Shown here piece by piece: positions 1-64,000 of a DNA stretch of 64,000 nucleotides. Under the pieces are notes generated by a model. It did not search any database, was not told the DNA's origin, and saw only the letters and a list, made by a program, of their open reading frames with translations. How positions within the stretch are numbered: position 1 is the stretch's first letter; each line of letters starts with the position of its first letter. Position numbers and translations under genes: made by a program. The stretch spans positions 248,001-312,000 of the forward strand of contig NZ_JAGSPM010000004.1 in NCBI RefSeq assembly GCF_018139645.1, in the 5' to 3' direction. The DNA is from Affinundibacterium baiyunense. GTDB taxonomy: Bacteria; Pseudomonadota; Gammaproteobacteria; Burkholderiales; Burkholderiaceae_D.

Positions 1-810
1 CGCTTACAAGAGGCGCAAGATCAACTCTTACAATCTGAAAAAATGGCTTCAATTGGACAGTTAGCCGCTGGAATTGCGCACGAGATAAATAATCCGATCG
101 GATTTGTGAATTCTAATCTTGTATCTCTCCACAGCTACATAGAAGATATGTTTGATGCAATTGATCAGCTACAGTCAGTAGCTCACGAAACTAACGCTTT
201 AAAATGTAAAGAAATCAGAGAGAAAGCAGATTTGGATTTTCTTGAGACAGACATTGCAGAACTTTTCAACGAATCACTTGATGGACTAAAACGAGTTAAA
301 GATATCGTTCAATCGCTCAAAGACTTCTCACATGTTGGAGAGACCGAATGGCAAGAGGCCGATCTCATCCAGGGAATTGAGAGCACATTGAACATCGTCT
401 ACAACGAGATCAAATACAAAGCAAAAATTCAAAAGAAATATCAGCCGCTGCCACCTGTTCGCTGCGTGATATCACAAATAAACCAAGTTGTTATGAATCT
501 CTTAGTGAACGCTTCCCATGCAATTCATGACAAGGGTGATATTTCAATCAGTACAGGGCACGCAAATGATCAGGTTTGGATCTCAATATCTGATACCGGT
601 AGCGGCATTCCTCAAGACTTAATCAATCGAATTTTTGAACCCTTTTTTACGACCAAACCAATTGGCACTGGTACAGGTCTTGGTCTTTCACTATCCTACG
701 GAATTGTTAAGAAACATCGAGGAAAAATTGAAGTAAAAAGTGAAATTGGCAAAGGAAGTGAATTTGTGATTCGATTACCACTGGATCCTGATCGAACACA
801 AATTAACTAA
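1..810 (+). CDS. Sensor histidine kinase, C-terminal part (cut by window edge)
   Basis: The reading frame is open from base 1, so the gene begins before the window. The codons before the first ATG (base 43) encode a Gln-rich coiled coil (LQEAQDQLLQSEK) that leads directly into the dimerisation helix, so that ATG is probably not the start. Visible motifs are the H-box GIAHEINNPIGF (phospho-accepting His), the N-box NLLVNASHAI, the G1 box DTGSGIP, the F box FEPFFTTK and the G2 box GTGLGLS, which make a complete HisKA/HATPase_c core of the PAS-linked, NtrB-like kind. It probably phosphorylates one or more of the three receiver domains encoded just downstream. The input domain lies outside the window, so the signal is unknown. 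Confidence 0.93.
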   Translation, partial: RLQEAQDQLLQSEKMASIGQLAAGIAHEINNPIGFVNSNLVSLHSYIEDMFDAIDQLQSVAHETNALKCKEIREKADLDFLETDIAELFNESLDGLKRVKDIVQSLKDFSHVGETEWQEADLIQGIESTLNIVYNEIKYKAKIQKKYQPLPPVRCVISQINQVVMNLLVNASHAIHDKGDISISTGHANDQVWISISDTGSGIPQDLINRIFEPFFTTKPIGTGTGLGLSLSYGIVKKHRGKIEVKSEIGKGSEFVIRLPLDPDRTQIN

Positions 811-846
811 TTTTCTCAAAATGCTCTGAAGTTGCAAGTGGGGGCA

Positions 847-3117
847 ATGATGCTACAAACGACACTGTGTTTTTCAGAAAATCATCGTAGATGGCTAAAT
901 GTTGAATCCAACCTACTAAATAGTAGGCTTAGTAAGCTCGTGCTATCAAACGAAGAAATCAACTTATTACGACAACTACGTCCCGTATTGCCCGAATTAG
1001 AAACACGATTTAAATATGCATTTGAAATTGGAATCAAAACAGAGATTCTGAGACACTTCAGTTACTCTCGCTCGTTAAAAATTAATATCGAATCTAAACG
1101 ACGAGATTTATTTGAATCTTTCAATTCACCTCTAAGCCAGTATTCACATGCTTTCTCGAGCGGGATTCTACAAATTCAAGACCAAATTAATTTACCTTCC
1201 AGTTGGTATTTTTCAAAAGCGGAGACATATTTAAATTCCAGTTCAAGTCTAGTGCAAAATTACGACGGAATTGATCAATCAAACCAATCGAATCTACTCG
1301 ATTTATTGCTAAATTTAAGTCTGTTCGAAATTGGTCTTGCATTTAACACGATCTTTGAATCATTAAAGTCAAAAAATGATCAAGTATCGACAAGTCCAGC
1401 AAAAAAACCAACTTCCTCCGTTTTCGAACCTATTCCTATAGAAGAAACTTGTACTATCACACCAAAGATGTTTGAAGTGTCGCAGCAAATTATCCACAAT
1501 CTAGTGCCGTCCGACACATTTAGTGAGGAAGATAAAGTACAACTCTCTAATGCAATTAAACTGCGCGAAATCGAATTATATTATCAACCAAAGTATGATC
1601 TACGCAGTGGCACACTTGCAGGTTTTGAAGCGCTAGTTCGTTGGATACATCCAGTTCGTGGAGTTATATTACCCTCTGACTTTATTCCATTGGCCGAGCA
1701 ATCCGGTCTAATATCTGAGTTAGGGCAACTCATATTTATTTTGGCATGCGAAACAAAAAAACAATGCAATGAAATAGGCCTAACAATTCCCCCAATTGCT
1801 ATTAATGTTTCTCCAAAACAGCTGGCAAATCCAAAGTTTATTGATTTTCTACACGACACACTCGCACGATATCAATTATCTGCGGATGAATTCGATATCG
1901 AATTAACGGAAACTGCAGTTAGCACAGACTGTGAAAAATTAAAGCGTGACTTGCTGTCATTAAAAGCACAAGGATTTCGACTAGCAATAGACGATTTTGG
2001 CACCGGTTACTCTGCACTTATTTATTTACGAGATTTACCATTTGACTACGTAAAAATTGATCGAAGCTTTGTAAGTGAATTACCAAATAATACTGATGAT
2101 GTAGCGATTGCAAAAGCTGTGATTGCAATGTCGCACAATCTTGGTATCAGTGTTATTGCCGAAGGTGTTGAAAACGAACAACAACTCAATTTTTTAAATT
2201 CAATCCAATGCGATCAAATTCAGGGTTTTTTCTACGCAAAACCAATGCCAATCGCGACACTCAAATCTTGGCTTGAAGAGCAACCAGATTTTTCCAAGTA
2301 TCAAGATAAACCGAACACAACAAAGCGGCTTTTATTAGTGGACGATGAAAAAAACATCCTTTCCGCGCTAAAGCGACTCCTAAGACTGGACGGATATGAA
2401 ATATTCATTAGTCAAAGCGGATCGGAAGGATTAAACATACTAAGTCAACATAAAATCGATGTAATTATTTCGGATCAACGCATGCCTGAAATGACAGGAG
2501 TTGAATTTTTACGAGAAGCTAAACGACTATATCCTGACACCGTACGCATCATACTTTCAGGGTACTCAGAGATACGCTATGTTACCGATGCGGTCAATGA
2601 AGGCGCGATTTACAAGTTTTTGAGCAAACCTTGGGACGATGAAATGCTTCGCCAAAATATTGCCGATGCATTTCAATTCAAAACAATTATTGATGAAAAC
2701 CGCCGATTAAATGAGGTGCTCCAGCATAGAAACCATGAGCTTGCGAAGATCAATCGACAACTTGCTGATCAATCAAAATTACAATCCCATCAATTAGAAA
2801 TAGATAGGGTTAATATCCAAGTAATCGACGAGATCTTACATCAACTGCCGATTCCCATTCTTGGTTTGAGTAATGATCAACACATTGCTTTTTGCAATGA
2901 AGTTGCGATCCACAAGCTATGGAATGGATCTGACATGTACGAGAAATCGATAGAAGAACTTGATGTAAATCTTGCGATTCAGCTAAAAGCCTTCCCAAAC
3001 AACGCCTACTTTGACCTCAATCTGAATGGCGTCAACTATCGAGCTTTTTGGAAACTGATGGGGAAACTCTCGCCGTCATCTGGCGTAATTATGATGTTTC
3101 TACCAAGAGAAAAATAG
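847..3117 (+). CDS. EAL phosphodiesterase with receiver and PAS-like domains
   Basis: About 756 residues. The EAL domain (about residues 240-480 of the longest frame) has every key element I could check: the EAL motif at about 266, INVSPKQL, ELTE, DDFGTGYS, VKIDRSF, AEGVE and QGFF. It should therefore hydrolyse c-di-GMP to pGpG. A receiver domain follows (about 498-620) with VDDE, the acceptor Asp in ISDQRMP at about 548 and the KPW switch Lys. Then come a coiled coil and a C-terminal PAS-like fold (PIPILGLSND). The first 200 residues are helical and faintly resemble a globin/protoglobin sensor, but the expected proximal His position reads as Gln, so this is tentative. A TTG at 832 opens the frame. 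ATG 847 or 850, just after a G-rich stretch, is a better start. It lies 37 bp after the kinase gene. Confidence 0.88.
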   Translation: MMLQTTLCFSENHRRWLNVESNLLNSRLSKLVLSNEEINLLRQLRPVLPELETRFKYAFEIGIKTEILRHFSYSRSLKINIESKRRDLFESFNSPLSQYSHAFSSGILQIQDQINLPSSWYFSKAETYLNSSSSLVQNYDGIDQSNQSNLLDLLLNLSLFEIGLAFNTIFESLKSKNDQVSTSPAKKPTSSVFEPIPIEETCTITPKMFEVSQQIIHNLVPSDTFSEEDKVQLSNAIKLREIELYYQPKYDLRSGTLAGFEALVRWIHPVRGVILPSDFIPLAEQSGLISELGQLIFILACETKKQCNEIGLTIPPIAINVSPKQLANPKFIDFLHDTLARYQLSADEFDIELTETAVSTDCEKLKRDLLSLKAQGFRLAIDDFGTGYSALIYLRDLPFDYVKIDRSFVSELPNNTDDVAIAKAVIAMSHNLGISVIAEGVENEQQLNFLNSIQCDQIQGFFYAKPMPIATLKSWLEEQPDFSKYQDKPNTTKRLLLVDDEKNILSALKRLLRLDGYEIFISQSGSEGLNILSQHKIDVIISDQRMPEMTGVEFLREAKRLYPDTVRIILSGYSEIRYVTDAVNEGAIYKFLSKPWDDEMLRQNIADAFQFKTIIDENRRLNEVLQHRNHELAKINRQLADQSKLQSHQLEIDRVNIQVIDEILHQLPIPILGLSNDQHIAFCNEVAIHKLWNGSDMYEKSIEELDVNLAIQLKAFPNNAYFDLNLNGVNYRAFWKLMGKLSPSSGVIMMFLPREK

Positions 3118-3127
3118 GGAGTTCAAC

Positions 3128-3991
3128 ATGAACACCGCATCCCATTTACACACATTTTCGCAATTAGAGCGACTTCCTGTTCTTCCTGAAGCAGCAACGA
3201 AATTACTTCAAACTCTTGAAGATGAAAACGTTAATCAACAAGATATCATATTAGACCTGTCTCGTGATTTCAGTCTGACTTGCAAATTGCTACGAATCGC
3301 GAACTCTTCATTCTACGGTCTGACCTACCACGTAGCTAGCATCCACGATGCATTGATGATTTTGGGTTCAAGAACAGTCCATTCTCTCGCTATCGCCAGC
3401 TTACTCACAGCCCATTTATACAAGTGGGTTGACTCGATTGATGGAATTAAACAGTTTTTCAATACCGCATTGGAGAATGCCATTTACAGTCAATTGCTAG
3501 CTCGTCATATCTCATTTCAAAGTGATGTGGCGTTCACAGCAGGTTTACTACACGACATTGGAAAACTGGCAATCGCTATTGAATTTCCAGCTTATAGCAA
3601 ATCAATTCTTGCCCAAAACCAAAGCAGTCGAAGTATTACAACCGAAATTAACGGCAAAACCCGACACTTTCTCTATTCTGATGTCAGTCGAAACATTCTC
3701 AATTATTGGCACATCCCGTCCGAAATTCAAGACGCTGTACAACATCATTGCGAAACGCTGAGGAAAGATACTGACATCCTAACTTTACTTGTAGCAGCTG
3801 CTGCTCTTTTAAGCAATCGTGCCGATGGAATAAATCAACGAATAGAGATGTTGCAAACTCAAACTGTTCTTTGGGATCGACTTGAATTAAGCAAAGATAT
3901 ATTAGAAGAACTGGAAAAAAAGGCGCAAGAGTCTTTGATCGAAATTCTAGATATTGTAAAGAGCTTTCCTGAAACAAAAGGCACTATATGA
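3128..3991 (+). CDS. HDOD-domain signalling protein
   Basis: A 287-residue single-domain protein. The HDOD signature is clear: LPVLPEAATKLLQ at the N terminus, KLLRIANSSFYG, then IHDALMILG and HSLAIASLL. A degenerate HD-like helix (AGLLHDIGKLAIA) follows. HDOD proteins are non-enzymatic partners in signalling, found with c-di-GMP enzymes and response regulators. A good Shine-Dalgarno (AGGGAG) lies 6 nt before ATG 3128. The gene is 10 bp after the EAL protein and overlaps the next gene by an ATGA junction, so it is translated as part of the same operon. Its particular partner cannot be named from sequence. Confidence 0.9.
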   Translation: MNTASHLHTFSQLERLPVLPEAATKLLQTLEDENVNQQDIILDLSRDFSLTCKLLRIANSSFYGLTYHVASIHDALMILGSRTVHSLAIASLLTAHLYKWVDSIDGIKQFFNTALENAIYSQLLARHISFQSDVAFTAGLLHDIGKLAIAIEFPAYSKSILAQNQSSRSITTEINGKTRHFLYSDVSRNILNYWHIPSEIQDAVQHHCETLRKDTDILTLLVAAAALLSNRADGINQRIEMLQTQTVLWDRLELSKDILEELEKKAQESLIEILDIVKSFPETKGTI

Positions 3992-5286
3992 TCTCCAATA
4001 ATCAGGCTGCACGTATTTTGTGCGTTGATGACGAGCCTAATATTTTGTCGTCTCTTAAAAGATTGTTGCGCCCGCTCGGCTACGAACTAATCATGGCTAC
4101 TAGTGGAAAAGAAGGATTAGAAGTACTCAACAAAACTGAAATAGATCTAGTTATTTCAGATATGCGCATGCCTGAGATGAATGGGGCGGAATTTCTTCAA
4201 CATGTTAGGGAACTTTGGCCAGACACAACCAGACTTCTATTAACTGGCTACTCAGATATCAACTCCATTATTGATGCGATCAACCAGGGTCAAATATACC
4301 GCTATATAACTAAACCCTGGGATGAAAATGAAATTTTACTTATTGTCAGCCAGGCCATAGAACGCCAACAGTTAAAGCGCGACAAAATTAGACTAGAAGC
4401 ACTTACACAAAAACAAAATGAAGAACTAAGACAACTTAATTCTAACTTGGAAATAAAAGTTCAAGAGAGAACAACAGATTTACAAAGAACGCATGAACAA
4501 CTACTCAATGCAAATGAACAATTAAAAAATAACTTTTTAACTTCAATTAAGGTATTTGCGAGCGTCGTTGAACTACGCGGCGGTCAACTTGCGGGACGAA
4601 GTCGCCGGGTGGCTGACCTATCTCGGAGAATTGCTCGTCAGTTAAAACTTGATGGACGATTAATACAAGAAATTTTCATTGCGGCACTACTCGCGGACAT
4701 TGGAAAGCTAAGTTTAAGCGACGATTTACTGCGTATTCCGCGACAACTAATGAATGCACAGCAACTTGGTGAATTCGCTCGCCATATTGCAAAAGCAGAA
4801 CAAATCTTGATGCCGCTTGTGGATCTACAAGATGCAGTCAAAATGATTCGCAGTCAGCACGAACGATACGACGGGCGAGGATTTCCTCATAAACTAATAG
4901 CGCAAGAAATTCCAATAGGCGCCCGCATAATAAGCTTGGCTGGAGATTTTGATGGCTTACAACATGGCGCTATTCAGCAAAAAAATTTAGCAACAGAAGA
5001 GGCAATTTTCCGAATCAAACAGAGCGCTGGGGGAGCGTATGATCCAGAAGTTGTAGCAGCGTTTGAAATCGTAATTAGTGGCAAAGCAGAAGAATTTATC
5101 ACTCAAGAAATTGATTTCAGATCGCTTCAAGCGGGCATGGTTCTAGCACAAGACCTAGTCACACGAGATGGTTTGCTAATTTTGCCAGCCGATTTCGTTA
5201 TTGAAGAGAAAATCGTTGAGAGATTGCGAGTATTTGGCCTATCACAAAAATCTCCATTAATTGCAAAGATCAGGAGAAAATCATGA
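3988..5286 (+). CDS. Response regulator with degenerate HD-GYP domain
   Basis: 432 residues: receiver domain (about 8-125; VDDE, acceptor Asp in ISDMRMP, TKPW), a long coiled coil (about 125-185), an HD-GYP-type domain (about 190-375) and a C-terminal tail. The HD-GYP part keeps the family layout but has lost residues. The HD dyad reads ADIGK instead of HDIGK, the HHE motif reads QHERYDGRGFP, and GYP is GFP. The His of the H...IL helix (ARHIAKAEQIL) and the later Asp (GDFDGL) remain. With metal ligands replaced, c-di-GMP phosphodiesterase activity is doubtful, and it may act as a binding or protein-interaction module. It overlaps both neighbours by ATGA junctions (3988-3991 and 5283-5286). 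Confidence 0.88.
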   Translation: MISNNQAARILCVDDEPNILSSLKRLLRPLGYELIMATSGKEGLEVLNKTEIDLVISDMRMPEMNGAEFLQHVRELWPDTTRLLLTGYSDINSIIDAINQGQIYRYITKPWDENEILLIVSQAIERQQLKRDKIRLEALTQKQNEELRQLNSNLEIKVQERTTDLQRTHEQLLNANEQLKNNFLTSIKVFASVVELRGGQLAGRSRRVADLSRRIARQLKLDGRLIQEIFIAALLADIGKLSLSDDLLRIPRQLMNAQQLGEFARHIAKAEQILMPLVDLQDAVKMIRSQHERYDGRGFPHKLIAQEIPIGARIISLAGDFDGLQHGAIQQKNLATEEAIFRIKQSAGGAYDPEVVAAFEIVISGKAEEFITQEIDFRSLQAGMVLAQDLVTRDGLLILPADFVIEEKIVERLRVFGLSQKSPLIAKIRRKS

Positions 5287-5813
5287 GAAACATTATGCTT
5301 GTCGACGATGATCAAGGAATTCTCAATGCGATACAGAGGAATTTTCGACAATTGCGTCATCGAGATCAATACCATATTGAGTGTTACATCAATCCGTTAG
5401 ACGCGCTAAAACGAATCAGCGAACATCAATTTGACTTAGTTATAGCAGATTTCAATATGCCAGATATGGATGGAGCTACCTTTTTATCCTTTGTAAAACA
5501 ATTTCAGCCGAATACTGTGCGCTTGATGCTAAGCGCGTCACTCGATCCACAAACTTTACTAGCCGCGATCAATCAGGCGGAAGCAATACGCTATCTTCCA
5601 AAACCTTGGCAAGTGTCCGATCTGCAAGCGGCTTATGACTTAGCTTGTGAACGTTATGACAAAAATTTAGAAGAACATCGACTAGCAGATGAACGTAGGT
5701 TAGAAACGGGTGAATTAAATGCAAAAGATCTAGCGTTACGACGACTAGAGGAAATCGAGCCTGGAATTACAAAGGTAAACTGGGGAGCAGATGGATCAGT
5801 TATCATAGATTAA
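5283..5813 (+). CDS. Stand-alone receiver-domain response regulator
   Basis: 176 residues. The receiver domain covers residues 1-125 with MLVDDD, the acceptor Asp in VIADFNMPDMDG, and LPKPW carrying the switch Lys. The C-terminal 50 residues are charged and helical with no recognisable output domain. It is the last gene of the signalling operon and starts in an ATGA overlap with the HD-GYP gene. Its receiver resembles those of the EAL and HD-GYP proteins (the shared KPW after the switch Lys is typical of this subfamily), suggesting duplication within the operon. No clear intrinsic terminator is seen in the AT-rich 135 bp before the convergent fhs. Confidence 0.88.
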   Translation: MRNIMLVDDDQGILNAIQRNFRQLRHRDQYHIECYINPLDALKRISEHQFDLVIADFNMPDMDGATFLSFVKQFQPNTVRLMLSASLDPQTLLAAINQAEAIRYLPKPWQVSDLQAAYDLACERYDKNLEEHRLADERRLETGELNAKDLALRRLEEIEPGITKVNWGADGSVIID

Positions 5814-5948
5814 AATAAATCATTGATTAGCTTTCTCTGTGAGCAAACACTTCCTTAAAATCCAATATTGCAAGAACAATTAAGCTCAAATTTCATCTAG
5901 TTTATATAAGTTATTCAACCACCTTTAATCTAGAAATCGATGACCCAT

Positions 5949-7634
5949 TTAAGATAAACCGCTAATCACCCCCTGATCGTCAATATCTATATGCAAAGCT
6001 GCTGGCACCGCAGGCAATCCCGGCAAGCGCATAATCGCGCCGGTGATCGGCACTAAAAAGCCAGCACCGGCTGCAATTTCAAATTCGCGCACTGTGAGTT
6101 CAAAGCCACTTGGTCTTCCGATTAAGGCTTCATTATCCGAGAAAGACTTTTGCGTTTTCGCGATGCAAATAGGCAGATGACCCAAACCTAGACCTTCGAT
6201 GTGCTTAATATCCGCCAAAGCTTTAGCTTGGAAAACTACAGAACCGGCACCGTAGATTTTTTTGGCGACAGTTTCGACCTTGGTTTTGATATCGCTATTC
6301 CAATCATAAATTGGCGTATAGCGTCCTTTGAAGTTTTCTGCGGTTTCAACTACCGCGCGGGCTAAGTCGGTTGTTCCTTCACCGCCTTTTGCCCAGCCTT
6401 CAGAGAGCGCCACTTTGGCTCCACGTGATTCACACGCTTGTTTTAAGAAAGCGAGTTCTTCGTCGCTGTCGCTGCTGAAGCGATTAATCGACACAACCGC
6501 TGGCAAGCCAAATTGGGCGATGTTTTCTAAGTGTTTTTCAAGATTTGCAAATCCTGCTTTAAGCGCATCCAAATTCGGTGTTGTTAAGGTTTTTAGATCT
6601 TGTCCGCCGTGGTATTTAAGCGCGCGTACCGTCGCCACAATCACGACTGCGGACGGACTCAAACCCGAATAGCCGCACTTAATATCGAGGAATTTTTCTG
6701 CGCCTAAATCGGCACCAAAGCCTGCTTCGGTCACGACGTAATCTGATAAAGACAGACCGAGTTTAGTTGCTAATACGGAGTTGGTACCTTGTGCAATATT
6801 CGCGAATGGACCGCCATGAATAATCGCTGGATTGCCTTCTAAAGTTTGTACCAAATTGGGTTTGATCGCATCTTTCAACAATGCCGCCATCGCGCCTTGT
6901 GCTTTCAGATCGCGGCAATAAATCGGCGTATTGTCGTAGGTATCACCAACATAAATATTACCAAGCTTAGTTTTTAAATCTTGGAAGGATTCTGCAAGGC
7001 ACAAGATCGCCATGATCTCGGACGCTGCCGTAATATTGAAACCCGCTTCACGGGGATTGCCGCCGGGACGACCGCCAAGACCAGTAATAATGCTACGTAG
7101 TGAACGATCATTCATGTCCATCACGCGCTTCCATTTGACGGTACGTGGATCGATACCCAAGCTTTCTTTTTGGAAGTAGATATTATTGTCGATCAAAGCG
7201 GCTAATAAATTATTCGCTTTTTCAATCGCAGAAAAATCGCCCGTGAAATGTAAATTAATATCTTCCATCGGCACGACTTGAGAGTAGCCGCCACCCGCCG
7301 CACCGCCTTTAATACCAAACACCGGGCCTAGCGACGGTTCGCGCAAGACTACAGTAGTCTTTTTACCGATGCGATTCAAGCCTTCAGTGAGACCAATTGA
7401 AGTGGTGGTTTTACCTTCGCCTGGCGGGGTTGGTGTGATGGCGGTGACCAAGATCAATTTGTTCTTTTTGATTTTTTCTGGATCAATCAAGTGCAGTGGC
7501 AATTTGGCTTTGTACTTGCCATAGTGCTCAAGCTCATCGATATCCACGCCCAATACTTTGGCAATCTCATCGACATGTTTAAGTTGTGCGCTTTGTGCGA
7601 TTTCTAAATCACTTTTGACTTCTTGGTTTGCCAT
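5949..7634 (-). CDS. fhs: Formate--tetrahydrofolate ligase
   Basis: Makes 10-formyl-THF from formate, THF and ATP in cytosolic one-carbon metabolism. The P-loop TPTPPGEGKTTT lies at about residues 67-78, and the family motifs REPSLGPVFGIKGGAAGGG and MNDRSLR are present. I start the gene at ATG 7634 (MANQEVKSD) rather than the upstream in-frame ATG codons. A GAGAGA Shine-Dalgarno sits about 8 nt before it, and the resulting 561 residues match the usual length. The gene is monocistronic, convergent with the signalling operon and divergent from the lipoprotein gene. No obvious riboswitch is seen in its leader. Confidence 0.96.
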   Translation of the reverse strand: MANQEVKSDLEIAQSAQLKHVDEIAKVLGVDIDELEHYGKYKAKLPLHLIDPEKIKKNKLILVTAITPTPPGEGKTTTSIGLTEGLNRIGKKTTVVLREPSLGPVFGIKGGAAGGGYSQVVPMEDINLHFTGDFSAIEKANNLLAALIDNNIYFQKESLGIDPRTVKWKRVMDMNDRSLRSIITGLGGRPGGNPREAGFNITAASEIMAILCLAESFQDLKTKLGNIYVGDTYDNTPIYCRDLKAQGAMAALLKDAIKPNLVQTLEGNPAIIHGGPFANIAQGTNSVLATKLGLSLSDYVVTEAGFGADLGAEKFLDIKCGYSGLSPSAVVIVATVRALKYHGGQDLKTLTTPNLDALKAGFANLEKHLENIAQFGLPAVVSINRFSSDSDEELAFLKQACESRGAKVALSEGWAKGGEGTTDLARAVVETAENFKGRYTPIYDWNSDIKTKVETVAKKIYGAGSVVFQAKALADIKHIEGLGLGHLPICIAKTQKSFSDNEALIGRPSGFELTVREFEIAAGAGFLVPITGAIMRLPGLPAVPAALHIDIDDQGVISGLS

Positions 7635-7835
7635 ATTAATTTCTCTCATGAATAAACAAAGGCGTGAAAAAATAAATTCCATCTCTTTTGAATAGGAATT
7701 TTGTGCAAGCACAATATACATAACTTCGTGCAAAAACTCTTATGATTTCGCAGAAATTATCTGTAAAAGTCAATTAAACCAGAGTAAAGTATTGCGAGAC
7801 GTTCTATAAAAATTCCAAATGTTCATGGAGGCCAT

Positions 7836-9008
7836 ATGCGCAATATCTTTTTTTCGCTATGTGTACTTGGATTAAGTGCCTGCGCAACATCAGAGCAAAC
7901 GCAAATGCCATCAAGTGCGAAAGAAGCAGTTGCTGCAGCGCCCAACAAAGTCATTTGGCATGACGATTATTTTGATGAAGTACCCGCGATTCCCATCATC
8001 TCAAGAGCAGAAGTTTTTGAACTATCTGATCAGTTAAAGCAGCGAATAAATCAAACTGAAGTTCAAAAACTGGGCAATATTTCGAAAACCCGTTTTTTAC
8101 TCGACTTGGTTTACACCGAAGATTCTGCAGAGTTCTCTTATAACAATAATGAAACGACGACTGCTAAAAAGACCTGGGAAAGCAAGCGTGGCAATTGTAT
8201 TTCCTTAACGATCTTGGCTTATTCGATCGGCCGCGCTTTGAATTTGCCAATCGTGATGCAAGAAGTGGAGATACCGGTTCAATTCGATCGCCGTGGCAAC
8301 TTAGATTTTTTAAGTTCGCACGTCAATACAATGGTGATGCAAAAAGATTTTTGGTTTGAACGCGAAGGTGAGAACCGAGGCTATTTGATTATCGATTTTG
8401 AGCCACAGACTATGGTGTTACATAAAGGTCGAGCCTTAAATGAAGATGAGATTTTATCGCGCTTCTATAACAATCTTGGTGCCGAGCACCTTGTAAAAAA
8501 TCAGAAAAATGCAGCCTACGCATATTTCAAAGCTGCGATCCTCGCCGCACCGAATAATTCACTGGCTTATAGCAATCTAGCAGAGCTGTATCTGCAAACA
8601 GGTTGGCATGAAGAGGCTGAACAAACCTTGGCACACGCTTTACGAATTAACGAAAATGATGTTATCGCTATGCGCAATATGCAGAAAATTATGCAGATGC
8701 AAAATCGTGATGCCGAAGTTTTGATGCTTGCGAAAAAAATTGAGGCTAGCAATGCCGAAAATCCTCACTATTGGATAGGCTTGGGAATTCAGGCGATAAA
8801 GAATAAGGAATATCTCAGTGCAGTAAAGCACTTAGAGAAGGCGAAAAAAATGGCGCATGGCTACGCCGAAATTCATAGAAATTTAGCAGAAGCTTATTTA
8901 CATACAGGGAATATGGCAGGCGCACAGCACGAAATTAGTCAATTGATCGACTTAGTGCCAGACCATCCTAAGTCGATCATATTACGTAATAAATTTGCGA
9001 TGCGCTAA
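7836..9008 (+). CDS. Lipoprotein with transglutaminase-like and TPR domains
   Basis: 390 residues. A lipobox LSAC places the lipidated Cys at residue 16, so the protein is predicted to be anchored in the envelope. Residues about 85-200 resemble a transglutaminase/cysteine-protease-like fold with the nucleophile Cys in RGNCISLT (about residue 121) and a later His in SSHVNT. Residues about 215-385 form several TPR helices (SLAYSNLAELYLQTG, YAEIHRNLAEAYLHTG). A strong GGAGG lies 5 nt before the ATG. Related transglutaminase/TPR lipoproteins are common in gammaproteobacteria and betaproteobacteria but largely uncharacterised. The substrate is unknown and the catalytic role is inferred from the Cys-His arrangement only. 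Confidence 0.85.
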   Translation: MRNIFFSLCVLGLSACATSEQTQMPSSAKEAVAAAPNKVIWHDDYFDEVPAIPIISRAEVFELSDQLKQRINQTEVQKLGNISKTRFLLDLVYTEDSAEFSYNNNETTTAKKTWESKRGNCISLTILAYSIGRALNLPIVMQEVEIPVQFDRRGNLDFLSSHVNTMVMQKDFWFEREGENRGYLIIDFEPQTMVLHKGRALNEDEILSRFYNNLGAEHLVKNQKNAAYAYFKAAILAAPNNSLAYSNLAELYLQTGWHEEAEQTLAHALRINENDVIAMRNMQKIMQMQNRDAEVLMLAKKIEASNAENPHYWIGLGIQAIKNKEYLSAVKHLEKAKKMAHGYAEIHRNLAEAYLHTGNMAGAQHEISQLIDLVPDHPKSIILRNKFAMR

Positions 9009-9019
9009 AGAGTCATCAA

Positions 9020-9055
9020 GCTGCGTCAGACCTACTCACTATAATCTGACGCAGC
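9020..9055. terminator. Hairpin between convergent genes
   Basis: An 11-bp perfect inverted repeat (GCTGCGTCAGA and its complement) with a 14-nt loop lies 11 bp after the lipoprotein stop codon and before the convergent amidohydrolase stop. There is no good T-run on either side, so it is at best a weak or Rho-assisted terminator or an mRNA 3' stabiliser. Confidence 0.5.
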
Positions 9056-9094
9056 CATATTACATCGTGCAGATGAATGAAAAACCGCGGCCGC

Positions 9095-10369
9095 CTAATT
9101 GGGGATGATCTTCCCGTCTTTCATCACCAACTTAACTTGTCGCACGCGTCGAATATCTTGACTTGGATCGCTCTCAACTGCGATTAAATCTGCCAACATA
9201 CCGCTGCGAATGCTACCAATTTTGTCGGCATAGCCAAATGCTTTCGCATTCAAGGAAGTTGCCGAGCACAACACCTCGATCGCACTCATGCCATAGTCAA
9301 CCATCAATTCCATTTCACGCGCGTTATCACCGTGCGTATAAACACCAACATCGCCGCCCATACAAATATCCACACCTGATTGCAAAGCCAACTTAAAACT
9401 TTGGCGCTTAGCTAATAGACGAGCAGGCTCGGGATCGACGCCTTCTTTCCAGCCACGATATTGTTCAATCGCGTCACCCGCTGCCAAGGTTGGGCACAAG
9501 GTGACATTCTTTTCTTTCATGCGTTTAAAAACTTCCGCTGTACCGCTGTCGCCATGTTCTATGGTCGAAGCACCTGCTTCAATTGCGCGTAACATGCCGT
9601 CTGGGGTCGATGCATGCGCAACCAATTGCCGCTTACCGCTATTGGCAATACTCGCCATGACCGCCATCTCTGCCACAGAAAAAATCGGTACGGCTTCACC
9701 ATCTCGTCCGGCACGATAATCGGCATACACTTTAATCACATCAGCGCCCTTACCAATTTGGCTGCGCACTTCATGCGAAATCTGTTCGATACCCGATACC
9801 TCAGCAGCACCTTGCGGCAAATCGATATCAGGATTTTGACTTTTAGGTCCATAAGCACCCTTGGCGACTAGCGCCTTGGTGGCGATGATCATGCGCGGGC
9901 CAAGGATTACTCCTTTTTCTATCGCCTTTTTTAAACCAACGTCATCGTATTCCGCGCCTTCAGTTCCAAGATCACGCACAGTCGTAAAACCAGCAGCCAA
10001 TGTGGCTTTGGCATGATTCACCGCGCGTACCACACGTTCTGCGCGGCTTTCTTTTAATACTTGGTCATCCCAACTAACTTCGTTATAAGGGTGCAGCAGT
10101 AAATGCGAATGCCCTTCAATTAAGCCGGGCAATAAACTTTGTCCTTTCAACTCAATCACACGCGTATCTGCGGGCAGCTTAAAGCGCATAGGACCAGCTT
10201 CGACGATCTTATTATTTTTCACCAGCACGACCCAATCTTGCTGCATTTTCTGCCCATCAAATACGCGATCAGGCTTTAATAAAATCATCGTATCTGCGGC
10301 TTGAGCACAGACCGGAATGCAGGCAAAGATACTGCCCAGTAAGCTCATTTTCCATATCGTTTTTTTCAT
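9095..10369 (-). CDS. Exported metal-dependent amidohydrolase
   Basis: 425 residues from the chosen start. Signal peptide MKKTIWKMSLLGSIFACIP ending near AQA-AD. The amidohydrolase superfamily metal site is visible: HSH (His 87 and 89), a Lys in DVIKVYADYR that may be the bridging carboxylysine, later His in VAHAST and IEHGDSG, and an Asp in CMGGDVG. This is the imidazolonepropionase-like/Xaa-Pro dipeptidase-like branch, often annotated as an exported amidohydrolase, and the substrate cannot be inferred. The longer in-frame start at 10453 would add 28 residues before the signal peptide. ATG 10369 has AAGGAAAAAGGC just upstream and is preferred. Confidence 0.88.
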   Translation of the reverse strand: MKKTIWKMSLLGSIFACIPVCAQAADTMILLKPDRVFDGQKMQQDWVVLVKNNKIVEAGPMRFKLPADTRVIELKGQSLLPGLIEGHSHLLLHPYNEVSWDDQVLKESRAERVVRAVNHAKATLAAGFTTVRDLGTEGAEYDDVGLKKAIEKGVILGPRMIIATKALVAKGAYGPKSQNPDIDLPQGAAEVSGIEQISHEVRSQIGKGADVIKVYADYRAGRDGEAVPIFSVAEMAVMASIANSGKRQLVAHASTPDGMLRAIEAGASTIEHGDSGTAEVFKRMKEKNVTLCPTLAAGDAIEQYRGWKEGVDPEPARLLAKRQSFKLALQSGVDICMGGDVGVYTHGDNAREMELMVDYGMSAIEVLCSATSLNAKAFGYADKIGSIRSGMLADLIAVESDPSQDIRRVRQVKLVMKDGKIIPN

Positions 10370-10662
10370 GCCTTTTTCCTTTATTGAAGCCTTTATTTTG
10401 AATCTAATAGCAAGCACCGAAGCTGCCATCTTGACGCCAGTGAACGGTAACAAATCAATGCTGTATACAACTTATGCCGACGAACAATAGCAGGATTTAT
10501 TGCCGTCAAGCACGCTTATTTCCCTGCTTCAACAGAAGTCAAAGCGATAGTGTGGGATTTATACAAACATCGGCAAATAAACGAGGAATATTCATTGTTG
10601 ATCGAATTTATCAAACAATCTAACTTAAAATTCATGTCAATTATTTTAAGAATGGGTGGATT

Positions 10663-12153
10663 ATGGAGACGACTCAATTATCTTCACGCAAACGAGGATT
10701 TTGCTTCGCCAAGATGTTTCTAAGCTTACTGTTTTCTTTATGTTTGTGCTCGCCCCTGATCAGCGCGGCATCCGTACAAGAAGCTAAACCCACCACGGCA
10801 ACTCAAGCGACAGAATTAAGTGATGCAGATAAAGCACAGCAAATTCAATTGCAACAAGAACTGACCAAGCTGTTGGCGGAAAATTCCCGAATCAATAAAG
10901 AAAAAATAGAATATCTTGAAGCGCAATCGCAAAAGGTTTTTTGGACGCAATGCTTGATTGGTTTCTTGGTTGTGATGATGTTGGTCTCTTTATTCTCATT
11001 CTGGCGCTTGCATGTACAGCATAAATTTCAGGATGGTATCGATGCACTGACTACCTCGATCCGAAGCTTTCAAGACTCCCTATTCTCGCTATCTTTCATT
11101 GACACCTCACAACTCAGCACGGTTGGTAGAATGTCGTCTTTTCATACCACTGGAACAGATGCAGAGAATACGACACAAGGCGGTAATAGTCGTTTTAAAA
11201 AGACCTTAAATCCCAACACCGGCGATGAGTTTTCTGATATTCGTGGTTTTTTTGATGCTTGGCTCAATGTATATAAACCGGGTGATCCACGCTATGAAGA
11301 AGCCTTAGCTGCCGCGACCAAACCAAATTCTCCCAAACCTTGGCTACAAAAATTAGATAGTTCACGCCAAAACAAAGATCAATCGGCATTTGAATCTGTC
11401 AGTAAAGAGCTAAAAAAGTTTTTCAATATCCGCTTATTGCCGTGGCAAACACCTGCCACGCCGATGCAGAAACAATTGAGCGACTATCCACATGTGATCA
11501 ATAAAATCATCGAATTGTGGCCGAAAGATGAAGTCGTCATTTATCTTGAACGTTTATTAAACAATTCAAGAATGAGTCCACGTGAGGGGTTTGATTTAAA
11601 TATCTTTCTACAATTAGAAAGCTTATTGGAACTGGCGCAGCATGAAGACCGCCCGCGTCAGATCAATCAATTACGAGAACTAGGTGTCGCCGAATTTTTA
11701 TTCCTTACACCACCGTCTACGAATGTATCTGCCACACTCGCGCCACAAGCAAACTTAGCACCAGATTCTATCAGCCGCCCAAAAAAAACACTTGAGGCAG
11801 CACTTGAGGCAGCACCTGAAACCAGCATAGCTAAGCTTGAAGAGCTTGCTGCACCAAAGACGATAAACCTAGAAAAAATAACCCCGACCATCATCGATGA
11901 TAACAACATAGCATCGCGCATAACACCGACCAAGAATGATCCAGCTCAAACCGCAAACGCGCATGAAGTGCGTTTGCAGTTAGCGCAAGCCTATCTAGAA
12001 ATGGCCGACTCTGAAGGAGCATGTTTGTTATTAGAGGAGATCATTCGCGATGCGACTCCTGCGCAACAAGCGCATGCTAGACGTTTATTGGCTGACATTG
12101 AAAAGAAGCGTGCGGATTTAGATGCGAACAGACGCCATACTTACTTCCACTAA
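10663..12153 (+). CDS. FimV-like membrane protein
   Basis: 496 residues: a hydrophobic N-terminal segment (about 16-36), a helical stretch, a transmembrane helix at about 92-113 (FWTQCLIGFLVVMMLVSLFSFW), a cytoplasmic middle region and a C-terminal domain (VRLQLAQAYLEMADSEGA, LLEEIIRDA, ARRLLADI) that matches the FimV C-terminal TPR-like domain. FimV/HubP proteins organise poles, type IV pili or twitching. This protein lacks the N-terminal LysM usually present, so it is a FimV-like relative rather than FimV itself. The linker holds a run of eight A (11781-11788) followed by two copies of a 12-bp unit (11791-11814, encoding LEAALEAA), a plausible slippage site. Confidence 0.72.
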   Translation: METTQLSSRKRGFCFAKMFLSLLFSLCLCSPLISAASVQEAKPTTATQATELSDADKAQQIQLQQELTKLLAENSRINKEKIEYLEAQSQKVFWTQCLIGFLVVMMLVSLFSFWRLHVQHKFQDGIDALTTSIRSFQDSLFSLSFIDTSQLSTVGRMSSFHTTGTDAENTTQGGNSRFKKTLNPNTGDEFSDIRGFFDAWLNVYKPGDPRYEEALAAATKPNSPKPWLQKLDSSRQNKDQSAFESVSKELKKFFNIRLLPWQTPATPMQKQLSDYPHVINKIIELWPKDEVVIYLERLLNNSRMSPREGFDLNIFLQLESLLELAQHEDRPRQINQLRELGVAEFLFLTPPSTNVSATLAPQANLAPDSISRPKKTLEAALEAAPETSIAKLEELAAPKTINLEKITPTIIDDNNIASRITPTKNDPAQTANAHEVRLQLAQAYLEMADSEGACLLLEEIIRDATPAQQAHARRLLADIEKKRADLDANRRHTYFH

Positions 12154-12203
12154 ATGGACTAAATCCACATCAATCTAAATAAATCTACAAGCTAAACACT
12201 CGC

Positions 12204-13496
12204 TCATTTAGTCGCTTTATTTTCTGCGAGCTGCGCACTAACCGCAGCAAAAAATGCTTGATCATCTACCACAGCGCCACCAGTCGGCTTGACTTGCGCA
12301 CCCCAAACGACAATCACGATGTTATTGCGTGGATTCAGATAGAGATACTGGCCGTGTATCCCTATCGCCATATACGCGCCATCTTGGAACCCTTGTTCGC
12401 TATTCACAGGCCACCACAAATAACCATAGGGAATAAAATCGCCTTGGCGCAGACGCTTCGGCGTTCCAGCTTCATAAGTCCATGCGGTGGGCAAAATTAA
12501 TTCTTTCGCCGCCAAGCCACCACCCAACATGAACAAACCAAAGCGTCCATAATCACGCAAGGTCGCACTAAAGCCACTGCCGCCAATCTCGACACCATTC
12601 GGCGCGTCTAACCACCATGTCGCATCGGCTTCCATGCCGTACTTTGACCATATCCGTTCCTGCAAATAAGCAGATAAAGGCATGTCTATCGCATTGCGTA
12701 AGAGTTGCGCGGCAACTTGGGTTTCACCTGTGCTGTAATTAAATCGACTGCCCGGCGCAAATGCCTGCGGCAAACCAGCCATCACTCGCATACTGGAACC
12801 GGCTTGCTGCGCGATCTGTGCCTCCAATAACTTACGACGATCAGATCGAGGATCTGAGTAAGCCTCGTTCCAACGCACACCTGAACTCATCATCAATACG
12901 TCTCTGACAGTCGCCTGTTGATAGGCGCTATCTTTTAGCTCAGGGATATACTTGATCACCAGATCATCGAGTCGCTGAATCTTGCCCTGCTTGATTGCTG
13001 CACCAATCAAGGTCGAGGTAATCGACTTCGCAATCGACATTGACATCCAACGCGTCTGTGCTGAATTTCCATAACGATATTTCTCTAGGTGGATTTGGCC
13101 ATCTTTTAGTATCAATAATCCGGCAACCTTATTCCATTCAAGATACTGTTCAAGCGAAACGCGCCGCCCACGATCGATAAAGTAAAATTCACTAATTGAT
13201 TTTGCAGCGACCGGTAAGGCTTTTGGCTTTGCCGATTTAAGGATGCGATGAGACGGAAATAAACGATCAATATTACGGAAGGTATTAACTGCGATGGCAG
13301 GCGACAATGTGCCATCATAAATTTCGCGCACTTTGCCAATTGATTCTTTCGCATGCGGATAAGCATTCTTTGCTTGCGCCGATGGCGTGGTAGTTGTGGA
13401 GGCCTGCGCTACTGGCTGTGCCGATGCGAGCGGTGATGTAAGCAGCGCAATTGCGCTTATAAGGAGCGCAATTAACAGAGGTCGAATCGGCGTCAT
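12204..13496 (-). CDS. Exported serine hydrolase (class C beta-lactamase fold)
   Basis: 430 residues with a signal peptide (MTPIRPLLIALLISAIALL, cleavage near ASA-QP). The SxxK catalytic tetrad is in MSIAKSITSTLIGAAI, the second motif is in FNYSTGETQ, and a late HGQYLYL segment stands where the KTG-like motif is expected. Members of this family (PF00144) act on esters, amides or peptidoglycan-type peptides, and resistance to beta-lactams is not implied. The gene is convergent with the FimV-like gene and monocistronic. Confidence 0.87.
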   Translation of the reverse strand: MTPIRPLLIALLISAIALLTSPLASAQPVAQASTTTTPSAQAKNAYPHAKESIGKVREIYDGTLSPAIAVNTFRNIDRLFPSHRILKSAKPKALPVAAKSISEFYFIDRGRRVSLEQYLEWNKVAGLLILKDGQIHLEKYRYGNSAQTRWMSMSIAKSITSTLIGAAIKQGKIQRLDDLVIKYIPELKDSAYQQATVRDVLMMSSGVRWNEAYSDPRSDRRKLLEAQIAQQAGSSMRVMAGLPQAFAPGSRFNYSTGETQVAAQLLRNAIDMPLSAYLQERIWSKYGMEADATWWLDAPNGVEIGGSGFSATLRDYGRFGLFMLGGGLAAKELILPTAWTYEAGTPKRLRQGDFIPYGYLWWPVNSEQGFQDGAYMAIGIHGQYLYLNPRNNIVIVVWGAQVKPTGGAVVDDQAFFAAVSAQLAENKATK

Positions 13497-13838
13497 AAGC
13501 CCTCATTTAGAAAATAGTCAGCGTAAAAATATCGAAACAGTATTCTTGGTGTTGTTAAGTTTTACTTCATTTTGCCTCTTTGTTTTCATCAAGCTCTCAT
13601 TGTATCGTTGATCTTTCCTACAAAAATACGAATCCAATCAAGAAAAAACTATCTAGATTGCATTTCTATCCTCGCAAGAGCGACACGATCATTTTTGGCT
13701 TAACTCGACAACACCAGAATATTATCCCTCTTTTTACGCTGCTTATTTATATCGCTCATTTATACCGCGTATTGGATCTCTAGCTTTGTGTACATCCTAG
13801 AATACGGAGTTGGACAGCTTTGATACTGTCCCGACAGG
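13497..13838. other. Gene-free 342 bp
   Basis: AT-rich stretch between the start of the serine hydrolase gene and the end of the metal operon (both on the minus strand). The only structure seen is a short hairpin, GGACAG with CTGTCC, at 13812-13831, just past the last metal-operon gene and without a T-run. No convincing gene was found. A promoter for the hydrolase gene is expected here but I could not pick one confidently. Confidence 0.5.
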
Positions 13839-14267
13839 CTATTTCTTTTGCACCTGACTGAGACTCAAATCAAGCGTCACTACTTCCTTAGTTTTGTTCG
13901 ACCACATCCAGCAATAATCCTGGCTTTGAGCAGCTTCAAATTGCTCAGCCACAGAATCACGTGCTTGATATTTGACGGGTAAGCTCACTTTTTTACCTTC
14001 GTGAAAATGGATATTAAAGTCCAAAGGCTTCGCACTTTGATATTGCCAATCGATTTTTGTGCCGAGCATGAGTTTGCCGCAGACTTCGAGTATACCTCCG
14101 GCTTTAATCTCGCCTCGATGTTGAAAACGCCCTTGCTCATCCCATTTTAATTCGACCAAGCTTGCATTTGCCGAAGCCGACAAACCCAAGCTTGCAGCGA
14201 TCACCACACAGACGGTGGCGAAACGGAGGGCGTTGATTTTAGAGTTTGAGAATGTAAAGTTCATCAT
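13839..14267 (-). CDS. Small exported protein of the metal operon
   Basis: About 142 residues from ATG 14267. The frame is open further upstream, but that part overlaps the preceding gene, whose TAA ends only 1 nt before ATG 14267 (a second ATG follows at once). The start is therefore almost certainly here, by translational coupling. N-terminal signal peptide (RFATVCVVIAASLGLSASANA), then a beta-rich domain with NIHFHEGKKVSLP and two Cys (EVCGKL, DYCWMW) that could pair in the periplasm. I do not recognise the family. Its place at the end of a His-rich metal efflux operon suggests a periplasmic metal-related role. Confidence 0.75.
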   Translation of the reverse strand: MMNFTFSNSKINALRFATVCVVIAASLGLSASANASLVELKWDEQGRFQHRGEIKAGGILEVCGKLMLGTKIDWQYQSAKPLDFNIHFHEGKKVSLPVKYQARDSVAEQFEAAQSQDYCWMWSNKTKEVVTLDLSLSQVQKK

Positions 14268-14268
14268 C

Positions 14269-14778
14269 TTAGTGCTTATGCTCATGCGCATGTTCAGCTT
14301 CCTTATGATTTCCCTTGTCTGCTGCTTTTGTATTGACTTTTTTCGCCTTAGCAAATGGCGTAAAACGCGCTTGTTCAGCAGGCTTACCCGCCATCGTCAC
14401 AGTCAATGCACCCTTCAAATTCGCGGTTGAAGCATACGTCGCTTTACCGACAAAACGATTTTCCCCTTCTGGTACTAAATCAACCGTGGTCTTTTTGGTT
14501 CCCTGCACTAAAGTCAGACTGGCACTCGCTCCTTTAGTAGAAATACCTTTATTTGCGTGATCAGTTACATACACCGTGACTGGATTTTCTTTGGCGGTTT
14601 TGCTGTCTTGTGCCAACACCAATTCAAAGTGATATACACCCGCCATGCGAGTTTGACCGCCATTGGGTGACTTGATCGAATCAAAATATTTGTCATCATG
14701 AGCGTATGCGCTAGTAAGGCTGGCTGCACTAATTGCTACACTGGCTAAAGCTGTAAAAACGAATTTAGAGAGTTTCAT
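14269..14778 (-). CDS. Exported His-rich protein of the metal operon
   Basis: 169 residues. Signal peptide ending TSAYA, mature start HDDKYFDS, a beta-sandwich-like central domain (FELVLAQDS, PVTVYVTDHANK, GENRFVGKATY) and a His-rich tail (HKEAEHAHEHKH). The tail and the N-terminal His look like a metal-binding scavenger or chaperone in the periplasm. It lies 40 bp after the RND pump gene on the same strand. No firm family name can be given. The domain layout resembles that of the membrane-anchored His-rich protein at the other end of the operon (19210-19764). Confidence 0.8.
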   Translation of the reverse strand: MKLSKFVFTALASVAISAASLTSAYAHDDKYFDSIKSPNGGQTRMAGVYHFELVLAQDSKTAKENPVTVYVTDHANKGISTKGASASLTLVQGTKKTTVDLVPEGENRFVGKATYASTANLKGALTVTMAGKPAEQARFTPFAKAKKVNTKAADKGNHKEAEHAHEHKH

Positions 14779-14817
14779 ATTATTTCCTTTTCTAAAAGAT
14801 GATCACTTTACTTCAAA

Positions 14818-17800
14818 TTAAAATACTTCTTGCTGTTCTTTATTTTTTGTCGCGGCTAATAAATTCAACAAAGGTTTCTCACCCCAGCGCCAGAACATCA
14901 ATGGGGTTAACACGGTATCGAGCAAAGTAGAACTAATCAAACCACCAAAGATGACCACCGCCACAGGATGCAAAATCTCTTTACCCGGTGCGTCGGCAGA
15001 AACCAACAAAGGCAGCAAGGCAAACGCCGCGACCAAAGCCGTCATCAAGACCGGCGTTAAACGTTCTAGTGAGCCACGAATAATCATCTGTTTGCCAAAT
15101 TGCTCGCCTTCAAACGCACACAAATTAATATAGTGACTAATTTTCAAAATGCCATTGCGCGTCGAGATACCAGCCAGAGTAATAAAGCCAACCAAAGCAG
15201 CCACAGACAAAGTTTGTCCTGCCAACCATAGCGCTATTACAGCACCAACCAAAGCCAGCGGAATATTCCCCATAATCATCATCGTTAGAGCAATCGAACG
15301 ATAACGGCTATACAGCACCAAGAACATCAAAGACAAAGACACCAGCGACAACAAGGCAATCAAATTCGAGGCTTTTTCTTGTGCTTGAAATTGCCCCTCT
15401 AACGATGTCGAATAACCAACTGGCAAATCCTTTGCCGCCAATTCTTCGCGTATATCTTTGATTACTTCAGTCATATCACGACCATCAGTATTTGCCGACA
15501 AGACGATGCGACGACGTGAATTTTCGCGATTAATTTGATTAGGGCCATCGCTCTCCTCCACCTTGGCGAGTTGCGATAGCGGAACATGACCGCGCGGCGT
15601 TTCTATCAATAATTGCTGCAAGGCTTGTAGATCGCGACCATTTTCTGGCAAACGCAAAAGCATATCAAAGCGTCGATTTCCCTCAATGATCTGCGTGATT
15701 TTTTCACCTTCAATTTGTTGCTGCAAGCTACGCAATAGCGCACCGGGCGCAATACCGTAACGCGCCGCTTGATCATAATCGACATGAATTTTAATCTGCG
15801 GAATTAAGACCTGTTTCTCAATTTGCAAATCGGTAATCCCAGGAACGCGGCTCAAACGTTCACGTAAATCATGGGCGATATTACGCAGTGTGTCGAGATC
15901 ATCACCAGCCACTTTCAAAGCAATCTGCGCACGCACACCAGACAACAAATGATCTAGACGATGCGAGATCGGCTGACCGACATTACTATTGGCAGGCAAG
16001 ACTTTGAGACGTTCGCGAATATCCTGAATAATCTCATCACGACTACGTTTGGATTTCTTTAAATCGACGTCCATCTCGCTATAGTGTACGCCTTCTGCAT
16101 GTTCGTCCAACTCAGCACGACCGGTTCGGCGCCCGACTTGTGTCACTTCTGGAACTGCTAACATCAATTGCTCAGCCAGACTACCGAGGCGGTTCGATTC
16201 TTCCAATGAAGTTCCGGGATTCAATACCAAATTGACTGTCAAGGTGCCTTCATTAAACGCGGGCAAAAACGCACGAGGAAAAAATGGCACGCTGATCGCC
16301 GCCAAAACAACAGCGACAATTGCCACTGCAAACAAGCTACGTACATGTTGAAAAGACCAATTCAACAGTCGGGTGTCCCACTTTTTCAACCAGACCACGA
16401 GCGCACTATCACCATGACCTAGCTGCTTCATCTTTGGCAACAAGAAGTAGCACAATACTGGCGTCACCGTCATCGCCACTGCCATACTGGCCAGAATCGA
16501 TACGACATAAGCGATCCCGAGTGGAGTAAATAAACTGCCTTCAATCCCCGGCAAAGCAAACAAGGGCACGAACACCAGTACCACAATCACAGTCGCATAC
16601 ACAATCCCACTGCGCACTTCACCAGACGCACTTGCGATCACCTGCAAGCTAGGTAAAGGTTGTGCCAGCAAACTATTTTCTTTCAGTCGCCGCAACACGT
16701 TTTCCACATCGACCACGGCATCATCGACCAATTCACCAATCGCAATCGCTAATCCGCCCAGCGTCATGGTATTGATGGATAAATCCAAATAGCGGAACAC
16801 TAAGATGGTCGCCAACAAGGATAAAGGAATCGCTACTAAAGAAATGATCGTGGTACGAATATTCAACAAGAATAGGAACAATAAGATTGCCACCATGATC
16901 GCGCCATCACGTAAGGCATCATTCACGTTATCGAGCGAATTCTTAATAAAGTCAGCTTGGCGGAACAAGAATTGCGGTTGCTCTACTCCTTGTGGCAGAT
17001 TCTTTCCTAATTCGGCGATTGCGCGTTCAACTTCGCGAGTCAATTTCACACTGTCTGCGGTCGGTTGTTTTTGCACCGAGAGTATCACCGCTGGCTTGCC
17101 TTTGTAACCACCATCACCACGTTTAAAAGCTGGTGCAATTGCCACATCAGCGACTTGTTTCAATAAGATCGCTTGCCCTTGCTTCACCGCTACTACGACA
17201 TTTTGCAAATCTTCAATACGACTAGTGCGACCGATTTGGCGAATCAAATATTCGCGGCCATTTGCCTCAGCAAAACCGCCACTGGTATTCGCACCAAAAT
17301 CTTTGAGTGCGGCTTCGACTTTATCGAGTTCGATGCCCAATGACTGCAATTGCGCGGGCTTGATCTCAACCCGATACTGACGAACTTCGCCACCAATCGG
17401 CGTGACCTGCGCTACACCTGGAATATTCAATAAACGTGGCCGCATCACCCAATCGGCATATTCACGCACTTGCATCGCGAATGTACCTGCAGCCGCATTA
17501 GTTGAATTGGTCTCAGCTCTATTGGCGTCTGCAATATGAGATTCCGCACTGACAGGCAATGCAATCAACAAGATTTCTCCCATAATCGAAGAAATCGGTC
17601 CCATTTGCGGTGTCACGCCAGCTGGCAATTGCTCACGCACCAAACTCAAACGTTCTGCGATTTGCTGACGATTGCGGTAGATGTCGGTACCCCAATCAAA
17701 CTCAACATAGATAATCGATAAACCGACACCCGATACCGAACGAACACGCGTAACGCCGGGCATGCCGTTCATGGTTGATTCAAGCGGAAAACTCACCAGT

Positions 17801-17988
17801 TGTTCGACTTCTTCCGGTGCCATACCGCCGGCTTCCGTCATCAAAGTCACTGTAGGCTTGTTCAAATCAGGAAAAACATCGACCGGCATTTGACGCATGC
17901 TGAGCAAGCCGTAAACGATCAACAAAATTGATGCAGCGAGTACGATCAGCCGTTGGCGTAAGCTAGTGTTAATAATGAATTGGAACAT
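14818..17988 (-). CDS. Heavy-metal efflux RND permease (CzcA/CusA-type)
   Basis: 1056 residues, the usual HME-RND length, with twelve predicted membrane helices and two large periplasmic loops. The start LRQRLIVLAASILLIVYG and PVDVFPDLNKPTVTLMTEAGG are typical of CzcA/CusA proteins. The TM4 signature reads AIGELVDDAVVDVENV, more acidic than classical CusA (AIGAMVDAA) or the second pump in this window (AIGMLVDAAVVVVEN), so the transported ion should not be assigned from homology alone. Expected function is proton-driven export of a metal cation through a tripartite complex with the MFP encoded 12 bp upstream. No outer-membrane channel gene is in this operon, so it may borrow one. Confidence 0.93.
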   Translation of the reverse strand: MFQFIINTSLRQRLIVLAASILLIVYGLLSMRQMPVDVFPDLNKPTVTLMTEAGGMAPEEVEQLVSFPLESTMNGMPGVTRVRSVSGVGLSIIYVEFDWGTDIYRNRQQIAERLSLVREQLPAGVTPQMGPISSIMGEILLIALPVSAESHIADANRAETNSTNAAAGTFAMQVREYADWVMRPRLLNIPGVAQVTPIGGEVRQYRVEIKPAQLQSLGIELDKVEAALKDFGANTSGGFAEANGREYLIRQIGRTSRIEDLQNVVVAVKQGQAILLKQVADVAIAPAFKRGDGGYKGKPAVILSVQKQPTADSVKLTREVERAIAELGKNLPQGVEQPQFLFRQADFIKNSLDNVNDALRDGAIMVAILLFLFLLNIRTTIISLVAIPLSLLATILVFRYLDLSINTMTLGGLAIAIGELVDDAVVDVENVLRRLKENSLLAQPLPSLQVIASASGEVRSGIVYATVIVVLVFVPLFALPGIEGSLFTPLGIAYVVSILASMAVAMTVTPVLCYFLLPKMKQLGHGDSALVVWLKKWDTRLLNWSFQHVRSLFAVAIVAVVLAAISVPFFPRAFLPAFNEGTLTVNLVLNPGTSLEESNRLGSLAEQLMLAVPEVTQVGRRTGRAELDEHAEGVHYSEMDVDLKKSKRSRDEIIQDIRERLKVLPANSNVGQPISHRLDHLLSGVRAQIALKVAGDDLDTLRNIAHDLRERLSRVPGITDLQIEKQVLIPQIKIHVDYDQAARYGIAPGALLRSLQQQIEGEKITQIIEGNRRFDMLLRLPENGRDLQALQQLLIETPRGHVPLSQLAKVEESDGPNQINRENSRRRIVLSANTDGRDMTEVIKDIREELAAKDLPVGYSTSLEGQFQAQEKASNLIALLSLVSLSLMFLVLYSRYRSIALTMMIMGNIPLALVGAVIALWLAGQTLSVAALVGFITLAGISTRNGILKISHYINLCAFEGEQFGKQMIIRGSLERLTPVLMTALVAAFALLPLLVSADAPGKEILHPVAVVIFGGLISSTLLDTVLTPLMFWRWGEKPLLNLLAATKNKEQQEVF

Positions 17989-18000
17989 GGGCAGACTTCC

Positions 18001-19206
18001 TTACTTCACTTGCGCTAACAAACTTGCGCCAGCGGTCACCACGCGTTCATCTTCTTTTAAGCCGGAGACGATAGCGACACGCTCAGCGTCCAGACTATGC
18101 GCCACCACTTTACGTTGTACAAAACGTTCCGCTTCCGTATGTACCCATACCGCTGATTCACCGCCTGTCAACTTCATCACAGCGGAATTCGGTACGGCAA
18201 ATCCTGTCGTTAAGCGCTTGGTTTGAATAATCACTTTTATCGCCTGCCCAACGGCTACTGCGGTCGGTTTGCCTGAGACTCTGAACAGTAAAGGTATTGC
18301 TTGCTCACGCATTTGCTGACCGCCCCCGACAAAGTTCAGCGATAAACCGAGTGACGCATTTGAAGACACCGAAGTCTTTTGCTGCTGCCAAGTCGCGGTT
18401 GCATTCGCAATGTCTGCGGTCAAAATAGGATCGTAAGCCAAAGCTTCTACCATCAAACGATTCGGATCAATGATTTCAAACAGGGTTTCTTTGGCATCAA
18501 ATACCTGTCCAGTGACCGCATTCGCCACACTAATGATGCCTGACACTGGCGCGATCAAGGCTTCACTTTTTGACAGACTCGCTTCAACCGCTGCTTTACG
18601 TTTTTTCAGCGCTTCATAATCAAAACGTGCCGCTTCCACCGTAGCTTTAGGCAAAGCTTCGGATAATTGTTCATAGCGTTGCACCTTACGTTCGGCAATC
18701 GATAATTGTGAATCGATATCCGCCAAAATTGATTGGCTATTACCTCGATCCAAACTACTCATCACCGGACGTAAATACGCTAAGACTTGGCCTTTACTCA
18801 CACGTTGACCTAGGCTAGGTAAACCAGCCGGCCCTGCTTCTAGTCGACCTGGCTGACTAGCCTGCACACGACCACCTGCGTTTGGGTCAGCGATAATTTT
18901 GCCGTTAAGTTCTATCGTATTTGGTAATTCTGCTTGCTCGGTAAGCAGCGTGCGCAATGCCAGTTGTCTTTGCACAATCTTAGGCACAAACAAACTACCG
19001 TCAGATAGACGCTGCGCCGCTGTCGCATCTAAAAAACTTGATTTGACGCTTGCACTAGCATTAGGTTTTGCAGCAGCTTTGGTCGGCTTTTTACTATGAT
19101 CTTCATCGCCATGCGCTCGTACCAAGTTAGCGTGAGTCAACAATAATAGTGCAGAAAAAAACGTCGATAATTTCATGGCGGATTTCAAAATGGATCGTGT
19201 TTGCAT
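18001..19206 (-). CDS. Membrane fusion protein of metal RND pump
   Basis: 401 residues. The N-terminal signal/anchor is followed by the His/Asp-rich segment HGDEDHSKK. Then come a barrel-sandwich/lipoyl half (GRVQASQPGRLEAG, LGQRVSKGQVLAYLRP), an alpha-hairpin (YEQLSEALPKATVEAARFDYEALKK is its core) and the second lipoyl half (ALIAPVSGIISVANAVTGQVFDAKE). This is the HlyD/CusB periplasmic adaptor architecture. ATG 19206 starts the frame and a second ATG (19176) gives a shorter signal peptide. It is 3 bp after the upstream gene and 12 bp before the pump gene. Confidence 0.9.
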   Translation of the reverse strand: MQTRSILKSAMKLSTFFSALLLLTHANLVRAHGDEDHSKKPTKAAAKPNASASVKSSFLDATAAQRLSDGSLFVPKIVQRQLALRTLLTEQAELPNTIELNGKIIADPNAGGRVQASQPGRLEAGPAGLPSLGQRVSKGQVLAYLRPVMSSLDRGNSQSILADIDSQLSIAERKVQRYEQLSEALPKATVEAARFDYEALKKRKAAVEASLSKSEALIAPVSGIISVANAVTGQVFDAKETLFEIIDPNRLMVEALAYDPILTADIANATATWQQQKTSVSSNASLGLSLNFVGGGQQMREQAIPLLFRVSGKPTAVAVGQAIKVIIQTKRLTTGFAVPNSAVMKLTGGESAVWVHTEAERFVQRKVVAHSLDAERVAIVSGLKEDERVVTAGASLLAQVK

Positions 19207-19209
19207 GAC

Positions 19210-19764
19210 TTACGCTCCCCAAGCAGAACGGTTTTGGCGACGCTTGAACATCAAAATAGCAGTGAAAAATATCACTACTAACAGTAAACCCAGTGCAATC
19301 CACCAGCCAGTTTTCGATGTTTCTGGATGATCATGCGCTTGCTCGCTGAGATCAGGGATCTCTAAACTCGCCGTCATCACATCCCCTAATTCACCCGCCT
19401 GCACCGAAATCGACAAGGGATATTTACCCACTTTTTCCATAACGCCTTGCGCCAATTCAATCACATACACGCCCGGTGCAGTTTGCTTAGCGATCGCTTT
19501 CAATAGGTTACCGCTCTCAACTTCGATTTGTGCATCCGCAACCAAACTATTGTCGGCAAAACGATCCAAATAAATGATCAAGGAACGTGCTTGCAACACC
19601 GCAACCAACTCAAAATCTTCAGTTTGGGCAGTAGCGCGCGGCGCGACTTGCGTCGTGGGTACGGCAGGCGTTGCATGTTCGTGGTCATCATTACCGTGTG
19701 CGATCGCTGAGCTGGCGATCTGCATACTCAGAAAAAAAACAATTAAACAAAAAAAGGATTTCAA
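19210..19764 (-). CDS. His-rich exported, C-terminally anchored protein
   Basis: 184 residues. Signal peptide (MKSFFCLIVFFLSMQIASSAIA), then a metal-binding-looking HGNDDHEHA at the mature N terminus, a beta-rich middle, a second His patch (AHDHPETS) and one transmembrane helix near the C terminus (WWIALGLLLVVIFFTAILMF) followed by a positive tail. First gene of the efflux operon. It resembles uncharacterised periplasmic proteins found beside CusB/CusA-like genes, and its exact role is unknown. Confidence 0.82.
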   Translation of the reverse strand: MKSFFCLIVFFLSMQIASSAIAHGNDDHEHATPAVPTTQVAPRATAQTEDFELVAVLQARSLIIYLDRFADNSLVADAQIEVESGNLLKAIAKQTAPGVYVIELAQGVMEKVGKYPLSISVQAGELGDVMTASLEIPDLSEQAHDHPETSKTGWWIALGLLLVVIFFTAILMFKRRQNRSAWGA

Positions 19765-19906
19765 AACTCACTCCTTGATAGCGTGAAATCGTCGTCAAAC
19801 TTGCGTCGAGCAAAACAAACCAAAGCAAAATGACAATCAACAACATCAACCATGTTAAAAATAGCCACTATTATCGCTTTCGCATCACGACAGTTAGCTG
19901 ACTGCA

Positions 19907-19926
19907 AGATTACAAATCTGTAATCT
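19907..19926. promoter_or_regulatory. Palindromic operator-like site between metal operon and CusR-like gene
   Basis: A perfect inverted repeat with 8-nt arms (AGATTACA and TGTAATCT) around AATC. It lies in the 330-bp divergent region (19765-20094), about 140 bp from the efflux operon start and about 170 bp from the regulator start. The TTACA-n4-TGTAA core resembles boxes bound by heavy-metal response regulators of the CusR/CopR/CzcR type (recalled from the family, not searched). I infer it is the target of the regulator at 20095. The rest of the gap holds AT-rich sequence and short hairpins in the regulator leader (for example GAAGT with ACTTC near 19996). Confidence 0.7.
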
Positions 19927-20094
19927 GCGGGCACAAAACTGAGACTCTTAAAGTGAGCAAAGGCATTCTGGGGATTAAAGGGGAATTTATTGGAGTGAAG
20001 TGGAACTTCGCGGGTAAAATTGGCAAAACTTGGGAAAAATTTGCCAAGCTACTTCGCTCTCGCATCAAAATCACATCAAACATCAAAGTCCTAC

Positions 20095-20775
20095 ATGAAA
20101 ATCCTAATCGTTGAAGATGAACAAAAAACTGGCGATTACCTTAAACAAGGCTTAAGCGAATTCGGCTTTAGCGTTGATCTCGCCCGCAATGGTTTAGACG
20201 GATTGCATTTAGCCAAATCAGGCGACTATGACTTATTGATACTCGATGTCATGCTGCCCGAACTGAATGGTTGGCAAGTGTTAGAAGCCTTGCGCCGTCA
20301 AGGCTTACAAACCCCAGTCCTGTTCTTGACCGCAAAAGACCAAGTCGAAGATCGCGTCAAAGGCTTGGAACTTGGCGCGGATGATTATTTGGTTAAACCA
20401 TTTGCATTCTCTGAACTAGTCGCGCGCGTCAGAACTTTACTTAGACGCGGCAAGAATCAAATCGAATCCGCCACTTTGCGCGTAGCTGATCTTGAATTAG
20501 ATCGACTCAAACATCGCGTCACAAGAAATGGACAAAGAATAGAGTTAACCGCCAAAGAATTTTTATTGCTCGAATTATTCATGCGCCGCCAAGGTGAAGT
20601 GCTGACGCGCTCGCTGATCGCCTCCCAAGTCTGGGATATGAATTTTGATAGCGATACCAATGTGATTGAAGTAGCTGTTCGCCGCTTACGTAGCAAAATC
20701 GATGACGCTTTTGAACCCAAATTAATTCACACACTACGCGGCATGGGCTATGTGATGGAAGTGAAAGAAACATAA
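20095..20775 (+). CDS. CusR/CopR-like response regulator
   Basis: 226 residues, OmpR/PhoB family. The receiver domain starts [20 protein letters not shown], which is typical of heavy-metal regulators. The acceptor Asp is in [14 protein letters not shown] and the switch Lys in LVKPFAF. The winged-helix DNA-binding half contains [20 protein letters not shown] and the recognition part [17 protein letters not shown] 20095 gives the canonical length. The frame is open 25 codons upstream but without conserved sequence. The stop TAA overlaps the kinase start by one base. Probably controls the divergent efflux operon. Confidence 0.93.
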
Positions 20776-22181
20776 TGCAGCAACTCTCACTGACAGCGCG
20801 TTTAACGCTATTTTTCACCAGCCTATCGTGTATCGTTTTGCTCAGCTTGGGCTGGTTGATTGGTGCGTCCATCGATGCGCACTTTAAAGAGCAAGATCAC
20901 CATGCCTTGAGCGGAAAATTAGAGCTTGCACAGCACATCATTGAACGTGTGAATAGCGAACAAGAAGTACGCAATTTAGCCGATCAGCTCAGCGATGCCT
21001 TGGTCGGGCATCATGATTTAGCGATCACCATTTTAGATAAACAAGGCCAAGTAATCTTGGCATCAGAGGCAGTTAAATTTCCCGCTGTATATTTACAACG
21101 AGCACGAAGCCAACCCAGCCCCACCCTATTTTCTTGGGATGCCAACGGCGATCACTATCGCGGCTTAGTCAGTGTTTTCACCACCAAAGATCCACAATAT
21201 GCGCCCATCACAGTGGCGATTGCGACTGATATTGCGCACCACCAAGAATTCATGGCGAGCTTTCGTAAGACCCTGTGGCTATTTGTATTTGTAGCTGCTG
21301 CACTGACGAGCGTGTTAGCGTGGTTTGCCGCCAGCCGCGGCTTACGTCCATTGCGCATTATGCGAGAACGCGCAGCCAAAGTGACCGCCAATAAATTAGA
21401 TCAACGCTTACCATTAGAATCCGTGCCGCCAGAGTTAGCCGATTTAGCACAAAGCTTAAATCAAATGCTAGCAAGACTAGAAGAAGCATTTCAACGCTTA
21501 TCTGATTTTTCTTCCGATCTTGCACACGAGTTGCGTACGCCTATCAGCAATTTAATGACTCAAACCCAAGTGTCTTTGTCACAAGCGCGCGATGCACAAA
21601 GCTATCGCGAAATCTTAGAATCGAATGCTGAAGAATACAGCCGTCTGGCGCGCATGATTGCGGATATGTTATTTCTTGCCAAAGCAGAAAATGGCCTAAG
21701 TCTCGCCAATGTAGAAGCGGTCGATATCGTGCGTGAACTACGCGATTTATTTGAATTTTATGAGGCGCTAGCGGACGAAAAAACGATTCGCTTTGATCTA
21801 CAAATTGAGCAATCAAATGCCGCAAGCTGGGTGATACGCGGTGATCGCTTGATGTTAAGACGAGCACTCAGCAATATCTTATCTAATGCCCTACGGTACA
21901 CACCAGAAGGCAACAGTATCCAAGTGCATCTACAGCTACAATCCTCGTGTATCGAGCTAAAGATTTGCAACCCCGGCAGCACTATTCCAACCCATCATCT
22001 GAGTCGTATCTTTGAACGTTTTTACCGCGCCGACCATGCACGCCAACATGCCGATGGCGAAGGTTCTGGCTTAGGTTTAGCGATTGTAAAGGCGATTATC
22101 GATGGACATCGTGGACAAATCAGCGCAAGCTCGGAAAATCAACTAACTTGTTTTACCATTCATCTTCCGCAGCAAAATTAA
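20775..22181 (+). CDS. Heavy-metal sensor histidine kinase (CusS-like)
   Basis: 468 residues. TM1 at about 10-32, periplasmic sensor about 33-165, TM2 about 168-190, HAMP, then H-box FSSDLAHELRTPISNL, the N-box in SNILSNALRYTPEG, the F box IFERFYRADHARQ and G2 GSGLGLAIV. The length and H-box environment match the heavy-metal sensor kinase family (CusS/CopS/IrlS). It starts in the stop codon of the regulator gene (TAATG), so the two are co-translated. The periplasmic domain probably senses the ion exported by the divergent operon. Which ion cannot be read from sequence. Confidence 0.92.
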   Translation: MQQLSLTARLTLFFTSLSCIVLLSLGWLIGASIDAHFKEQDHHALSGKLELAQHIIERVNSEQEVRNLADQLSDALVGHHDLAITILDKQGQVILASEAVKFPAVYLQRARSQPSPTLFSWDANGDHYRGLVSVFTTKDPQYAPITVAIATDIAHHQEFMASFRKTLWLFVFVAAALTSVLAWFAASRGLRPLRIMRERAAKVTANKLDQRLPLESVPPELADLAQSLNQMLARLEEAFQRLSDFSSDLAHELRTPISNLMTQTQVSLSQARDAQSYREILESNAEEYSRLARMIADMLFLAKAENGLSLANVEAVDIVRELRDLFEFYEALADEKTIRFDLQIEQSNAASWVIRGDRLMLRRALSNILSNALRYTPEGNSIQVHLQLQSSCIELKICNPGSTIPTHHLSRIFERFYRADHARQHADGEGSGLGLAIVKAIIDGHRGQISASSENQLTCFTIHLPQQN

Positions 22182-22210
22182 GCATTGCCAAACCAAGCAG
22201 ATCTAAAATA

Positions 22211-22250
22211 AAAAAAGCGCCATGTGTATCAATGCACAAGGCGCTTTTTT
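22211..22250. terminator. Bidirectional intrinsic terminator
   Basis: AAAAAAGCGCC pairs with GGCGCTTTTTT and an inner TGTG pairs with CACA. A-tract and T-tract on either side make it work for the sensor kinase (+) and for the M20 peptidase (-). Confidence 0.9.
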
Positions 22251-22304
22251 CTCAACGGTGAATTATTTTTTTAGCTTGATGAAATGAGTTTCACTGAATG
22301 AATT

Positions 22305-23777
22305 TCACTGACTAAGGCGTTTCGCCAAATCATATAAAAACCGTTGACCTTCATACAGCGATTTCACAGGTAAACGTTCATTCAAGCCATGCGCGTTCGA
22401 GCCTTCTGGATAATGAAAAATCCCACTCACACCATAAGTCCAAATTCCCGCATTATTTAAGAAACGACCGTCAGTGCCGCCTGGCGACATGGTCGGTACT
22501 ACAGGAATACCTGGCCACATTTGTTGCGTTAAATCAGTCACGGCCTTCATCAATTCAGGGTGTAAGGGTTGTGCAGGCGATGCTGTGGCGGTACCGACTG
22601 GCGTCACTTTAATCGCACTGTCTGCCAACACCGATTGGATGCTAGCTTGAGTTTGCTCGACAGTTTCACCGGGCAAAATACGACAATTCACATTGGCTTG
22701 TGCACGCTGCGGTAATGCATTGGTCGCGTGACCCGCATTCACCATCGTCGCCACGCAGGTGGTGCGCAAACTGGCGTTATAAAACGGCGTAGTGGCACTT
22801 AAACGTGCCAAGGCTTCTGCATCGACTGGTTCACGTAAGATGGCCTTCATATCTGCGGCCAATTGCCCGCTCTCTATATTCGACATGGTTTCAAAAAAAC
22901 CACGTGTGGTTGGCGTCAAGCGGAAAGGGAAATCATATTTACCCAAACGCGATAATGCATCTGATAATTGATAAATCGCATTATCTTTGCGTGGCACCGA
23001 GCTGTGTCCGCCAGTATTCGTCACCTCTAAACTAAAACTTTGAAATATCTTTTCGCCTGCTTGTATGCCATGACGCACTGGTTTGCCATTTTTATCTAAG
23101 CTACCACCACCGCCTTCATTTAAAGCAAGTTCTGCATCGATTAATTCACGATGATTCTTTAACAAATACTCGACACCATTAAATTCTGCTGGTACTAACT
23201 CTTCATCGCAGGTCAAGGCCATGATGATATCGCGCTTGGTTTTCAATTTCTCCTGTTTATAACGCATCATATTGGCAACGAAAATTGCTGCCATTGGCTT
23301 ATCGTCAGACGAGCCACGCGCATAAAAGAAACCATCTTCTTCTATCAATTTGAATGGATCGCGCAACCAATCTTCACGTTTCGCTTCGACCACGTCGATA
23401 TGCGCAAGCAGTAACAAAGGTTTTTGTGTTGCGCCAGCAGTTGCCTTATAACGCGCGACTAAATTGCCTTTCTTGGGTGCGCCGGGTGGCACAATGACTT
23501 GCATATCACTATCAGCAAAGCCAGCCTTTTTCAAATGTGCCGCCATCGCCTTTGAGGCCGCAGTGCAACTGCCCACTGAGTTGGTGGTATTTATCTCAAC
23601 CAACTCTTGATAAATCGCGCGCAGTTGTTTTTGTTCGGGACTAAGGTTCTTTACAGCATTCTGTGCATGGGCTTGTGCACTAATTTGTGCACCAACTTGC
23701 GCACTGAAGCCAGCGGCAACGCTACTCACTGCAATAGCGATGATGGCACGGCTTATTTTGCTACGAGATATCGACAT
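22305..23777 (-). CDS. Exported M20-family metallopeptidase
   Basis: 490 residues with a signal peptide (cleavage near the AHA/AQA repeats around residue 30-38). Di-zinc M20 motifs are visible: LLLLAHIDVVEAKREDW (His ligand and Asp), GSSDDKPMA (bridging Asp), CDEELVPAEF (general base and ligand Glu), and a C-terminal His in NAHGLNERL. The dimerisation-type insert is present (KIFQSFSLEVTNTGGHSS). It is likely an exported aminopeptidase or carboxypeptidase-like enzyme, substrate unknown. Monocistronic, with an AGGA Shine-Dalgarno upstream. Confidence 0.92.
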   Translation of the reverse strand: MSISRSKISRAIIAIAVSSVAAGFSAQVGAQISAQAHAQNAVKNLSPEQKQLRAIYQELVEINTTNSVGSCTAASKAMAAHLKKAGFADSDMQVIVPPGAPKKGNLVARYKATAGATQKPLLLLAHIDVVEAKREDWLRDPFKLIEEDGFFYARGSSDDKPMAAIFVANMMRYKQEKLKTKRDIIMALTCDEELVPAEFNGVEYLLKNHRELIDAELALNEGGGGSLDKNGKPVRHGIQAGEKIFQSFSLEVTNTGGHSSVPRKDNAIYQLSDALSRLGKYDFPFRLTPTTRGFFETMSNIESGQLAADMKAILREPVDAEALARLSATTPFYNASLRTTCVATMVNAGHATNALPQRAQANVNCRILPGETVEQTQASIQSVLADSAIKVTPVGTATASPAQPLHPELMKAVTDLTQQMWPGIPVVPTMSPGGTDGRFLNNAGIWTYGVSGIFHYPEGSNAHGLNERLPVKSLYEGQRFLYDLAKRLSQ

Positions 23778-24026
23778 AGTGAGTTCCTAAGTTAGCCTAC
23801 AAATAAGTCTCGAAAAAAAGACATGTACCGAATGATAGATGCCATGAAGATGCTACAAACAAGTATGGACTAGAGCTGCACGCCAGAGTTCCCAACTCAC
23901 AAAAAAAGACGCAAATCCATCGAAGCTAGCGGTTTAAATGAGCAATCGACTATTCTCAAGCTACTTCAACCAACACATCAATTGCAAACATTAGAAAAAC
24001 ATTTAGAAAGAAATTTAGATACAAGT

Positions 24027-25418
24027 CTAAGAAGAAAACCATACTGTAACAATCAAGCCCTGCCCCGCAGCTTCCCCCAGTTCAAGTTGCGCATCATGGC
24101 TGTGAACTATACTCTTGACGATCGACAAGCCCAAGCCACTCCCTGATGCGCTCGCGCCGGGCAAACGGAAGAAACGTTCAAATACCTTTTCACGCATCTC
24201 GACTGGAATCCCTGGACCCGTATCTTGAATACGTAAGAAGGCGCGACCATCGACACTTCCACAAGATAATGCAATCTGACCACCAGCAGGTGTGTAGCGC
24301 ACCGCATTATCGAATAAATTACGCACCATAATCGCCAGCGTATCGGGATTTATTAAGCAAGAAGCAGCTTGCAGCTCGCTGGTAAAAGCTAACTGTTTTT
24401 TCTCTGCGATAGCGGTAAATTCAGCGACTTGCTTAGCTAAAAATGCTTGCAAATCACCCGTCTGTAAAGCAGGATCACGCGCTGCTTGTGGGTCGAGTTT
24501 AGATAAGGTCATTAACTGCCCAACCAAGCGGGTTGCACGATCAACGCTAATCAACAGACCCGCAGCAGCTTCGTCACGTTCATGATCATTGCGAGCACGT
24601 TGGATAACCTGCAAATTTGCTTTAATCGCCGCTAGTGGCGTACGCAATTCATGCGAAGCATTTGCGGTGAATCGTTGCTCTTGCTCCATCGCATGACTAA
24701 CCCGTTCAAACAACTGATTCAAAGCACTAAGTAAAGAGTGCAATTCAATCGGCGCTCCAGCCAAATCGACTTTTTCTAAATCATTGGGCGTACGTTGACT
24801 AACTTGATCAGCCGAGTGTTGTAACGCACGGAATAAGCGATTAATCATCCACCATATCGCACCGGCCATTAAGGGCAACACCAGTAACGCAAATACCAGT
24901 AATTTGTAGGCAAAACGGCCGCTAATATCTTTACGATGACTAATTGGTTCAGCGATCTGAATTTGCAAACGATGCGGCGCATTCCAAATCGAATAAGTAC
25001 GCCAAGGTTGTCCATTCAATTGGGTCCAACCGAAACCACTATTGGTGTCAGTGGTCAAGGGCGTTTCTGGCGCTGCATTATTACGATATAGTAGCCGCTT
25101 TTGCGTATCCCAGATTTGCAGCAATAAATACTGGCTATGCTTTTCCACATTGGATTCGGTCAAGGTATCAGCAGTCGAAGCTAAGCGTTCCTCAGCTTCA
25201 TGATCGGCAAGCGTCAACAACAAATGCGCAGTCTCGGCTAAGGATTGATCAAATAATTCTTGGCTTTCTTGATCAGCCTCGATGTACACGACGATGCCAC
25301 TAAAGCCCCAAATTGATACGGTAATCGCTAATACAATTGCCAAGATCGAACGACGCAGCGACCAGCCCTCGCCTTCTTTCTTCGCCAAATTTTTCAACTC
25401 GATTTTACTTAAATTCAT
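24027..25418 (-). CDS. Sensor histidine kinase (QseC/PmrB-like)
   Basis: 463 residues. TM1 at about 25-47, periplasmic region about 50-165, TM2 about 168-190, a HAMP-like segment, H-box FTANASHELRTPLAAIKANL, N-box NLFDNAVRYTPAGG, G1 DTGPGIP, F box FERFFRLPG, G2 GSGLGLSIV. The short periplasmic domain and H-box context match the QseC/PmrB group. Encoded 48 bp after its cognate regulator. A 14-nt sequence shared with the regulator's leader ends just before its AGAGAAG Shine-Dalgarno. Confidence 0.92.
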   Translation of the reverse strand: MNLSKIELKNLAKKEGEGWSLRRSILAIVLAITVSIWGFSGIVVYIEADQESQELFDQSLAETAHLLLTLADHEAEERLASTADTLTESNVEKHSQYLLLQIWDTQKRLLYRNNAAPETPLTTDTNSGFGWTQLNGQPWRTYSIWNAPHRLQIQIAEPISHRKDISGRFAYKLLVFALLVLPLMAGAIWWMINRLFRALQHSADQVSQRTPNDLEKVDLAGAPIELHSLLSALNQLFERVSHAMEQEQRFTANASHELRTPLAAIKANLQVIQRARNDHERDEAAAGLLISVDRATRLVGQLMTLSKLDPQAARDPALQTGDLQAFLAKQVAEFTAIAEKKQLAFTSELQAASCLINPDTLAIMVRNLFDNAVRYTPAGGQIALSCGSVDGRAFLRIQDTGPGIPVEMREKVFERFFRLPGASASGSGLGLSIVKSIVHSHDAQLELGEAAGQGLIVTVWFSS

Positions 25419-25429
25419 ATCTGCTTCTC

Positions 25430-25454
25430 TTACTGTGCCGATTACCCTAATCGG
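25430..25454. promoter_or_regulatory. Leader repeat and hairpin between regulator and kinase genes
   Basis: TTACTGTGCCGATT at 25430-25443 is an exact copy of 26147-26160. Here it runs into a perfect inverted repeat, CCGATTA-CCC-TAATCGG (25438-25454). It lies in the 48-bp gap between the response regulator stop and the kinase start. It could be a processing site, translational control site or operator. Confidence 0.55.
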
Positions 25455-25466
25455 TATCTCTCAACA

Positions 25467-26126
25467 TTATTCTTTATCGATCACGTAACCAACCGCATGC
25501 AAAGTGCGTATCAATTCTTTGCCGAGTTTCTTGCGCAGATGATGAATATGTACTTGTATCGTATTACTTTCGATTTCATCACCCCAGCTATAAAGCGCTT
25601 GTTCCAGCTGATCTTTCGTGATGATTTGTCCTAAATGCTCAAACAGAATTTGTAAGATATTAAATTCTCGCGTCGTCAAATTAACCGACTCACCATGCAA
25701 TTTGACCTGTCTCGCGGCGGTATCAATTTCGACACCGCGATGGGTTAGGATCTCTCGACTGCGACCAACTAAGCGCCGACGAACCGTACGGATGCGGGCA
25801 GCAAGTTCATCTATGTCATACGGTTTGACGATGAAATCATCAGCGCCGCTGTCTAAACCCATGATGCGATCGGGAATTTGATCTCTTGCGGTCAAAATCA
25901 AAATCGATTGATCAAACCCGGCTGCTCGCAATTTTTTCAATAAAGTCATGCCATCTTGACGCGGCAAACCTAGATCCAGTAACAAACATTGATACTGATG
26001 GAGTTTAATAGATATTTCTGCATCTTCTGCCGACTGTACCCAATCAACCGCATAACCTAACTGATCCAAGCCTAGCTGCGTAGCGCGTCCTAATTGCGGA
26101 TCATCCTCTACCAACAAAATACGCAT
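25467..26126 (-). CDS. QseB/PmrA-like response regulator
   Basis: 219 residues, OmpR family. The start MRILLVEDDPQLGRATQLGL and the length are typical of QseB/PmrA. Acceptor Asp in LLLDLGLPRQDGM, switch region ILTARDQIPDR, Lys in FIVKPYDIDEL. The DNA-binding half has LTTREFNILQILFEHLG and IQVHIHHLRKKLG. GGAGGG precedes the ATG. The leader carries the 14-nt repeat at 26147-26160. It is divergent from the second RND operon, with TTAAG boxes in between, so it probably controls both. Confidence 0.93.
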   Translation of the reverse strand: MRILLVEDDPQLGRATQLGLDQLGYAVDWVQSAEDAEISIKLHQYQCLLLDLGLPRQDGMTLLKKLRAAGFDQSILILTARDQIPDRIMGLDSGADDFIVKPYDIDELAARIRTVRRRLVGRSREILTHRGVEIDTAARQVKLHGESVNLTTREFNILQILFEHLGQIITKDQLEQALYSWGDEIESNTIQVHIHHLRKKLGKELIRTLHAVGYVIDKE

Positions 26127-26146
26127 ATCCCTCCTCAGTTTTGTTT

Positions 26147-26160
26147 TTACTGTGCCGATT
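26147..26160. repeat. Second copy of the 14-nt leader repeat
   Basis: TTACTGTGCCGATT, identical in sequence and orientation to 25430-25443. Read in the direction of transcription it is AATCGGCACAGTAA, 21 nt before the regulator start codon. The other copy is 12 nt before the kinase start codon. Confidence 0.75.
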
Positions 26161-26179
26161 GATTGTTCGCAAATATAAG

Positions 26180-26220
26180 CTTAACTTGTTAAGGAGTTCT
26201 TAAGAACCACTAACTACAAT
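26180..26220. promoter_or_regulatory. PmrA/QseB-like boxes and promoter of the second RND operon
   Basis: GTTAAG (26188-26193), 5 nt, CTTAAG (26199-26204) has the 11-bp spacing of PmrA/QseB direct repeats (xTTAAG-N5-CTTAAG). A CTTAAC at 26180 also makes a palindrome with GTTAAG. A TACAAT -10-like hexamer follows at 26215-26220, about 50 bp before the MFP start codon. I infer control by the divergent QseB-like regulator. Confidence 0.7.
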
Positions 26221-26269
26221 AGCTTCACTTTCCCCTTATTGACACTCTTTGAGACCAATTGAGACTATT

Positions 26270-27550
26270 ATGCTGACTTTCATCCATCAAGAAAAACAAT
26301 TTAGCAAGCTTCTCCTGCTCAGCGCCATTGGGCTAGTTAGTGTTGTGTCGCATAGCAATGCACAAACAAATTCCCAAATTCATATCAGCCAGCAGCAAAT
26401 TGCGCGTTCTGGCATCAAAATTGAAGCAGCCACCGTTGCTAGCGATGGTGCATTGTCAGCCAATGCCAATCTATCAGATAAAGGCTTGCGCTTATCTGGC
26501 ACCGTAGTCGCTGCCACTTCAGCAACGCAATTGCTCAGCGCCGTCGTTAGTGGCGTGATTCAAAGCATACACGTCAACCCCTTACAAGAAGTGAAAGCAG
26601 GCACCCCGATCGCGACTATCTTTAGTCAGCAGTTGATGGAAATGCAAAGAGAATACTTGCAGTTCGCGACTCAAGCACAACTCGCACAAGACAAAGTAAA
26701 TCGTGACGAAAACTTGTTTAAAGAGGGAATTGTGTCGCAAAGCCGCGTACAAGAAAGCCGAGCACTAGCCATACAATCCGAAGTTGCGGCGAGTGAACGT
26801 CGGCAAAGCTTAAAGGCGGCTGGATTAAGCGATAACGCCTTGAAGCAATTACTCAAAACCAGAAGCTTAGTCGCTAACACGGCTATTTATGCCAAATCAA
26901 AAGGGACAGTATTAGATTTGCAAGCCCAGCTTGGGCAAAGAGTCGAAGCGGGAATGCCGATCGCCAAGCTCAGTGGCGATGCACCATTCTGGATAGAACT
27001 TCAAGCATCAAAAGCACAAGCCGCGCAAATACGCACTGGTGATCTCTTGCAAATAAAAGACTGTGGCAATGCCAAAGTCATGGCGATCTCGCCACAAATT
27101 GAAGCAGGCAATCAAAGCATCACAGTTCGCGCACAAGAAATTATCCAAGCTAAGCAAGCGTCATGCTTACGTTTAAACCAATTTGTCGAAGCTAGTCATA
27201 TCGGTCATCAAGTCGTCAAAAATAGTTATGGCGTACCTGCAAATGCTTTAGTGCGTAATGGCAAACACCAGTACGTGTTTGTAAAAAACAATCATGGCTT
27301 TGAAGCGATTGAAGTCAACGTAGTGACAGGTTCGCCCGATAAAATTTGGGTGACAGGTAATTTTGCGAGTAATCCGCAAATCGCCACTCAAGGCTTGGTG
27401 GTTTTAAAAGGGGCCTGGATGGGCTTGGGCACAGAAGGCGAAGATGCTCCACCACCAGTCGCTACTAATGCAGCTGCTGCCAAGGCATCCGCTAAAGACA
27501 CAAACAAAGAAACAAATCAAAAACCAACGACAAACAGTGAGAAGAAATAA
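26270..27550 (+). CDS. Membrane fusion protein of second metal RND pump
   Basis: 426 residues from ATG 26270. The frame opens 7 codons earlier with TTG 26249, which I reject because the signal peptide (FSKLLLLSAIGLVSVVSHSNA) fits better with the ATG. HlyD/CusB-like layout: lipoyl half (SGVIQSIHVNPLQEVKAGTPIATI), helical hairpin (QREYLQFATQAQLAQDKVNRDENLF is within it), second lipoyl half (SKGTVLDLQAQLGQRVEAGMP), beta-barrel, and a Lys/Thr-rich C-terminal tail. The stop overlaps the pump start (TAATG). Confidence 0.9.
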   Translation: MLTFIHQEKQFSKLLLLSAIGLVSVVSHSNAQTNSQIHISQQQIARSGIKIEAATVASDGALSANANLSDKGLRLSGTVVAATSATQLLSAVVSGVIQSIHVNPLQEVKAGTPIATIFSQQLMEMQREYLQFATQAQLAQDKVNRDENLFKEGIVSQSRVQESRALAIQSEVAASERRQSLKAAGLSDNALKQLLKTRSLVANTAIYAKSKGTVLDLQAQLGQRVEAGMPIAKLSGDAPFWIELQASKAQAAQIRTGDLLQIKDCGNAKVMAISPQIEAGNQSITVRAQEIIQAKQASCLRLNQFVEASHIGHQVVKNSYGVPANALVRNGKHQYVFVKNNHGFEAIEVNVVTGSPDKIWVTGNFASNPQIATQGLVVLKGAWMGLGTEGEDAPPPVATNAAAAKASAKDTNKETNQKPTTNSEKK

Positions 27551-30500
27551 TGTTAGCTCGCCTAATCGCCTTTTCACTAGCGCAACGATTACTGGTATTA
27601 GTCATTACCATCGTATTGATTGCTGCTGGTTTTCAAGCATTTCATAACCTACCGATTGATGCGTTTCCTGACGTCTCCAGCACGCAAGTAAAACTCATCA
27701 TGAAGGCCCCCGGTATGACGCCGGAAGAAGTTGAGACCCGCATCGTCGCACCGATTGAGCAAGAATTACTAGGCATTCCTCATCAAGTTATTTTGCGCTC
27801 GCAATCAAAGTATGCGCTAGCGGATATCACTCTAGATTTTGAAGATGGAACCGATGTTTATTGGGCGCGCCAACAAGTCAATGAGCGCTTAAACGGGGTT
27901 TTAAAAGATTTACCCGCTTCGGTGAGTGGCGGTCTCGCACCAATCACCACACCACTCGGTGAAATTTTTATGTTCACCATTGAAGGCCCTTTATCTTTAA
28001 TGGAAAAGCGTACTTTGCTCGATTGGACGATCCGTCCCCAGCTACGTAACATCCCCGGTGTTGCCGACGTAAATACGCTCGGTGGCTTAGTTAAAAGTTT
28101 CGAAGTCATTCCTGATCCGGTTGCTTTGGCCGCGCGCAAAGTATCTCTACAACAATTGCAAGATGCACTCGAAAGCAATAATCGCAATGATGGTGCAGGC
28201 CGTTTGAATAGTGGTGAAGAATCATTATTGGTGCGCAGCGATGGTAGCATTCGCAGCATAGAAGATGTACGCGCGATTTCGATAGATCAACGAGATGGGG
28301 TCGCGATAAAAATCGGTGACGTCGCCACGGTAAAAATAGGTCAATTGACGCGCTACGGCAGTGTGACCAAAGATGGCAAAAGCGAAGCAGTTCAAGGCTT
28401 GATCTTAGGAATGCGTGGAGCAAATGCGCAAAAGGTGGTTGAACAAGTTAACCAACGTCTCAAGCTGATTGAGAAAACTCTGCCACAAGGGATTACGATC
28501 AAACCCTTCTACGATCGAGGCAACTTGGTTGAACGCGCTGTAAATACGGTTACTAAAGCCTTAGCTGAAGCGACGATTCTGGTCGTCATTTTGCTGTATT
28601 TATTCCTAGGTAATGTTCGCTCCGCTCTAGTGGTCGCTTGTATCTTACCGCTGGCGGCGCTTGGTACATTCTTATTGATGCGCCAATTTGGCTTGAGTGC
28701 CAACTTAATGTCCTTGGGCGGACTCGCGATTGCGATTGGTATGTTGGTCGATGCGGCGGTAGTAGTGGTTGAAAATATCGAAGCCCATAGCGCGGACAAG
28801 GAACGTCCTAATTTTTCTAAACTACATATTATTTATCGTGCTGTACGCGAAGTCGCGGTGCCAGTAACCGCAGGGATGGTGGTCATCATGATCGTGTTCT
28901 TGCCACTGTTATCACTACAAGGATTGGAAGGAAAATTATTCGCGCCTGTCGCCATGACGATTACCTTTGCAATCGCAGCGTCCTTAATTTTATCGCTAAC
29001 AGTGATTCCGGTGTTGGCTTCTTTTATGATGGGACAAGCACATCATGAAACGCCGTGGTTAGTGCGCAAATTAGAAACTGCGTATAAAAAATTACTGACA
29101 CGAGCGCTCAACAATGCCAAGAAAGTGATGCTGGTATCGGTACTGGTGCTGATCGTCACCGCAGCGCTATTTCCTTTCATCGGTAAATCCTTCATGCCTA
29201 GTTTGGATGAAGGCGACATCATTATGCAAATCGAAAAACTGCCTTCTGTCAATTTGGATGAGTCGACTAAGTTAGATATGGCAATTCAAAGACGTATCTT
29301 GGAAACCGTCCCCGATGTGCTGAATGTGATTGCACGCGTTGGCTCGGACGAACTTGGACTTGACCCTATGGGTTTAAATGAAACCGATACCTTCTTGGTG
29401 CTCAAACCACATGACGAATGGAAGAGCAAGAGTAAAGAAGCCTTAATCGATCAGTTGCGCACGGTCACAGCTGAATTCCCTGGTGTCAATTTTAGCTTCA
29501 CCCAGCCTATCGAAATGCGCACCTCGGAAATGTTATCGGGTGTGCGTGGTGATCTAGCGATCAAAATCTATGGCAGCAATAATCAAACATTGGCACAACT
29601 TGCAGAAAGCATAGTCAAAACTGTCGAAGGGATTCAAGGTAGTGAAGATGTTTTGACGATCAAAAATAGTGGCGTGCAATATCTGCAAGTCGACATCAAT
29701 CAAGAAGCCGCTGGCCGACTTGGTTTAAGCGTTGACCAAATTCAACAGGATCTACGTACCATGGTAGAAGGACGTCAATCTGGCATCGTGATCGAAGATG
29801 GTCGTCGCATTCCTTTATTGCTACGCGGTAGCGCTTATTTGCAGATGTCAGCGGATCTATTTCAACAAATCCGCTTACCGATCGCGGATGGTAGCTCAAT
29901 CGCATTAAGCCAAATTGCTGAATTAAAGATGGTGGATGGTCCAGTCAAAATCGAACGTGAAAATTCATCGCGCATGGTGGTGGTACGTGCCAATGTGCGT
30001 GGTCGCGATCTGGTCGGTTTCGTTGATGAAGCAAAAGCCAAAGTGGCAGCACAAATCAAGCTGCCAGAAGGATATCGCTTATCTTGGGGTGGCCAATTTG
30101 AAAATCAGCAACGCGCCGCAGCACGTCTGGGCATCGTTGTACCTATCGCTTTGTCACTGATTTTCTTCTTGCTATTCGCTACGCTCGGTACGGTTCGGCA
30201 ATCGGTATTGGTGTTTGTGAATATTCCGTTTGCGATGCTGGGCGGTGTGATTGCTTTAGCAATCACTGGCGAATATTTGTCCGTTCCGGCATCGGTTGGC
30301 TTTATCGCCTTGATGGGGATTGCAGTTCTGAATGGTCTGGTAATGATCACTTATTTTAATCAACTGGTTGCGCGCGGCGTGGCGATTGATGAAGTGGTCT
30401 CGGAGGGAGCCTTGCGCCGATTCCGTCCAGTGATGATGACGGCAAGCATTACCGCGTTTGGTTTAATTCCTTTGCTACTAGCAACTGGCCCAGGTTCAGA

Positions 30501-30696
30501 AATTCAACGACCGCTGGCGATTGTGGTGATCGGTGGCTTGTTATCGGCAACGAGTTTGACTTTGATTTTGTTACCGATTTTATTCCAACGATTTGGAGTC
30601 GCCAAAACGGAAACCGCTTCGACGCAATTAGCGACAAATACCAACCAAAACTCAAATACCGACACTGTCTCAAATTCAGGTGATCAGCATGACTAA
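27550..30696 (+). CDS. Heavy-metal efflux RND permease (CzcA-type)
   Basis: 1048 residues. N-terminal LPIDAFPDVSSTQVKLIMKAPG and PEEVETRIVAPIEQELLGIP are hallmark CzcA-type sequences, and TM4 reads AIAIGMLVDAAVVVVENIEAH. Twelve membrane helices and two periplasmic domains are expected. It is probably a proton antiporter exporting divalent cations (Zn/Co/Cd type) through the complete tripartite system encoded around it. The C-terminal tail is Thr/Asn/Ser-rich. Its coding end overlaps the DUF3240 gene start by 8 bp. Confidence 0.94.
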   Translation: MLARLIAFSLAQRLLVLVITIVLIAAGFQAFHNLPIDAFPDVSSTQVKLIMKAPGMTPEEVETRIVAPIEQELLGIPHQVILRSQSKYALADITLDFEDGTDVYWARQQVNERLNGVLKDLPASVSGGLAPITTPLGEIFMFTIEGPLSLMEKRTLLDWTIRPQLRNIPGVADVNTLGGLVKSFEVIPDPVALAARKVSLQQLQDALESNNRNDGAGRLNSGEESLLVRSDGSIRSIEDVRAISIDQRDGVAIKIGDVATVKIGQLTRYGSVTKDGKSEAVQGLILGMRGANAQKVVEQVNQRLKLIEKTLPQGITIKPFYDRGNLVERAVNTVTKALAEATILVVILLYLFLGNVRSALVVACILPLAALGTFLLMRQFGLSANLMSLGGLAIAIGMLVDAAVVVVENIEAHSADKERPNFSKLHIIYRAVREVAVPVTAGMVVIMIVFLPLLSLQGLEGKLFAPVAMTITFAIAASLILSLTVIPVLASFMMGQAHHETPWLVRKLETAYKKLLTRALNNAKKVMLVSVLVLIVTAALFPFIGKSFMPSLDEGDIIMQIEKLPSVNLDESTKLDMAIQRRILETVPDVLNVIARVGSDELGLDPMGLNETDTFLVLKPHDEWKSKSKEALIDQLRTVTAEFPGVNFSFTQPIEMRTSEMLSGVRGDLAIKIYGSNNQTLAQLAESIVKTVEGIQGSEDVLTIKNSGVQYLQVDINQEAAGRLGLSVDQIQQDLRTMVEGRQSGIVIEDGRRIPLLLRGSAYLQMSADLFQQIRLPIADGSSIALSQIAELKMVDGPVKIERENSSRMVVVRANVRGRDLVGFVDEAKAKVAAQIKLPEGYRLSWGGQFENQQRAAARLGIVVPIALSLIFFLLFATLGTVRQSVLVFVNIPFAMLGGVIALAITGEYLSVPASVGFIALMGIAVLNGLVMITYFNQLVARGVAIDEVVSEGALRRFRPVMMTASITAFGLIPLLLATGPGSEIQRPLAIVVIGGLLSATSLTLILLPILFQRFGVAKTETASTQLATNTNQNSNTDTVSNSGDQHD

Positions 30697-31027
30697 CACG
30701 ACTTCACAGCACGCGATGAACAGCATATTTGACAGTATGTTGACACTGGCGATTCCGCTAGCGCTAACCGAAGAAATCTGCGATTTTCTTCTGCTTAATC
30801 CGCAATGGGCTAGCGGCTTTTCTATCGTCGATGCTCAAGGCATGGGTCAAGGCGCGGCATTACAAACCGCAATTGAGAAAGTACAAGGCCGCAGCAAACG
30901 CAAACTGATTATGGTGGTTGGCGAACAAGCGCAATTATTCGAATTAGTAGCGGCACTCGGACAGAAAATTAAGAACCCGGATGTGGCATATTGGGTCACG
31001 CCGGTTCATCGTTTCGGGAGATTTTAA
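30689..31027 (+). CDS. DUF3240 family protein
   Basis: 112 residues from ATG 30689, which has AGGTGA 5 nt upstream. A GTG at 30680 would add three residues. The fold looks like a small ferredoxin/PII-like alpha-beta domain (LTLAIPLALTEEICDFLLLN, GFSIVDAQGMG, RKLIMVVGEQ, ISYWVTPVH-like end). DUF3240 proteins sit next to CzcA-type pumps in many proteobacteria, and a regulatory or metal-responsive role has been suggested only by context. It overlaps the pump gene, and its stop overlaps the next start (TAATG). Confidence 0.85.
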   Translation: MTNTTSQHAMNSIFDSMLTLAIPLALTEEICDFLLLNPQWASGFSIVDAQGMGQGAALQTAIEKVQGRSKRKLIMVVGEQAQLFELVAALGQKIKNPDVAYWVTPVHRFGRF

Positions 31028-32325
31028 TGTTCAATCTTAAGCATACCAAGCGTACTAATTACACTAAACAGATAAAACGCACGCTGCTTAGCGCCTACTT
31101 AGTCGCGGCAGGACTTGTTGCGCAACCGGTCTTTGCCAATGATGATCCATTATCGATTTTGCCGCCAGAATCTTTGGTTAGAAAAAGTTTTTCCAACATT
31201 CCGCAACTACGCGCGGGCAATATGGGAATTAATCTAGCGGGTAATCAAAAATCACGCCTTGAAGCAGGTCATTATGAATGGACCGCCCGAGTAGGCTTAA
31301 GTCGTCGAACCGATTTAAACGGTGGGCGGTTTCGTGAACAAGAATTTGCACTCGAACGACCTGTGCGTTGGTTTGGTAAAGCGGATAAAGATCGTGTCAT
31401 TGGTGACAAAGGCGTTGAGCTAGCGAAAGCTAGTTATGCGGATCAATGGCATGAAACCAGCCGCGCATTGCTGAAAGATTGGTTTGAAGTATTACGTGAA
31501 GGGTTCACCTTAAAACAATTACGTCAGCAACTCGAGATCACGGAGCAATTGAGCGCGATTGCAGTAAAACGCGTCAAGGCGGGAGACGCCGCCCACTTCG
31601 AACAACTCTTCGCCGAGACCGAATTACAGCGGGTACGCGCATTGCTGCAACAAGCAGAACAAAGATTGGAATTAGCAACGCAAGCATTGCAAGCAAACTA
31701 TCCAAGCCTACCGCTACCAAGCGCTAGCAGTTTGCCACAACCACTGAGCATAGACACACAAGACCCGAAGGCAAGCGAGCATTGGCTAGATAAAATATTA
31801 AAGGACAACCACGAACTCGAATTAGCACAAGCAGAAGCCGACTATATGGGACTGCAAGCTGCCAGAATTGATCAAGATAAAATGCCAGATCCGACTTTGG
31901 GAATACGCTCCAGTCGCGAACGTGATGGTCAAGAGCGCGTGGTCGGTTTTAGTATTTCTATGCCCTTCCCCGGCGCAGCACGCAGCAGTGAAAGAAGTGC
32001 AGCGCTGACAAAGGCGCAGATCGCCAATGAGAAATTACAACAAGTGCAAACCAAGGTAAATCTCATGGCAAGACAAGCGATTACAGATAGCCAACGCACC
32101 TTTACCACGTGGAAGGCCTTGGACAGCTTGCGTCAACAAAGTATGCAACAAGCGAATCTAATGCAAACCGCCTACCGATTGGGTGAGGTCAGCATTACAG
32201 AAGCACTGAATACGAGAAAAATGGCACTGGATTCGGCAATCGCAGCCGACACGGCACAAATCGACGCGCTCTCAGCCTATGCGCGACTACATCTCGACGC
32301 GCATCTGATTTGGGCTTTGGATTAA
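31027..32325 (+). CDS. Outer-membrane efflux channel (TolC/CzcC-like)
   Basis: 432 residues. The start at ATG 31027 overlaps the DUF3240 stop (TAATG) and is preceded by GGGAG. The 12-codon upstream extension lies inside DUF3240. Signal peptide (LLSAYLVAAGLVAQPVFA-ND). Long amphipathic alpha-helices rich in Gln/Ala/Leu (AHFEQLFAETELQRVRALL, LELAQAEADYMGLQAA) and the PDPTLGIRSSRERDG and GFSISMPFPG repeats are typical of outer-membrane factor barrels. Completes the tripartite pump. It is the last gene of the operon. Confidence 0.92.
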   Translation: MFNLKHTKRTNYTKQIKRTLLSAYLVAAGLVAQPVFANDDPLSILPPESLVRKSFSNIPQLRAGNMGINLAGNQKSRLEAGHYEWTARVGLSRRTDLNGGRFREQEFALERPVRWFGKADKDRVIGDKGVELAKASYADQWHETSRALLKDWFEVLREGFTLKQLRQQLEITEQLSAIAVKRVKAGDAAHFEQLFAETELQRVRALLQQAEQRLELATQALQANYPSLPLPSASSLPQPLSIDTQDPKASEHWLDKILKDNHELELAQAEADYMGLQAARIDQDKMPDPTLGIRSSRERDGQERVVGFSISMPFPGAARSSERSAALTKAQIANEKLQQVQTKVNLMARQAITDSQRTFTTWKALDSLRQQSMQQANLMQTAYRLGEVSITEALNTRKMALDSAIAADTAQIDALSAYARLHLDAHLIWALD

Positions 32326-32411
32326 CTCTTTTAATTAAATGCATTGTCAGATAAAAAGCATTTTCAAATTCAATAATTCGATTTAGTTTTTATTGACTAA
32401 GCGAATAAGTC

Positions 32412-32451
32412 AAAACGCTCCAAGAATGTAGTTGCATTCTTGGAGCGTTTT
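32412..32451. terminator. Strong bidirectional terminator
   Basis: A perfect 17-bp stem (32412-32428 with 32435-32451) and a 6-nt loop, with A-tract and T-tract ends. It sits between the end of the efflux operon (+) and the end of the NarK-like gene (-). Confidence 0.95.
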
Positions 32452-32531
32452 ATTTTGCAAATCTATGATGCAAAGCGACGATCAAACATCCAACAGCAAG
32501 CGATCACTTTGCAATAAAGCCATCAAGCGTA

Positions 32532-33797
32532 TCAAGCATTTGCTGTATTTAAAGCTGTTTGTGCTGATTGCATAATCTCTTTACGGAACTGGAAGTGCAT
32601 CCACACCAAAGATACGCAAACTGTGCCATACAAAAGCATGAAACAAGAGCTACGTACGCCCGTTAAATCAACCATTGCGCCAAACATGATCGGCAACACA
32701 AAACCACCAAGACCACCAGCAAGGCCAACCACACCAGACACTGCACCAATATTATGCGTGTATTCATCAGAGATAAATTTAAACACCGATGCTTTGCCAA
32801 CCGCCATCGCAATCCCAACTACAAATAATAAGCTCGTAAAAATCACTGGCGTTAAGGCGATATTAAATACTTGCGGGCCAGTCACTGTTTTGATTGTAAA
32901 TTCAGTCTGCGGATAAGATAACAAGAAAAACGATACCCAACATACCCACATCACCCACCAAGTCACTTTGTATGCACCATATTTATCCGACAACCATCCA
33001 CCAAAAGCACGCAATACGCCACCTGGTAAAGAGAAGCACGCAGCCAACAATGCAGCGTCTTTCATATCGAAATCATACTCAGTGACATAGTATTTCACCA
33101 TCCACAAACTCAAGCCTACATAGCCACCAAATACCACAGAATAGTACTGGCAATAGCGCCATACTTTAGGGTCTTTCAGCATCTTCAATTGCGCTGTAAA
33201 ACTCACACTCGACTTCACATTATGACTAGGATCGGTTGCTGAAAATACCCAAAAAATTAGAGCTGCTGCCAGCATCAATACCGCATACACTTTCGGCACC
33301 ATCACCCAGCCAGCCGAAGCAATAATCGCGGGTGCGATAAATTTATTCACCGCTGCACCAGAATTGCCCGCACCAAAAATCCCCATCGCCAAACCTTGAC
33401 GATCCTTCTTGAACCAACGCGCAACATACGGCGTACCCACCGAGAACGAGCCACCAGCCAAACCAACAAACAAACCAAGCACCAAGAAGTGCCAATAGGC
33501 GGTAGCGTAACTAATCAAATAAATAGGGATAACGGTACTAATCATCAACATAAATAAGACAATACGACCACCAAAACGATCAGTCCAAATTCCCAGCGGA
33601 ACGCGAATCAAAGAACCCGTCAAGACCGGCATCGCGGTCAACAATCCAAACTGCGTCTCGTTTAAACCCAAGGATTTTTTTATCGGAATCCCAATCACGC
33701 CGAACATCATCCAAATCGTAAAACAAATAGTAAAAGCCAAGGTACTGGCACCGAGTACCGAATTGGCTTTTCCTGAACTATTTACCTGCGTAGTCAT
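32532..33797 (-). CDS. NarK-like nitrate/nitrite MFS transporter
   Basis: 421 residues with twelve predicted membrane helices. The nitrate-porter features are visible: GIPIKKSLGLNETQFG, the substrate-binding Arg in SLIRVPLGIWTDRFGGR, GLAGGSFSVGTPYVARWF and FGAGNSGAAVNKF. It probably takes up nitrate or exchanges nitrate for nitrite. No nitrate or nitrite reductase gene lies in the window. It is divergent from a small helix-turn-helix-like gene, which is a candidate regulator by position only. No clear FNR or NarL box was found in the 193-bp intergenic region. Confidence 0.9.
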   Translation of the reverse strand: MTTQVNSSGKANSVLGASTLAFTICFTIWMMFGVIGIPIKKSLGLNETQFGLLTAMPVLTGSLIRVPLGIWTDRFGGRIVLFMLMISTVIPIYLISYATAYWHFLVLGLFVGLAGGSFSVGTPYVARWFKKDRQGLAMGIFGAGNSGAAVNKFIAPAIIASAGWVMVPKVYAVLMLAAALIFWVFSATDPSHNVKSSVSFTAQLKMLKDPKVWRYCQYYSVVFGGYVGLSLWMVKYYVTEYDFDMKDAALLAACFSLPGGVLRAFGGWLSDKYGAYKVTWWVMWVCWVSFFLLSYPQTEFTIKTVTGPQVFNIALTPVIFTSLLFVVGIAMAVGKASVFKFISDEYTHNIGAVSGVVGLAGGLGGFVLPIMFGAMVDLTGVRSSCFMLLYGTVCVSLVWMHFQFRKEIMQSAQTALNTANA

Positions 33798-33990
33798 TAT
33801 TTACTCCCTTAACTTTTTTCAGTAATGCCAGCTTAGGGGAGTTTTACACTTTGATAAATTCGCCTGAAGTAGGCAAAGGACTAGGCTAATCAGGCTAGGG
33901 ATACGCCAAAAGAACTAGACTCGCTTTGGGAGCATGGCTTAAGAGTGTTAAACTGTCGCCTGCGAAACATCTCATCATAAGAAAATCACA

Positions 33991-34389
33991 ATGAATCAAA
34001 ACCTCAGTATCGACGAATACAATGCGCTAGAAGAAATCACCAAGTTACCAAAAGGTGCGCGTCCTAGTGCTTGTATCTCACGCAATTCAAAGCGTTTAAT
34101 CGGTATCAAATTAATTGCACATCGCCGCGATGGTAGTTTTGAACTGACCGAAAATGGTCGCCAGATTTTGTTTATCAAACAATGTATTAATGGCTTGCGC
34201 GCTATCGCAGAAAATCCAGACTTTGAGTTAAGTGCCCCAGTGGCGACTTTTTTAGGAAAGAAAGCCCACATCGAAATCGATGCAGGCAGCGGCAAACACC
34301 GTATCACTGCACGCGGCTTAGAATGTTTGGCGGATATTGAAGCGACGATACAAACAAGCGCGACAAAAGGATTAGGCAAAAAACCTTAA
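33991..34389 (+). CDS. Small protein with winged-helix-like fold
   Basis: 132 residues, family not recognised. The N-terminal half (YNALEEITKLPKGARPS, RNSKRLIGIKLIAHRRDG, FELTENGRQILFIKQ) has the helix-helix-helix-wing pattern of small winged-helix proteins, with LTENGRQIL like the last helix of MarR/PadR-type domains. The C-terminal half repeats a similar pattern (HRITARGLECLADIE). It may be a DNA-binding protein or an adaptor. It is divergent from the NarK-like gene and convergent with lnt. Confidence 0.7.
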   Translation: MNQNLSIDEYNALEEITKLPKGARPSACISRNSKRLIGIKLIAHRRDGSFELTENGRQILFIKQCINGLRAIAENPDFELSAPVATFLGKKAHIEIDAGSGKHRITARGLECLADIEATIQTSATKGLGKKP

Positions 34390-34439
34390 GAGCTCATTTT
34401 AATGACTTCTTAATCGCTTCTTAATCGCCTCTTATTTAC

Positions 34440-36008
34440 TTATTTCTGCAAACGAGGGCGGCGTGCGCTGATAAGGTAGGCTGCCAACAATGCTAAACCA
34501 GCGAGTAAAGCCATAGTCGCATCACCAAAGCGAATGTAAGGCGTGAGTCCTTGCATTCCTTGCACCTGTCCCGCCAAACTGCCTAAAGTCAATGTCGGCA
34601 ATTGTGCAATGATCTCGCCGCGCTCATTAATGATCGCAGTAGCACCCGTGTTGGTCGAACGCAGCATCGGCCTGCCCGTTTCCAAACTACGCATTTGAGA
34701 AATCTGTAAATGCTGCGGAATCGCAATCGAATCGCCATACCAAGCCAAGTTCGACACATTCAATAAAATCGATGCTGCACCTTGCGCTGTCTGTGCTTGT
34801 GCTCGCAATTGCAAAGCGATTTCATCGCCAAACAAATCCTCATAACAAATATTCGGCATCACGCGTTGATCTTTGACTCGCTGATTGGCTTGTAACACGC
34901 CTGGACTCGCGAACTCACCAAGCGGAATTTGCATCATATTCACAAACCAACGGAATCCATAGGGCACAAACTCACCAAATGGGACTAAGTGATGTTTATC
35001 GTAACGATACACTTGGGTATCATGCGCCGAATATCCCAATACACTATTGGAGTAACGATTATTTCCATCATCAGTCGCGACTCCGACAAATAAATTGCTA
35101 CCTGATTCACGCGCATATGTTTGTAATTGCGGCAAATAATCTGGAGGTAACTGCGAAGTCAAAATCGGCAAAGCGGTTTCTGGCACCGCGATTAAATCTG
35201 CGGGCTTCTCAGTGATCATGCTGCGATATAAGCTCAAAGTGCTATCGATGAAATCCGCATCAAATTTAACGCCTTGATCGATATTACCTTGCGCTAAACG
35301 AACACTCAAAGGCTGTCCATGCGGACTAGTCCATGCAATATTTTGCAAACCGAAACCAAGGCCAAACACGACTGACAACAAAGCCAAACCAGCAGTACGT
35401 TTGCGTCTTGAGGCTTTCAACACAAACAAACTGACACAGCCTGCAATCAAACAAACGATCCCACTCAGACCATAAACACCCAGCACTGGCGCGAAGCCCG
35501 CTAACGGACTAGCAACTTGCGCATAGCCTAAAGACAGCCACGGAAAACCTGTCATCAAATAGCCGCGCAGGTATTCAAAGAGCGCCCACAATGCAGGAAT
35601 CACCAATAATAGTAAGACCGAATTCGGGATAGACCAACGACGCCGTAAGCTACGCGCAAACAACAAAGTCAACGTCGGAAAAAGCGCCATATAACTAGCC
35701 AAAAAGGCGAGCGCAATGATTGCCAAAATCCAAGCCATGCCGCCATAGCGCGTCATCGCAATCAATAACCAACTAACACCGCTAAACATCATGCCAAAAG
35801 CGTAGCTAAAACTGACGACAAATAACTGCTTCTTATTCCACTCATGATGAAGCAGTACAATAGAGAACAGCAGTGCAAGCGTAACAAACTGCAAAGGCCA
35901 AACAAAAAAAGGCGCGAATGATAAAACATTCATGCCTCCTAATAGCAATGCCACGAGACTAGCTCGTGGCACTGAAAGTTTTTGCAACCAAGTATTAACA
36001 GCGAACAT
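34440..36008 (-). CDS. lnt: Apolipoprotein N-acyltransferase
   Basis: 522 residues. Inner-membrane enzyme adding the third acyl chain to lipoproteins. N-terminal membrane helices (about 10-200) are followed by the nitrilase domain with the catalytic triad: Glu in VPETALPI, Lys in YDKHHLVPFGE and Cys in NICYEDLFG. A last helix sits near the C terminus. It starts 6 bp after the corC gene on the minus strand, the common corC-lnt order. Confidence 0.96.
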   Translation of the reverse strand: MFAVNTWLQKLSVPRASLVALLLGGMNVLSFAPFFVWPLQFVTLALLFSIVLLHHEWNKKQLFVVSFSYAFGMMFSGVSWLLIAMTRYGGMAWILAIIALAFLASYMALFPTLTLLFARSLRRRWSIPNSVLLLLVIPALWALFEYLRGYLMTGFPWLSLGYAQVASPLAGFAPVLGVYGLSGIVCLIAGCVSLFVLKASRRKRTAGLALLSVVFGLGFGLQNIAWTSPHGQPLSVRLAQGNIDQGVKFDADFIDSTLSLYRSMITEKPADLIAVPETALPILTSQLPPDYLPQLQTYARESGSNLFVGVATDDGNNRYSNSVLGYSAHDTQVYRYDKHHLVPFGEFVPYGFRWFVNMMQIPLGEFASPGVLQANQRVKDQRVMPNICYEDLFGDEIALQLRAQAQTAQGAASILLNVSNLAWYGDSIAIPQHLQISQMRSLETGRPMLRSTNTGATAIINERGEIIAQLPTLTLGSLAGQVQGMQGLTPYIRFGDATMALLAGLALLAAYLISARRPRLQK

Positions 36009-36014
36009 GCCGAT

Positions 36015-36896
36015 CTATTCTTCCGAACTATAGTTAGCGCTGCGCTTTTCAACCAAAATAATTTGCACCTGACGCGCATCTGCTCGCAAGACTTCAAAAT
36101 GTAATTGGCCGATACTAAACTCGTCACCTTTGTGCGGAACACGTTGTAAATGATTGGTAATAAAGCCGCCAATCGTATCCGCGTCGGCATCAGTGAACTC
36201 GGTACCGATCACTTCATTGAACTGCTCAATTTCAGTCAAGCCTTTTACGCGCCAGCGTTTACCGTTGCCTTGATTTTCCAAGACGATGATATTGTCCTCT
36301 TCCTCATCGAAATCGTACTCGTCTTCGATATCTCCGACAATTTGCTCCAACACATCTTCAATCGTAATCAAGCCCGCGACCGCGCCATACTCATCGACCA
36401 CCATCGCCATATGATTACGATTAGCACGGAAATCACGCAACAAAATATTCAAACGCTTAGATTCGGGAATATACACAACTGGACGCAACATCTTGTGTAC
36501 ATCGAAACTCTCTTCAGCGTAATAACGCAATAAATCTTTCGCTAACAGAATGCCGACAACTTTATCGCGATCGCCATCCACTGCAGGGAAACGCGAATGT
36601 GCGGTTTCTAGCACTTCTGGCATCCATTCGGCAATGGGTTTGGAGATATCAACCACATCCATTTGCGAACGCGGCACCATGACATCACGGGCGGATAAAT
36701 CGGAAACTTGGAAAACCCCTTCGATCATTGCCAAGGCATCGGCATCAATCAAATTACGTTCTTGCGCGTCGTGCAGAACTTCTAACAGCTCTTCGCGGTT
36801 TTCGGGTTCAGGAGAAATTAAGGCGGTCAATCGTTCAAACAATGACCTATGTGGTTTAAGGTCAGCTGATCTGACCTTACTAGAGTGCTCTTGCAT
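36015..36896 (-). CDS. corC: CorC/YbeX-family CBS-domain protein
   Basis: 293 residues. Two CBS domains (about 65-185; DLSARDVMVPRSQMDVV, AMVVDEYGAVAGLITIEDVLEQIVGDIEDE) and a C-terminal CorC_HlyC domain (WRVKGLTEIEQFNEVIG, TIGGFITNHLQRVP). It has no membrane DUF21 domain, so it is the soluble YbeX/CorC type linked to magnesium/cobalt homeostasis and, more recently, ribosome biology. ybeY is not next to it in this window, but the corC-lnt pair is intact. Confidence 0.92.
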   Translation of the reverse strand: MQEHSSKVRSADLKPHRSLFERLTALISPEPENREELLEVLHDAQERNLIDADALAMIEGVFQVSDLSARDVMVPRSQMDVVDISKPIAEWMPEVLETAHSRFPAVDGDRDKVVGILLAKDLLRYYAEESFDVHKMLRPVVYIPESKRLNILLRDFRANRNHMAMVVDEYGAVAGLITIEDVLEQIVGDIEDEYDFDEEEDNIIVLENQGNGKRWRVKGLTEIEQFNEVIGTEFTDADADTIGGFITNHLQRVPHKGDEFSIGQLHFEVLRADARQVQIILVEKRSANYSSEE

Positions 36897-37226
36897 AATG
36901 GGCTTAACGCCGTTGTTTCAATCCTACAGGATACAACATCTGCGCGGTTTTCCCAAATTTTGCGACAAGTTTATGCGCTAAATTAACTGAATTTGGCGTG
37001 CGAAGAAGACAAAATTGCCTAACTCGACACATGTGAATATAGACCGCAGATGGCCTTAAGAACTCAAATTAGGCGCAACACAAAGCCTAATAAGCCTGAA
37101 CAAATCAAAGTAAATTCAACTACTTAGCCTCAGCACTTCGCCTAAAATAGATGACTCGTCTTAAACAATGAAAAGCGCAATAATGCCCAAGCGCGTTTTT
37201 ATAGAGAATGCAAATCGACTAAAAAA
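36897..37226. other. Gene-free 330 bp between divergent corC and DUF1294 genes
   Basis: AT-rich divergent promoter region. One hairpin-like segment near 37170-37200 (AGCGC, 12-nt loop, GCGCG and a T-run) precedes the DUF1294 gene and could be a leader terminator or a chance structure. No gene or repeat was seen. Confidence 0.45.
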
Positions 37227-37517
37227 ATGATGAACACCGTTTTATATTATTCAGTCGCGAATTTGATTTGTTTTGCGCTTTTTGCCTGGGATAAGTGGGC
37301 AGCACGAACGCAACAACGTAGAATTGCCGAATTCAACTTGCATCTAAGCTGCTTACTCGGCGGTGCACTAGGAGCTTTAATCGCTCAACAATTACTCAGA
37401 CACAAAACCAAAAAATTCCTATTTACACTGATCATTTACTTGAGCATCGCGCTCCATAGCATACTGATCATAGCCATCAGCAACGAGCCTAGCCTTCTTC
37501 ACTACGCTCTCAGCTAA
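37227..37517 (+). CDS. DUF1294 family membrane protein
   Basis: 96 residues. DUF1294 features are clear: N-terminal helix (YYSVANLICFALFAWDKWAA), the basic QQRRIAEFNLHLSCLLGG turn, GALGALIAQQLLRHKTKKFLF and a final helix. Small inner-membrane proteins of this family have no known function. There are two consecutive ATG codons and no good Shine-Dalgarno. Confidence 0.85.
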   Translation: MMNTVLYYSVANLICFALFAWDKWAARTQQRRIAEFNLHLSCLLGGALGALIAQQLLRHKTKKFLFTLIIYLSIALHSILIIAISNEPSLLHYALS

Positions 37518-37539
37518 TTTAAAACATTAAAAAGAACTT

Positions 37540-38028
37540 CTAGTAACGCAAAACGGTATAAGTCGGTGCAGCATTTTTATTTAAATGGACGACAATTAAA
37601 CGATCGTACTCATCGTCGGCAACAGTCTTTGCATTTTGTATTCCCAATCCTTGCAAGATATCAAGCAAGGTATTCGAATGCCCTACTACCAAGGTATTTA
37701 CCTCTGTCGAAGCTATTTGTTTTCCAAAAGCACGTGATTCCTTGGCGGCGTATTGGTTAAGGCTGAGTTGTGCGCTTTGCGCCAATGGTGCTGCGGTCAT
37801 TTGAGTGCGTTGAAATTCGGTCACATAGATACGTTTGACTTCTGCATCACGCAAGATATTGGCCAGATTTAATGCCCTTTGTTTGCCCTGCGCACTCAAT
37901 TCAGGATCGCGACTCTCATCGACTTTCTCGCCATGTCGCACCATAAAAATTGTTTGAAACGCCCACGCTTGCGCGCTCAACAAACTCAAAGCAAGCCACA
38001 TAGCCCAATATATTTTTTTCATGCTCAT
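37540..38028 (-). CDS. Exported SixA-like histidine phosphatase
   Basis: 162 residues with a signal peptide ending near AWA (MSMKKIYWAMWLALSLLSAQAWA, split here as a description of residues 1-23). The phosphatase signature is FMVRHGEKVDESRDPELSAQGKQRA with the catalytic RHG His, and the second His is in VVGHSNTLLDIL. It belongs to the histidine-phosphatase (phosphoglycerate-mutase-like) superfamily. Export suggests it does not act on phosphorelay proteins. The substrate is unknown. Confidence 0.87.
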   Translation of the reverse strand: MSMKKIYWAMWLALSLLSAQAWAFQTIFMVRHGEKVDESRDPELSAQGKQRALNLANILRDAEVKRIYVTEFQRTQMTAAPLAQSAQLSLNQYAAKESRAFGKQIASTEVNTLVVGHSNTLLDILQGLGIQNAKTVADDEYDRLIVVHLNKNAAPTYTVLRY

Positions 38029-38089
38029 GTCCTGTATCTAAAATTTCCACTCATTCAAACGCTTCAATTTGACCATGCCATTACGACTC

Positions 38090-38734
38090 TTATTCCTTAA
38101 ACTCCCACTTCTTCCAATTTGCCAACACTGCATTTGGATATTCTGCACGCCCGCGACTACCGTTATATCGCCCTAATGCCAAAAACAAATTGCCACCTTC
38201 CATGTCGATGTACATACGAAGAATCGAACAACCATAGCGCAAATTGGTTTGCATTTGAAACAGTTTTTTAGGATCACCATCACCAATCACGCGCGACCAA
38301 AATGGCATCACTTGCATATATCCGCGAGCACCGACAATCGAAACCGCATATTTTTTAAATCCAGACTCGACTTGCATCAGACCCAACACCAAGCCGGTAT
38401 CCAAACCGGCCCGCTTTGATTCGTACCACACTGTTTCTAGAAATTCGATACGCGTCTGCTTATCTGGCATACGACGTTTTAAGCGATCCGACATCTCACC
38501 CAACCAGTGCAAGTATTTAATACGGTCTTCAATTCGCTCGAATGTCGGTTTGGGCGGATTTGGGTCTGCCACCAGTTTTGCTAATGCCAATCTGACAGAA
38601 TCCGCAATTGCTTCTTCTTTCTGATTTCCCGCAACGGCGACTTGGGTCAAGCCAAACAGCAGAACAAAAAAACAAACGCGAGTTTGTTTCTTGAATAAAC
38701 AAACTCGCGTTCTCACTACTTTCAACAAATTCAT
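38090..38734 (-). CDS. Lytic transglycosylase
   Basis: 215 residues from ATG 38734 (a TTG two codons earlier is possible). Signal peptide-like N terminus (CFFVLLFGLTQVAVA), then an SLT domain: GLVLGLMQVESGFKKYAVS with the catalytic Glu, GARGYMQVMPFW, and LALGRYNGSRGR. It cleaves the glycan strands of peptidoglycan in the periplasm. The gene starts 8 bp after proS ends, but its own first 20 codons contain a terminator-shaped hairpin (38676-38710), so transcripts arriving from proS may stop before the coding region is finished. No start codon follows the hairpin until well into the conserved protein. Confidence 0.88.
   Translation of the reverse strand: MNLLKVVRTRVCLFKKQTRVCFFVLLFGLTQVAVAGNQKEEAIADSVRLALAKLVADPNPPKPTFERIEDRIKYLHWLGEMSDRLKRRMPDKQTRIEFLETVWYESKRAGLDTGLVLGLMQVESGFKKYAVSIVGARGYMQVMPFWSRVIGDGDPKKLFQMQTNLRYGCSILRMYIDMEGGNLFLALGRYNGSRGRAEYPNAVLANWKKWEFKE
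38676..38710 (-). terminator. Terminator-like hairpin inside the lytic transglycosylase gene
   Basis: A perfect 14-bp stem (38676-38689 with 38697-38710) and a 7-nt loop. On the minus strand it is followed by TTTGTTTTTTTGTT. It has the form of an intrinsic terminator just after proS, yet it lies in codons about 9-20 of the next gene. Confidence 0.75.
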
Positions 38735-38741
38735 GCGCAAC

Positions 38742-40478
38742 TTACTTCATCTGCAGTTTAGCCGTGAGGAAATTGAACATCTCAGTCGCTGCGACATTGC
38801 TTGCCTCTGCATCGCGACGACCTTTGTATTCTAAATTGCCTTCTTTTAAACCACGATCTCCAATCACAACACGGTGCGGTACGCCGATCAATTCCCAATC
38901 CGCAAACATCGAACCCGGACGCAAATCACGGTCATCCAACAATACATCAACGCCAGCAGCTAATAAATCAGCGTAGAGTTTTTCTGCTTGCTCTTTAACT
39001 GCAGGACTCTTTTCCATTCCCATAGGGCAAATGACAACTTCGAACGGCGCAATCGCTGTTGGCCAAATGATGCCTTTGTCATCAAAATTTTGTTCAATTG
39101 CAGCACCCAAGATACGCGTGATACCAATACCGTAGCACCCCATTTGCAGCGTTTGTGGCTTGCCATTTTCATCGAGGAAAGTCGCTTTCATCGCTTCGGA
39201 ATAGCTAGTCCCTAATTGGAACACGTGACCAACTTCAATACCGCGCTGGATCGCCAACACGCCTTTGCCATCTGGCGACGGATCACCGGCAACCACATTG
39301 CGTAAATCAGCGACCATAGGTTCAGGCAAATCACGCCCCCAATTTGCGCCAGTGAAGTGGAAATCTTCCTCGTTCGCGCCACAGACAAAATCGCCCATCA
39401 TCGCCACGGTGCGATCCGCCACTACTTTCACTGGCAACTTGGTGTTCACTGGGCCGAGATAACCTGGCTTAGTCCCAAAGTGTTCAAGGATTTCTTCTTC
39501 GGTCGCAAAACGATAGTTCGCCAAACCCGGCACTTTGCTCGCTTTGATTTCATTCAATTCATGATCACCGCGTAACAATAACAACCAGACTTGTTTTGTA
39601 ACGTTGTCTTTCTCTTCGGTTTCTACCGTCAAGACAATCGACTTGACCGTGTTTTGCAAAGGAATATTCAATAATTCGGCAACGTCTTCACACTTCGCTT
39701 TGCCTGGGGTTGTCGTTTTCGTTAAAGCTTGTGTTGCCGCTTGGCGCTCGCTGTATAACGACAAAGCTTCTGCGGCTTCCATGTTCGCTGCGTAATCGGA
39801 CGTTGGGCAATACACCAAAGCATCTTCACCCGTTTCGGCAATCACGTGGAACTCATGCGAACCAGTTCCGCCAATCGCACCGTTATCAGCAGCTACTGCA
39901 CGGAACTGCAAACCGAAGCGATTAAAGATGCGGATATAAGCGTCATACATGGTTTGATAAGATTTTTTCAAGCCATCCAAATCACGGTCAAAAGAATAAG
40001 CGTCTTTCATCGTGAACTCACGACCGCGCATCAAACCGAAGCGTGGGCGGCGTTCATCGCGGAATTTCGTTTGGATGTGATAGAAGTTAATCGGCAACTG
40101 GCGATATGACTTCAATTCTGAACGGACAACGTCGGTAATCACTTCTTCTGAGGTCGGTTGAATCGCAAATTCACGTCCATGACGATCTTTCACACGCAAG
40201 AGTTCAGGGCCCATCTTGTCCCAACGACCAGTCTCTTGCCACAACTCAGCTGGTTGTACCACGGGCATCAACATTTCAATCGCACCAGAACGATCCATCT
40301 CTTCTCGCACAATTTTTTCCACTTTACGAATCACGCGCAAACCCATGGGCATGTAGTTATAAATCCCGGAGCCGAGACGTTTAATCATCCCAGCGCGCAT
40401 CATTAATTTGTGGCTGACGATTTCAGCATCAGCAGGAGCATCTTTTAAAGTAGAAATAAAAAACCGTGTGGCACGCAT
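38742..40478 (-). CDS. proS: Prolyl-tRNA synthetase
   Basis: 578 residues, bacterial-type ProRS with the editing domain. Class II motifs are visible: motif 1 region ([30 protein letters not shown] is within 30-60), motif 2 with [17 protein letters not shown], motif 3 [13 protein letters not shown]. The INS/YbaK-like editing insertion occupies about 225-400 ([27 protein letters not shown]). The C-terminal anticodon-binding domain follows. Charges tRNA-Pro. A 500-bp divergent region separates it from rppH. Confidence 0.97.
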
Positions 40479-40942
40479 GAATTGTTTCTTTTCAATAATT
40501 GAGGTTTAGGAATAGCTTCAAACTAGGATCAAACTAAACAAAATCGTAGCGCCTTGAGCAGACTTCCGACATTGGATTTTTTGAAACAACAACGCAGGAA
40601 CTTTTTTGTTGAAGTCCTAGGTTATAATCAGCTCAATTTTAAAGGATATGCTGGCTCATGCGCTCACTCTTTGCATTTTTGATGATGGTTTCGACGGCTT
40701 AATTGCATTTTTTTCGTCTGAACTGGTGTTTTGATCGGAATTTTCGGCAAATCTCCAAGTTTTCAGCTAAAAAAACTTCGCCTCTCAAAATAAAGAATGT
40801 GCCCTGACCACGTTTGGGAATACTTGATCATTTGTTTAGGGACACAAAAAATTTCGCCGATATTGACCGAAGCGGATTTTTTACAGACATAGTTTTACTA
40901 TTGAATTAATCAGATAAAACGCGCTCATCCTGAACAGATATT
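40479..40942. other. Divergent region between proS and rppH with a promoter-like leader
   Basis: About 460 bp without a conserved gene. A TATAAT hexamer (40623-40628) is followed by AAAGGAT and two short frames: ATG 40648-40734 (28 codons) and ATG 40658-40702 (14 codons, MRSLFAFLMMVSTA). Either could be a leader peptide, or the transcript could be a small RNA. No other gene was found. Confidence 0.35.
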
Positions 40943-40964
40943 AATTATTTCCCAAGAAATAATT
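40943..40964 (+). promoter_or_regulatory. Hairpin in front of the rppH Shine-Dalgarno
   Basis: Perfect 9-bp inverted repeat (AATTATTTC, CCAA loop, GAAATAATT) immediately followed by the G-rich ribosome-binding site GGGG (40965-40968) and the rppH ATG at 40976. An alternative pairing CCCAA (40951) with TTGGG (40963) would cover the G-rich site, so the leader can switch between open and closed forms. Confidence 0.55.
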
Positions 40965-40975
40965 GGGGTTATACC

Positions 40976-41638
40976 ATGTTGGATCGTGAAGGCTTTAGGC
41001 CTAACGTAGGCATAATTATGCTGAACGCCAATAATGAAGTCTGGTGGGGTAAACGGGTGCGCGAGCATTCTTGGCAGTTTCCACAAGGCGGCATTAAATA
41101 CGGCGAATCGCCGGAACAAGCCATGTTCCGCGAGCTTGAAGAAGAAACTGGCTTGCTTCCTGAGCATGTCAAGATCTTGGGGCGCACCCGAGACTGGCTG
41201 CGCTATGAAGTGCCAGATCACTTTATCAAACGTGAAATCCGTGGTCATTATCGCGGGCAAAAACAAATTTGGTTTTTATTGCGCATGGTTGGACGCGATT
41301 GCGATGTTAATTTGCGCGCAAGCACGCATCCTGAATTTGACGCTTGGCGTTGGCATGATTATTGGGTGCCGCTCGATACGGTGATTGAATTTAAGCGTGG
41401 CGTGTATCAAATGGCATTGCAAGAGCTATCTCGCTTCATTCATCGTCAAGATGGACAACGCAAGCCCTATCATCACAAACGCCGACATCAAGAAAACAAA
41501 GTAGATGCTAGCCAAGCGAATGTGGGCACAGTTATTCAAACGAATATCGAAATCCAAGTCGAACTGCAATTGACGAGTGGAACAGAAACACCTAAAACAC
41601 CTAACACAGCGATAGACTCACCAAAAACCGAAAGCTGA
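40976..41638 (+). CDS. rppH: RNA pyrophosphohydrolase
   Basis: 220 residues. NUDIX box [23 protein letters not shown] in the expected place after [19 protein letters not shown]. Start [17 protein letters not shown] is diagnostic for RppH. It removes pyrophosphate from mRNA 5' ends and so triggers decay. The protein carries a C-terminal extension (about 160-220, His/Lys/Gln/Thr-rich), common in Burkholderiales and likely disordered. Followed at 2 bp by the CNP1-like gene, a conserved neighbour. Confidence 0.96.
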
Positions 41639-41640
41639 TT

Positions 41641-42189
41641 ATGTACGCACGCACAAACACCACAACTTTCCAGCTTGATTTTAAGAAGCTCTTACGTTTC
41701 TGCGGTTTGTGCTTGTGCGTTTCTGTCGCTACGACTACTTATGCGCAGGATGAAGAAGATAAAGTAGTCAAACTGTGGGCGGATAGTCCTGTAATACTGC
41801 CAGCTGCGCCGCAATCAGAAAATCTCTTACGCTTCTACAGTAATGCCAATCAGGTTTTCTTCATCGATAGCGAATCGATTAGCATCGTGACCGATGGCAG
41901 TATACGATTTACGCTGGTATCCAACAGTCAAGCAGGAGCCAAGAATATCAGCTACGAGGGCTTGCGCTGTGATACCAACCAAAAACGCTTATTCGCATTT
42001 GGTCGCGCCGACGGCAGTTGGTCAAATTCTCGTCGCAACGAATGGGATAGCTTCAACAACAAAGGTGTCAACCAACATCACAGTAGTCTAGCTTGGGACT
42101 TTATATGCGAAGGCGGTAGTGTTGCAGGAAACGTCGACAAGATCATTCAACGTATTCGGCAAAATCAATCATTGCGACAGTTTCATTAA
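41641..42189 (+). CDS. CNP1-like family exported protein
   Basis: 182 residues. Signal peptide (about 20-36; LCLCVSVATTTYAQ), then a domain matching the CNP1-like family (PF08750): YEGLRCDTNQKRLFAFGRADG, WDFICEGG with paired Cys, and RFYSNANQVFFIDSESISI. Function unknown. It is 2 bp downstream of rppH and almost certainly in the same transcript. Confidence 0.88.
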   Translation: MYARTNTTTFQLDFKKLLRFCGLCLCVSVATTTYAQDEEDKVVKLWADSPVILPAAPQSENLLRFYSNANQVFFIDSESISIVTDGSIRFTLVSNSQAGAKNISYEGLRCDTNQKRLFAFGRADGSWSNSRRNEWDSFNNKGVNQHHSSLAWDFICEGGSVAGNVDKIIQRIRQNQSLRQFH

Positions 42190-42266
42190 GACTATCTAAC
42201 AAAAGCGCCGATACTCGCGTGAATCCTGATACTGAGCACATTTACGCAGTCTTACTCCTTAATCTA

Positions 42267-42866
42267 TTACTCCCTAATCGCCTCAATCGCAAAACGCAGC
42301 GTCACCTCATCGCTCACAAACGGCGCATAACGACCTAAACCAAATTCGCTACGCAAGATTTTTGCGTAGCCATTTGCGCCACATGCTGTTTTAAAATAAA
42401 GCGGCATAAAACGACAGTGGAAATGCGTAAGTTCAAATCGCACTTTTTTGCGCGTTCCCTTGATAGTCAAATCGCCCTCGATGGCAATTACCTTATTGGC
42501 ATCATCAAACACCAAATTCTCGGATTTGAATTGAATATTAGGGTAGACGTCCGTCTCAAAAAAGCTAGCGGAGCGCAACGCCGTATCAAACAAGCTGGTA
42601 CCCGTGCTGACCGAGTTCGCATCAATAAGCAAATCGACTTTGCCGACGCGCTTTTCCTCATCCAATTCAATCGAACCCGAATTCTTATCGAAACGCCCTT
42701 GCTGCACTGATAGACCCCAGTGCATGTATTCAAATATCGAATAGGTATGCGTGCTATCAATCACATACCGGTCTGCGGCGTTCGCCAAATGACTGCCAGC
42801 ACAAATGACGCAAGCGACGACAAAAGCTAGCAGGTTGCGCACAAGACTCTGGCAATTTGGTTTCAT
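42267..42866 (-). CDS. YceI-family exported lipid-binding protein
   Basis: 199 residues with a signal peptide (CVICAGSHLANA). Lipocalin-like YceI barrel: YVIDSTHTYSIFEYMHWG, QGRFDKNSGSIELDEE, FETDVYPNIQFKSE and IKGTRKKVRFELTHF. YceI proteins bind isoprenoid chains in the periplasm. A Cys/His-containing HCRFMPLYFKTACGANG loop is present. Convergent with the CNP1-like gene. Confidence 0.92.
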   Translation of the reverse strand: MKPNCQSLVRNLLAFVVACVICAGSHLANAADRYVIDSTHTYSIFEYMHWGLSVQQGRFDKNSGSIELDEEKRVGKVDLLIDANSVSTGTSLFDTALRSASFFETDVYPNIQFKSENLVFDDANKVIAIEGDLTIKGTRKKVRFELTHFHCRFMPLYFKTACGANGYAKILRSEFGLGRYAPFVSDEVTLRFAIEAIRE

Positions 42867-43019
42867 GTTTTAGCTTTCATTCTGCTTTAAAAGAATTTCA
42901 ATCTAACATAAATAGGAAATACTTGAGGCAAACTCGCGCCTTTCAAATCGGGTCACAAAACCAAGTGATTACAGACTACAATCAACAACTTCGACCAATG
43001 ACAACGTGAATCACCAACC

Positions 43020-43391
43020 ATGCGCTTAGTCTATTTCTTGCCCTTCCTTGTTACGCTTTGCTCATCAGTAGTGAGCAAGGCAACGCAGACTCCGACAACC
43101 ACACGTACCGAAATTCAAGTTCTTCTGAAAAGATTGCTGGACTCTGGCTGCCAATTCAACCGCAATGGCAGTTGGTATTCGGGCGCTGAGGCACAAACCC
43201 ACTTGAGCAAAAAACTCGATTACCTAGAAAGAAAAAACATGCTCAAGTCGACCGAAGACTTCATCAAACTAGGCGCTTCAACCAGTAGTTATAGCGGCAA
43301 AGCTTATTTAGTGAAGTGTGGTAATACGCACGCGGTCGAGAGTAAATTATGGTTGAGCGAGCAATTAAGAATTTTGCGCGAATCTAAATAA
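43020..43391 (+). CDS. DUF5329-like exported protein
   Basis: 123 residues with a signal peptide (MRLVYFLPFLVTLCSSVVSKA). The core LLDSGCQFNRNGSWYSGAEA, HLSKKLDYLERK, ASTSSYSGKAYLVKCG matches what I recall of DUF5329. Two Cys (GCQF, VKCG) may form a disulfide. Function unknown. Next to a small tyrosine phosphatase gene on the same strand. Confidence 0.8.
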   Translation: MRLVYFLPFLVTLCSSVVSKATQTPTTTRTEIQVLLKRLLDSGCQFNRNGSWYSGAEAQTHLSKKLDYLERKNMLKSTEDFIKLGASTSSYSGKAYLVKCGNTHAVESKLWLSEQLRILRESK

Positions 43392-43479
43392 CTGACCTTA
43401 AGAGAAGAACTTTACGAAGCACAAGCATAGAAAAATAATGACATTAATCATCTGTATCAAAAATCTGATTTAAAGAAAA

Positions 43480-43803
43480 ATGAAACGAGCGCTCTTTATT
43501 TGCACCCAAAACCGACTCCGCAGCCCGACAGCGGAACAAGTTTTCGCGTCTTGGCCAGACGTGGAAACAGACTCCGCTGGCTTAGGTAACGATGCGACGA
43601 CCCCACTCTCCTCGGAACAAATTGCCTGGGCGACGATCATCTTCGTCATGGAGAAAACGCATCGCAATAAATTGTCAAAGAAGTTCAGATCGTATCTAAG
43701 CAATAAGCGGATTATTTGTTTGGATATTCCTGATGAATATGAGTATATGGATCCGGTGTTGATTACTATTTTAAAGGCTAAGGTGGGGAAGTTTTTGGTT
43801 TAA
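43480..43803 (+). CDS. Small protein tyrosine phosphatase-like protein
   Basis: 107 residues. The N-terminal P-loop CTQNRLRSP fits C-X5-R-S of low-molecular-weight tyrosine phosphatases. FVMEKTHRNKL and LDIPDEYEYMDP (general-acid Asp region) match the compact COG4551-type family, so its length is normal, not a truncation. Cytosolic, substrate unknown. The repeat element starting at 43849 follows 45 bp after its stop codon. Confidence 0.85.
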   Translation: MKRALFICTQNRLRSPTAEQVFASWPDVETDSAGLGNDATTPLSSEQIAWATIIFVMEKTHRNKLSKKFRSYLSNKRIICLDIPDEYEYMDPVLITILKAKVGKFLV

Positions 43804-43848
43804 GTTGTTAGTGCTCTTATTCGCTTTTTCACTTGCTCATCATTCACA

Positions 43849-44072
43849 GGTCGGGAGTGGCCCGACAGCCAATTACCTTTTTTGCTTCGCCAAAAAAGGT
43901 AATCCAAAAAAGGCGACCGTAGACTCGCCCCTGCGGGGTGCTTACGCTACGCTTCAGCATAATTTGTGCTTCACAAAAAATGGGAAAGTGTTGAAACTCG
44001 CCTTCGGCTCAAACAACAACACTTTCTTATCCATTTTCTGTGAAGCACAAATTACATCGTCTCAAACGGGGG
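43849..44072 (-). repeat. Structured intergenic repeat, copy A
   Basis: 224 bp, inverted relative to copies B and C. Nearly identical to copy C (56318-56536). It contains four hairpins. The largest has a 16-bp outer stem (TAATTTGTGCTTCACA at 43960-43975 with its complement at 44039-44054) enclosing AAAATGG/CCATTTT-type and AAAGTGTTG/CAACACTTT stems with a GCC-GAA-GGC tip. A second tip is CCCC-GCA-GGGG. A third is the ATTACCTTTTTT stem with a GC-GAA-GC tip. A fourth is GTCGGG/CCCGAC at the outer end. No reading frame is conserved among the copies. Confidence 0.9.
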
Positions 44073-44176
44073 TAAGTCAAAAGAAAATTCAAAAACAACG
44101 ACCATCAACTGCTAATCGAAAAAATCAAAGTCCGTTGATACTATGATCTCTCTCTGCTACGCCTCGATGCGTGAAT

Positions 44177-44253
44177 CGTCATTCCCACGAAGGTGGGAAT
44201 CCAGTGACTTAAAAGCCTAACGTCACTGGATCCCTGCCTACGCAGGGATGACG
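44177..44253 (+). repeat. dRS3-like paired hairpin repeat, copy 1
   Basis: 77 bp made of two 20-nt hairpins, 44181-44200 (ATTCCC, 8 nt, GGGAAT) and 44230-44249 (ATCCCTGCC/TACGCAGGGAT), bounded by CGTC and GACG. The first matches the neisserial dRS3 pattern ATTCCC-N8-GGGAAT (recalled, not searched). An inverted copy lies at 47359-47435. Confidence 0.88.
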
Positions 44254-44354
44254 CCTCGATTTTTCTAGCCTAATTGAATCAATTTACGATCGATACTGTT
44301 TGATTTGCTGTTGTTTTTGACTTTGCTTTTGACTTTCACCCACTTCTGACACTG

Positions 44355-44544
44355 CCAATTGTGCAGGACAGAAAATGGAAAAAGAAAGCTTCGTTGTTTG
44401 AGCCGAAGGCGAGTTTCGAAGCTTTCCCATTTTTTGTCTTGCATAATTGGGAAGCCGAAGGCCAGTGGCAGCGTGGTCGCCTTTCTTTGCTTACTTTCTT
44501 TGGCGAAGCAAAGAAAGTGAGTGGCTGTCGGGCCACTCCCGACC
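44355..44544 (+). repeat. Structured intergenic repeat, copy B (diverged)
   Basis: 190 bp, same orientation as copy C and inverted relative to copy A. Sequence diverges from A and C, but the hairpins are kept by paired changes: CCAATTGTGC/GCATAATTGG, AAAGCTTCG/CGAAGCTTT, CTTACTTTCTTT/AAAGAAAGTGAG. The tips GCC-GAA-GGC and GC-GAA-GC are shared. It ends with the same GTCGGG/CCCGAC hairpin. Confidence 0.88.
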
Positions 44545-44619
44545 TACCAACGATGAGACTGTTTGTGAGCAAATATTCTTATTAAAATTCGAGGCCTGCT
44601 CACAATTAATCGGCTCAGA

Positions 44620-44648
44620 GCGTGGGCAAGAAGGCCTGCCCACCCTAC
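44620..44648 (-). repeat. REP-like short hairpin (GTAGGGTGGGCA type)
   Basis: GTGGGCA/TGCCCAC stem with an 8-nt loop, flanked by CCTAC. On the minus strand it begins GTAGGGTGGGCA, like the REP-type element at 50229-50250 (GTAGGGCGGGT). Short intergenic hairpins of this form are common in proteobacteria. Confidence 0.6.
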
Positions 44649-44754
44649 TAAACTGAGCTAAATTGACCAACAGTAATTGACTTGTGACGCACGTACGATT
44701 AGGCTGCGCTAATTGCATCTTATTTGCAGTGCCAATAAGAAATCTGAGTTACAC

Positions 44755-45015
44755 ATGATTCAATTAAGCTATACACTTTTTGTACTAGTTATCATTTATC
44801 AGATATTTGTATCCTTTCTTATTTATCGTGCAGAGGAATATGAGAGAGCGCAACGACTGGTTCAAATCACCTTAATTTGGTTCATCCCAATTGTGACAGC
44901 ATTTGTACTCCATTCTTTTTTACGCAATCAGCGCAAAACCTCTCAGGTTAAAATCAATAATGTAAGCACGCAAGATCAAAACGTTGTTCTGGGCTATGGA
45001 GACATAAAAGATTAA
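44755..45015 (+). CDS. Small two-helix membrane protein, hypothetical
   Basis: 86 residues from ATG 44755. A TTG at 44713 would add 14 unlikely residues. Two hydrophobic segments (LFVLVIIYQIFVSFLIY, LIWFIPIVTAFVLHSFL) then a polar tail. Not recognised. The arrangement resembles phospholipase-D-nuclease-N-like/PLDc_N small membrane proteins (two helices with WFIPI), which is a guess. It lies just after the repeat nest. Confidence 0.6.
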   Translation: MIQLSYTLFVLVIIYQIFVSFLIYRAEEYERAQRLVQITLIWFIPIVTAFVLHSFLRNQRKTSQVKINNVSTQDQNVVLGYGDIKD

Positions 45016-45121
45016 GAGCGCCAGTAGCATTTAATTCAATGCGTCCAGTCACGCTGAGCTAATTGCACCTGTAACTTCACACAAAATAAATCAAATAGAA
45101 AACTTAGACTTTGTAATAAAT

Positions 45122-45436
45122 ATGAGTTCCAAAAATAAAATTGACATCATCGGCACTTGGATAGATCAACAGGAAACCTTATCTTGTATTGAATACACTA
45201 TCAGCGAAACAAAAAATGGCTATTCAGTGGCAGCAATAGATTCCTATGATTCTGAAAAAGGTGATGTCCTTAAAATCAATTGGAATGCTGAAACATTAAC
45301 GCTTGATTTTTGTTGCTATTGGCCATCTACGGGAAGATTCAGCATTTGTAAATTTAAGCAATTTTCTGACGATAAATTGGAATTCACATATACACACACA
45401 GATCGCGAGATATTAGTTAGAAAACCTACTTCGTAG
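45122..45436 (+). CDS. Hypothetical protein, beta-rich
   Basis: 104 residues, no family recognised. Alternating hydrophobic strands (DIIGTWIDQQETLSCIEYTI, NGYSVAAIDSY, DVLKINWNAETLTLDFCCYW, KLEFTYTHTDREIL) suggest a small lipocalin-like or calycin beta-barrel. No signal peptide. It is followed by a terminator shared with pntB. Confidence 0.65.
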   Translation: MSSKNKIDIIGTWIDQQETLSCIEYTISETKNGYSVAAIDSYDSEKGDVLKINWNAETLTLDFCCYWPSTGRFSICKFKQFSDDKLEFTYTHTDREILVRKPTS

Positions 45437-45449
45437 AACACGAAATAAC

Positions 45450-45487
45450 AAAAAGCCCGCAAAATTCAAAGATCATGCGGGCTTTTT
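45450..45487. terminator. Bidirectional intrinsic terminator
   Basis: AAAAAGCCCGCA pairs with TGCGGGCTTTTT around a 14-nt loop, between the hypothetical gene (+) and pntB (-). Confidence 0.93.
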
Positions 45488-45516
45488 CACAAGCAGTCAA
45501 AACATAAAAAAGCTGA

Positions 45517-46962
45517 TTATTCGACAGCCTTCACCATATCCTCAATCACCTTCTTAGCATCTCCAAACACCATCATCGTTTTATCCATATAGAACAACTC
45601 ATTATCCAAACCAGCATAACCAGAAGCCATAGAACGTTTATTGACGATGATCGTCTTCGCTTTATACGCTTCAAGAATCGGCATACCAGCAATCGGCGAT
45701 TTGGGATCTTTTGCGGCAGGGTTCACAACGTCGTTCGCGCCGAGCACCAAGACCACATCAGCTTGCCCGAATTCGCTATTGATATCTTCCATCTCAAACA
45801 CTTGGTCATACGGGACTTCGGCTTCCGCTAACAAGACGTTCATGTGACCAGGCATACGACCTGCCACTGGGTGAATCGCGTACTTCACTGTGATGCCTTT
45901 GTGCGTGAGTTTTTCTGTTAACTCTTTCAATGCATGTTGCGCACGTGCTACCGCTAAGCCGTAGCCTGGAACGATGATCACCGTTTCTGCATTGCCCAAC
46001 AAAAATGCAACGTCATCTGGAGAGCCAGATTTAACCGTGCGTTGTGCGCCACCGCCCGCTGCTGCTTCTGCTGTTGCGCCGCCAAAACCACCCAAGATCA
46101 CGTTGAAGAAAGAACGATTCATCGCTTTACACATGATGTAAGACAGAATCGCGCCAGACGAACCAACTAAGGAACCAGCAATGATTAACATCGAGTTATT
46201 GAGTGAGAAGCCAATCCCTGCTGCTGCCCAACCAGAGTAGCTGTTCAGCATCGACACCACGACTGGCATATCTGCGCCGCCAATCGGAATGATGATGAGC
46301 ACACCCAACACAAACGCAATCGCTGTCATCAAGATGAATGGCGTCCATGCGGGAGCCACGTCACCATCAAAGCAAAACACTAAACCCAAACCAACCATCG
46401 CAATCGCCAACACCAAGTTCAACATGTGTTGACCAGCGAAACTAACTGGCGCGCCTTGGAACAAACGGAATTTGTATTTACCAGACAATTTACCAAAGGC
46501 GATCACCGAACCTGAGAAAGTGATTGCACCGACGAAAGTACCGATAAATAATTCGATGCGGTTACCAAATGGAATCGCCGCATCACGTGTCGTGATGTTG
46601 AAAATCCATGGTTCTGCCACAACAGCAACCGCGATACAGACCGCAGCCAAACCGATCAAGGAATGCATCGCTGCCACCAACTCTGGCATTTTGGTCATTT
46701 CTACGCGCTTCGCCAAAGTGGCACCAATACCGCCACCAACCACGATACCAAGTATCACCAAGCCATAACCCAAACCAGCGCCACCTGCTTCGTTTTTCAA
46801 TTTAACGATCAGCGCCACTGTAGTGAAGGCTGCAATCGCCATCCCTATCATTCCGAAGGCATTGCCTTTACGAGCGGTTGATGGATGCGATAAACCTTTA
46901 AGCGCTTGAATAAAACAAACCGATGCAATTAGATAGAGCATCGTAACGAGATTCATACTCAT
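45517..46962 (-). CDS. pntB: NAD(P) transhydrogenase subunit beta
   Basis: 481 residues. Membrane part (dII, about 1-280, nine helices) and C-terminal NADP-binding dIII with VIIVPGYGLAVARAQHALKEL, YAIHPVAGRMPGHMNVLLAEA, VLVLGANDVVNPAA and INKRSMASGYAGLDNELF. It couples proton entry to NADPH formation from NADH. Its start overlaps the stop of the small alpha subunit gene (TAATG). Confidence 0.96.
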   Translation of the reverse strand: MSMNLVTMLYLIASVCFIQALKGLSHPSTARKGNAFGMIGMAIAAFTTVALIVKLKNEAGGAGLGYGLVILGIVVGGGIGATLAKRVEMTKMPELVAAMHSLIGLAAVCIAVAVVAEPWIFNITTRDAAIPFGNRIELFIGTFVGAITFSGSVIAFGKLSGKYKFRLFQGAPVSFAGQHMLNLVLAIAMVGLGLVFCFDGDVAPAWTPFILMTAIAFVLGVLIIIPIGGADMPVVVSMLNSYSGWAAAGIGFSLNNSMLIIAGSLVGSSGAILSYIMCKAMNRSFFNVILGGFGGATAEAAAGGGAQRTVKSGSPDDVAFLLGNAETVIIVPGYGLAVARAQHALKELTEKLTHKGITVKYAIHPVAGRMPGHMNVLLAEAEVPYDQVFEMEDINSEFGQADVVLVLGANDVVNPAAKDPKSPIAGMPILEAYKAKTIIVNKRSMASGYAGLDNELFYMDKTMMVFGDAKKVIEDMVKAVE

Positions 46963-47285
46963 TATTTGCCCTCCTTCTGTTCAGCCTGCGCTTTAGGCTC
47001 TTTTTTCTTAAACATCTCTAGCATCCGCTGGGTGACTAAGAAGCCACCGAAGACATTGACCGCGGCTAGTGCGACCGCCAGTGTTCCCATCACTTGGGCT
47101 AGCGCACCTTCGGTTAAGCCTGCTGCCAACATCGCACCAACAATGATGATCGCCGAGATCGCATTCGTCACCGCCATCAAAGGCGTGTGCAATGCGGGTG
47201 TTACGGTCCAGACCACGTGATAACCGACATAAATTGCCAGTACAAAAATGATCAAATTAGTGAGTGTATGACTTACTACATCCAT
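46962..47285 (-). CDS. NAD(P) transhydrogenase subunit alpha part 2
   Basis: 107 residues with three membrane helices (LTNLIIFVLAIYVGYHVVW, LHTPLMAVTNAISAIIIVGAM, VMGTLAVALAAVNVFGGFLV). This is the membrane part of the alpha chain, separate from the soluble part as in three-subunit transhydrogenases. AGAGAG precedes the ATG. Directly upstream of pntB, and 230 bp after panD. Confidence 0.93.
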   Translation of the reverse strand: MDVVSHTLTNLIIFVLAIYVGYHVVWTVTPALHTPLMAVTNAISAIIIVGAMLAAGLTEGALAQVMGTLAVALAAVNVFGGFLVTQRMLEMFKKKEPKAQAEQKEGK

Positions 47286-47358
47286 GACGTTCTCTCTTTA
47301 TTTACGTTAAAAGGGACTTCAGTTGCAATGCTGTTCAGATAAATTTTCTCTTCGCCGC

Positions 47359-47435
47359 CGTCATCCCTGCGTAGGCAGGGATCCAGCGTCGTTGAGCCTT
47401 TACGCCACTGGATTCCCGCTTTCGCGGGAATGACG
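47359..47435 (-). repeat. dRS3-like paired hairpin repeat, copy 2
   Basis: 77 bp, inverted relative to 44177-44253. It has two hairpins, 47363-47382 (ATCCCTGC.. GCAGGGAT) and 47412-47431 (ATTCCCGC, TTTC, GCGGGAAT). It lies in the gap between panD and the pnt alpha-2 gene. Confidence 0.9.
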
Positions 47436-47515
47436 CCTTGTTGTATCGAGCTTAGCTAAACCGCATTAAACTTCAGTAATTCTCTTATTTCATCGCATCT
47501 GAAAATCTCTGCAAA

Positions 47516-47878
47516 TCAATATTCTTTCAAGCTAGTGATTTTGTTCTTCGCATCGACGAACACGACTTTCGGTTTGAAGTTTTCTGCGACTTCATCTTCC
47601 ATCGGTGCGTAGGTACAAATAATCATCAAATCACCCAACTGTACGCGTCGAGCTGCCGCACCATTCAGAGAGATTTCACCACTGCCGCGTTTTCCTTTAA
47701 TCGCGTAAGTAGCAAAACGCTCGCCATTATTGATGTTGTAGAGTTCGATCCGTTCATGTTCCTTAATGTCGGCTGCATCGAGCAAATCCTCGTCGATACC
47801 GCATGAACCTTCATAGTTCAAATCACATTGTGTTACAGAAACGCGATGAATCTTGGCGCGTAACATATTTCTTTGCAT
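47516..47878 (-). CDS. panD: Aspartate 1-decarboxylase proenzyme
   Basis: 120 residues. It self-cleaves between Gly24 and Ser25 (YEGSCGID) to make the pyruvoyl group. Lys9 and Tyr58 of the active site are present at those exact positions when counted from ATG 47878, which supports this start. It makes beta-alanine for pantothenate and CoA. It sits unexpectedly between the two alpha-subunit genes of the transhydrogenase. Confidence 0.96.
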
Positions 47879-47986
47879 AATTTCCTCAAAACTTCTATTT
47901 AAAACTGATTGATAAAAAGCGAATCAAAACTTCCCTCGCACTTCTCTAGATTTTCGCGTTTGAGATGCTTCTCATCGTTTTCAAAT

Positions 47987-49102
47987 TTATTTCTTCAACA
48001 CTTCGCCACCAGAGCACATCATGGTAGCGACGACGATTTCATCTTCTTTGTTGATCGCTAAATTTGCCTCTTTGTCGATAATCAATTTCAAGAAATCGAG
48101 AATATTGCGGGCATACAATGCAGAAGCATCGGCAGCCACCAAAGTCGCTAAGTTCGGCTCACCAATAATGTGGACACCGTATTTCGTGACAGTTTTATTT
48201 AGTTCAGACAAAGGACAATTACCGCCCTGCTCGACTGCCATATCCACAATCACAGAACCCGGTTTCATCGCCTTGACCGTTTCTTCAGAGATCAAAATCG
48301 GTGCTTTGCGGCCCGGAATCAAGGCAGTGGTAATAATGATGTCGGCTTGCTTCGCACGTTCATGCACCAACGCGGCTTGACGTGCCATCCATGCGGCAGG
48401 CATAGGACGCGCATAGCCGCCTGCTCCTTTGGCGATTTCGCGTTCTTCATCAGTTTCGTAAGGCACGTCGATAAATTTTGCCCCCAAAGATTCGACTTGT
48501 TCTTTGACTGGAGGACGCACGTCGGACGCTTCGATCACCGCACCTAACCGCTTGGCAGTCGCAATCGCTTGCAAACCCGCAACACCGACTCCCATAATCA
48601 AGACACGCGCCGCTTTTACCGTACCCGCTGCTGTCATCAACATTGGCATAAAGCGTTGGTAAGTATTCGCTGCCAACATTACGGCTTTATAGCCCGCGAT
48701 ATTTGCCTGTGAAGACAATACGTCCAATGACTGCGCACGTGTAATCCGAGGCGCAGCTTCTAAAGAGAAAGCCGTAATGCCGTGCGCTGCCATCGCAGCG
48801 ATGTTGTCTGCATCAAAGGGATTGAGCATACCAACTACCACCGCACCCGATTTGATAAACGCACGTTCTTCCACCGAAGGCGCACGCACTTTCAAAATCA
48901 ACTCTGCGCCGAATGCATCAGTAGCTGTACCTATCGTCGCGCCAGCTGCTTGATAGGCTTCATCGGTAATCGAGGAGGCAATACCAGCACCAGCTTGTAC
49001 GACAACTTGGTGCTTAGCACTCACATATTTCTTAATTGTTTCTGGGGTCGCCGCAACGCGCGTCTCGCCCGACCGGGTTTCGGCGGGAATGCCGATTTTC
49101 AT
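47987..49102 (-). CDS. pntA: NAD(P) transhydrogenase subunit alpha part 1
   Basis: 371 residues. Soluble NAD-binding dI domain, starting MKIGIPAETRSGETRVAATP, with the AlaDH/PNT fold: VLIMGVGVAGLQAIATAKRLGA (nucleotide-binding loop), DVRPPVKEQVESLGAKF, and RKAPILISEETVKAMKPGSVIVDMA. AAGGAG precedes the ATG. The membrane alpha part and beta lie downstream after panD. Confidence 0.95.
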   Translation of the reverse strand: MKIGIPAETRSGETRVAATPETIKKYVSAKHQVVVQAGAGIASSITDEAYQAAGATIGTATDAFGAELILKVRAPSVEERAFIKSGAVVVGMLNPFDADNIAAMAAHGITAFSLEAAPRITRAQSLDVLSSQANIAGYKAVMLAANTYQRFMPMLMTAAGTVKAARVLIMGVGVAGLQAIATAKRLGAVIEASDVRPPVKEQVESLGAKFIDVPYETDEEREIAKGAGGYARPMPAAWMARQAALVHERAKQADIIITTALIPGRKAPILISEETVKAMKPGSVIVDMAVEQGGNCPLSELNKTVTKYGVHIIGEPNLATLVAADASALYARNILDFLKLIIDKEANLAINKEDEIVVATMMCSGGEVLKK

Positions 49103-49665
49103 AAAGAACTCCTTTTATTGTTGATAGCCTTAGGTTCAAGGACAAAAGTGATGACTTCAGGTACACCATGTTGCGCAGAAATTTCCTACTTGGATAAAGC
49201 AAGAAACAAAACCAAAACTGACAAGGATTTAAGCCACTTGAACTAATTACAAAGCTGTTACCAGCGACTGCGAACCGCATACAAATTTGAACTGCCGGAG
49301 GGATCTTACATTTAATATTCGACAACGATATTACACGAAAAACGCACCAATCTGGCACAAGAAAAGCACACTGAAGCGAGCTACTAAGAAATAACTTGCA
49401 CCACTTCCGCGCACAGTGGTTCCCAATGCAAGACAAACAAAATCTGCGCAAACCCATACCAGGCAAGGCTTTACCGAATAAGAAGCAAAAATGGCTTGGG
49501 CCTAAGCACACTACATTTTTATTTAAAAATTACTAACGAGTCTGATGAATTTTCCTATAGATAGAATCTTTATTAGTAAATTCGAATCTTGATTTGACCT
49601 AGCTCGCGCTAAGAAAGACGCTTAAAAGGGTAAAATGTTGGCTTGATTGACTGTTTGCACCGCTT
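49103..49665. other. Gene-free 563 bp upstream of pntA
   Basis: Divergent region between pntA (-) and the NUDIX gene (+). A 159-residue minus-strand frame in it (49032-49511) overlaps pntA and has no recognisable domain or good codon pattern. I see no repeat, RNA motif or clear operator. Promoters for both genes are expected here. Confidence 0.5.
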
Positions 49666-50160
49666 ATGTCTGAAACTTGGAAACCCTCTGTCACTGTTGC
49701 CGCGATTGTGCCGCGCCAAAATGGCGAGCGCCTAGAATTCTTGATGATAGAAGAAACCACAGCCGATGGAGTACACCTGAATCAAGCGGCAGGTCATCTT
49801 GATCCGAATGAAAGCTTGGAACAAGCGGTGATCCGCGAGACTATGGAAGAAACTGCGCATGAGTTTGTACCGGAAGCGCTAGTTGGCACGTATATGTCGA
49901 AATTTATTTCACCAAATTCAGGCAAAGAAGTGACGTATTTGCGTTTTGCATTTTGTGGCAAAGTGATCGCACAGCATGATAGACCTTTAGATCACGGTAT
50001 TTTGCGGGCGTTGTGGATGACCTATGAGGAAATTTTGGCATGCCAAGAGATGCATCGCAGCCCCTTAATTTTGAAGTGTTTACAGGATTATCTGGCGGGA
50101 CAAAGAGCGCCTTTAAGTTTGATGTATACGCATCCTAGTGTGACGAATTCGGCAAATTAA
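49666..50160 (+). CDS. NUDIX hydrolase (NudJ-like)
   Basis: 164 residues. NUDIX box AGHLDPNESLEQAVIRETMEETAHEF, with the GHL-type beginning typical of NudJ phosphatases (hydroxymethyl-pyrimidine diphosphate and nucleoside triphosphates). It precedes mnmA on the same strand, the usual nudJ-mnmA order, which supports the assignment. Confidence 0.9.
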   Translation: MSETWKPSVTVAAIVPRQNGERLEFLMIEETTADGVHLNQAAGHLDPNESLEQAVIRETMEETAHEFVPEALVGTYMSKFISPNSGKEVTYLRFAFCGKVIAQHDRPLDHGILRALWMTYEEILACQEMHRSPLILKCLQDYLAGQRAPLSLMYTHPSVTNSAN

Positions 50161-50228
50161 AAGACATCAAGCGATTTTGAATTCACCTTCTCAGGCTTGT
50201 AGCTTAGATGAGAAGAAGCAAATAAATC

Positions 50229-50250
50229 GTAGGGCGGGTGAAACCCGCGC
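50229..50250 (+). repeat. REP-like short hairpin (GTAGGGCGGGT type)
   Basis: GCGGGT-GAA-ACCCGC stem in GTAGGGCGGGT...ACCCGCGC, between the NUDIX gene and mnmA. Same type as 44620-44648, opposite orientation. Confidence 0.6.
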
Positions 50251-50306
50251 TGCTAAAGTAATAACTGCAGTAATAACTACAGTAACAAAAATCAGTAGGA
50301 ATATTC

Positions 50307-51413
50307 ATGAGTAAAAAACGTGTAGTCATCGGTATGTCCGGTGGAGTCGATTCTTCAGTCTCAGCTTGGCTCTTGAAAGAGCAAGGCTACGAAGTCATTG
50401 GCTTGTTTATGAAGAACTGGGAAGACGATGATAATTCTGAATATTGCTCAACGCGCGAAGATTTGATCGATGCAGTCAGCGTCGCCGACGTGGTTGGTGT
50501 TGATATTGAAACCGTCAATTTTGCGAGTGAATACAAAGACCGCGTGTTCGCAGAATTCCTGCGCGAATATCAAGCAGGTCGTACACCTAATCCCGATGTG
50601 TTGTGTAATGCAGAAATCAAATTTAAGGCTTTTTTAGATCATGCAATGAAGCTCGGTGCCGACTACATCGCAACAGGGCATTACGCACGCGTACGCGAAG
50701 TCAATGGTGAGTTTCAATTACTTAAAGCACTCGATGCCAGCAAAGACCAAAGTTATTTTCTGCATCGTTTAAATCAAGCTCAACTCAAAAATACGCTGTT
50801 CCCGCTTGGGGAAATGAACAAAACTGAAGTCCGTAAAATCGCTGAACAAATCAATTTACCGAATGCGAAAAAGAAGGACTCAACTGGCATTTGCTTTATC
50901 GGTGAACGCCCTTTCCGAGAATTTTTGAATCGCTATTTGTCGTACGCGCCGGGTGAAATCCGCACCGCAGAGGAAGAAGTGATTGGTCAACATGTAGGCT
51001 TAAGTTTTTACACTTTAGGCCAACGCAAAGGTATAGGCATAGGCGGCATTAAGTCACACCAAAATACCGATGGTAGCAGTGATGCTTGGTATGTGGCGCG
51101 CAAAGATGTGCCAAATAATCGTCTGTACACAGTACAAGGTCATGATCATCCGTGGTTACTATCTAACTCGCTAGAAGCAGCACAAGTCAGTTGGATCGCC
51201 GGACATGCGCCAGATCTAGAGAAACTGTCAGCCAAGACACGCTATCGCCAACCCGATATGGCTTGTCGTTTCAATGGCAATAACGAGCTATTTCAATTGC
51301 ATTTTGAAGAAGCACAATGGGCAGTCACGCCGGGACAATCTGCAGTTTTATATGATGGCGATGTTTGTTTGGGTGGAGGGATTATTAACTCGGCCTCAGC
51401 CGAGAACAACTAA
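50307..51413 (+). CDS. mnmA: tRNA-specific 2-thiouridylase
   Basis: 368 residues, the length of E. coli MnmA. PP-loop [13 protein letters not shown] at the N terminus, catalytic Cys in VLCNAEIKF and in [13 protein letters not shown]. It puts sulfur on C2 of U34 in Lys, Glu and Gln tRNAs. Followed by an intrinsic terminator. Confidence 0.96.
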
Positions 51414-51505
51414 ATCGTATTGCTTTGGTTCGCAGCCACTAACTTAAATAACTTGGCTAACTTCGCAAAACAAAAATAACTGATTACGAAAGCACAAAAG
51501 ACAAA

Positions 51506-51540
51506 GGGCAGATACTCGATGTATCTGCCCTCTATTTTTT
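51506..51540 (+). terminator. Intrinsic terminator after mnmA
   Basis: GGGCAGATAC-TCGAT-GTATCTGCCC, then TCTATTTTTT. The A-rich side is weaker for the convergent peptidase gene. Confidence 0.92.
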
Positions 51541-51561
51541 AAAAAGTCTAGCTAAGCCGAT

Positions 51562-54159
51562 TTAATCCTCATGCGCCTCATCACCTTCAGCGCGCGCTTT
51601 TTCAAATGCTTTTCCAAAGAATAAAGCATTTTCCAACACACGACGGCTACCGAGCCAACCGCTTCTAAAGCCCAAAGCTGCACTTGCCAAAATCACGCTA
51701 CCACTACCAACACGTTGCGCCGTGATTGCCGCTGACCCAGCGATACGCTTGGCGTTTTCTGGCGAAGCATATCCGCTCAACACAGGTGAACTTGTATACG
51801 CAGCGACCGTGCCATAACGATCCCCTTCTAACTTGTACACATCAGCCTGCCCACGGAATACTGGCAAGATATCGCGCGGAATGCCTGCGGCAATTGGATG
51901 ACTACGATCAATTTCCGTTTCAAAGATCACGCCAGCCACCAAATCTTTGGCGGCGTTTGCATCTTGGTCTTTATAGGCTAAACGTCCTTCTTTGGCCTTC
52001 TTATCCTCTGCCTTATCTGCATCCGATTTTTTACCTGCATCGCCTTTCACTAACTTGGTTTGCAAATAAGATTGATTGCTTGCCCAATTCAAAGCACCTT
52101 CAACACCGATAATGACGCCGCCTTGCTTCACAAAGCGTTCGATGTTTTTGTTAGCCTCGTCGGACAAACGATAACTACCATCACTCATCACGATGTGTGT
52201 GTAGCGTTCTAATTGCGTTGACGCTAAACGATCTGTGCTGAGCATGGTTGCTGGCAAACGCAAATGGGTATCGATCCAATGCCACAACTCACCAACCGAA
52301 GTCGAATCCAAGCCTTGACCAGTTAGCACCGCCACGCGCGGGCGCTCTACCGTTTTCAAACTGGCGCTGCCTAAATCTATTCCCGTACTACCAGCACCCG
52401 AGCTTAATGCGAACACTTCAACACTGTGATTAGCCGTCGCTTTACGTACTATCTCTGCCACATTCGCGGCTGAAGTGCTTTGCATCGCGACTGGAATAAC
52501 GATACTACCGATACCTAAATCCTTACTACCTTCGGTCGTTTGCACGCGCATTGGCTTGGTCACTGTGCGCAAGCGCAATCCAGTTTGGCTTAGTTCTGCC
52601 AGCAATGGTGCAGCATCATCATTGACCCATGAAAAAGCGTAAGCAATATTCGAATCAGCTTTTAAACTCGCTTTCGGCAAATCCTGCACCGGATCACCAA
52701 TCACATCAGCCGCGCTCTTAGCACTCGCTAGGTCATACGCTTTGGTGACACTCCAAGCAGAGACATCGTAAAAAGTATTATCTTTGAATTGCGTACGCAA
52801 CTCGGTGATCCCTTCTAACAAACGACTTTGGCGCTGATTCAACGGAACCGCAATCGCATTGCGCGCATCGTAACGTTGACCATTGACGGTGACGCTACCC
52901 TTCACCTGATGCACCGCGATACCGTGTTGCTTCAACAAATTCGAGAAATCACGCAATCGGGCTGGATTGCCTTCAGCCGCAAATAACATGGCGCGATTAG
53001 GATCAGCCTGCGCCATTTTTTTCGCTTCATCATAGAAATTCTTTTGATGCGAAATCAATTGATCACGAATCGCATCTGCTGCCTGTATCGTACTAAGTGA
53101 AGTCGTAATTTGATTGGCAATAGTGTGATCAAATTTTAGCAAACCATTACGCGAATCCTGAATATGACCGCGCGAACTGGCTTGCTCAAACAGGATACCA
53201 ACACTGCCTTGCAAATCTGGATAGGTAGAGCCTTTTCCATAATAAAAATCATCAAAGGCTTCGCGACTAAAATACAATTCACCACGCGCATCCAATGCTT
53301 GGGCATGGAACTTCGCAATCGCTTCAGTTAAGGACTGATTATTCGCTGGCGTCAAAGGATGGGTACGCGTTGGCACGCCAGGTTGGAAGAAATAAGTTGC
53401 ATCCGTGCCTTGCTCATGAAAATCACCAAACACATGCGGGCGCCACGTCTGGAAAGTAGCGACGTGCGCACGTGATTCAGGGTGTTGCAACCACAACCAA
53501 TCGCGATTCAAATCAAACCAATAATGATTACCTCGACCACTAGGCCAACCCTCACGATGTTCTAGAGTGTTCGGATCGCTAACCAAAGTTTGACCGCGAT
53601 TGCTATTCGCCCAATTTGCGAAACGCGCAAGACCATCTGGATTGAGCATAGGATCAATCACAATCACGGTACGCTCTAACATTTCACTGACAGATTTATC
53701 CATTGAACTTGCGAGATGCCATGCCACTGCCGGTGCAGCATTTGCGCCACTGGGTTCATTACCATGAACGCTATAACCAAGATACACAACCAATGGGGTA
53801 TCGCTTTCACCACGTCCGCGTGCTGCTTCGATTTCGCTCAAACGTTGATGATTTTTTTCACTGGTGATAATCACATTCAAAATCGGACGACGCTCATGCG
53901 AATAACCAACCACACGCACTTTGACCCGCGGTGATTGCGTTGCCAATAGCTGGTAGTAGGAAGTCAATTGCTCGGGACGTGCATGCCACTCGCCCAGTTC
54001 ATATCCAAGCACAGAAGCAGGCGTGCTAATTTTATCGGCGCGCGCATGCGCAGGAATAACCGATTGTGGTGTCGCCGCATAAGCAGAATAAATAGGTGCA
54101 GCGCTGACAGAAATACAAAATGCGAGACTGACCGCTTGAGCGATTTTTTTTAGTGACAT
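51562..54159 (-). CDS. Exported M14-family metallocarboxypeptidase
   Basis: 865 residues with a signal peptide (about 1-29). The zinc site is HGNEPSG (His, Glu) with a later His (probably FGDFHEQGTD), and DPMLNPDGLARFANW is the substrate-pocket segment. The catalytic domain covers about 40-350. The C-terminal half (about 400-830) has glutamine-amidotransferase-like alpha/beta features (VAVLTGQGLDS, GGVIIGVEGALNW). Large proteins of this type are exported peptidases of unknown target. AAGGAA precedes the ATG. Confidence 0.9.
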   Translation of the reverse strand: MSLKKIAQAVSLAFCISVSAAPIYSAYAATPQSVIPAHARADKISTPASVLGYELGEWHARPEQLTSYYQLLATQSPRVKVRVVGYSHERRPILNVIITSEKNHQRLSEIEAARGRGESDTPLVVYLGYSVHGNEPSGANAAPAVAWHLASSMDKSVSEMLERTVIVIDPMLNPDGLARFANWANSNRGQTLVSDPNTLEHREGWPSGRGNHYWFDLNRDWLWLQHPESRAHVATFQTWRPHVFGDFHEQGTDATYFFQPGVPTRTHPLTPANNQSLTEAIAKFHAQALDARGELYFSREAFDDFYYGKGSTYPDLQGSVGILFEQASSRGHIQDSRNGLLKFDHTIANQITTSLSTIQAADAIRDQLISHQKNFYDEAKKMAQADPNRAMLFAAEGNPARLRDFSNLLKQHGIAVHQVKGSVTVNGQRYDARNAIAVPLNQRQSRLLEGITELRTQFKDNTFYDVSAWSVTKAYDLASAKSAADVIGDPVQDLPKASLKADSNIAYAFSWVNDDAAPLLAELSQTGLRLRTVTKPMRVQTTEGSKDLGIGSIVIPVAMQSTSAANVAEIVRKATANHSVEVFALSSGAGSTGIDLGSASLKTVERPRVAVLTGQGLDSTSVGELWHWIDTHLRLPATMLSTDRLASTQLERYTHIVMSDGSYRLSDEANKNIERFVKQGGVIIGVEGALNWASNQSYLQTKLVKGDAGKKSDADKAEDKKAKEGRLAYKDQDANAAKDLVAGVIFETEIDRSHPIAAGIPRDILPVFRGQADVYKLEGDRYGTVAAYTSSPVLSGYASPENAKRIAGSAAITAQRVGSGSVILASAALGFRSGWLGSRRVLENALFFGKAFEKARAEGDEAHED

Positions 54160-54353
54160 GGGATTCCTTCTTATAGTGAATTACCGACTGGAGGTTGCGC
54201 TATGCGGCGATGGATTACGGCATTAGCTTAGCGCGTTTAGAGCGCTTGCTGCATATTTAGTTCAAACTTGCCAATTCGAGTTAATCAATCCACAAGCCCA
54301 TTTCCACGATCAACTCATGAAAAGTTGGCGCATGCCTAGCATAAAGACAAGTA

Positions 54354-54386
54354 CAAAAAATCCCCCGCCAATCAGAGCGCGGGGGA
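54354..54386 (-). terminator. Intrinsic terminator after the SQR gene
   Basis: On the minus strand CCCCCGC and GCGGGGG pair around a short loop and are followed by ATTTTTTG. It lies about 60 bp past the SQR stop codon. Confidence 0.9.
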
Positions 54387-54443
54387 TGTATCGTTTTATG
54401 AAATATCAAACAACTTATCTTCTACTTACCTAATACCTATTGG

Positions 54444-55726
<1,283 letters not shown>

Positions 55727-55800
55727 TTATATGATTAATCAACATTCACCCTAATTCGATACCATTCAATACAATTCAACCTACACCATTAAAAACTTCT

Positions 55801-56220
55801 TTATAAATATTGCCGTGCCCAAGCCACAATTTGCGCAGCCGGTATCACACCACTTTGACGCGCCAGCTCGCGTCCACCCTTGACTAATAGCAAAGTCGGA
55901 ATACTACGTATGCCATAACGCTGACTAGCAAGCGGCGCTGCATCGCTATCGACTTTCACAAAGCGAATATCCGGCGCCATCTGCGCAGCCTGTTCAAATT
56001 GCGGCGCCATCGCGCGACAAGGGCCACACCACCCTGCCCAAAAATCGATCAATACCGGTAATTCGGTATGAGATAAAAATTTTGGCAAAGCCTGTTCACT
56101 AATCGCCACTGGCTGCGCCGCCATCAAAGCATGACCACACTTGCCACAGACTGGCGCATCACCCAAACGCTCGTCTGGAATACGATTCGTTGCTATGCAA
56201 CTAGGACAAACTAAATGCAC
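55801..56220 (-). CDS. trxC: Thioredoxin 2
   Basis: 139 residues. N-terminal zinc finger (HLVCPSCIATN, VCGKCGHAL) and the active site WAGWCGPCRAM mark TrxC. Cytosolic disulfide reductase. It precedes the SQR gene by 83 bp on the same strand, so it may handle the persulfide products. AAGGAG before the ATG. Confidence 0.95.
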   Translation of the reverse strand: MHLVCPSCIATNRIPDERLGDAPVCGKCGHALMAAQPVAISEQALPKFLSHTELPVLIDFWAGWCGPCRAMAPQFEQAAQMAPDIRFVKVDSDAAPLASQRYGIRSIPTLLLVKGGRELARQSGVIPAAQIVAWARQYL

Positions 56221-56317
56221 GGTTTAGCTCCTTTTCATTCTGTACATATCAAATTGAACGGCTACCACTAAACAAGCGACGCCATTTTAACGACGGTGAT
56301 GTTTATGTTTTGATGTT

Positions 56318-56536
56318 CCCCGTTTGAGATGATGTAATTTGTGCTTTACAGAAAATGGATAAGAAAGTGTTGTTGTTTGAGCGAAGCGAGTTTCAACACT
56401 TTCCCATTTTTTGTAATGCACAAATTATGCTGAAGCGTAGCGTAAGCACCCGAAGGGCGAGTCTACGGTCGCCTTTTTTGGATTACCTTTTTTGGCGAAG
56501 CAAAAAAGGTAATTGGCTGTCGGGCCACACCCGACC
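56318..56536 (+). repeat. Structured intergenic repeat, copy C
   Basis: 219 bp between DUF2892 and trxC. Matches the reverse complement of copy A (43849-44072) almost throughout and copy B (44355-44544) in structure. Stems: TAATTTGTGC (56335-56344) with its complement at 56418-56427; AAAGTGTTG (56364-56372) with 56394-56402; ATTACCTTTTTT (56482-56493) with 56502-56513; GTCGGG with CCCGAC near the end. Hairpin tips are GAA triloops. Confidence 0.92.
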
Positions 56537-56585
56537 AACAAACCGCTCAGCATCATCAACAATCAAAGGGATACGAAAATCAAAC

Positions 56586-56795
56586 CTAATCGCCAGCCTT
56601 GAATCCAACTTTACGCATGATTGTCTCCATCAAGCACCACTTGGTAATCCCACTCTGCAAAATATTAACGCCGACAAAAGCAGTAAATGCCAAGAACCAT
56701 TGATTCATAAATATAGGGCTACCTGGAATACCCAAAGCCAAACTCAAAAGAATAAATACGCCAGCAACCACTCTCACCATTTGCCATGAAGTCAT
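56586..56795 (-). CDS. DUF2892 inner-membrane protein
   Basis: 69 residues from ATG 56795, which has AAGGAGA upstream (the frame runs 8 codons further with no support). Two membrane helices (MVRVVAGVFILLSLALGI, FLAFTAFVGVNILQSGIT) and WCLMETIMRKVGFKAG are typical of DUF2892, the YgaP membrane-part family often found with rhodanese, SQR and ArsR-type regulators. Confidence 0.88.
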   Translation of the reverse strand: MTSWQMVRVVAGVFILLSLALGIPGSPIFMNQWFLAFTAFVGVNILQSGITKWCLMETIMRKVGFKAGD

Positions 56796-56903
56796 GTTAT
56801 TTCTCCTTAATATAAACACGTAAAAAATTTTTGATCTTGTCTTACTACCGCCACTAAAACTACGTTTTTCAAGTGCTCTTTAAACTAAGCACTAAGCTGA
56901 CTT

Positions 56904-59900
56904 TTAAACTACCGCCTCATACTTCTTGCGATAAGCCATGAAGTACAACAAAGGAATCACGACCAAGGTCAACAACGTCGAAACAAAAATGCCGAAGATC
57001 AAAGAGATCGCTAAGCCATTAAAAATAGGATCATCGAGAATAAAGAAAGCGCCCATCATCGCCGCTAATCCAGTTAAGGCAATTGGCTGTGCGCGTGTGA
57101 TCGCAGAGTTGACTACCGCTTCTTTAAACGCAATACCATCCGCAATTTGCACATGAATAAAATCCACCAACAAGATCGAATTGCGCACGATAATGCCGGC
57201 CAAAGCGATCATGCCTATCATGCTAGTTGCCGTGTATTGCGCACCCAAAATGGCATGTCCAGGCATCACCCCGATGATGGTCAAAGGAATTGGTGCCATG
57301 ATGATCAACGGTGTTAAGTAAGAACCAAACTGCGCCACCACCAAGAGATAAATCAAAATCAAACCAACCGCATAAGCAGCGCCCATATCGCGGAAAGTTT
57401 CATAGGTAACTTGCCATTCGCCGTCCCATTTCAAGCTAAAGCCACGATACGGATCTTGCGGTGCACTAATAAAGAACTCTTCTAACTTGCCACCACTAGG
57501 CGTTACCAATTTGGCGATTTCTCCACGCATACTAAACATGCCATACAGCGGACTATCAATTTTTCCAGCCATATCCGCCACCACAAAATTCACTGGCAAA
57601 CCATCTTTATGAAACAAAGGCTGCTCACGTAAGGTATCGGTGACCGTGACAAGCTCACGAATCGGCACAATACTGCCTTGTGCGTTCTTGACTCCCAAGG
57701 ACAACAAAGTATCCAAATTGCCTTGCTCACTAATCGGCAAGTGCAAATTCGCAGCAACTGGATATTTACTCTGGTCATGCAAATAGGCTGCGGAATCTCC
57801 GGCTAAACCAGCACGCAAAGTCGTGACGATACTGGACTGCGCAATGCCTAATTGCGCAGCCTTCTTTCTATCGACGATCAGCAATTTACGTGGTGCATGC
57901 AAGATACTGCTGTCATCAACGTCGACGATGCCTTCCGCTTTTTCAAACACAGCACGTACTTGCTTAGCAACTTGACGACGTTCCACATCGCTAGGTCCAT
58001 AAATCTCAGCCACTATCGGTGCCAAAACAGGTGGACCAGGTGGCACTTCCACCACTTTGACATTCGCATCTGGGTCTAACTTTTTCGCCAATGCTTGCAA
58101 ATGCGGGCGCACACGTGTCGCGATCACATGACTCTTATCAGAACGATGACTTTTATCGACGAGATTGACTTGAATATCGCCAACCTCACCACCCGCACGT
58201 AAATAGTATTGACGCACCAAGCCGTTAAAATTGATCGGCGCGGCAGTGCCGGCATACGCTTGATAATCACTAACTTCTGGCACTGTTTGTAAATAATTGC
58301 CAAGCTCACGCAAAACCGCTGCGGTCTTTTCCACTGGCGTACCGGCAGGCATATCAACAATGACTTGGAACTCTGACTTGTTATCAAACGGTAGCATTTT
58401 CAATTGCACCCAACCGACCACTGGTAATGCGACTGACAACGCAATTAATGCAGCCACGCCAAGACCGAGCTTTTTACGATTTTTGCTACCAGCACTGTCG
58501 TCTAAAAATGGCTTGAAAATCTTACGGAAAATCGGCTCTAATTTGCTCGCCAAACCATCTTGTGCATGGTGACCTTCTTTCATCCAAATCCGCGCTAACC
58601 AAGGCGTGACTACAAAGGCAATCGCCAATGACAACAGCATACCCATGCTCGCATTGATAGGAATTGGGCTCATGTAAGGGCCCATCAAACCACTAACAAA
58701 GGCCATCGGCAACAAGGCCGCGATGACGGTCAGCGTTGCTAGAATCGTTGGACCACCAACTTCATCCACCGCACCTGGAATAATTTCTGTTAATGTCTTA
58801 TGAGGGAATAAGGCCTGATGACGGTGAATGTTTTCGACCACCACAATCGCATCATCCACCAAAATACCGATAGAAAAAATCAGCGCAAACAGCGAAACCC
58901 GATTCAGCGTAAAGCCCCATGCCCATGAAGCAAATAATGTGACCGTCAAAGTTAAGATCACAGCCGTACCCACAATCGCGGCCTCACGACGACCAAGTGC
59001 GATAAACACTAAGGCGACCACCGACAAAGTTGCGAACAAGAGTTTTTGTATCAGCTTTTTCGCTTTATCGTCTGCTGTCTGTCCATAGTTGCGACTGACC
59101 GAAACTTCAACATCTGCTGGAATAACCGCATTTTTTAAAGTATCAACGCGATCGATTACCGCATTTGCTACTTCAACTGCATTTTGCCCGGGCTTTTTAG
59201 TGATCGCGATGGTAATAGCGGGATATTCAGCCGCCTCTTTTCCCGCAGTGCCGTGCCACACGTAGCGACTTGCTGGTAAAGCACCGTCTTCGATCTTTGC
59301 AACATCTTGCAAGAAAATCGGACGCTTGTTTTTTACAGCGACGACCAACTCACCGACACTTTGCGCATCACGCAAAAATGGTCCCGCCTCAATCGCTACA
59401 GTTTGATTACCCGCACTTAGTTCACCGCTAGGCAAACCCAAGTTCGCTGCACGCAAAGCACCTTGCAAATCCATCACGGTTAAGTCATTAGCTGCCAATT
59501 TGGATGGATCGAGCTCAATATTAATTGCGCGTCCAGGTCCACCGATACTGACCACTTCACGCGTTCCTGGTACACGTTTGATATCTGCTTCAATACTATG
59601 AGCGACGCTCTCTAAAGCGGCAGCACCAGTTTCTGAATTTTTGCTCCACAGGGTCAGTGAGACTATAGGCACATCATCGATACCTTTAGGTTTAATCAAA
59701 GGCTCTAAGGTGCCAAGATTGGCAGGCAACCAATCACGATTGCTATGAATGGTGTTATACAAACGCACCAAGGCCTCGGTACGTGGCACGCCCACTTCAA
59801 ATTGCACGGTGATGATCGCGATACCTGGACGCGCCACCGACATCACGTGTTCAACATTGGCAATTTGGCTCAAGACTTGCTCAGCAGGAATCGCCACCAT

Positions 59901-60125
59901 TTGCTCAACATCTTTGACTGAGGCACCGGGGAACGGAATCAAGACATTCGCCATCGTCACATTAATTTGCGGCTCTTCCTCGCGTGGCGTTACCAATACC
60001 GCAAATAGTCCTAGTAGAAAAGCGACTAACGCCAGCAAAGGCGTAATTTGCGACGCTTGGAAAAATGCGGCAATCCGGCCAGATACGCCCATAGTTTTCG
60101 CTTTGATCATATCGATGTCAGACAT
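56904..60125 (-). CDS. RND efflux permease linked to sulfur genes
   Basis: 1073 residues. Belongs to the RND/AcrB superfamily (FLLGLFAVLVTPREEEPQINVTM is its first helix-loop; SIGILVDDAIVVVENIHRH is TM4). It differs from the two HME pumps in this window and resembles the uncharacterised pumps that sit with ArsR regulators and DUF2892 genes. It probably exports a toxic compound with the MFP encoded 28 bp upstream. The substrate is unknown. No outer-membrane gene is nearby. Confidence 0.9.
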   Translation of the reverse strand: MSDIDMIKAKTMGVSGRIAAFFQASQITPLLALVAFLLGLFAVLVTPREEEPQINVTMANVLIPFPGASVKDVEQMVAIPAEQVLSQIANVEHVMSVARPGIAIITVQFEVGVPRTEALVRLYNTIHSNRDWLPANLGTLEPLIKPKGIDDVPIVSLTLWSKNSETGAAALESVAHSIEADIKRVPGTREVVSIGGPGRAINIELDPSKLAANDLTVMDLQGALRAANLGLPSGELSAGNQTVAIEAGPFLRDAQSVGELVVAVKNKRPIFLQDVAKIEDGALPASRYVWHGTAGKEAAEYPAITIAITKKPGQNAVEVANAVIDRVDTLKNAVIPADVEVSVSRNYGQTADDKAKKLIQKLLFATLSVVALVFIALGRREAAIVGTAVILTLTVTLFASWAWGFTLNRVSLFALIFSIGILVDDAIVVVENIHRHQALFPHKTLTEIIPGAVDEVGGPTILATLTVIAALLPMAFVSGLMGPYMSPIPINASMGMLLSLAIAFVVTPWLARIWMKEGHHAQDGLASKLEPIFRKIFKPFLDDSAGSKNRKKLGLGVAALIALSVALPVVGWVQLKMLPFDNKSEFQVIVDMPAGTPVEKTAAVLRELGNYLQTVPEVSDYQAYAGTAAPINFNGLVRQYYLRAGGEVGDIQVNLVDKSHRSDKSHVIATRVRPHLQALAKKLDPDANVKVVEVPPGPPVLAPIVAEIYGPSDVERRQVAKQVRAVFEKAEGIVDVDDSSILHAPRKLLIVDRKKAAQLGIAQSSIVTTLRAGLAGDSAAYLHDQSKYPVAANLHLPISEQGNLDTLLSLGVKNAQGSIVPIRELVTVTDTLREQPLFHKDGLPVNFVVADMAGKIDSPLYGMFSMRGEIAKLVTPSGGKLEEFFISAPQDPYRGFSLKWDGEWQVTYETFRDMGAAYAVGLILIYLLVVAQFGSYLTPLIIMAPIPLTIIGVMPGHAILGAQYTATSMIGMIALAGIIVRNSILLVDFIHVQIADGIAFKEAVVNSAITRAQPIALTGLAAMMGAFFILDDPIFNGLAISLIFGIFVSTLLTLVVIPLLYFMAYRKKYEAVV

Positions 60126-60153
60126 ATTCGCTCCTTATTCTTTAGGTACAAGC

Positions 60154-61290
60154 TTATTTAGCGACAAGTTTGCTCGCATTTGCCGCAGCTAATGGATCTA
60201 CCGCGACCATCTCACCAGCAGCCACGCCACTTAATATTTCCTGTTCATTCGCCATCACAGGGCCAGGTTTGACTTGACGCAAAATTGCTTTTCCTTGGGA
60301 ATTAATGACGTACACTGCGTGCAACTCAGCACGACGAATAACCGCACTGCGCGGCACATACAAACGCTGGGCACTTGCCGATTTCGTTTCGTTCGTTTCG
60401 GCTTGCAAAGCGAAATTGACGCGTGCAAACAAGCCGGGGTTGACCGCTTGTATATCTGCGGGCAGGTCGAAGCGGACTTGCACAGTATGCGTAGAGGCAT
60501 CGGACAAAGGTAAGACCGTCATCTTTTTGGGCTTCACAAAACGCTGTGCAGCAGGTAAAGAAGGAAATTCAATTTGAAAATGCTGATCTGATTTCAATTG
60601 ACTAACTCGTGCTTGCGGCACCGTGACGATCACACGCAATTCTTTGGGATCATAGACCGTCATGATTGGTTTACCTGGCATCACCATTCCACCGACTGCT
60701 GACGGCATTTCTGCGACGATGCCGTTATATGGCGCATTGATCGTATAGAAGCCAGACTGCGTTTGCACCGCGCCAGCTTGGGCAATTTGGGCATTCGCTT
60801 GCGCGCTGGCTGACTTAAATTGCGCTAAGGCGCGATCTAATTGCGCTTGGCTGATGTAATTTTTTTCAAACAATAGTTTTTGACGCTCGTAGTCTTTTTC
60901 TGCGACAGCGAGATTGGCTCTGGCTGCATCCACTTGCGCCTTACTTGCATAGAATTCTTGTTGGGCAGCACGTGCATCCATACGTACTAAAAGTTGGCCT
61001 GCTTTGACCACATCGCCTGCTTGCACCGGCAATTGCACAATGGCACCCGCAATTTGCGCGGAGATCACGGTGTTGCGCACAGCTTCGACCACGCCATCAG
61101 CACTCAAATTACCGTCAGCATTCACGGCTCTCACGGCAACCGATGTCAAACTCGATTTACCTGCCGGCGATGCAGGCGCTTGGGGTGACGTTGATTTTTG
61201 TGCAAAGGCTTGCGTTTGCAGCAAACTAGTAACAATCAAGGTAAATAGCACAACAGATCTACGCAGCTTCATGGTCATCAATGGTGTCAT
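60154..61290 (-). CDS. Membrane fusion protein (RND adaptor)
   Basis: 378 residues from ATG 61290, chosen because GAGAGAG lies about 9 nt upstream. ATG 61314 has no ribosome-binding site. Signal peptide (VVLFTLIVTSLLQTQAFA). HlyD-type layout: lipoyl half (SAQIAGAIVQLPVQAGDVVKAGQ), hairpin (YERQKLLFEKNYISQAQL), lipoyl half (YTINAPYNGIVAEMPSAVG), then barrel. Partner of the RND pump. Confidence 0.9.
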   Translation of the reverse strand: MTPLMTMKLRRSVVLFTLIVTSLLQTQAFAQKSTSPQAPASPAGKSSLTSVAVRAVNADGNLSADGVVEAVRNTVISAQIAGAIVQLPVQAGDVVKAGQLLVRMDARAAQQEFYASKAQVDAARANLAVAEKDYERQKLLFEKNYISQAQLDRALAQFKSASAQANAQIAQAGAVQTQSGFYTINAPYNGIVAEMPSAVGGMVMPGKPIMTVYDPKELRVIVTVPQARVSQLKSDQHFQIEFPSLPAAQRFVKPKKMTVLPLSDASTHTVQVRFDLPADIQAVNPGLFARVNFALQAETNETKSASAQRLYVPRSAVIRRAELHAVYVINSQGKAILRQVKPGPVMANEQEILSGVAAGEMVAVDPLAAANASKLVAK

Positions 61291-61378
61291 GGCGTTGACT
61301 CTCTCAAGTTTCATAAAAATCAAAGTTAAAAATAGCCAAAAAAATTTAATTGCTATCCGATACTTCGCATAATATACT

Positions 61379-61425
61379 TATTTGCGTACATACGCAAATA
61401 GTAAATTAAGTTTTTGCGCAAATAG
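61379..61425. promoter_or_regulatory. Palindromic operator of the ArsR-family regulator
   Basis: TATTTGCGTA (61379-61388) and its complement TACGCAAATA (61391-61400) are separated by 2 bp. A further GCGCAAATAG half-site is at 61416-61425. It lies in the divergent region between the MFP gene (-) and the regulator (+). I infer binding by the ArsR-family protein. Confidence 0.75.
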
Positions 61426-61450
61426 ACAAAAATTCATTATAGAAGGTATC

Positions 61451-61822
61451 ATGCTGCTTTCAACACATCATTCATGCTCGGTTATGGAAGGCTTATCAGA
61501 ACTTGCGCTTAATCACGTTGCTCAATACTTTTCTGCATTATCAGAACCAACGCGATTAAAGATTTTGAATAATTTGCGTGACGGCGAAAAAAACGTTGGC
61601 GACTTAGCCAGCGCGTGCGACTGTTCACAGGCGAATGTCTCTCGCCATTTATCAACACTGGCAAAACACGGCATGGTGGTACGCGAGGGACGTGGCACCG
61701 CTGTGTATTACCGCATCGCGGACGAATCGATTTATGCCTTATGTGATCTCGTCTGCGGCAATGTGGCGCGTCAATTGGAATCACAAGCTTCTTTATTGGG
61801 TGGCTTGCAAGCTAAAAAGTGA
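61451..61822 (+). CDS. ArsR-family transcriptional regulator
   Basis: 123 residues from ATG 61451, which has AGAAGG 4 nt upstream. The longer frame from 61382 would run through the operator. Winged helix with ALSEPTRLKILNNLRDG, CDCSQANVSRHLSTLAKHG and GRGTAVYYRI. Cys residues in HHSCSV, CDCS and LCDLVCG could sense sulfide, persulfide or metal. It is divergent from the MFP-RND-DUF2892-trxC-SQR genes, with a perfect palindrome between, so it most likely represses them. Whether the effector is sulfide is an inference from the SQR context. Confidence 0.88.
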   Translation: MLLSTHHSCSVMEGLSELALNHVAQYFSALSEPTRLKILNNLRDGEKNVGDLASACDCSQANVSRHLSTLAKHGMVVREGRGTAVYYRIADESIYALCDLVCGNVARQLESQASLLGGLQAKK

Positions 61823-61936
61823 TAGCCGCTGCTACGAATCTTTAGTCTGCACAAAGACGCTCTTCACGACCAACAACCATGGACAATCAACAAAGTTGAA
61901 CCTGAGCTAGTTTCGAACGCGGTTGTCACACGAACT

Positions 61937-62860
61937 TCAGTCAGCTTCGAGTCGCCAAGTTGAAGCATCATAAATGCTTGAGTAATCAGGCACACAAAAA
62001 CTGTCGACACCGACCGCCTTTAAAAAATACAACTTACCTAGATCCTGCTCATGCTGTGTATGTACATACCATGCCGCTTGTGCTCGATCAGGAAAATCTT
62101 TGTGATATTTTGCGCGTTCAATTAGCAACCAACGCAAAAAGACTTCGTTCTCGGCGAGATTCAAACCAATAATCAGTAAAGGCTTATGAAACAAAATTTG
62201 TAGCCATGTGTTCGCGCCCTCCCAGTCATTGATCGCACCACCAGCAGACAAGCGTTTACTGCCTTTGTGCAAACGCGCGCGTGCTCTCTCGACGGAGCCC
62301 ATGTAATGCGTCAATCCCAATCGAATACTACGATGGTATTTCTGCATACCATTAATATGCCAAATTCCAAATCCGCCGCAAGGATGGTCAAGTTTACTGT
62401 TACTGAAATAGGTTTCCCAGGGATAAAAATCAGTGAACGCGTTTTTACTAGTGACAAAGGCGGGCGCCTGCACTGACTCACTTAGCGTATGTTCAAAATT
62501 CGTCGTCAATATGGGACAAGCAAAATGCCGTGCCCAACGTGTAATGCTTTGGTGCTGAACAGCAGGTTTCCAATCCGCCATTAATTGACAAAATTGCTGC
62601 TGCAAACTTGGTAGTTTTTTTGATGTTTGAGAATTTTTCAGTGGTCGACGCGAAGCAAGCTCGAGCACATCATAAAACTCGGTCAATGAAATTCCCTCAG
62701 GGAGTTTGCCATTCAATTCTGGCAAGCTACTTTTCGCCAAGGTGCTTAATAGCGCATCCCAAGAGTTGGTATTTGCACGACTGTTATAGCGATTGATGCC
62801 ATTCCCAATCAATAGTGCCAGTTGATGTTGATGTTCTTGAATTAGATCTCTTAGCAGCAT
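61937..62860 (-). CDS. Stand-alone SIR2-like domain protein
   Basis: 307 residues. The SIR2-like (SIR2_2) NAD-binding signatures are visible: LLIGNGINRY near the N terminus, PILTTNFEHTL (TTN-F-E in place of TTN-Y-D), a His in WHINGMQKYH with SIRLGLTHYMGSVERAR, and LLIIGLNLAENEVFLRWLL near the end. It has no second domain, unlike most known defence SIR2 proteins. It may hydrolyse NAD as a defence effector or be a divergent deacylase. It lies convergently beside the ArsR gene, so it is unlikely to be part of the sulfur operon. Confidence 0.75.
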   Translation of the reverse strand: MLLRDLIQEHQHQLALLIGNGINRYNSRANTNSWDALLSTLAKSSLPELNGKLPEGISLTEFYDVLELASRRPLKNSQTSKKLPSLQQQFCQLMADWKPAVQHQSITRWARHFACPILTTNFEHTLSESVQAPAFVTSKNAFTDFYPWETYFSNSKLDHPCGGFGIWHINGMQKYHRSIRLGLTHYMGSVERARARLHKGSKRLSAGGAINDWEGANTWLQILFHKPLLIIGLNLAENEVFLRWLLIERAKYHKDFPDRAQAAWYVHTQHEQDLGKLYFLKAVGVDSFCVPDYSSIYDASTWRLEAD

Positions 62861-62901
62861 AAATTCTTCTCAATTGAAGCACTTCTAAATTCAGCAAATC
62901 G

Positions 62902-63720
62902 TCAAACTGCCTTCAAGAGAAAGCTCATAGCAACGCCGCTCAACATCGTAGCAAAAATCAATTGCACCGTTTTAGGATCAAGAAAATTCGCTAGTCGACG
63001 CCCCGCCAACACGCCAGCAATTGAAGCCGCAGCGAACCATAAAGAAAGCACTATAGGTAATTCGACACCATGAAGCACTGCTGAACCTACGCCTACCGCA
63101 CCTACTAACGCAATTACCATCAAGGAGGTGGCAGCGGCACTCTGTATCGTCAAGTTGGTGAAATGGCGCAATAGAGGAACAATAATAAAACCACCACCGA
63201 CTCCCAATAGTCCTGTCGCAAATCCAGCACAAGCACCGATAAGGCCGATGATCGCCGCAGTTGACCAACTCCAATCAAAACGTCCCGTTTGCTGGTTGAC
63301 CATGGCCAGCGCTTCATTTTTTACTGCAGCACTAAGAGCTGCACGAGCATCGGCACGCACTTGCAAAATCAATCGCGTGACAACTAACATCAACACCAAT
63401 GAAAATGCCAGCATCAAGCCGCGCTGTGACATTTGCTGCGCCAGCAAAACACCTAAGGCCGTGATCGGTGCGCCAGCGACTGCCATCAGTGTTGCCGCCT
63501 TATACCGAACTTGACCACGTCGCAAACCATCGATCGCACCAATCATCGCCCCGATACTGACAGCCAATAATGCAACTGGCGTTGCCTGCTGCATGGTCCA
63601 GCCTTGAGAATAGACCAATGCTGGAACGGCCAACATGCCTCCACCGGCGCCGGTCAACCCCATGATTAAACCGACCATCAAACCGATCGATAGAAGTACA
63701 AATAAGGCAAATAAACTCAT
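62902..63720 (-). CDS. TauE/SafE-family permease
   Basis: 272 residues from ATG 63720; a TTG at 63753 would add 11 residues. Two halves each carry the family motif: LTGAGGGMLAVPALV and LLGVGGGFIIVPLL. Eight or so membrane helices. The family exports sulfite, sulfoacetate or related sulfur anions, consistent with nearby SQR, but the substrate is not proven. Confidence 0.9.
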   Translation of the reverse strand: MSLFALFVLLSIGLMVGLIMGLTGAGGGMLAVPALVYSQGWTMQQATPVALLAVSIGAMIGAIDGLRRGQVRYKAATLMAVAGAPITALGVLLAQQMSQRGLMLAFSLVLMLVVTRLILQVRADARAALSAAVKNEALAMVNQQTGRFDWSWSTAAIIGLIGACAGFATGLLGVGGGFIIVPLLRHFTNLTIQSAAATSLMVIALVGAVGVGSAVLHGVELPIVLSLWFAAASIAGVLAGRRLANFLDPKTVQLIFATMLSGVAMSFLLKAV

Positions 63721-63890
63721 GAAGAAAAAAGTGGTAATTAGAAGTGACTGCAAAAAGTCACATTACCTTAGAAAAGAAATTGCGACAAGCAAATCGCTAG
63801 CGAGCAAAGAAAATGTGTTTTTCATCCTATGTGAAAAATCAAATGAACGCCAATTGCCTGTGGTTTCACACGCAGATAACTGAATTTGTC

Positions 63891-63918
63891 TTGCATTCAA
63901 AAACTGGTTTGCTATGAT
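63891..63918 (+). promoter_or_regulatory. Promoter-like sequence for a gene off the right edge
   Basis: TTGCAT and TATGAT separated by 16 bp. An ATG at 63979 (MRPQIQN...) opens a frame that runs off the window and may be the gene served, though no ribosome-binding site is clear. Confidence 0.45.
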
Positions 63919-64000
63919 TGTCTGCCACGATTCCCATTCAAACCAATCAACGTATTCAATCAAAGTATCCAATTAAAGTATGAGACCGCAGATACAAAAT

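Follow-up and report, generated by a model that had tools for sequence, protein, structure and literature searches.

REPs are palindromes of 20-40 bp (PMC3733652). The element described here resembles REPIN/BIME structures and the CGTC- and GTAG-tagged REPs in being intergenic, multi-copy, arranged in inverted pairs and present in species-specific variants. In contrast to REPs, however, its arms are ~200 nt long and contain two pseudoknots, their architecture recurs across a bacterial class, and arm pairs can bracket genes. Instead of the REP build, a short single hairpin with a GTAG or CGTC foot, we found arms of ~200 nt with 68 pairs and crossing helices. MITEs and other non-autonomous transposons likewise have inverted ends and are non-coding or carry cargo, whereas the ends of the present element are structured over 200 nt, no target duplication was seen at the sites examined, and no cognate transposase was found.

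Integron cassettes carry one attC site, with the core GTTRRRY/RYYYAAC, and not paired inverted arms such as the two divergent arms of the element. Small single genes beside folded ends are common to both, but IntI is absent from half of the element-positive genomes. In the pseudoknots of telomerase RNA, SAM-II and guanidine-III, loop 1 consists of pyrimidines and lies in the stem 2 major groove, forming U.A-U and C+.G-C triples. The arm shares an H-type triple-helix pseudoknot with these RNAs (for guanidine III, mentioned in PMC5696562), but it belongs to a repeated, paired genomic element with no known ligand or protein. Furthermore, the mobile or repeat candidate MRSC-65-2 resembles the element in having dozens of covarying copies per genome and in being undecided between RNA and DNA; its architecture, one long stem with a UYCCGG repeat, differs, and the comparison covers this one of the 250 mobile or repeat candidates of PMC11109978.

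A check of Rfam, as proposed in a preliminary description of this DNA, gave 0 matches at the gathering score in the whole window, and below threshold (E up to 10) mostly hairpin-precursor models only. No published description of the element was found in the open-access journal literature searched. We suggest, with moderate confidence and a probability of about one half, that the sequences represent a novel class of non-autonomous, cassette-like composites, of which the folded arms, as RNA or single-stranded DNA, would be the functional part.

Arms in the window and in the same genome

The window, i.e. the whole stretch of 64,000 nucleotides that was analysed, lies in an Undibacterium genome, and its pntA product is 99% identical to the U. 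macrobrachii counterpart. Three copies of a folded intergenic element had been reported from it: A (43849-44072, minus strand), B (44355-44544, plus strand) and C (56318-56536, plus strand). All three were located, and the stems and paired changes quoted for them are present in the sequence. However, A and B are not independent copies but the two arms of one composite of ~700 bp, while C stands alone. Of the two, A on the left (type 1, in the type 1 alignment A2) matches C at 95%, B on the right (type 2) is a member of alignment A1, and both have an outward fold.

The centre of composite A/B (44073-44354) has GTCAAAAGC-like repeats at both inner ends and is without gene cargo. It includes a CGTC-type (dRS3-like) REP pair at 44176-44256; in genome G519 (L347, L348), CGTC-type REPs flank the composites rather than sit inside them. 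According to PMC3733652, CGTC REPs apparently have no dedicated transposase. Arm C belongs to type 1 and has no partner arm, and the corresponding site in U. macrobrachii is without an arm. Within our main reading, and at the same even odds, A/B would form a single composite, with C being either a remnant or a form with one arm.

The family proved larger than the three copies first described. BLAST of C against its own genome gave 27 matches of two subtypes, and the genome holds 23 arms, which form 10 composites and three lone arms (C and two on contig C3). All 10 pairs are divergent. Composites combine one arm of type 1 (~220 bp) with one of type 2 (~200 bp), placed head-to-head about 125-330 bp apart, with the 5' end of each arm toward the centre and the 3' end outward; one composite consists of two type 2-like arms. 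Inserts interrupt a few arms (C26b, C5). In the own-genome layout, no clear gene was seen in the composite centres, many of which include a REP pair of the CGTC type.

Fold of the arm

As RNA, arm C was predicted to fold at -89.5 kcal/mol (z -7.7), and none of 200 shuffles was as good; its opposite (minus) strand folded more weakly, at -77.2 kcal/mol. A strong fold was also obtained under DNA parameters (z -8.9). Pairing was counted on alignment A1, which holds 58 distinct arms of Undibacterium species, almost all belonging to type 2, with a structure of 68 pairs in 10 helices. Standard pairs made up 97.0% of the pair cells in these 58 arms, and 32 of the 68 pairs had changed on both sides (283 cells). 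The covariation score, which is inflated by the relatedness of the arms, was 0.244 compared with 0.118 in shuffles, and 0.244 was reached by none of 500 shuffles. Sliding the partners lowered the score to 0.04-0.07, and a structure read from one sequence beats slid versions for that reason alone.

Many copies, in A1 as well as among the class-wide arms, support the earlier view that paired changes preserve the stems. We found neither an absence of covariation, as judged by our own score against shuffles, nor a known IS or REP family. These results also support the proposal that a folded form, RNA or single-stranded DNA, is under selection or serves as a copying intermediate; both may contribute, as the arms are also homogenised within genomes.

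The 5' domain of C was read from the sequence at 56335-56427 (plus strand, as for all features of C), and the corresponding pairs were counted on A1. It consists of helix P2 (56335-56344/56418-56427), helix P3 (56345-56350/56412-56417, with one T.T mismatch, and 56352-56358/56404-56410), helix P4 (56363-56372/56394-56403) and the apex TTTGAGC(GAA)GCGAGTTT (56376-56393). The apex is almost invariant in A1 as TTTGAGC(GNA)GCGAGTT. The inner stem is the most variable, with the forms GCTTCG/CGAAGC, GTGTCG/CGACAC and GCCTTG/CAAGGC and the further variants GAGAGTCAGA/TCTGACTCTC and AGGGTTGCGAA/TTCGCAACACC. The domain is followed by a hairpin with an inner GC(GTA)GC (56428-56431/56445-56448), likewise read from the sequence, and by helix P6, CCC(GAA)GGG (56449-56457), in which CCC/GGG changes to GCC/GGC within A1.

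On the outward strand, A1 contained 130 G·T cells versus 40 A·C cells, which are cells rather than events, with one column supplying 27 of the 130 G·T. Without columns 46-49, where one variant is misregistered, the numbers were 113 and 16. Pairs 7-12 of stem S2 (see below) gave 49 G·T and 17 A·C in 112 contexts. Because G·T exceeds A·C and the outward strand of C folds better, the outward-running strand seems to be the one meant to fold, with RNA and single-stranded DNA both possible.

The four hairpins of the preliminary description were too few, since the last two are pseudoknots and the third also has a mirror-repeat third strand. In this third 'hairpin', the loop sequence GGCGA is complementary to the upstream TCGCC, so that helices S1 and S2 cross. 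In C, the triple-helix pseudoknot spans 56469-56513 and comprises S1 (TCGCC 56469-56473 with GGCGA 56494-56498), the third strand Y1 (TTTTTT, 56474-56479), S2 (56482-56493 with 56502-56513) and L3 (AGC, 56499-56501). S2 covaries in A1 (6 of 12 pairs). S1 has no double change there (0 of 5 pairs); its covariation is found across families, not inside Undibacterium. Compensated forms across families are TGCCC/GGGCA, CGGCC/GGTCG and TCGTC/GACGA, together with GCTCC/GGAGA at 4 of 5 pairs; among the broken forms, GCGCC/GGCAA occupies 5 of 196 rows and several others occur once each.

Class-wide, S1 was fully paired (5/5, G·T allowed) in 93 of 121 distinct arms, compared with 28.0 expected if the loops are dealt among the arms; the set used 146 of 182 hits, with 4 lacking the stem and duplicates merged to give the 121. 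Nine different all-Watson-Crick combinations occur among these arms, including TCGCC/GGCGA, TGTCC/GGACA, CGGCC/GGCCG, TGCCC/GGGCA, CGTGC/GCACG, CCGCC/GGCGG and CGCGC/GCGCG. A DNA mini-hairpin reading of the GGCGAAGC loop was ruled out, because GGCGA pairs and covaries with the upstream TCGCC across families. The rest of this loop varies outside GGCGA.

The pyrimidine tract between S1 and S2 is a mirror repeat of the stem's pyrimidine arm and hence has a parallel orientation to the purine strand. TCGCC was present upstream in 168 of 176 stems with a GGCGA loop, and apart from one single copy, every tract type agrees with the purine strand in 6-8 of its 8 positions. Of the 168 tracts, 92 belong to the two commonest, symmetric kinds, which cannot tell a mirror from a direct repeat, and the orientation hence rests on the others. 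The asymmetric tracts are mirrored, which ruled out a direct-repeat reading of the first pyrimidine tract. A purine-strand G stood opposite a third-strand C in 98 of 139 class-wide cells in register, whereas shifts of -2, -1, +1 and +2 gave 18, 23, 9 and 19, and the antiparallel arrangement gave 52.

Judged from these comparisons, the third strand follows the rule of a pyrimidine-motif triplex and takes the position known from telomerase RNA. The helices S1 and S2 cross and covary, and loop 1 is parallel to the purine strand, which identifies this part of the arm as a predicted triple-helix H-type pseudoknot. The G.T-A triple is known and would predict a third-strand G opposite a purine-strand T. 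By eye, this arrangement was observed in two copies (L108 13785-14008 and L345 1521-1598). Only three class-wide cells have a purine-strand T, with G in the third strand in two of them and C in one.

The last hairpin is a second H-type pseudoknot, located in C at 56514-56535, with the helices TGGC 56514-56517/GCCA 56524-56527 and GTCGG 56519-56523/CCGAC 56531-56535. Both crossing helices covary with full pairing in A1: among the 58 arms, column pair 198/209 is GC in 37 and AU in 21, and column pair 203/218 is UA in 44 and CG in 14. Pair 200/207 fails in 11 of the 58. Class-wide, a second pseudoknot of at least 9 bp was possible downstream of S2 in 72 of the 121 arms (shuffled mean 5.9, maximum 12, from simple shuffles with loosely placed helices allowed), and these pseudoknots differ in helix sequences; at 9 bp, none was found in 49 of the 121. 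Plain hairpins take its place, by eye, at L240-L242, L244 and L345. Before the second pseudoknot, L007, L009, L049, L264 and L269 carry an additional inserted hairpin that is alike among them (TTGGACTATAGTCCAA or nearly so), a recurrent variant of several loci and species.

Comparison of the arms shows a predicted fold built for an outward-running single strand, with a branched 5' domain, then the triplex pseudoknot and then, in most cases, the second pseudoknot. Our certainty is high for this predicted fold and for the paired layout.

Distribution, pairing and bracketed genes

A DNA search matched 35 of 60 genomes, of which 30 were among 36 Undibacterium genomes (our own included) and 5 among 24 others. 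Within Undibacterium, genomes had 0 to 48 BLAST matches. A pattern search matched 49 of 399 Burkholderiales genomes, about 14 of them with chance-like single matches as judged by eye, and the reversed control pattern matched 5 genomes; the pattern required TCGCCTT and hence favours that S1. A covariance model of the 3' domain found 87 of 369 class genomes at E 1e-4, the class of that sample being Gammaproteobacteria in GTDB. It also found 28 of 249 genomes of a phylum sample at 1e-5, of which 8 belong to one family outside the class, seven of these 8 with one weak hit. This model (R1) was built partly from pattern copies, and its class-wide hits still vary in S1. Up to 9 (DNA), 12 (class) or 19 (phylum) candidates per genome were scored, and the per-genome counts are lower bounds. 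On plasmids there were only matches of 43-97 query bases, in 5 records, and no arm match was found in phages.

In other genomes, neighbouring arms within 1 kb were divergent in 27 of 33 cases, a count among the hits listed for 10 genomes, with G446 and single hits left out. A second set of loci, which overlaps the first, gave 28 of 35; here loci covered by others were left out and many were chosen because a pair was already known. A hand-picked list, with 42 of 47 neighbours divergent, was set aside. Because divergent neighbours prevail in both sets, the head-to-head pair is the usual form rather than a peculiarity of one place. Copies in tandem or on the same strand also exist (L066, L207, L209), and G446 has one same-strand pair 2 kb apart. 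Three near-identical tandem arms with a spacing of 464 bp, plus one inverted arm, were observed in G016 (L066/L246).

Arm pairs bracket small genes in several other genomes. The bracketed products include two membrane proteins at L227, one of them 8xMP (E 1e-11), three proteins of 151, 261 and 188 aa without a clear family (L317-L319), a methyltransferase of 288 aa (L338, E 1e-19), a protein of 261 aa with a sub-threshold PEP-CTERM match (L339), and proteins of 125, 91 and 94 aa (L341, L342, L344). These loci were mostly chosen for wide gaps and give no rate, and most pairs leave no room for a gene. A Pfam scan of these ten bracketed proteins revealed no transposase, recombinase or reverse transcriptase. 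Defence genes as cargo were rejected, as PADLOC, run on 5 cargo proteins, returned a single weak match (E 0.2). At L337, the arms enclose 10 kb with large secretion-type genes, as judged by eye, and this arrangement may be a coincidence. Just outside the composite at L320, positions 1-276 presumably encode the N-terminal part of an IS110-like transposase, by eye and motif.

Mobile or resident element

Eleven own-genome loci were queried for orthologues, and nine were traced in up to four relatives. Four of these were occupied in all five genomes, one with a partial arm in G002 and one in G010. Another was occupied in four of four, the fifth genome being at a contig end. At a further locus, three genomes had pairs, G010 had just one arm and G024 a remnant; one locus was occupied in three of five, and two in two of two. 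Composite A/B is also present in U. macrobrachii and U. flavidum; L093 and L099 match the left gene of A/B and have no arm. At the site of C in U. macrobrachii, the arm is absent, there is no clean junction, and the intergene has diverged. No clean empty site or target-site duplication was seen at the sites examined. Beyond the last pseudoknot, most copies of this genome lose their outer homology within about 30 nt, and in a few pairs it extends further, to 81 and 164 nt. At locus C18, the composite seems flipped between G031 and our own genome (L257 versus L031, by arm lengths), as recombination between inverted arms would give.

Arms of the same locus in different species were no closer to each other than arms within a genome (0.874 versus 0.871 for type 1, and 0.838 versus 0.840 for type 2, with the types assigned crudely), and therefore copying between arms may contribute to the paired changes. 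In G024, one inner-stem variant was found in 9 of 12 typed arms, of both arm types. Thus, many sites have carried the element for a long time, and its copies have been homogenised within genomes, which weakens the idea of an active transposon. Loci common to several species favour a resident, possibly functional element over an active mobile one. Even so, spread at some time is needed to account for the copy numbers, the tandem copies and the gene cargo. In our main reading, the element of Undibacterium would now be largely resident: it often stays at shared loci, is homogenised inside each genome, and has now and then been lost or gained.

We infer a composite of two ~200-nt head-to-head arms, each running outward. 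Between them, the Undibacterium composites examined have repeat DNA or almost nothing, and several other genomes have a small gene. The fold would act as RNA, which is more likely, or as single-stranded DNA. It may provide recognition and protect the ends of an element that is non-autonomous and cassette-like, and that an enzyme encoded elsewhere would have spread in trans. A transcript of the bracketed gene would leave, in either direction, through one correctly oriented arm, and this arm could thus be its 3' end. More tentatively, the family could represent an undescribed class of mobile gene cassettes in Gammaproteobacteria, among them Burkholderiales. In it, a small gene would lie between two head-to-head ~200-nt folds of RNA or single-stranded DNA, each with a telomerase-like triple-helix pseudoknot and a second pseudoknot at the 3' end, and this fold would be the substrate of an unknown copying enzyme, possibly via an RNA or single-stranded DNA intermediate.

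A rather unlikely but serious alternative is a resident structured RNA, i.e. a 3'-UTR or a divergent pair of sRNAs, that has a cellular function and is not mobile. The arms would then be RNA genes or terminator or stability modules beside genes, and their pairing would be kept for function. Triple-helix pseudoknots are an RNA build and the wobble favours one strand, which both fit such an RNA, as do the same-locus composites in five Undibacterium genomes. Moreover, a gene 3' end lies opposite the outer end of the arm on 16 of 20 sides for the genome of the window and on 33 of 51 over 26 loci, although these counts use a crude ORF call and distances of 0-2 nt are doubtful. It is harder to reconcile with the range of 0 to 48 matches per genome within one genus, the homogenised arms, the solo and tandem copies, the different genes bracketed and the patchy distribution. 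Homogenisation, as by the G024 variant, is also what one would expect if there were no selection on folding and the paired changes were created by quasi-palindrome correction (template switching) and gene conversion between arms. Template-switch correction is known for imperfect palindromes. Yet, the one-strand wobble bias, the crossing helices and the parallel third strand that follows the purine strand are not expected from these processes, which makes them a most improbable sole cause.

Two further alternatives involve known enzymes. The arms might be a giant REPIN/BIME, palindromic repeats spread as single-stranded DNA by a RAYT, to which the preliminary description had pointed with its lead of a RAYT/IS200-like transposase. 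The inverted intergenic pairs resemble REP doublets, the C(GNA)G tips of the arms are of a stable DNA mini-hairpin type, and Y1_Tnp was over the cut-off in 41 of 43 Undibacterium genomes. However, no arm was found within about 1.5 kb at any of 20 Y1/RAYT loci (L071-L090), 5 of 22 element-bearing genomes (G213, G337, G304, G463, G727) lack Y1_Tnp, and five of the six Undibacterium genomes without an arm match still have it. An arm of 200 nt with two pseudoknots is also unlike a REP with its one-hairpin build. The lead thus found no support, and this origin appears improbable. Alternatively, the arms could be used by a chromosomal IntI with the bracketed genes as its cassettes, in line with single small genes between folded ends. 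IntI was over the cut-off in 43 of 87 element-positive and 95 of 282 element-negative class genomes (Fisher p 0.011, kinship ignored), and in 13 of 22 element-bearing genomes, including our own. Since it is missing from 44 of the 87 positive genomes, we rejected the integrase as a necessary enzyme and retained a weak association, and we consider an integron-related origin very improbable. The genome of the window encodes a full-length integron integrase (G000:C79:130101-131045; TIGR02249, E 1.6e-139), and BLAST of C gave no arm match on its contig. For the cassette-like composite favoured here, no enzyme candidate stands, and our certainty about the enzyme and about RNA versus DNA is low.

If our reading is correct, a large structured nucleic-acid family runs through a bacterial class, in places where a gene finder sees empty sequence or spurious ORFs. 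It would include bacterial triple-helix pseudoknots whose third strand is readable by sequence comparison alone. As a gene-bracketing element, it would offer a possible route for small accessory genes to move, with a missing enzyme to seek. If it is instead a resident RNA, it would be among the more complex structured RNA families without a function.
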